A DNA stretch of 20,408 bases from a virus. Below, piece after piece: positions 1 through 20,408 of this stretch. Each line of letters begins with the position of its first letter. The first letter of the stretch is position 1. A program made the translations under genes and the position numbers. The notes under the pieces were generated by a model that saw nothing but the letters and a program-made list of their open reading frames with translations, had not been told where the DNA came from and did no database searches. The stretch is taken from positions 1-20,408 of the IMG/VR virus record IMGVR_UViG_3300037153_000800. One strand, 5' to 3'.

Positions 1-1515
1 CTTCGCGCTCAGGTTGCAGAGTTGACGCAGCGGGTCGCAGAGGTAATGGCCCGGGTTAAGGATGGAGAACGTGGTGAGACAGGTTCCGCCGGCCCTCAGG
101 GTACCAAGGGCGACAAGGGTGATCAGGGTGCAGCCGGCCCAAGAGGCGAAGCCGGCCCCATTGGTCCTCAGGGCGCCAAGGGCGATCCGGGCGAAGCCGG
201 TCCGCCTGGGTTGGCAGGTGCTCAAGGGCCAGCCGGTGAACGTGGAAATCAGGGAGAAGCTGGTGCGAACGGCCCGCAGGGTGAGCCTGGTCCAACCGGC
301 CCCCGCGGCGAGCCGGGTGCGACCGGTCCACAGGGTGAACCAGGGGCGGTTGGCCCTCGTGGGGAGCCGGGACCAGTGGGTCCAGAAGGACCAATGGGGC
401 CGGCTGGACTTCAGGGCAACCCGGGGGAACCCGGCATTAAGGGTGAGCCCGGCCCAGCAGGAGAGGCCGGAGCCGCAGGGAAAGCCGGGGAGCCAGGCCC
501 GGCCGGTCTGAAAGGCGATCCTGGTCCTGCTGGTGCGGAAGGGCCTCCCGGGCCTTCCGGCGCGCAAGGTGCCCCTGGCCCGCAGGGTGAGAAGGGTGAG
601 AAGGGCGATCAAGGTTTCCGCGGTTCGCAGGGTGCCATCGGCCCGCAGGGCGATAAGGGCGACCCTGGTGAGAAGGGTGAGAAGGGCGACCCCGGCGTGC
701 AAGGTGCACAGGGTGTCATCGGTCCTCATGGCCCCAAGGGTGAGAAGGGTGACCGTGGGGAGCTCGGCCACGTAGGGTTGCGCGGCGAGCGGGGTGAGAA
801 GGGTGACAAAGGCGACCCGGGTGCACAAGGTGCACAAGGATCACCGGGTGTCATCGGTCCTCATGGCCCCAAGGGTGAGAAGGGTGACAAGGGCGACCGC
901 GGTGAATTAGGGCATGTCGGTGCGGCTGGCCCGAAGGGCGAGCGGGGTGAAAAGGGTCAAAACGGGTCAAATGGCCGCGATGGCGAGCGTGGACCCCCCG
1001 GCCCACAGGGCAAGCTGGTGGTTGCCAAAGCCTGGCAAGCGGACAAGGTTCATTATGAAGGTGAAGTGGTCACACATAACGGGGCGACCTGGCAGGCGGT
1101 GCGCGATACCGGCCATGCTCCAGGTGGTCGCGATTGGCAATGTCTGGCAACGGCCGGCGTGGATGGGCGTTCCTTCATCGTGAAGGGCACGTTTGATCTC
1201 AACGCCACCTATGTCAGGCACGATGTGGTGATCACCGATGGCAATTCGTTCGTGGCCAAGAAGGATAATCCAGGCGCTTGCCCGGGCGATGGTTGGCAGC
1301 TGCTGGCGGCTAGCGGACGCCGTGGCGTGGCTGGGCAGAAGGGTGAGAAGGGCGAGAAAGGCTCGAAGGGGGACCAGGGATTGCCTGGTGTGGGCATAAC
1401 CAACTGGCGTGTGGACAAGAAGGCTTATCGGCTTTTGCTTACCATGTCAGACGGCAAGGAGACGGCGCTTGAGCTTCGACCGTTGTTTGAGCAGTTTCAC
1501 AGCGAGGCACGCTGA
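1..1515 (+). CDS. Collagen-like protein with two CBM5/12-like modules (5' partial)
   Basis: The frame is open to the left edge: seven codons precede a TTG at 22 and spell a heptad-like stretch ([16 protein letters not shown]), so the true start lies outside and an N-terminal coiled coil is likely. Counting from the TTG, residues 15-331 are about 105 uninterrupted Gly-X-Y triplets, rich in GPQ, GEK and GDK, as in bacterial and phage collagen-like stalks that form triple helices. Residues about 333-376 ([20 protein letters not shown], then TWQAVRDT and DWQCLA) look like a CBM5/12 chitin-binding-type module. A second, weaker copy follows at about 380-425 ([20 protein letters not shown]). A short second collagen run (434-456) and a C-terminal cap end the protein. 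It sits directly upstream of a head-tail connector gene, where capsid genes normally lie, so a capsid-surface or neck fibre is plausible. The exact location in the virion is inference. Confidence 0.85.
711..888 (+). repeat. 43-bp exact direct repeat within the collagen gene
   Basis: Bases 711-753 and 846-888 are identical over 43 bp. They are spaced 135 bp apart, exactly 45 codons, so the reading frame is kept. Both copies encode [14 protein letters not shown] and each is followed by a diverged GELGHVG block. This is a recent in-frame duplication of part of the collagen stalk, the kind that lengthens or shortens such stalks by recombination. Confidence 0.85.
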
Positions 1516-2174
1516 TGGCTGATGTCACGGTCAAAGTGCTAGAGCCGGCGACGGGCGACACGGCTTACGATTTCCTCACTTTGGAGGAAGCCAAGATTCT
1601 ACTTGGCATTGCATCGGGCGATACCTCGCAAGATGAGGCGCTCAAGATGCTGATCACCATGAATTCTACCACCGTGGCAGAGATGGCCAACCGCACGTTT
1701 GCGAAAGAGAAGGTGCGCGAGACGTGGCGTGATGTTGGCAACGGCCGGCTCTATCTCACCCACTTCCCGGTGAAGGAGGACGATATTGAACTGGTGGTAG
1801 CGGCGAGCAATCTAGTTGAGCTAGAGGATTATGAACTTGAAGAGGCAAGCGGCAAGTTGTCGCATGTTCGGGTGGGGGAAGCATCGTCATCGCTCTGGCC
1901 GCAGTCGGTCATCGTCACCTACACTGGTGGATTTACCTTGCCTGATGAGGCGCCTTGGCCGCTGAAGCACGCGACCGGGCTATTGATCAGAGAGGAGCGG
2001 GTGTCGCAACAGCAGGCATCTGTGTCGGGCATCCGTCAGCTGTCGCACAAAGAGGCGCGGGTGACCTTCTTTGATACCGCATCTACAAGCAGCAAGGGTT
2101 CGAGCTCCGGCAAGACCGGGGCGCGTCAGGCGGCCGAAAACCTTGTCCAGCAGTACTGCCGCCATTGGGTGTGA
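1515..2174 (+). CDS. Head-tail connector protein, gp6-like
   Basis: This 219-residue protein resembles the phage gp6-like head-tail connector / DNA packaging family, which forms the ring below the portal that the tail apparatus docks on. The family pattern is visible: an N-terminal helix around residues 22-35 (LTLEEAKILLGI), an acidic helix with DEALKMLITMNSTTVAEMANRTF at 40-62, a RETWRD strand, then YTGGF followed by P-x-P-W-P-L-KHAT in the second half, typical of these proteins. The ATG overlaps the TGA of the collagen gene by one base (TGATG), implying translational coupling. The C-terminal ~30 residues are Ser/Gly-rich. The family assignment is by recognition of pattern, not by search. 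Confidence 0.75.
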   Translation: MADVTVKVLEPATGDTAYDFLTLEEAKILLGIASGDTSQDEALKMLITMNSTTVAEMANRTFAKEKVRETWRDVGNGRLYLTHFPVKEDDIELVVAASNLVELEDYELEEASGKLSHVRVGEASSSLWPQSVIVTYTGGFTLPDEAPWPLKHATGLLIREERVSQQQASVSGIRQLSHKEARVTFFDTASTSSKGSSSGKTGARQAAENLVQQYCRHWV

Positions 2175-2177
2175 GTT

Positions 2178-2498
2178 ATGCCGTTCAGCGCTGAAATCAA
2201 TCTGGCTCCGCTCGAAGATGTCTTCGCCAAGATGCAGGAGAACATTGACCATTTCCGCGATGATGATATGGCGGCGGAATTGGTGCGCTGGCAGATTGAG
2301 GATATGCACCGGCAGTACCCCAATCTGGAGTACCCTGATGAAAACTCGGCGATGACCCGTATCTGGCCAACGTCGCGAGTCAATCTGCGGAAGTGGCCAA
2401 ATTATCGCACCAGCCGGCCCCTCCTGCGCGCATCGCTGTGGGCAGACTTAGTTGAACGCATGGGTAAGCTGATGGTGGAGAAGATCGCATGGCGGTAG
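2178..2498 (+). CDS. Probable neck / head-tail joining protein
   Basis: A 106-residue protein of unproven function. It begins three bases after the connector stop and overlaps the next gene by ten bases, so it belongs to the same translational unit. It is predicted mostly helical, with an acidic first half (PLEDVFAKMQENIDHFRDDD) and a more basic, tryptophan-containing second half (RIWPTSRVNLRKW), and has no signal peptide or membrane segment. Its size and position between a gp6-like connector and a probable stopper suggest one of the small head-tail joining or HK97 gp10-like tail-completion proteins. I do not recognise a family motif, so the function comes from position only. Confidence 0.5.
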   Translation: MPFSAEINLAPLEDVFAKMQENIDHFRDDDMAAELVRWQIEDMHRQYPNLEYPDENSAMTRIWPTSRVNLRKWPNYRTSRPLLRASLWADLVERMGKLMVEKIAWR

Positions 2499-2848
2499 AT
2501 TTCTCCAGCCTGGTATATCTACCCAACTTTGACCTATGGGCGCGCAGCGTGACAATAACCCCGATTGCTTCGCAGCCCGGCGCTCCGGCATATACCAATC
2601 GAGGCATCTATAGTACACGAGCGGTCGATGTGCCGTCTGAGATTGGGGCGATCATCTCTGATCAGGAGACCATTCTCGATATCAGAGAGATTGAATACAG
2701 CGTATTGCCTGCGCAGGGCGACCTGATTGACATTCCGCAAGAGGGCAATATCCCGGCCGCTGGCATGTTTGAGGTGACTGATGCTTCCACTAACGGCGGG
2801 GGCGAGACCACGCTGGCTATTCGCAGGTGGGAGGCCCCGGCACCGTGA
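2489..2848 (+). CDS. Probable head-closure (stopper) protein
   Basis: This 119-residue protein is predicted to be almost all beta strand. The pattern fits small head-tail joining or stopper proteins that plug the connector after packaging: an N-terminal segment naming the fold (LPNFDLWARSVTITPIAS), a central set of strands, a turn giving LPAQGDLIDIPQEG, and a last strand GGGETTLAIRRWE. The ATG at 2489 has GGTGGAG eight bases upstream and overlaps the preceding gene by ten bases. Position and beta-rich layout support the call; no diagnostic catalytic or binding motif exists for this group, so alternatives such as another tail-completion subunit remain. Confidence 0.55.
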   Translation: MAVDFSSLVYLPNFDLWARSVTITPIASQPGAPAYTNRGIYSTRAVDVPSEIGAIISDQETILDIREIEYSVLPAQGDLIDIPQEGNIPAAGMFEVTDASTNGGGETTLAIRRWEAPAP

Positions 2849-3552
2849 TCACCGACACCCAGAGTTATGGCTGGGTTATCCTCAACGCAATTTATGACAA
2901 GCTGGTTGCGTCCAACTTCTTTCAGAACTGGACGTTGAAGCGACTGGTCCGCGCGCTGCCCATCGAGGGTGGTATCCAGATTCCCTTCCTGGGCATCTAT
3001 TGGATGGAAGAGGCTCTGGGGCCGCTGGGCGATATTAACGCGGGGGAGATACGTTTCACCGATACGGTGCGCATCGGGTTTCAGATTGTAATGAAGAACA
3101 ATGATCCGGTTGCGCTTCAGACCAACCTGGATCAGGCTTACTGGTTCATTATGAATTATGTCTTGCGTGACCCAGACTTCACCAATCTGTTTGAATCGAG
3201 CATGGTGGATAACACGCGCATCAACGGCATCTCGCGCGGTCTAGTGCGTACTCGCTGGGGTCTAACCGGCTCAAAGAATGAGACCCCGGTGGGGGAGCTC
3301 CAGATGGACCTATCCATAGTGTTTGGTACAGAGTGGGCGCCTGGCCCATTCCCAGACCTGGAGCGCATCACAGTTCAGACCGGCTTCCCGCAAGGCGGCT
3401 CGCCGGAAGAAGTGAACATGGTTCAGCAGGTGACGATGGTTTATGACTTCAACCCGGACGCGGTTCCTAATCCGTTGCCCCCGGGCACTGACCCACCGAA
3501 CCCGTTCTATCCGTCGCCCCCACCGCCACCGCCGCTGAAGAAAGGAGATTGA
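2845..3552 (+). CDS. Probable tail terminator / tail completion protein
   Basis: The chosen start is the GTG at 2845, which overlaps the TGA of the previous gene (GTGA) and has GGGAGG about ten bases upstream. A GTG at 2827 in the same frame is possible but lies further inside the upstream gene and is not as well spaced. The 235-residue product starts with helices (YGWVILNAIYDKLVASNFF) followed by an alpha/beta core with RIGFQIVMKNNDPVALQ and DLSIVFGTEW. This resembles tail-completion proteins that cap the tail tube and join it to the head. The C-terminus is proline-rich with a run of six prolines before LKKGD. The gene lies just upstream of DUF2635 and the sheath, where Mu carries its gp37 completion gene. 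The function is inferred from position and general fold pattern. Confidence 0.5.
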   Translation: MITDTQSYGWVILNAIYDKLVASNFFQNWTLKRLVRALPIEGGIQIPFLGIYWMEEALGPLGDINAGEIRFTDTVRIGFQIVMKNNDPVALQTNLDQAYWFIMNYVLRDPDFTNLFESSMVDNTRINGISRGLVRTRWGLTGSKNETPVGELQMDLSIVFGTEWAPGPFPDLERITVQTGFPQGGSPEEVNMVQQVTMVYDFNPDAVPNPLPPGTDPPNPFYPSPPPPPPLKKGD

Positions 3553-3554
3553 CC

Positions 3555-3953
3555 ATGAATGACAAGCCCCATCAGAATAACGACAGGCCCCAGAAGCAGG
3601 AAAAACGTGAGAAGAGCGTGGTCTGGCATCGGCGCCAGGCTCGCTTGAAGAAGGTGCGCGATCAGAGACAGGACAAGCGGGTGCGTGTCGAACCTGTCAA
3701 CCAACGGGTGCGAGAGACGATTGCTCACCCCTTCGGTGGTCGCTTCCCGGCGACGGGTTCAACCGAGTGGCCCAACGATAGCTTCACCAAGCGCAGAATC
3801 CGCGATGGTGACATCAAGCTGGCTGCTGACCAGCAACAGCGACCCCAGGAACAGCGCAAGGAACAGAAGCCGGCAGAGCGGCACTCGGCGGCTCGCCGGC
3901 CGGTGGCAGCAGCGCCCCCGCGGGCGCCAACCCGGGCGCCAACTGGTTCGTGA
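3555..3953 (+). CDS. DUF2635 (Mu gp38-like) protein
   Basis: Small basic protein of 132 residues. Around residues 48-90 it carries the DUF2635 pattern: VEPVNQRVRETIAHPFGGRF, then PATG, a W, and K-RRIRDGDIKLA. In Mu-like phages the family reads 'V-x-P-x-G-x-VRDP...LP..G...W-x-RRLRDGDV' and is the small gene just before the tail sheath, the same place as here. The flanks differ from the usual short family member: a charged N-terminal extension of about 45 residues rich in Lys, Arg and Gln, and a C-terminal Gln/Ala/Pro/Arg-rich tail. The ATG at 3555 follows GGAGA by six bases; a TTG two codons earlier is less likely. The molecular role of DUF2635 is not established. Confidence 0.65.
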   Translation: MNDKPHQNNDRPQKQEKREKSVVWHRRQARLKKVRDQRQDKRVRVEPVNQRVRETIAHPFGGRFPATGSTEWPNDSFTKRRIRDGDIKLAADQQQRPQEQRKEQKPAERHSAARRPVAAAPPRAPTRAPTGS

Positions 3954-4008
3954 TTCGGTCTATCCCAAGAGCGTGATCTGAAACTCACCCTCATCACAGG
4001 AGTGGAAC

Positions 4009-6252
4009 ATGCCTATCAGTTTCGCCCAGATTCCGGCCAACATTAAGGTTCCATTGTATTGGGTTGAAGTGGACCCAAGCATGGCCGGTCTTCCCACGCT
4101 CAGGCTGCGCGCTTTGCTCGTGGGCACCATGACGGTCGATGGCGTTGCAGAGCCGGACGTGCCTATCGCGATTGGCACGATGGCGCAGGCTGAAGAGCAA
4201 TTCGGCGCGGGCAGTGAACTCGCGCGCATGTTCCGCACTTTCTTTGCCAACAATTTTGCCAATGAGGTGTGGGCCGGCCCGGTCGCCGAACCTGTGGGGG
4301 CTAGCCCAGCGTCGGGCACCATCCAGGTAGCTGCTCCTCCATTGGAGGCAGGTACCATTCACCTATATATTGGCGGTCAGCACGTGCCGGTCAATGTTGG
4401 TGGCACCGATACGACCCTCCAGGTGGCGGCGGCTATCGTGGAGGCCATACACGCCAAGGCGGAGTTGCCCACACACGATACGTTGCCGGTCACGGCGGTG
4501 CTCGGCGGGCAGGCTCAGGGCATTGGTACCGCTCAGGCGACTGTGCTCAATATTACTGGTCATGCCGGGGCGCCCATCTCTGAAGGTAGCATGATCACAG
4601 GCACCGGCGTGCCGGCCGGCACCACTATCGCTAGCCAGATTTCGGGCACAGAGGGTGGGGATGGTTCCTATCGTACCAGCCAGGTCACGACCGCGACGGC
4701 GGCGGCTCTAACCTTCTCGGAGGCGACGGGCACTGGCAATGGCAACGGCACCAACCTTACGATGACTGGTGTTACCGGCACGATCAAGATTGGGGCCGTG
4801 ATCACCGGCACCGGCGTGCCGGCGGGAACCACGGTTGTCAGCCAGGCGGCTGGCAATGTGGGCAGTGATGGTGTTTATGTTACCAGCCAGGCCACGACCG
4901 TGGCTGCTGCCGCGGTGACGTTCGGGGAAGCGACTGGCACCGGCGATGCAGTGGCCTCGGACCTCAATGTCACGGCGGTTCAAGAGGGCACGATTGCCAT
5001 TGGCAGCTACGTGATTGGCACCGGCGTGCCGCCGGACACTCGCGTGGTAGGTCAGGTTTCCGGTGTGAACGGCAAAGCCGGTGTCTATTATCTGAGCGCG
5101 GCGACCACGGCCTCCGATGCAGACTTGACCTTCGACCTGCCCATGGATACCGTCCATCTCACCTGTATGTGGGCGGGGGTCAATGGCAACGATATCCGGG
5201 TTGAGACTGACTACTTCGGCCAGATTGGCGGCGAAGTAGCGCCCACAGGTATCCAGTTGGTTTTGCCAGCCACTGGCTTCCTCACCGGCGGGGCGGGCAC
5301 GCCAGAGTTCGACGTGCTGATCATGAACATGGGCGAACAGGAGTTCGAGTACGTCTGTATGCCCTATACCGACAGCACGTCGCTGATGGCCTGGGAGGAG
5401 GAATACGGTTTTGGAGATAATGGCAGGTGGGGGTGGATGCGCCAGCACTTTGGTCACGTGTTCAGTTCCAAGCGGGGCACTTACTCCAACCTGATCAACT
5501 TCGGCCTGACCCGCAACAGCGGCGTCGTCTCGATCATGGCTTTCGAAGTCAAGACCCCCACGCCCATGTTTGAGATGGCGGCAGCGTACACGGCCAAGGC
5601 TCAGCGCGCTTTGACCAATGATCCGGCCCGGCCGCTCCAGACCCTCCAGCTGGCCCACACTCTGCCGGCGAAACTCCACGACCGCTTCAACTGGCTGGAA
5701 ATCAACTCCATGGCGGGCAGCGGTTTAGCCATCCAGAAATGCTGGGAAGGCAGCGGTATGCCGCAGATCGCTCGCGAGCAGACCACCTACCAGCTTAACC
5801 TGTATGGTCAGGGGGATGACGCCTACGAATTGGTCACGACACTCGCGACCCTGGCCAAGCTTCTGCGCAACCAGAGGCACGCAATCACGTCGAAATACCC
5901 ACGCCATAAGCTGGCCAACGATGGCACCCGTTTCGGCCCGGGTCAGGCTATCGTCACCCCGGGTATCATCAAGGCGGAGCTCATCTCGCAGTATCGCATG
6001 GATGAGTGGAACGGCCTGGTGGAGGATACGCGCAACTTCAAGCGCTTCCTGCTCGTGGAACGCGACCCGAATGATCCAAACAGGGTCAATGTCCTGTATC
6101 CGCCAGACCTGGTCAACCAACTCCGTATCTTTGCGGTGTTGGCGCAGTTCCGGCTCCAGTATGACCGCGGCATCGACGTGGAAATCATCGGCTACACCGG
6201 CCTGTCCGGTATTGCCGGCGCTCGCGGTGCCTTGATCGGCCCCAGCCTTTAG
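4009..6252 (+). CDS. Contractile tail sheath protein, Mu gpL-like, with a large repeat insertion
   Basis: The protein polymerises around the tail tube and contracts to drive it through the cell envelope. The N-terminus (MPISFAQIPANIKVPLYWVE, then LVGT and GSELARMFRTFFANN) and the C-terminal half (KLANDGTRFGPG, VTPGIIKAELISQY, RNFKRFLLVERDPNDPNRVN, YPPDLVNQLR, and a final RLQYDRG) are characteristic of the Mu gpL family. At 747 residues it is about 250 longer than Mu gpL (around 495). The excess is mostly one block at about residues 172-376, between LPVTA and VHLTCMWAGVNGNDIRV, which in ordinary homologues are nearly adjacent. AGGAG lies six bases before the ATG. The 55-bp gap upstream holds only this ribosome-binding site. 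Confidence 0.93.
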   Translation: MPISFAQIPANIKVPLYWVEVDPSMAGLPTLRLRALLVGTMTVDGVAEPDVPIAIGTMAQAEEQFGAGSELARMFRTFFANNFANEVWAGPVAEPVGASPASGTIQVAAPPLEAGTIHLYIGGQHVPVNVGGTDTTLQVAAAIVEAIHAKAELPTHDTLPVTAVLGGQAQGIGTAQATVLNITGHAGAPISEGSMITGTGVPAGTTIASQISGTEGGDGSYRTSQVTTATAAALTFSEATGTGNGNGTNLTMTGVTGTIKIGAVITGTGVPAGTTVVSQAAGNVGSDGVYVTSQATTVAAAAVTFGEATGTGDAVASDLNVTAVQEGTIAIGSYVIGTGVPPDTRVVGQVSGVNGKAGVYYLSAATTASDADLTFDLPMDTVHLTCMWAGVNGNDIRVETDYFGQIGGEVAPTGIQLVLPATGFLTGGAGTPEFDVLIMNMGEQEFEYVCMPYTDSTSLMAWEEEYGFGDNGRWGWMRQHFGHVFSSKRGTYSNLINFGLTRNSGVVSIMAFEVKTPTPMFEMAAAYTAKAQRALTNDPARPLQTLQLAHTLPAKLHDRFNWLEINSMAGSGLAIQKCWEGSGMPQIAREQTTYQLNLYGQGDDAYELVTTLATLAKLLRNQRHAITSKYPRHKLANDGTRFGPGQAIVTPGIIKAELISQYRMDEWNGLVEDTRNFKRFLLVERDPNDPNRVNVLYPPDLVNQLRIFAVLAQFRLQYDRGIDVEIIGYTGLSGIAGARGALIGPSL
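4537..5136 (+). repeat. Three ~70-residue repeats inserted in the tail sheath
   Basis: Residues about 177-239, 248-308 and 317-376 of the sheath are three copies of one unit: a short strand, then G-x-I-x-x-G-S/A-x-I-x-GTGVPAGT, a strand T-x-V-x-S-Q, a G-x-x-G-x-Y turn, and S-Q/A-x-x-T-x-x-A-x-x-L-TF. The 15-mer GGCACCGGCGTGCCG occurs exactly at 4600, 4807 and 5017, a period of 207-210 bp. Units 1 and 2 are closer to each other than to unit 3. Similar GTGVPAGTTI units are known to me from phage tail fibre and decoration proteins. They probably form small beta domains on the outside of the sheath. Confidence 0.85.
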
Positions 6253-6265
6253 ACGGGCGGCCCCT

Positions 6266-6289
6266 GACCGTGTACACGTGTACACGGTC
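6266..6289. promoter_or_regulatory. Perfect 24-bp palindrome between sheath and tube genes
   Basis: Each half is GACCGTGTACAC and the two halves meet without a spacer; pairing breaks at 6265/6290. It lies in the 70-bp gap between the sheath stop and the tube start. As RNA it would fold into a stem of about ten pairs with an ACGT loop. No T-run follows (TACCCTTCAC), so it does not look like an ordinary intrinsic terminator. An operator for a dimeric protein, an RNA-processing or attenuation hairpin setting sheath versus tube levels, or a protein recognition site are all possible. Confidence 0.6.
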
Positions 6290-6322
6290 TACCCTTCACA
6301 CGGCTAACAAGAGGAGGCCAAA

Positions 6323-6688
6323 TTGGCTCAACGGTTTGCTGGGATTGCCTTCTTGATGATCAACGGCAATCAGTACGCGCTGCGTGGCAACTTCACCGTG
6401 TCACCCAGCGCGGTCGAACGCACAATGATCGCCGGCCAGGATGGGGTGCATGGCTACCAGGAACTTCCCAGGGTGCCTTACATCGAGGGCGATTTGTCGG
6501 CTGTGCCTCAGCTGAGCCTGGAGGAACTGGAATCACAGACCGATGTCACTGTGGTCGCCCAGCTGGCCAACGGCATGCAGTATACGCTGGCCAGCGCCAC
6601 CTGCAAGGCCGGCCTGGAAGAGAACACCCGCGACGGCCAGCTGCGGGTCAGGTGGGAGGGCTTGTGGTGTGAAGAAGTACTATTATAA
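6323..6688 (+). CDS. Phage tail tube protein, Mu gpM-like
   Basis: This protein stacks in rings to make the inner tail tube through which DNA passes. The 121-residue sequence carries the family signature almost throughout: ALRGNFTVSPSAVERTMIAG, then QDGVHGYQELPRVPYIEGDL, a helix with LSLEELES, AQLANGMQYTL, and the closing RVRWEGLWCEE. The length matches the family. The start is TTG at 6323, with a strong GAGGAGG five bases before it. The gene follows the sheath as in all Mu-type tails. The usual next gene, the tail chaperone, is displaced by a reverse-strand endonuclease gene. Confidence 0.92.
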   Translation: MAQRFAGIAFLMINGNQYALRGNFTVSPSAVERTMIAGQDGVHGYQELPRVPYIEGDLSAVPQLSLEELESQTDVTVVAQLANGMQYTLASATCKAGLEENTRDGQLRVRWEGLWCEEVLL

Positions 6689-6699
6689 TCAAACACTTA

Positions 6700-6756
6700 G
6701 CTGGAAATGGTCAAACCATTTCTCAGCACACTTACGTTACGGTGCTATATCACCGT
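6700..6756. other. Two adjacent hairpins at the convergent 3' ends of the tube and endonuclease genes
   Basis: Bases 6700-6727 fold as GCTG-GAAATGG, loop TCAAA, CCATTTC-(T)-CAGC: eleven pairs with one bulge. Bases 6739-6756 fold as ACGGTG, loop CTATAT, CACCGT, overlapping the endonuclease stop. Neither is followed by a U-run on the + strand, which would be harmful inside a late operon. Reading leftward, the first hairpin is followed by the T-containing stretch TAAGTGTTTGATTATAATAG, so weak termination of the endonuclease transcript is possible. Confidence 0.4.
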
Positions 6757-7247
6757 TCACGAGCATATTGGCCGAAATACTTTTTTGCAGCGGCGACATA
6801 GGCAGAATGTGCGGCTTCGGGAGTGGCATACAGGCCCAGGTATAGCTGGTCCCCGTTAACCTTGATCGAAGCCTCGTATTTGCTGCCGTTTTTCGTCACC
6901 CCTTTGAACGGGGTGCTGTGAGCTTTGCGTGACTGCATTCGCTGGTTCGCTGCGTTCTGAGAGCGGGTCGCTTCTCGCAAGTTCGACCAACGGTCATCAT
7001 TTCTGATGCCGTTGATGTGATCGATGTCCAGGCCGGGCTTTGGCCAATCACCGGTCATATAGAAGAACGCGAGACGGCTGGCGGCATAGTGGAGGCTACC
7101 GATTTTGACCTCCCAGTATCCACGCCAGTGCAGCTTGCCCATCCGGGAGCCGGCGGCATAGCGACCCCGCTGAATGCGTCTCGTGAAATGACCTGTCTCT
7201 GGGTCATAGTGTACTTGCTCTAACAAGAGGGTGTGTGTAAGTGTCAT
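6750..7247 (-). CDS. HNH endonuclease with AP2 DNA-binding domain (homing type)
   Basis: This 165-residue protein has the layout of phage free-standing HNH-AP2 homing endonucleases. Residues about 10-65 form the small N-terminal beta/alpha region (YDPETGHFTRR, W-K-I-G, ASRLAFFYMTGDWP). Residues 74-102 are the HNH core (DIDHINGIRNDDRWSNLREA, then SQNAANQ); the DH at 76-77 and N89 fit the metal-binding and catalytic positions. Residues 111-162 are an AP2-like DNA-binding domain (FKGVTKNGSKYEASI, LGLYATPEAAHSAYVAAAKK). The ATG at 7247 follows AGGGAGG by five bases. It is the only gene on the - strand, set between two tail genes that are usually neighbours, so it was probably acquired by invasion. 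Such enzymes cut cognate alleles lacking the insertion and spread by repair. It does not interrupt a reading frame and there is no sign of an intron. Confidence 0.88.
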   Translation of the reverse strand: MTLTHTLLLEQVHYDPETGHFTRRIQRGRYAAGSRMGKLHWRGYWEVKIGSLHYAASRLAFFYMTGDWPKPGLDIDHINGIRNDDRWSNLREATRSQNAANQRMQSRKAHSTPFKGVTKNGSKYEASIKVNGDQLYLGLYATPEAAHSAYVAAAKKYFGQYARER

Positions 7248-7319
7248 GATCGCCTCCCTGGAGAAGTGGAAACCCTAGCCCTCCCACGACCCCAAAGGCA
7301 AGAGAGGAGTACAGCTGCC

Positions 7320-7730
7320 GTGAACAAACCAGAAAGAGAAGGCTTCGTGGACGATCAACCGGCGGATAACGTCGATACCAAGGCGCCCCCGCCGGCCCCG
7401 GAACCGCCACCGTTGGCGGCTGAGACCTGGCCGGTGGTGGTCAAGTTAGTCCACAAGCCAGTGCGCAAGAGCCTGAATGAGACGCTCAACGAACTGACGT
7501 TCCGCGAGCCGACAGCCGGCGATATCCTGCGCTGCGGCGGAAACCCTTGCCGCATCGACACCCTATTTGGGCAAGGCATCACCATCGATGATCGCAAGAT
7601 GATGACGCTGATGGCCAATCTATCGGGGGTGATGGAGCCGTTCCTTCAGCAGATGGACCCGCGCGACTACAACTCATGCGCATATCGTCTGCAGCGTTTT
7701 TTTCTTCCGGAACCGGAAGCAGCCTGGTAG
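7320..7730 (+). CDS. Tail assembly chaperone (Mu gp41 / TAC family), zero-frame product
   Basis: The 136-residue protein binds the tape measure before the tube polymerises. After a Pro-rich N-terminus (PPPAPEPPPLA at about 28-38) comes the family core: VVVKLVHKPVRKSLNETLNE, then LTFREPTAGDIL, a long middle helix with DDRKMMTLMANLSGV, and MDPRDYNSCAYRLQRFF near the end. LTxREPTAGDxL is the signature of the Mu gp41-type chaperones. GTG at 7320 is chosen because AGGAG lies ten bases upstream; the open frame extends back to 7233 but that would overlap the endonuclease gene head and lacks a site. The end of the gene carries a slippery T7 run, so a longer fusion product is expected. Confidence 0.82.
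   Translation: MNKPEREGFVDDQPADNVDTKAPPPAPEPPPLAAETWPVVVKLVHKPVRKSLNETLNELTFREPTAGDILRCGGNPCRIDTLFGQGITIDDRKMMTLMANLSGVMEPFLQQMDPRDYNSCAYRLQRFFLPEPEAAW
7697..7719 (+). other. Predicted -1 programmed frameshift site
   Basis: The zero-frame codons read CGT TTT TTT CTT, giving a perfect T TTT TTT heptamer at 7697-7703 of the X XXY YYZ type. A -1 slip here leaves the frame that stops at 7730 and enters the frame open to 7903. Immediately 3' lies the perfect inverted repeat CTTCCGG-AA-CCGGAAG (7704-7719), which could act as a stimulatory hairpin, though its zero spacer is shorter than usual. Confidence 0.75.
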
Positions 7731-7903
7731 GTGAGGGCGACCCGGACGACCTCATACTAGACTGTTACCGGTTGGCGCGTTGGTTCCATCAGAACCCTGA
7801 CCTGTATCTGGAAATGCCCCTCTCGCGTGTCCAGATGCACCTCCATTATGCGGTGAAGCTGCACCGCGTACAACAGCGAGCCGGGGCCGCGGATGCCGAC
7901 TGA
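7703..7903 (+). CDS. Tail assembly chaperone frameshift extension (T-like part)
   Basis: This part has no convincing start of its own and is read as a -1 fusion to the upstream chaperone, predicted product 194 residues (128 + 66). After the slip the protein continues SSGTGSSLVGEGDPDDLILD, then CYRLARWFHQNPDLYLEMPL, SRVQMHLHYAVKLHRVQQR. The helical, basic MHLHYAVKLHR segment fits the second half of G-GT type chaperones, which contacts tube subunits while the first half holds the tape measure. The frame overlaps the tape-measure start by eleven bases, the spacing expected if translation does reach 7903. The minor fusion is normally made at a few per cent of the main product in this family; the level here is unknown. 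Confidence 0.75.
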   Translation, partial: SSGTGSSLVGEGDPDDLILDCYRLARWFHQNPDLYLEMPLSRVQMHLHYAVKLHRVQQRAGAADAD

Positions 7904-10900
7904 GACCCAGGAACTGCAGCTGAAGGTTACGTTGATTGACAACGTGACCCCTAACCTTGCGCGTGTGCGCGGGCAGATGCAGGAAGTGGGGCAGAAAACT
8001 CAGCAGCATGCCCAGCAGATGTCTGGCGGCCATGAGAACATGGAGAAGATGCGCCGCAACATCGAGGAAGTCGGCAAGGCTATCCGGGGGGCACTACATG
8101 GCAACATAGAGCAGTCATCGGCATCTTTGAGCCGGCTAGCCGGCGGCGCGGGTCTAGCCATCACTGCCGTCGCCGGCATTGGCGTAGCCTTCTATGAGGT
8201 GGGCAAGAAGCTGCGCGAGTTCTCGCAGAAGATGATCGAGCTACGCACCCTGTCACAACAGACCGGGTTTGGCGCCGGGGAGATCAAGAGCGTAGTTGAT
8301 CAGATGGCGCAGATGGGGGTGGGCGGTCGGGAGGCCATCACCAATATCCAGGGTATCGCTCGCGCTATCGCTGATGTGAGCACGCAGGGTAGCGAGCTCC
8401 GGCGCAAGCTGATGGGGATGACTACAAACAAGGAGGGCATGGAAAGATTCCTCCAAAATCTGATTGGGTTTGGTAATAAAGGCGACCTGGTTGGCGCGAT
8501 TAACTCAATTGTCGAAGCGGCCACCAACGTCTATGATAATGCCCTCAAGGAGCACGGCCCGGTAGTCGCCGCTGCATGGCGGTCTCAGTTCCTCGCTAAC
8601 CTGGGCCTCAACGCCGAAATGTTGGCTCTGTATGAGAAGCTGCGCACAGCGTCAGCTTCGGAACGGGCGAAGATTGAGGCCGATATCAAACAGTCACAAG
8701 AGTACGCCAAGGCCTGGGAGCAGGTCAGCCAGAAGGTTGATCAGATTTGGAGGGGGGTCCAACGCGAGTTAATGCCCCTGATGAAAGAGTTTGTCGGGGC
8801 CAGCGATGATGTTGCTGAGACGTGGGGGGTCAGCATCGGTGGGGCTATCCGTGAAGTGGTGGAGACGGTTAAGCCGATCATCAAGTTCTTGACTAGCTCG
8901 CCTGAAGATGCCTCTAACCAGATTTGGGAAGCACTCAAGGGCCGCCTCACGGCGATGCCGGAACAATGGAAAAAGAATCAGGAGGAAGCGCTTAGAAAAA
9001 TGCAGGAGCGCCAGGCTGAGGAACAACGCCTCAAAAACATGTCCCGGGGTGAATACTGGGAAGAGATGAAAAGCTGGTTCGGTCTGGGCAAGAAGGGGGG
9101 CGCTGCGGCGACCCCGCAGAAGTTTGCAAATTTGGGAACTGAGAACCAGCGCGGCTTGATCGAGGATGAACAAGACCTGATGAAGCAGGTCATCGTTCAG
9201 TTCACCCGGCTCAATGCCCTGTTATCCGGTGAAGAGAAACCCGGCGCCGCGGGTGGTCCAGTATCCGGTGGTGGTGCTCTAGGTTTGATGTCCACTCAGA
9301 TGGGGGGTCTTGGCCCTGGTATGGGGGCCGGTGGGGGTATGGGGCGACTGCCAGGCTTTAGCGGCGGTGGCGGCGGTTACACTGGTGGTGGCGGCGGTTA
9401 CACTGGTGGCGGCGGTGGCGGCGGCTATAGAGGGGGCGGTGGCGGTCCATATGGTAGTGATGTAGGTGCAGGTACTGGAGCCGGCGCCGGGGCGACCCCT
9501 GCGCAGCCGACTATCGGTACCCCGTTTGGCCCTCAGGCAGGAGGCGGTTTCACGCCTGGTCCGGCGGGACCACCTGGTCCCGGGGCCGAATCTACCGGTA
9601 AATACCCAGTATCTGCCTCTGAGAAAGAGCGGGGCGGAGCTCTTTATCAGAAGTTGCTGGCAGAGTTCAGAGCCAATCCACCGAAGGGCGTTCCTCCAGA
9701 CGGCGCAAGATTTGGTATCACAAAAGGTACACCAGAAGAGTGGGCACGGTTCGGCGTCTCTGTTGCAAAAGCTGAATCCAGTTTCAATCCAGCGACAAAA
9801 AACCTGAGTGATCCCGGCGGGTCTTTTGGTGTGTTTCAATATGCCCATGGTCAAGTGCCGGGCGGAAATGCTTATGATGTTGATGCCTCGGTTAAGGCAT
9901 TTGTTAGAGATGCGGGGGGAGCAGCGGTCCACCCGGGCGGCATCGGGGGTGGCCGTAGAGGCGATAGCATCTTGTCGCGGCGGTTTTCCACTATTGGGCG
10001 CAATCCAGGTGCATCACGTCAATATCTTGGTATGGCAGGAACGATTGCCAGTAGTGTGAGTGGCGCTACAGCGACGGCCGATTCCAAAGTCGCGATGGTA
10101 AAACCACGCATTGAACAGCGCGAAGACCTTGCCAACTATCTGGCTCCTGAGCGCACCAATCTCACAGCGATGGCTACTACCCCGGGTGGGGCCCAGCCCA
10201 TTCGCGATATCTCGCAGGCGATGAACCTGAATGTTGGTGGGAAGATGACCCCAGAGGGGTTGATGATCCATCATACCTCTGGGCGTGAGAAGGGGGCAGA
10301 GGGGGTTGCTAGTGTTCTGCGCAATCGCAACCTATCAGTTCAATATGTCATCGACCGCGATGGCAATATCACTCAGATTTCTCCAGAGGGGCGCACCGCA
10401 TATCATGCAGGCAATCTAGAGAAGTCGATGGGAAAGACCGGCCGCCAGTTTGGTAACACCAATCTGGAAGGCGTGGAAGTTATCGCCAAGAACGAAGGTG
10501 ATGTCACCGATGCTCAGCGAGCGGCGATTGCTAATCTGACAGCGCAGCGCTCGAAGCGCTGGGGCTGGGACCCGAAGACTAGCGTTTGGGGTCATGGCGA
10601 GTTAACCGGGCGCAAGGAATCTGACGAAGGCTCTACGGCCCGCATGATTCGCGAAGGCAAGATGCCTTTGCCAGACCTGTCCACGAAGTCGCCCATCCAG
10701 ACGGCGCAAGTGCGGGCGACGGATTTAGACCGCGATACGCTTGATACTGCATTGACCAGTCGTGATTCGATTGTTACCAAAGGCAAGCTGGTAGCCAACG
10801 TGGAGGCACCTAAAGGTACTCAGGTATCGGTCAAGGGCGAAGGGGCGTTCAAGAAGACGGAAACCAACCGCACGATCACGCCTGAGAAAAAGGAAGCGCC

Positions 10901-10943
10901 AACCAAGGTGGCTGAAGCAGCATCGGCTGGCGGCGAAGAGTGA
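7893..10943 (+). CDS. Tape measure protein 1 with lysozyme-like and Amidase_2 domains
   Basis: The tape measure sets tail length, fills the tube and leaves first on infection. Residues 1-340 are mostly helix (ETQELQLKVTLID, RLAGGAGLAITAVAGIGVAF as a hydrophobic segment at 81-100, LRTLSQQTGFGAGEIKSVVD, YAKAWEQVSQKVDQIW). Residues 429-451 (KQVIVQFTRLNALLSGEEKPG) precede a Gly-rich linker (about 452-565). Residues about 577-705 look like a lysozyme/transglycosylase-type domain: VAKAESSFNP with candidate catalytic E628, then SFGVFQYAHG. Residues about 785-925 are an Amidase_2/AmpD-type N-acetylmuramoyl-L-alanine amidase: MIHHTSG (H793/H794), TAYHAG (H838), and GHGELTGRKESDEG, where H901 and D911 match AmpD zinc ligands ten residues apart. 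The gene is followed at once by a paralogue. The start overlaps the frameshift ORF. Confidence 0.87.
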   Translation: MPTETQELQLKVTLIDNVTPNLARVRGQMQEVGQKTQQHAQQMSGGHENMEKMRRNIEEVGKAIRGALHGNIEQSSASLSRLAGGAGLAITAVAGIGVAFYEVGKKLREFSQKMIELRTLSQQTGFGAGEIKSVVDQMAQMGVGGREAITNIQGIARAIADVSTQGSELRRKLMGMTTNKEGMERFLQNLIGFGNKGDLVGAINSIVEAATNVYDNALKEHGPVVAAAWRSQFLANLGLNAEMLALYEKLRTASASERAKIEADIKQSQEYAKAWEQVSQKVDQIWRGVQRELMPLMKEFVGASDDVAETWGVSIGGAIREVVETVKPIIKFLTSSPEDASNQIWEALKGRLTAMPEQWKKNQEEALRKMQERQAEEQRLKNMSRGEYWEEMKSWFGLGKKGGAAATPQKFANLGTENQRGLIEDEQDLMKQVIVQFTRLNALLSGEEKPGAAGGPVSGGGALGLMSTQMGGLGPGMGAGGGMGRLPGFSGGGGGYTGGGGGYTGGGGGGGYRGGGGGPYGSDVGAGTGAGAGATPAQPTIGTPFGPQAGGGFTPGPAGPPGPGAESTGKYPVSASEKERGGALYQKLLAEFRANPPKGVPPDGARFGITKGTPEEWARFGVSVAKAESSFNPATKNLSDPGGSFGVFQYAHGQVPGGNAYDVDASVKAFVRDAGGAAVHPGGIGGGRRGDSILSRRFSTIGRNPGASRQYLGMAGTIASSVSGATATADSKVAMVKPRIEQREDLANYLAPERTNLTAMATTPGGAQPIRDISQAMNLNVGGKMTPEGLMIHHTSGREKGAEGVASVLRNRNLSVQYVIDRDGNITQISPEGRTAYHAGNLEKSMGKTGRQFGNTNLEGVEVIAKNEGDVTDAQRAAIANLTAQRSKRWGWDPKTSVWGHGELTGRKESDEGSTARMIREGKMPLPDLSTKSPIQTAQVRATDLDRDTLDTALTSRDSIVTKGKLVANVEAPKGTQVSVKGEGAFKKTETNRTITPEKKEAPTKVAEAASAGGEE
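9363..9446 (+). repeat. Glycine-rich linker repeat in tape measure 1
   Basis: GGN codons encode a run of glycines broken by two GGYTGG units and one GGYRGG unit. The stretch GGCGGTTACACTGGTGG recurs in tandem. This marks a flexible hinge between the helical tape and the enzymatic domains. Confidence 0.8.
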
Positions 10944-13832
10944 ATGGCTGAGACCCAAGAACTGCAGTTAAAAGTAACCCTGATTGATCAGGCAACGCCT
11001 GAACTCAATCGTATCCGGGGTCAGCTGCAGGAAGTTGCCCGGGCGACGCAGCGCTACACGCAGGAATCAGCGACCGGCGCCGGGCTAGAGACTTCCAAGC
11101 GCCAGATTGAGGATATCGGCCGGGTTGTCCGTTCGGTGCTTCATGGCGACCTGGAACGCTCAACCAGTTCGCTGACCCGGCTTGCGGGCAGCACCGGTCT
11201 AGCGATTGGAGCCTTTGCGGGGGTTGGCGCCGCAATTTATGCGGTGGGCGATAAGCTGCGGGATTTCTCGCAGAAGATGGTTGAATTGCGTACCCTGTCG
11301 CAACAGACCGGGTTCATAGCCGGCGACCTCAAGGGTGTGGTCGATCAAATGGCGCAGTTCGGCATCAAGGGGCCGGACGCGGTGCGCAACATCCAGGGTC
11401 TGGCTAAGTCGATTGCGGAACTCAGTTTGCAGGGCAGCGAACTGAGACAGAAGATGATGTCTATGACCACCAACAAGGAGGGCATGGCTCGCTTCCTCCA
11501 AAACATTATTGGGTTTGGAGAGAAGGGTGACCTGGTATCGGCGGTTAATGAGATCATCCAGGCCGCGGACAACGTCTATGAGAATGCAGTCAAGACCCGG
11601 GGGCCGGTGGTCGCGGCGACCTGGCGCACTCAGTTCCTCGAAGGCTTCAACCTCACACCTGAGCTTCTGGCGGTCTATGAGAAGCTCAAAAATATGTCGG
11701 AGGCGGAGCGGGCCAAAGCGCAGCAGGACATCGCGCGCTCGCTAGAGTACGCCAAGGCCTGGGAGCAGGTTAGCCAGAAGGTCGATAAAGTCTGGTCGGG
11801 CATTCAGCGTGAGTTGTTGCCGCTCGCTCAGTCATTCTTAGGCGTCAGCGACGATATCGCGGAATCGTGGGGTGTGCAGATTGGCGGGGCGATTCGCCAG
11901 GTCATCAATGACCTCAAGCCGCTGGTCAAGTTCTTCACGATGACACCGGGGGAAGCGGCGGGGGCGGTCGCTGGTTCTGTATCCTGGAAGCCTCCAGCCT
12001 GGTGGCAATGGTTAACGGGCACTGGCACTGTTGAGGGCGGTGCGGGGGCTGGCGCCGGGGCCGGTGGCGCGCAACATGGGGCAACCGGCTCTTACTTCAT
12101 GGGGCAGGCCGGCGCCGGTTTGGCTGCGGGGGAAGGCTCGAAGCTAGATGTGGGTGCGTTGGGCATTCCCGGGTTGGCTGATGCTTTGCAAGCGATGCCA
12201 GAGGGGGGCGGCACAGGCAAGAGCATCGCGGCCGGCGGGGCAGGCTGGCGCGGTCTGCCGATGTCCACCAATATCGAAGACCGGCGCGTGGTGGAAGATG
12301 CCGGCAGCCTTACCAAACAGTTGATTGTTCAACTCAACCGTCTCAATATGTTGCTCTCCGGCGAAGAGAAGCCGGGCGAAGCATCCCAGATGCAGGGTCT
12401 ATACTCTGGCGGCACTGGCGGTGGCGGCGGTCTGGGTGCTGGCGGCGGCGGTGGTGGCGGTGGTGGTGGTGGTGGCGGCGGTTATGCTCCAGCCGGTGGT
12501 GGCGGCGGCGGTTACACCGGCGGCGGTGGTGGCGGTGGAGGTGGTGGAGGCGGGGGCGGCGCACAACCCGCAGCTGCAGGAGGCGGCGGAGGCGGTGGTG
12601 GTGGAGGCGGGGGTGGAGGCGGGGGCGGCGCTCAGGCTCCGGCTGCCGGAGGTGGCGCAGAGGCTCCAGCTGCTGCAGCCGGTGCTCCGCCTTCTGTAGG
12701 GGCCGGGCTTCCTGGCGCTGCGGGGGTGCAAGGGGCAGCTGGTGGTCCATCGGGGCCGGCGGCTGGAAAAAGCGCTGGGGCCGGGTTGCCTGCGGCCGAT
12801 CAAATGCCAGCCGGCTACGATGCCTTTCTTGGCGGCGGTCGCTCGAAGGGCGGCACAGGGGCTGGCGCAGGCGCCGCAGGTGGAGCCAGCGGTGGCGGTG
12901 GTGGAGCCGGTCTTGGCGGCGGTGGTACACAGTTCGAGGCGAGCGGAGTGCGGGGGATGCCTGGCACTCCATCGGGGCCGGCGATGCGGCCAGTGCGTGC
13001 CTCAGAATCTCACCCGGCTCCTTCGCCAGAGGCGGCAGCCCAGCAGGCAGCGCGGGCATCGTCATTATCAAGGGTCACGCAGGCACAAGCGCAGGTTGCA
13101 GACGTACGCAAGGGGGCGCTTGATACAAGATTGACTGATGCTCTGCAATATGCGGCTGAGCAGACGGGTCTAGAGGTTCGGGTCACTTCAGGCGGCCAGA
13201 GAATGGAAGGGGCGCGGGGGGCGACCGGAAGCCACCGCCACGATCTGGGCAGGGCCGCAGACTTTGATTTGCTCGATGAGAAGGGCAACAAAGTTCCGAT
13301 GAATGACCCGCGGCGTCTTGCTTTCTTGGAAGCTGCGTCGCGAGCCGGGGCCGGCGGTGCTGGCACTGGATACATGAGTGACCCGCTCAAGATACATATG
13401 GGAATCACCGGGTCAGCGGCACGTGTTGGCGAAGGCTTGGGGCCATATGCTGGTAGCCCAGCGGAGCGAGCGGCGATCAATCGCGGTATTGCTCAATCTA
13501 GCCAGTTCAATCTGGCGCAATACAAACGTGATCAAGAGGCGCAGAAGAGCCGGGTTGCAGTCACTGAACAGGACAAGGCTGCTGCCTACTCGCGCTTCCT
13601 TGGGAAAGACCGGGCAGACCTGGACAAGATGACAGCCAAGTCCACCCAAGTAAATGCCAACGGTCAGGTTTCAGTCAAGGTGGCAAACGGGCAAGGCAAG
13701 GGCCAGCAGCCATCTGGTTTGTTCAAGCCTACGGAAGTCACCCGCCAGACCCAGATGCCAGCGGCGAGCACTGGGCCGAAGTCGTCTGGAGCAGAGGGTG
13801 GCGGTGCAGCAGCCAGCTACAATGAGGAATAG
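10944..13832 (+). CDS. Tape measure protein 2 (paralogue) with M15-type peptidase domain
   Basis: The gene starts on the base after the first tape-measure stop. Its N-terminal ~340 residues align essentially without gaps to that protein: TQELQLKVTLID, EFSQKM/DFSQKM, LRTLSQQTGF, MTTNKEGM-RFLQN, YAKAWEQVSQKVD, EGW/WGV-IGGAIR. The block KQLIVQLNRLNMLLSGEEKPG (456-478) is also shared. A very long Gly/Ala-rich linker follows (489-700). Residues about 740-830 form a different catalytic domain, a D-Ala-D-Ala carboxypeptidase/M15-like peptidase: EVRVTSGGQR, GSHRHDLGRAADFDL giving HxxGxAxD with H766 and D773 as zinc ligands, and KIHMGI with H818 as the third. Domain order, length (962 residues) and place suggest a second tape measure rather than a free lysin. 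Codons differ at many silent sites, so the duplication is not recent. Confidence 0.83.
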   Translation: MAETQELQLKVTLIDQATPELNRIRGQLQEVARATQRYTQESATGAGLETSKRQIEDIGRVVRSVLHGDLERSTSSLTRLAGSTGLAIGAFAGVGAAIYAVGDKLRDFSQKMVELRTLSQQTGFIAGDLKGVVDQMAQFGIKGPDAVRNIQGLAKSIAELSLQGSELRQKMMSMTTNKEGMARFLQNIIGFGEKGDLVSAVNEIIQAADNVYENAVKTRGPVVAATWRTQFLEGFNLTPELLAVYEKLKNMSEAERAKAQQDIARSLEYAKAWEQVSQKVDKVWSGIQRELLPLAQSFLGVSDDIAESWGVQIGGAIRQVINDLKPLVKFFTMTPGEAAGAVAGSVSWKPPAWWQWLTGTGTVEGGAGAGAGAGGAQHGATGSYFMGQAGAGLAAGEGSKLDVGALGIPGLADALQAMPEGGGTGKSIAAGGAGWRGLPMSTNIEDRRVVEDAGSLTKQLIVQLNRLNMLLSGEEKPGEASQMQGLYSGGTGGGGGLGAGGGGGGGGGGGGGGYAPAGGGGGGYTGGGGGGGGGGGGGGAQPAAAGGGGGGGGGGGGGGGGGAQAPAAGGGAEAPAAAAGAPPSVGAGLPGAAGVQGAAGGPSGPAAGKSAGAGLPAADQMPAGYDAFLGGGRSKGGTGAGAGAAGGASGGGGGAGLGGGGTQFEASGVRGMPGTPSGPAMRPVRASESHPAPSPEAAAQQAARASSLSRVTQAQAQVADVRKGALDTRLTDALQYAAEQTGLEVRVTSGGQRMEGARGATGSHRHDLGRAADFDLLDEKGNKVPMNDPRRLAFLEAASRAGAGGAGTGYMSDPLKIHMGITGSAARVGEGLGPYAGSPAERAAINRGIAQSSQFNLAQYKRDQEAQKSRVAVTEQDKAAAYSRFLGKDRADLDKMTAKSTQVNANGQVSVKVANGQGKGQQPSGLFKPTEVTRQTQMPAASTGPKSSGAEGGGAAASYNEE
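12408..12656 (+). repeat. Long poly-glycine tract in tape measure 2
   Basis: About 83 codons are mostly GGN, giving runs of up to 17 consecutive glycines separated by YAPA, YT, AQPAAA and AQAPAA. It is the most repetitive DNA of the window and creates long open frames in other frames and on the other strand that are not genes. The run lengths may vary between relatives by slippage. Confidence 0.85.
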
Positions 13833-14348
13833 ATGGGAAGTATTCGCGATATCCATATCCCATGGCGTGATGACCTCTTGCCGGCGAGCTACGGCAACGC
13901 AATGTTTCACGTTGCGACCGCGAGCAAAGAGAACGGCCGGCGGATTGTTCTGCACCAGTTTCCCAAACGTGAGCAACCGTACGCGGAGGATATGGGGCGC
14001 AAGGCGATTGAGTTCAGTGTGCGTGGTTACTGCATTACGTTCATGCAGGACACTGATGTGCCGCTCTATCGCAGAGACTATCGCATTGCGCGGGATATCC
14101 TGCAAGGCCAGCTAGAGACGGGGGGTGACCATATCCTCCAGCTGCCCACGCTAGACCCGATGCGTGTTGTTTGCCCATCATGGCGGCTCACAGAGGAAGA
14201 GCGCTTTGGCGGCTATTGTGTTTTCGATATGCAGTTCCAAGAGTTCGGCCGGCCACCGTTCAAGCCCAACCAGGATAGCCGGGAACTGTTGAACAATATG
14301 TCCACTCAGATGAAGCAGCGCGTGCTTCAGGTTTTGGATGGTCTCTGA
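13833..14348 (+). CDS. Mu gpN-like DNA circularization protein, N-terminal half
   Basis: The DNA_circ_N pattern runs from residue 10: PWRDDLLPASYGNAMFHV, then GRRIVLHQFPKREQPYAEDM, GRKAIEFSVRGYCI. It continues with RDILQGQLETGGDHILQLPT and FGGYCVFDMQFQEFG. In Mu this domain opens gpN (about 490 residues), a tail/baseplate protein between the tape measure and the hub, named for a role in circularising or protecting injected DNA. Here the frame stops after 171 residues and the next gene supplies the rest. The ATG follows the tape-measure TAG directly, with GAGGAA just inside that gene. Confidence 0.8.
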   Translation: MGSIRDIHIPWRDDLLPASYGNAMFHVATASKENGRRIVLHQFPKREQPYAEDMGRKAIEFSVRGYCITFMQDTDVPLYRRDYRIARDILQGQLETGGDHILQLPTLDPMRVVCPSWRLTEEERFGGYCVFDMQFQEFGRPPFKPNQDSRELLNNMSTQMKQRVLQVLDGL

Positions 14349-15016
14349 TGTTTCGAAAAGACGCCATCGAGGCGGCGCCGATTGCCTTGGACACTGTCAA
14401 CGCTATTCTTGGTTGGGCACCGCTCCAGGGCCGGCCGGGGGCGGACCTACGGGCAGCATGCGGCTATATCATCGCCAACGTCATACGGTTACTCCAAAAC
14501 GGTCTGTTTGGACCGCCGATTGTGAGGTGCTTCGATCTGACGGTGACGACTGGCATTGATTTGAAACAGCTGGCGCGGATACGGGGGATTACAGAGCAGG
14601 CGACCCCGAAGACCGCGGGCGCAATCACAATCAAAGATTCGCTGATTGAACTCTGCCTTGCTACAGAGGGGCGGGTGATCGCCAATACAGATTTCAAGAG
14701 CCGGGCGGACGCGGAAGACTGCAAGCTGAGAATGAATGAGGCGTTTAATGCCATCGAGGAGCACGTGGCAGATCAGATGGATGCCATGACCTATCGGGCG
14801 CTCATTGCTTTGCATGCAGCAATCACGTTCCATCTAATCGAGACGGCGCGACCGCTACCGCGCATGTTGTACTTCAAATTCAATCAACCAATGTCCACGC
14901 TGCACACGTCGATGCGGCTGTACTATGAGGGCGGCCGGGCCGATGAATTGAGGGTGGAGAATAAGGTTGTTCACCCGGCATTCATGCGGCCCTATGGCCG
15001 GGCGCTATCCAGTTGA
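14348..15016 (+). CDS. Mu gpN-like protein, C-terminal half
   Basis: The 222-residue product matches the last part of gpN-type proteins. It has a helical middle (AACGYIIANVIRLL, DFKSRADAEDCKLRMNEAF, MTYRALIALHAAI) and the characteristic end: FNQPMSTLHTSMRLYYEGGR followed by ADELRVENKVVHPAFMRPYG, comparable to the family's 'SRADEL..RN.V.HP.F.P.G'. Its ATG overlaps the TGA of the N-terminal half (TGATG), so the halves are translationally coupled and probably assemble into one functional unit. The two frames differ by -1 and both are open for many codons around the junction, so a one-base change would fuse them. Confidence 0.72.
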   Translation: MFRKDAIEAAPIALDTVNAILGWAPLQGRPGADLRAACGYIIANVIRLLQNGLFGPPIVRCFDLTVTTGIDLKQLARIRGITEQATPKTAGAITIKDSLIELCLATEGRVIANTDFKSRADAEDCKLRMNEAFNAIEEHVADQMDAMTYRALIALHAAITFHLIETARPLPRMLYFKFNQPMSTLHTSMRLYYEGGRADELRVENKVVHPAFMRPYGRALSS

Positions 15017-15022
15017 GGTGTC

Positions 15023-16180
15023 ATGTTACAGAGGTATCCAGTTCCCAACCCGGAAGAGGTTGCGACGCTGCTTGTGGGCGGTCGCCAGTTCACAGACTGG
15101 GAGACTGTTTGGGTTCAGCATCGCTATGCTGATGATTGCCCGCTGTTCAAGTTTACCTGCGCTGAGCGTGCGGCCCCGGAGTTGATTCAGTTCAAGCCGG
15201 GCGACCCCTGCGCCATCTATCTAGGTGGCCAGATTGGTGTGGTGGGGGTCATCGTTACGCGCCAGGTTGCCTACGATGCCAACAGCCATGGGGTGTTGCT
15301 CTTCGGCAAGGGGGTTAGCTGGTGGGCTGCGCGCTCTAGCGTGATGCATGAGACCCATGATTTCAGCGGCAAGGATTTCGAGACGGTGGCCAAGGAGGTC
15401 ATCGCGCCGTTTGGTGTGGGGGTGCGCACAATCGGTTCAATTGACAAGACCCCATTCCAGACCTTGCACGCTGAGCCGGGCCGGAAGGTCTGGGATTTCC
15501 TGGAAGGCATCGCGCGACCCCGCGGCGTTGTCTTGGGCAGCGACCCGCTGGGCAATATCCTGTTGATCGGAGATCACGTCAATAGCCCGGTGCAAGACCT
15601 TATCGAGGGGGAGAACATTCTCAAATGCCAAGCTGTGTTCACGCATGAGCAAGTGTATACCGATTACATTGTGACCGGCCAGCATGGAGCAAACGATCAG
15701 AAGAGCGGCACGGATACCAGTGAGATGGAAGCTGGTGCAAAGGGCACGGCTCGCCGCTACAGCGCGATTGTTCACCCGGCGGAGCAGCCGGTATGGGACA
15801 TCGGTGAGGTGGCAAAACGGGCGCAGAACGAAGCTATATGGTCTGAGGGCACCATCGTCCAGGTTACAGCTACAGTTCAGGGCTGGCTGCGCGGGGGTGG
15901 GCAACTCTGGGCAGCCGGCGACGTGGTGCACATTAAGTCGCCCATGTGTCCGCTGAATGACAACTTGAAGGCGCAGACGGTTACATTCACGCAGGATAGT
16001 GAATCAGGCACACTTACAACGCTAGAGTTGGTTGCGCCCTGGCTGCTGCGCGACAAGGTGAACTACAATGTTGATATGCCAGCTGCGGGCAAAGAGACGG
16101 GGGCTGCGGCAACCCCGGCGGCTGGGGAAGTGCCGGAGCAGCCCAAGCAGACGCTAGTGCAACAGCTGAAGATGTATTGA
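15023..16180 (+). CDS. Baseplate hub protein, Mu gp44 (gpP)-like
   Basis: This protein forms the trimeric hub at the centre of the baseplate, linking tube and spike, analogous to T4 gp27. The 385 residues are close to Mu gp44 (about 380). Visible family features are the N-terminal VGGRQFTDWETVWVQHRYAD, F-T-C-A-E, a GDPCAIYLGGQ strand with VGVIVTRQVAYDANSHGV, the GKGVSWWAARSSV motif, DFSGKDFETVAKEVIAPFGV, and REGEN/EGENILKC followed by HPAEQPVWDIGE and ARKRAQNEA-like helix. The C-terminal 30 residues are Ala/Gly/Pro-rich and probably disordered. It follows the split gpN with a six-base gap, as in Mu. Confidence 0.85.
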   Translation: MLQRYPVPNPEEVATLLVGGRQFTDWETVWVQHRYADDCPLFKFTCAERAAPELIQFKPGDPCAIYLGGQIGVVGVIVTRQVAYDANSHGVLLFGKGVSWWAARSSVMHETHDFSGKDFETVAKEVIAPFGVGVRTIGSIDKTPFQTLHAEPGRKVWDFLEGIARPRGVVLGSDPLGNILLIGDHVNSPVQDLIEGENILKCQAVFTHEQVYTDYIVTGQHGANDQKSGTDTSEMEAGAKGTARRYSAIVHPAEQPVWDIGEVAKRAQNEAIWSEGTIVQVTATVQGWLRGGGQLWAAGDVVHIKSPMCPLNDNLKAQTVTFTQDSESGTLTTLELVAPWLLRDKVNYNVDMPAAGKETGAAATPAAGEVPEQPKQTLVQQLKMY

Positions 16181-16210
16181 CGACGTATTGACGACGAAAG
16201 GAATGCAACT

Positions 16211-17086
16211 ATGCATCGAGCTACCCATGCTCACTCCTCTATTCGTGGTTATGTCGCGGGCGGTTGCCGTGCTGTGTTACCAGAAGTTGACGATAAGCCC
16301 AATATGCAGGAAACCAAAGGCGCTCGCGGCTGGAAGGGGCACAAGTGGCCGAACTTCGAGGCGCCGCAGAATTACGGCAATACGTCAGTCATCCATGATT
16401 CTGACCAGAAACAGCAACAGCAGAGTGGTGGTGGTGGTGGGGGTAGTGGCGGTGGCGATCAGAGCAAGCCTGGCAATTCCTCTGAGGCATTCATTATGTT
16501 TCCCGGGGGCAATGCGTCGTTTGCGGTTATCGCCGGGGGCACGGACGACCGGCGCCACAGGACGAAAGACCTTGGTAAAGGTGACAATATGACCCATCGC
16601 GGGGCGGAAGATGGGCTTCAGTTCCATATGCACGACAAGGGCACCAGCATCTCGACCGGCTCTGAGCGTACGATGCGCATGGCGGTTGTGCCTCAGCCCA
16701 GCAAGAAAAAGAAACAAACAGCTGGGCCGCAAGCATCAGCGACCGCGGCCAGCGGGGGTGGCGGGGGTGGGAGCGGCGGGGGCGATCAGGGTGGCGGCAA
16801 GCCTGAAGGGCAGAAGTCGCTGCGTGAGGATAACGACAAGTCAAAGAAGTATTTTCAGCAAACCGATAAATCGCAGAAGCATCAGCATGATGAATTGTAC
16901 TCTATGGTCAATAGCGAGGATTCGTCCAACTTCCATCAGGACAAAACAAAATCCTCGCAGGCGACCGAAGATCACGTCCACATGCGTTACAAGGAGTTCA
17001 AGATTTGGGTTGACAAATACGGTCACTGGTCAGAGGCGCCGATCATGCAGAAGAAGGACGTCTTCTGCAAAACAGATATGTCATAA
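16211..17086 (+). CDS. Baseplate spike / assembly protein V-type, Mu gp45-like
   Basis: The N-terminus (MHRATHAHSSIRGYVAGG, EVDDKPNMQETKG, APQNYGNTSVI, DDRRHRTKDL) is the Mu gp45 family pattern: an OB-fold domain joined to a beta-helical membrane-piercing spike. At 291 residues it is longer than Mu gp45 (about 197), through two insertions carrying the same linker, SGGGGGGSGGGDQ, at residues 72-84 and 181-193. The C-terminal part is His-rich, with HVH at 255-257, a candidate for the H-x-H iron-binding site near the spike tip known from this family; the exact match is uncertain. AAGGA lies about nine bases before the ATG. The 30-bp gap upstream contains a small TATTGACGACG duplication. Confidence 0.82.
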   Translation: MHRATHAHSSIRGYVAGGCRAVLPEVDDKPNMQETKGARGWKGHKWPNFEAPQNYGNTSVIHDSDQKQQQQSGGGGGGSGGGDQSKPGNSSEAFIMFPGGNASFAVIAGGTDDRRHRTKDLGKGDNMTHRGAEDGLQFHMHDKGTSISTGSERTMRMAVVPQPSKKKKQTAGPQASATAASGGGGGGSGGGDQGGGKPEGQKSLREDNDKSKKYFQQTDKSQKHQHDELYSMVNSEDSSNFHQDKTKSSQATEDHVHMRYKEFKIWVDKYGHWSEAPIMQKKDVFCKTDMS

Positions 17087-17089
17087 AAA

Positions 17090-18289
17090 ATGCGCTGGTG
17101 GCTTCAGGCTGATCACAAGACATTCTCGGTAGACAATTGTGTCGTCGCCGGAATGGATTTCTCTGAGCAGCTTGCCTTGTTCCCAGACTTATGGATGATC
17201 CAATGGACAGAGGGCAAGGGGGAGATTGAGCTTCAGATAGATGAGAATACGAATGCCAATGGTCTGCGCGAGCCGTTTGTTGATATCACGCCCTATGCCA
17301 AACTGTTTCAGCAGTTCCTGGGCAAGGTGCCGGGCCTCACACTCAAGCAGGCGAAGAAGGTCCAGATAGATGTTGTCAATCAGTTGTTTGATTCTAAGCG
17401 CCAGCTGCCCTTCCACTATCCGGTCGCGGCCGGCGATTATTGGTGGGATGCATCAGATGACAAGATGTACTCATCCATGATTCCGGCGACCCAGAGTAAC
17501 ACGGCGACGATCAATCAGCTGATTAATGCGATAACTGCTCTGGTGAACAATATCAACGCAGTGATCGCTGCCGGGGTGAATGGCAACTTCGATGTCATCA
17601 ATTCTGGCATTAGCGCGATTGGCAACTTGCTTGTGAGCCACGTTAACAGCATCGTGGTTGCCGGGGTGAACAATACTGTAGTGGGAGGGTTGAACGGAAT
17701 CTTCGGGAGCCTGGCTAGCGAGGTAAACAACGGCATCACCTACAACGGCAACATGACGGTGAGTCACGTTAACGGGTTGCTCGGGACCTTCGATGGAACA
17801 GGTGGAGCCAACACGATTAACAGCAAGCTCCACACCTGGACGGTGAGCATCAGCGGTATTGACAACCAGCTGGCGAAACCTGGATTGAATGCAGACCTTG
17901 CTCAAATTCCATACACCTTCGGTCCAATCAGTACGTACACCGTAGGCGCCATCGGTTCAGTCGCCCCCGGCGTGTTCAATACAGTAACTCACATCGGTAA
18001 TTGCTCGTGGACCCCGCCGGGCTATGCGGGCGGCTCTGACCAGGAATGGGTGCCCATCGGGTCGGACACGCCGGTCACCGTCACCCCGCCGGAGCAGGCT
18101 GCGATCATTCAGGGGATTACAGACCGCACCAATGAACTCGCGCTGGTGCGGAACATGAAGGTGAAGGAGATCAACCAGCTGACGACCGTACAGGACGTGA
18201 TCGACTATGACGTGCTGGCCGGCTGGCCGCCGGTGGAGATGCCGCCGCTGGAGTTCACAGAGGGGTTCAACTTCTATGCCCGATATTAG
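17090..18289 (+). CDS. Tail/baseplate protein with DUF4376-like segment, function unknown
   Basis: A 399-residue protein with no counterpart in the Mu order, placed between spike and gp46. The start has no clear ribosome-binding site but lies three bases after the spike stop; ATG at 17153 is an alternative. The N-terminus (VVAGMDFSEQLALFPDLWMI, GKGEIELQ, DITPYAKLFQQFL) is followed by LTLKQAKKVQIDVVNQLF and DYWWDASDDKMYSSMI, which resemble DUF4376 of phage tail-fibre-associated proteins. Residues about 142-236 form imperfect ~20-residue repeats rich in V, N, G and I (LLVSHVNSIVVAGVNN, MTVSHVNGLLG), suggesting beta-solenoid or coiled fibre. The last part, DRTNELALVRNMKVKEINQL then YDVLAGWP, also resembles DUF4376 C-termini. 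Similarity is recalled, not searched. Confidence 0.6.
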   Translation: MRWWLQADHKTFSVDNCVVAGMDFSEQLALFPDLWMIQWTEGKGEIELQIDENTNANGLREPFVDITPYAKLFQQFLGKVPGLTLKQAKKVQIDVVNQLFDSKRQLPFHYPVAAGDYWWDASDDKMYSSMIPATQSNTATINQLINAITALVNNINAVIAAGVNGNFDVINSGISAIGNLLVSHVNSIVVAGVNNTVVGGLNGIFGSLASEVNNGITYNGNMTVSHVNGLLGTFDGTGGANTINSKLHTWTVSISGIDNQLAKPGLNADLAQIPYTFGPISTYTVGAIGSVAPGVFNTVTHIGNCSWTPPGYAGGSDQEWVPIGSDTPVTVTPPEQAAIIQGITDRTNELALVRNMKVKEINQLTTVQDVIDYDVLAGWPPVEMPPLEFTEGFNFYARY

Positions 18290-18842
18290 GCTTGTTCAGA
18301 ACACCTTCTTCCCCAAGTACAGCGTCACCATCGACTGGCAGCTACTCGATGACGGCACCCTCGATGATACGCAGGCGCTCGCGACCGCCGTTGTAGTCGC
18401 CCTGGGCACTGACCGGCTCGCTGCGCCAGACGATATCCTGCCTGACCCAGACAGCACAGATCGCCGTGGTTGGTGGGGCGACCTGGATGCCGAAGAGATT
18501 TGGGATGGCTGGCCGATAGGCACCCGGCTCTGGCTGCTCCAGCGCGAGAAGATCACTGGCCCCGGCGCCCAGCGCGGGGCAACCACGGTGCGGGTGGAGC
18601 ATTACATTAAGGAAGCCATCCAGCCCTTCCTGGACCGGCGCATCGGCTCGCGCATGGAGGTTGAAGCTACGCGGATTGGGCGGGAGCGCATCGACGCTCT
18701 GGTGCGCATCTATCGCGGCCCAGTCTTGGAGATAGAGCTCCGCTACGCCATCTTATGGGACGGCGTGATCAAGTCTAGCCAAGATTACGACATCGGTACG
18801 CTCTACAACCCGGTGACAACGCCAATCGAAGAGGTTCAGTAA
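18276..18842 (+). CDS. Baseplate protein, GP46 family (Mu gp46-like)
   Basis: This is a wedge component related to T4 gp25 and P2 gpW. The ATG at 18276 overlaps the upstream gene by 14 bases and gives 188 residues beginning MPDIRLVQN; the upstream-extended frame (to 18207) is a shadow. Signature residues are DWQLLDDGTLDDTQALATAV, ALGTDRLA, and the family hallmark DRRGWWGD followed by IGTRLWLLQREK. GP46 proteins are usually 130-190 residues. It is followed by the gp47 gene with a TAATG overlap, the invariant Mu order. Confidence 0.9.
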   Translation: MPDIRLVQNTFFPKYSVTIDWQLLDDGTLDDTQALATAVVVALGTDRLAAPDDILPDPDSTDRRGWWGDLDAEEIWDGWPIGTRLWLLQREKITGPGAQRGATTVRVEHYIKEAIQPFLDRRIGSRMEVEATRIGRERIDALVRIYRGPVLEIELRYAILWDGVIKSSQDYDIGTLYNPVTTPIEEVQ

Positions 18843-19927
18843 TGCCTTGGGAAACCCCAACGCTGAAGGAAGTTCGGGGTTTGGTGCGTGACTCCATTAA
18901 AGGGTCGCTGCCCGGCGCCGATGCGCTCGTGCCCAACAGCGTGCTGCGGGTGATGTCGGATAGCCAGGGGGCGCTCTGTCATCTTACATTGCAATACGTG
19001 GATTGGTTGGCGCTGCAACTTTTGCCCGACACAGCAGAGACTGAATGGCTAGACCGGCATGGCGATATCTGGCTGGTGAATGCTGACGGCACAGTGGGCC
19101 GGAAGATGGCAACCTTGGCAGAGGGCAAGGTATCTGTTAAGGGTGTTGTCGGCGGTCTCATCATTCCAGAATCGTCTCAGATGACCAGTTTCAATGTCAC
19201 CTACGAGACTACTGAGCAGGCGGTCACTGCTTCAGATGAGGCGCCGGTAGAGGTTCCGGTGCGGTGCCTAGACCCTGGCACCCAGGGTAATCTGTTGCCC
19301 GGCGATGAATTGACGTTCACCCCGACTATTGAGGGAGTGTACACTGCAGTAGTCATCTCGATGGGCGGGGGCACCGATACAGAGAGTGATGATGATTTGC
19401 GTATCCGTGTGCTAGAGCGCATCAGGCAGCCTCCACAGGGTGGCGCCTGGCACGACTATGTGCGTTGGGCGAAGGCTGTGCCCGGCTGCACGCGGGCCTG
19501 GTGCGAGCCGCTGGAAATGGGAATGGGTACAGTCACTGTGCGGGTGCTTTTTGATGAGCTTCGAGCCGATGATGATGGCTGGCCGCGAGAGGAAGACCTG
19601 GACAAGGTTAGAACCTATATGGATGTCATGCGCCCGGTTGCGGTCAAAGATTTCTGGGTGCTGGCACCTATCAAACAGTCTGTGGACGTTCACATCGGCA
19701 ATCTCGTGCCTGACAATACAGAGATTCGCGCCGGCATCGAGGCCAGCCTGAAGGAGATGATGTACAATCTAGCCAAGCCCGGCCAGACTATCTTTGCGGC
19801 CTGGAAGGCTCAGGCGGTTATGAACTCGCCCAACGTCATCTCTTTCGACCTGCTCGACTGGAACGATGACGTGATGGAATCTCCCGGACACATGGGGGTG
19901 TTGGGGGATATCGTCTATGGCCATTGA
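18842..19927 (+). CDS. Baseplate J-like wedge protein, Mu gp47-like
   Basis: The protein forms the baseplate wedge ring that anchors fibres and triggers sheath contraction (P2 gpJ/T4 gp6 family). The family pattern is clear: TLKEVRGLVRDSIKGSLPGA, DTAETEWLDRHGDIWLV, a beta domain with VPVRCLDPGTQGNLLPGDEL, then GGTDTESDDDLRIRVLERIR, QPPQGGAWHDYVRWAKAVPG, VTVRVL, and DVMRPVAVKDFWVLAP. The length of 361 residues matches Mu gp47 (about 360). It overlaps gp46 by one base and the next gene by eleven. Confidence 0.93.
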   Translation: MPWETPTLKEVRGLVRDSIKGSLPGADALVPNSVLRVMSDSQGALCHLTLQYVDWLALQLLPDTAETEWLDRHGDIWLVNADGTVGRKMATLAEGKVSVKGVVGGLIIPESSQMTSFNVTYETTEQAVTASDEAPVEVPVRCLDPGTQGNLLPGDELTFTPTIEGVYTAVVISMGGGTDTESDDDLRIRVLERIRQPPQGGAWHDYVRWAKAVPGCTRAWCEPLEMGMGTVTVRVLFDELRADDDGWPREEDLDKVRTYMDVMRPVAVKDFWVLAPIKQSVDVHIGNLVPDNTEIRAGIEASLKEMMYNLAKPGQTIFAAWKAQAVMNSPNVISFDLLDWNDDVMESPGHMGVLGDIVYGH

Positions 19928-20408
19928 CAAGGTTCTGCTTGAACTGCGGTCCAGAGACAGACATGTTCGGCGGTCTGGCGACGATTACACGCAAGCCTTC
20001 CTAGACCTACTGCCCACTGGACAGGCTTGGCCCAAATATCCGGGCAGCACGCTCGTGCGAGCCTGCGATGGATTGTCGCAGTATTGGGGCTGGGTAGACG
20101 GCCGGGCCGGCGACCTGCTTGAACGCGAGAGTGATCCGCGCAAGACAATTGAGTTGCTACCGGACTGGGAAAAGGCTTGGGGCCTTCCAGACCCCTGCTT
20201 CCCATCGGCCACCACCATAGCTGAGCGCCAGCGTATGTTGGTGCTCTATATGACCTGGCTGGGTGGGCAGTCGCGGGCCTACTACAAAGGCCTGATGGAA
20301 TTTATTGGCTATGAGATCAATGACATTGGGGAATTCGCCCCGTTCATGGCTGGCATTAGTAAGGTTGGCGACACGCGGGAGCTCGATCCAGCTACCCAGC
20401 AGCCGGTC
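19917..20408 (+). CDS. YmfQ/DUF2313 family tail protein, Mu gp48-like (3' partial)
   Basis: The ATG at 19917 opens a frame with no stop before the window edge; 164 residues are visible, starting MAIDKVLLELRSRDRHVRRS. The family pattern is present: DDYTQAFLDLLPTGQAWPKY, LLERESDPRKTIELLPDWEK, GLPDPC, TIAERQRMLVLYMTWLGGQS and GYEINDIGEFAPF. Members are about 180-200 residues, so little is missing. In Mu gp48 completes the baseplate wedge and precedes the tail fibre gene, so a fibre gene is expected just outside the right edge. Its start overlaps the gp47 end by eleven bases. Confidence 0.88.
   Translation, partial: MAIDKVLLELRSRDRHVRRSGDDYTQAFLDLLPTGQAWPKYPGSTLVRACDGLSQYWGWVDGRAGDLLERESDPRKTIELLPDWEKAWGLPDPCFPSATTIAERQRMLVLYMTWLGGQSRAYYKGLMEFIGYEINDIGEFAPFMAGISKVGDTRELDPATQQPV

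Follow-up and report, generated by a model that had tools for sequence, protein, structure and literature searches.

Introduction

The tape measure solved at full length, that of diffocin, is a homotrimer with its N-termini at the collar and its C-termini on the spike, and its associated hydrolases act at the tip (PMC11329794). Muralytic domains have also been described on tape measures themselves: Sit of phage P1 carries an SLT domain (PMC9024508), gp95 of phiCbK carries a CHAP domain (PMC3556154), and the tape measure of mycobacteriophage TM4 contains a muralytic domain as well (PMC1796659). Both the presence of lysis domains on tape measures and their assembly as a trimeric bundle are well known. 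The tape measure of Vibrio phage XM1 is 479 aa in length (PMC10457771), close to the rod length of the proteins described here. For Staphylococcus phage Hesat, two tail tape-measure proteins are annotated, in a passing mention (PMC11018700).

The stretch of viral DNA analyzed here (20,408 nt; IMG/VR record IMGVR_UViG_3300037153_000800; hereafter, the window) carries two adjacent genes, A and B, at 7893–13832. An earlier note on this sequence had reported two tandem paralogs at this position; its ORF coordinates proved exact and the paralogy was confirmed.

Results

Tail module and tape-measure slot

Family searches of the window identified genes for the sheath, tube, chaperone, DNA_circ_N, gp44-like hub (15023–16180), spike (gp45, 16211–17086), gp46, and baseplate J. 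By these matches, the tail genes are those of a Mu/SfV-type contractile phage tail module, with the following features around the tape-measure slot:

4009..6252, plus strand: tail sheath, 747 aa, with a repeat-rich insert (PHROG 165, E=1e-140)
6323..6688, plus strand: tail tube protein (PHROG 185, E=4e-22; 68–81% identity to relatives)
7233..7730, plus strand: tail assembly chaperone, short form (PHROG 166, E=3e-12)
7676..7903, plus strand: −1 frame extension of the chaperone (frame relation, homologues in relatives)
7697..7704, plus strand: slippery run TTTTTTTC for the −1 frameshift (TTTTTTC at 7698)
13833..14348, plus strand: DNA circularization protein N-terminal domain, directly after the tape-measure slot (PF07157, E=4e-14)

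A and B lie between the frameshifted chaperone pair and DNA_circ_N, the slot in which relatives carry their tape measure. All 57 chaperone loci checked have a T-run slippery site in this position, and there is one chaperone pair even in loci with two tape measures downstream.

Several other features of the window were observed. The sheath is ~220 aa longer than those of relatives; the extra part, at approximately residues 140–385, contains repeats of the type GTGVPAGTTVxSQxxGxxGxDGxYxTSQ. On the minus strand, opposite to the flanking tail tube and chaperone genes, an ORF at 6750–7247 looks, read by eye, like an HNH homing-type endonuclease whose end is AP2-like. A collagen-like Gly-X-Y protein of 497 aa (22–1515), upstream of the head-tail adaptor, matches phage tail fiber families. 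The Mu gpN-like circularization/hub protein at 13833–15016 is encoded as two adjacent ORFs of 171 and 222 aa, which match the start and end of PHROG 184, respectively; this split is common to relatives.

Architecture of A and B

Each of the two proteins contains a full-length helical N-domain, a rod-end motif, a Gly-rich linker, one or more wall-lysis domains, and a C-terminal tail. The genes abut, the stop codon of A (TGA, 10941–10943) being followed by the start codon of B (ATG, 10944). Tails that keep the first half of the conserved C-terminal sequence and lack the second are termed alpha, and those with the reverse pattern beta.

7893..10943, plus strand: tape measure A, alpha-tailed, 1016 aa
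7893..8927, plus strand: helical N-terminal domain of A, common to B (62% identity; AlphaFold2 all-helical model)
9150..9239, plus strand: conserved rod-end motif of A (...RLNALLSGEEKPG)
9255..9587, plus strand: Gly-rich linker of A (sequence, tandem repeats)
9603..10187, plus strand: lysozyme/SLT-like region of A (residues 571–765), conserved Glu at aa 628 (alignment A6, weak PDB lysozyme match)
10245..10619, plus strand: Amidase_2 domain of A (PF01510, E=2.9e-19)
10683..10940, plus strand: alpha-type C-terminal tail of A, APxGTxV half kept and QTQM..A..GP half lost (scores 1.49 / −1.30)
10944..13832, plus strand: tape measure B, beta-tailed, 962 aa
10944..11963, plus strand: helical N-terminal domain of B, common to A (62% identity)
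12282..12371, plus strand: conserved rod-end motif of B (...RLNMLLSGEEKPG)
12384..12740, plus strand: Gly-rich linker of B (GC 70.5% in 12001–13000, tandem repeats)
13140..13433, plus strand: LAS/M15-like peptidase domain of B, putative Zn ligands H764/H766, D773, H818
13605..13778, plus strand: beta-type C-terminal tail of B, APxGTxV half lost and RQTQM..A..GP half kept (scores −0.59 / 2.42)

The shared N-terminal region of ~340 residues, said in the earlier note to align almost without gaps, is 62% identical between A and B with two small gaps; because BLASTP returns E=8e-139 despite low-complexity filtering, this similarity is beyond chance. A second common block (A 420–449 and B 447–476, 63%) lies shortly ahead of the Gly-rich linkers. 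For the N-domain, dN is ~0.30 and dS is 1.5 (LWL85), 1.6 (NG86), or 5.6 (maximum likelihood); dS is saturated, so that dN/dS can only be called well below 1. The earlier note had proposed this comparison and had suggested that both copies are under selection, which the low dN against saturated dS supports, as do the separate copy clades in three groups of relatives described below.

Gene position, the −1 frameshift chaperones, the helical N-domain model, and its structural neighbors support the assignment of A and B as tape measures, in agreement with the earlier reading. The AlphaFold2 model of A 1–456 is all helical, with pLDDT mostly >90 across residues ~100–280 and low at the ends; in Foldseek searches, most of the named viral proteins that resemble the N-domain in structure are annotated as tape measures. 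A fold search of the N-domain against the PDB gave no match, and the N-domains of A and B had no relative in 50,697 phage records. Profile matches, each weak taken alone, linked A to PHROG 2013 (lytic tail protein, E=5e-6), B to PHROG 14441 (tape measure, E=0.0035), and relatives to PF06791 (TMP_2, up to E=1.9e-6).

Lysis domains

The C-terminal halves had been described as unrelated, with lysozyme-like and Amidase_2 domains in A and an M15-like peptidase in B. The lysis domains do differ; however, the rod-end motif and Gly-rich linker recur in both proteins, and both end in a homologous tail (present in 76 of 77 family members), so the halves are not wholly unrelated. The identity of Amidase_2 in A is certain from its profile score (70.1 bits vs. 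a Pfam gathering score of 26). The tentative lysozyme-like label for A 571–765 stands on the conserved Glu, within a conserved ES.FNP...GSFG.FQ pattern, and on a weak PDB lysozyme match over ~31 residues (E=0.015).

The C-terminus of B had no Pfam match and no PDB sequence match, and hhalign of its M15 region against a Pfam-positive relative gave a probability of 0.5%. In an alignment of the region (A5), H64/H66, D73, and H118 are invariant, the putative counterparts of the His-Asp-His Zn ligands of the LAS fold. Foldseek matches to the C-terminal model include LysB4, the RB49 L-alanoyl-D-glutamate peptidase (an endolysin), hedgehog domains, and VanXYc, with probabilities of 0.95–0.99 and E-values of 0.007–0.04 for LysB4, the RB49 endolysin, and the hedgehog domains. 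These fold matches bear out the M15-like reading; because the assignment rests on fold and motif, the domain is named here as a putative LAS/M15-like peptidase, with no named M15 subfamily.

Modules found in this slot among relatives comprise Phage_lysozyme2, M15_4, CHAP, glucosaminidase, M23, Phage_lysozyme, and SLT. The A-type lysis module belongs to the first gene in the window but adjoins DNA_circ_N in locus L004, and the B-type module also occurs in single-copy phages such as L025; these placements indicate that lysis modules move between copies. In most of ten tandem C-termini without Pfam matches, a PHROG scan detected no clear lysis domain, and we therefore do not extend a two-enzyme rule to every pair.

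Tandem pairs in related phages

Searched directly, neither N-domain had a match in phage records, IMG/VR, or GTDB genomes. Because the N-domains are too divergent for direct finding, relatives were sought through neighboring genes, using baseplate J and the circularization protein as anchors. This gathered ~360 loci (IMG/VR and Bradyrhizobium prophages), many of which are fragments or repeats of one contig; the source phages are soil phages related to Bradyrhizobium prophages. Most relatives carry a single tape measure, but the search for the tandem pair in related genomes that the earlier note had recommended recovered ~28 with pairs and one with a triple. Tandem copies occupied 16 of 86 complete slots in a first survey, which was not deduplicated, and later scans contributed twelve more pairs (L192 and L193, then ten). 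One pair is in an isolate, Bradyrhizobium sp. SRL28 (L171). All tail genes besides the tape measure are single-copy. Rods are ~390–590 aa in both members of a pair and end in the same motif; pairs show correlated rod lengths (r=0.61, permutation p=0.022), with a mean difference of ~34 aa between members.

Other arrangements were also seen. L207 (1–7575, the same contig as L032) contains three tape-measure-like genes in tandem, the first with an alpha tail, the middle with a degenerate tail, and the last with a beta tail; gene order downstream is changed. A divergent subgroup (L064, 2–6089, and also L069) has up to three tape-measure-like ORFs in a run, the first cut off, with gene order altered before the circularization gene. 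In a distant Bradyrhizobium genome locus (L269, 6448–10897, minus strand), two adjacent N-domain-positive ORFs of 776 and 709 aa have no detectable conserved tail.

Partition of the C-terminal tail

The tail of single-copy proteins reads roughly V.GTGKI.VDVNAP.GT.V.A.GGGLFK.VE.NRQTQM.PA..GP. It was scored as two halves, half 1 (APxGTxV) and half 2 (NRQTQM..A..GP), using a leave-one-out profile of 36 single-copy proteins; five distant single-copy rows, some with degenerate tails, were excluded from the profile. Both halves score high in all 36 core single-copy proteins. A pair was considered complementary when one member had half 1 without half 2 and its partner the reverse, as was the case for 15 of 17 discovery pairs vs. 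26% of random single-copy pairs. Because the choice of halves followed inspection of these first 17 pairs, the columns and profile were frozen before new loci were scored. All 12 held-out pairs were complementary (2/2 for L192 and L193, and 10/10 for the later ten), although these come mostly from groups already represented, L309 being the one new group. For all pairs together, the tail halves are partitioned in 27 of 29.

The two non-complementary pairs are L104 and L171, each with a weak half 2 in both proteins but a half 1 that is still asymmetric; the partition is also weak in L103. New complete single-copy proteins were positive on both halves, except for the distant outgroup prophages L266, L267, and L270; the fragment L329 also falls outside this rule. 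The order is reversed, beta before alpha, in L093, L137, and L309, showing that gene position does not explain the partition. Several left-truncated contigs have a beta-only tail; for these, the missing alpha copy is predicted to lie upstream.

History of the duplication

In an N-domain tree of 92 rows, tandem pairs fall in ~ten groups. In three of these, the L124 group (nine phages), the L071 group (eight), and L149/L340 (two), the first copies make up one clade and the second copies another. The two N-domains are sisters within the genome in the window, L093, L137, L096, L104, L103, and L309, and within a pair of genomes in L044/L171; such sister pairs often stand beside single-copy phages. 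This topology suggests that duplication occurred about ten times, or less often if N-domain gene conversion also took place.

Seven alpha members from five N-domain groups were compared for identity. For most of these pairs, the two N-domains are 48–64% identical, with 38% for L071 and L073, while alpha members of different groups average 21%. For the tail, identity is 13–29% within pairs vs. 48% between alpha members, and the tails of the seven alpha members group together. The tail data thus hint at N-domain gene conversion; AU tests on the tail, which is too short for tree tests, did not reject within-genome sisterhood (p 0.35–0.49). Under either history, repeated duplication or gene conversion, both copies have been retained.

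Discussion

We consider it probable that A and B are paralogous tape measures that assemble together as a hetero-oligomeric rod bundle within a single contractile tail. The best reading of the sequence data is that the tip-anchoring end has been subfunctionalized and that the wall-lysis domains have diversified between the copies. In single-copy phages, a homo-oligomer would anchor its C-termini on the baseplate spike or hub via both tail halves, present in every subunit. After duplication, each paralog would have retained one half, such that the tip complex would form only with both present. One chaperone pair would load both N-domains, and the tube would polymerize along the mixed bundle; upon contraction, both proteins would exit the tube and deliver different peptidoglycan cuts, predicted to be in the glycan strand and amide bond by A and in the peptide stem by B. 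We infer the co-assembly of the two proteins, their stoichiometry, the anchoring role, and the delivery of complementary wall cuts; attachment of the tail to the spike or hub is proposed by analogy, and the structure model of the tail has pLDDT <50.

Alternatively, each virion might use a homo-oligomer of either A or B, so that two particle types would differ in their wall-cutting enzymes. No tape-measure part is missing from either protein, and the Gly-rich linkers and common N-domains would permit recombinational switching. However, each such homo-oligomer would be without one tail half kept by all core single-copy relatives, A and B have no exact match in common longer than 27 bp, and we noticed no invertible or switching element. 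Because the tape measure is the sole duplicated tail gene and the single-copy tail is split between the members, a mixed bundle is favored, and we regard alternative tails as improbable. The presence of a second complete tail module was rejected, as no further tail gene is duplicated. Unlikely, too, is a division of roles between a true tape measure and a tail-loaded lysin, the N-domain of the latter serving only for entry into the tube and its rod non-measuring. Beta tails, which keep the QTQM..A..GP end, usually adjoin hub genes, and the beta member in the L124 group is longer and has more detected lysis domains, in line with this reading; yet rods of ~390–590 aa with the same end motif occur in both members, each with half a tail, alpha members carry lysis domains too, and the order of the members is not fixed.

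A second copy that arose by recent duplication and is neutral, or that is an artefact of assembly, would be consistent with the sister placement and 62% identity of the window N-domains, and the loci compared include none closely related to the window. This explanation is already largely refuted, and we consider it very improbable indeed: dN is low while dS is saturated, pairs occur in many independent assemblies as well as in the isolate Bradyrhizobium sp. SRL28, and both copies are kept across several phages in three groups. Decay of a single copy and an assembly artefact were both rejected.

If A and B do share a mixed bundle, then the ruler can be a defined hetero-oligomer, contrary to the treatment of tape measures as a single protein in each tail; the arrangement would also account for several peptidoglycan hydrolases within one narrow tube. 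The partitioned pairs provide a natural experiment on the binding partner of the tape-measure C-terminal tail, and one alpha tail plus one beta tail would serve as a sequence rule for the annotation of such phages. A broader proposition would be that an obligate hetero-oligomeric tape measure arose approximately ten times in one contractile-tailed phage group, each time via duplication and the same tail split, resulting in a fixed enzyme mixture per tail; we judge the chances of this to be about even.

The open-licence literature searched yielded no report of paralogous tape measures in tandem whose tails are partitioned. The Hesat genome is similar in having two annotated tape-measure genes, but the passage that mentions them describes no paralogy, partition, or mixed assembly (PMC11018700). 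XM1 and the SfV/Mu-type myophages share with the window the sheath, tube, chaperones, tape measure, circularization protein, gp44-like hub, spike, and baseplate J, arranged in broadly the same order; unlike the window, their tail modules have a single tape measure. P1 Sit, phiCbK gp95, and the TM4 protein likewise have a wall-lysis domain fused to the tape measure and used during entry, though each of these phages has one tape measure, whereas the window has two with different modules. In diffocin, the bundle is a homotrimer of one protein; in the window, two paralogs with partitioned tails are predicted to share this job and, unlike in diffocin, the hydrolases are on the tape measures.
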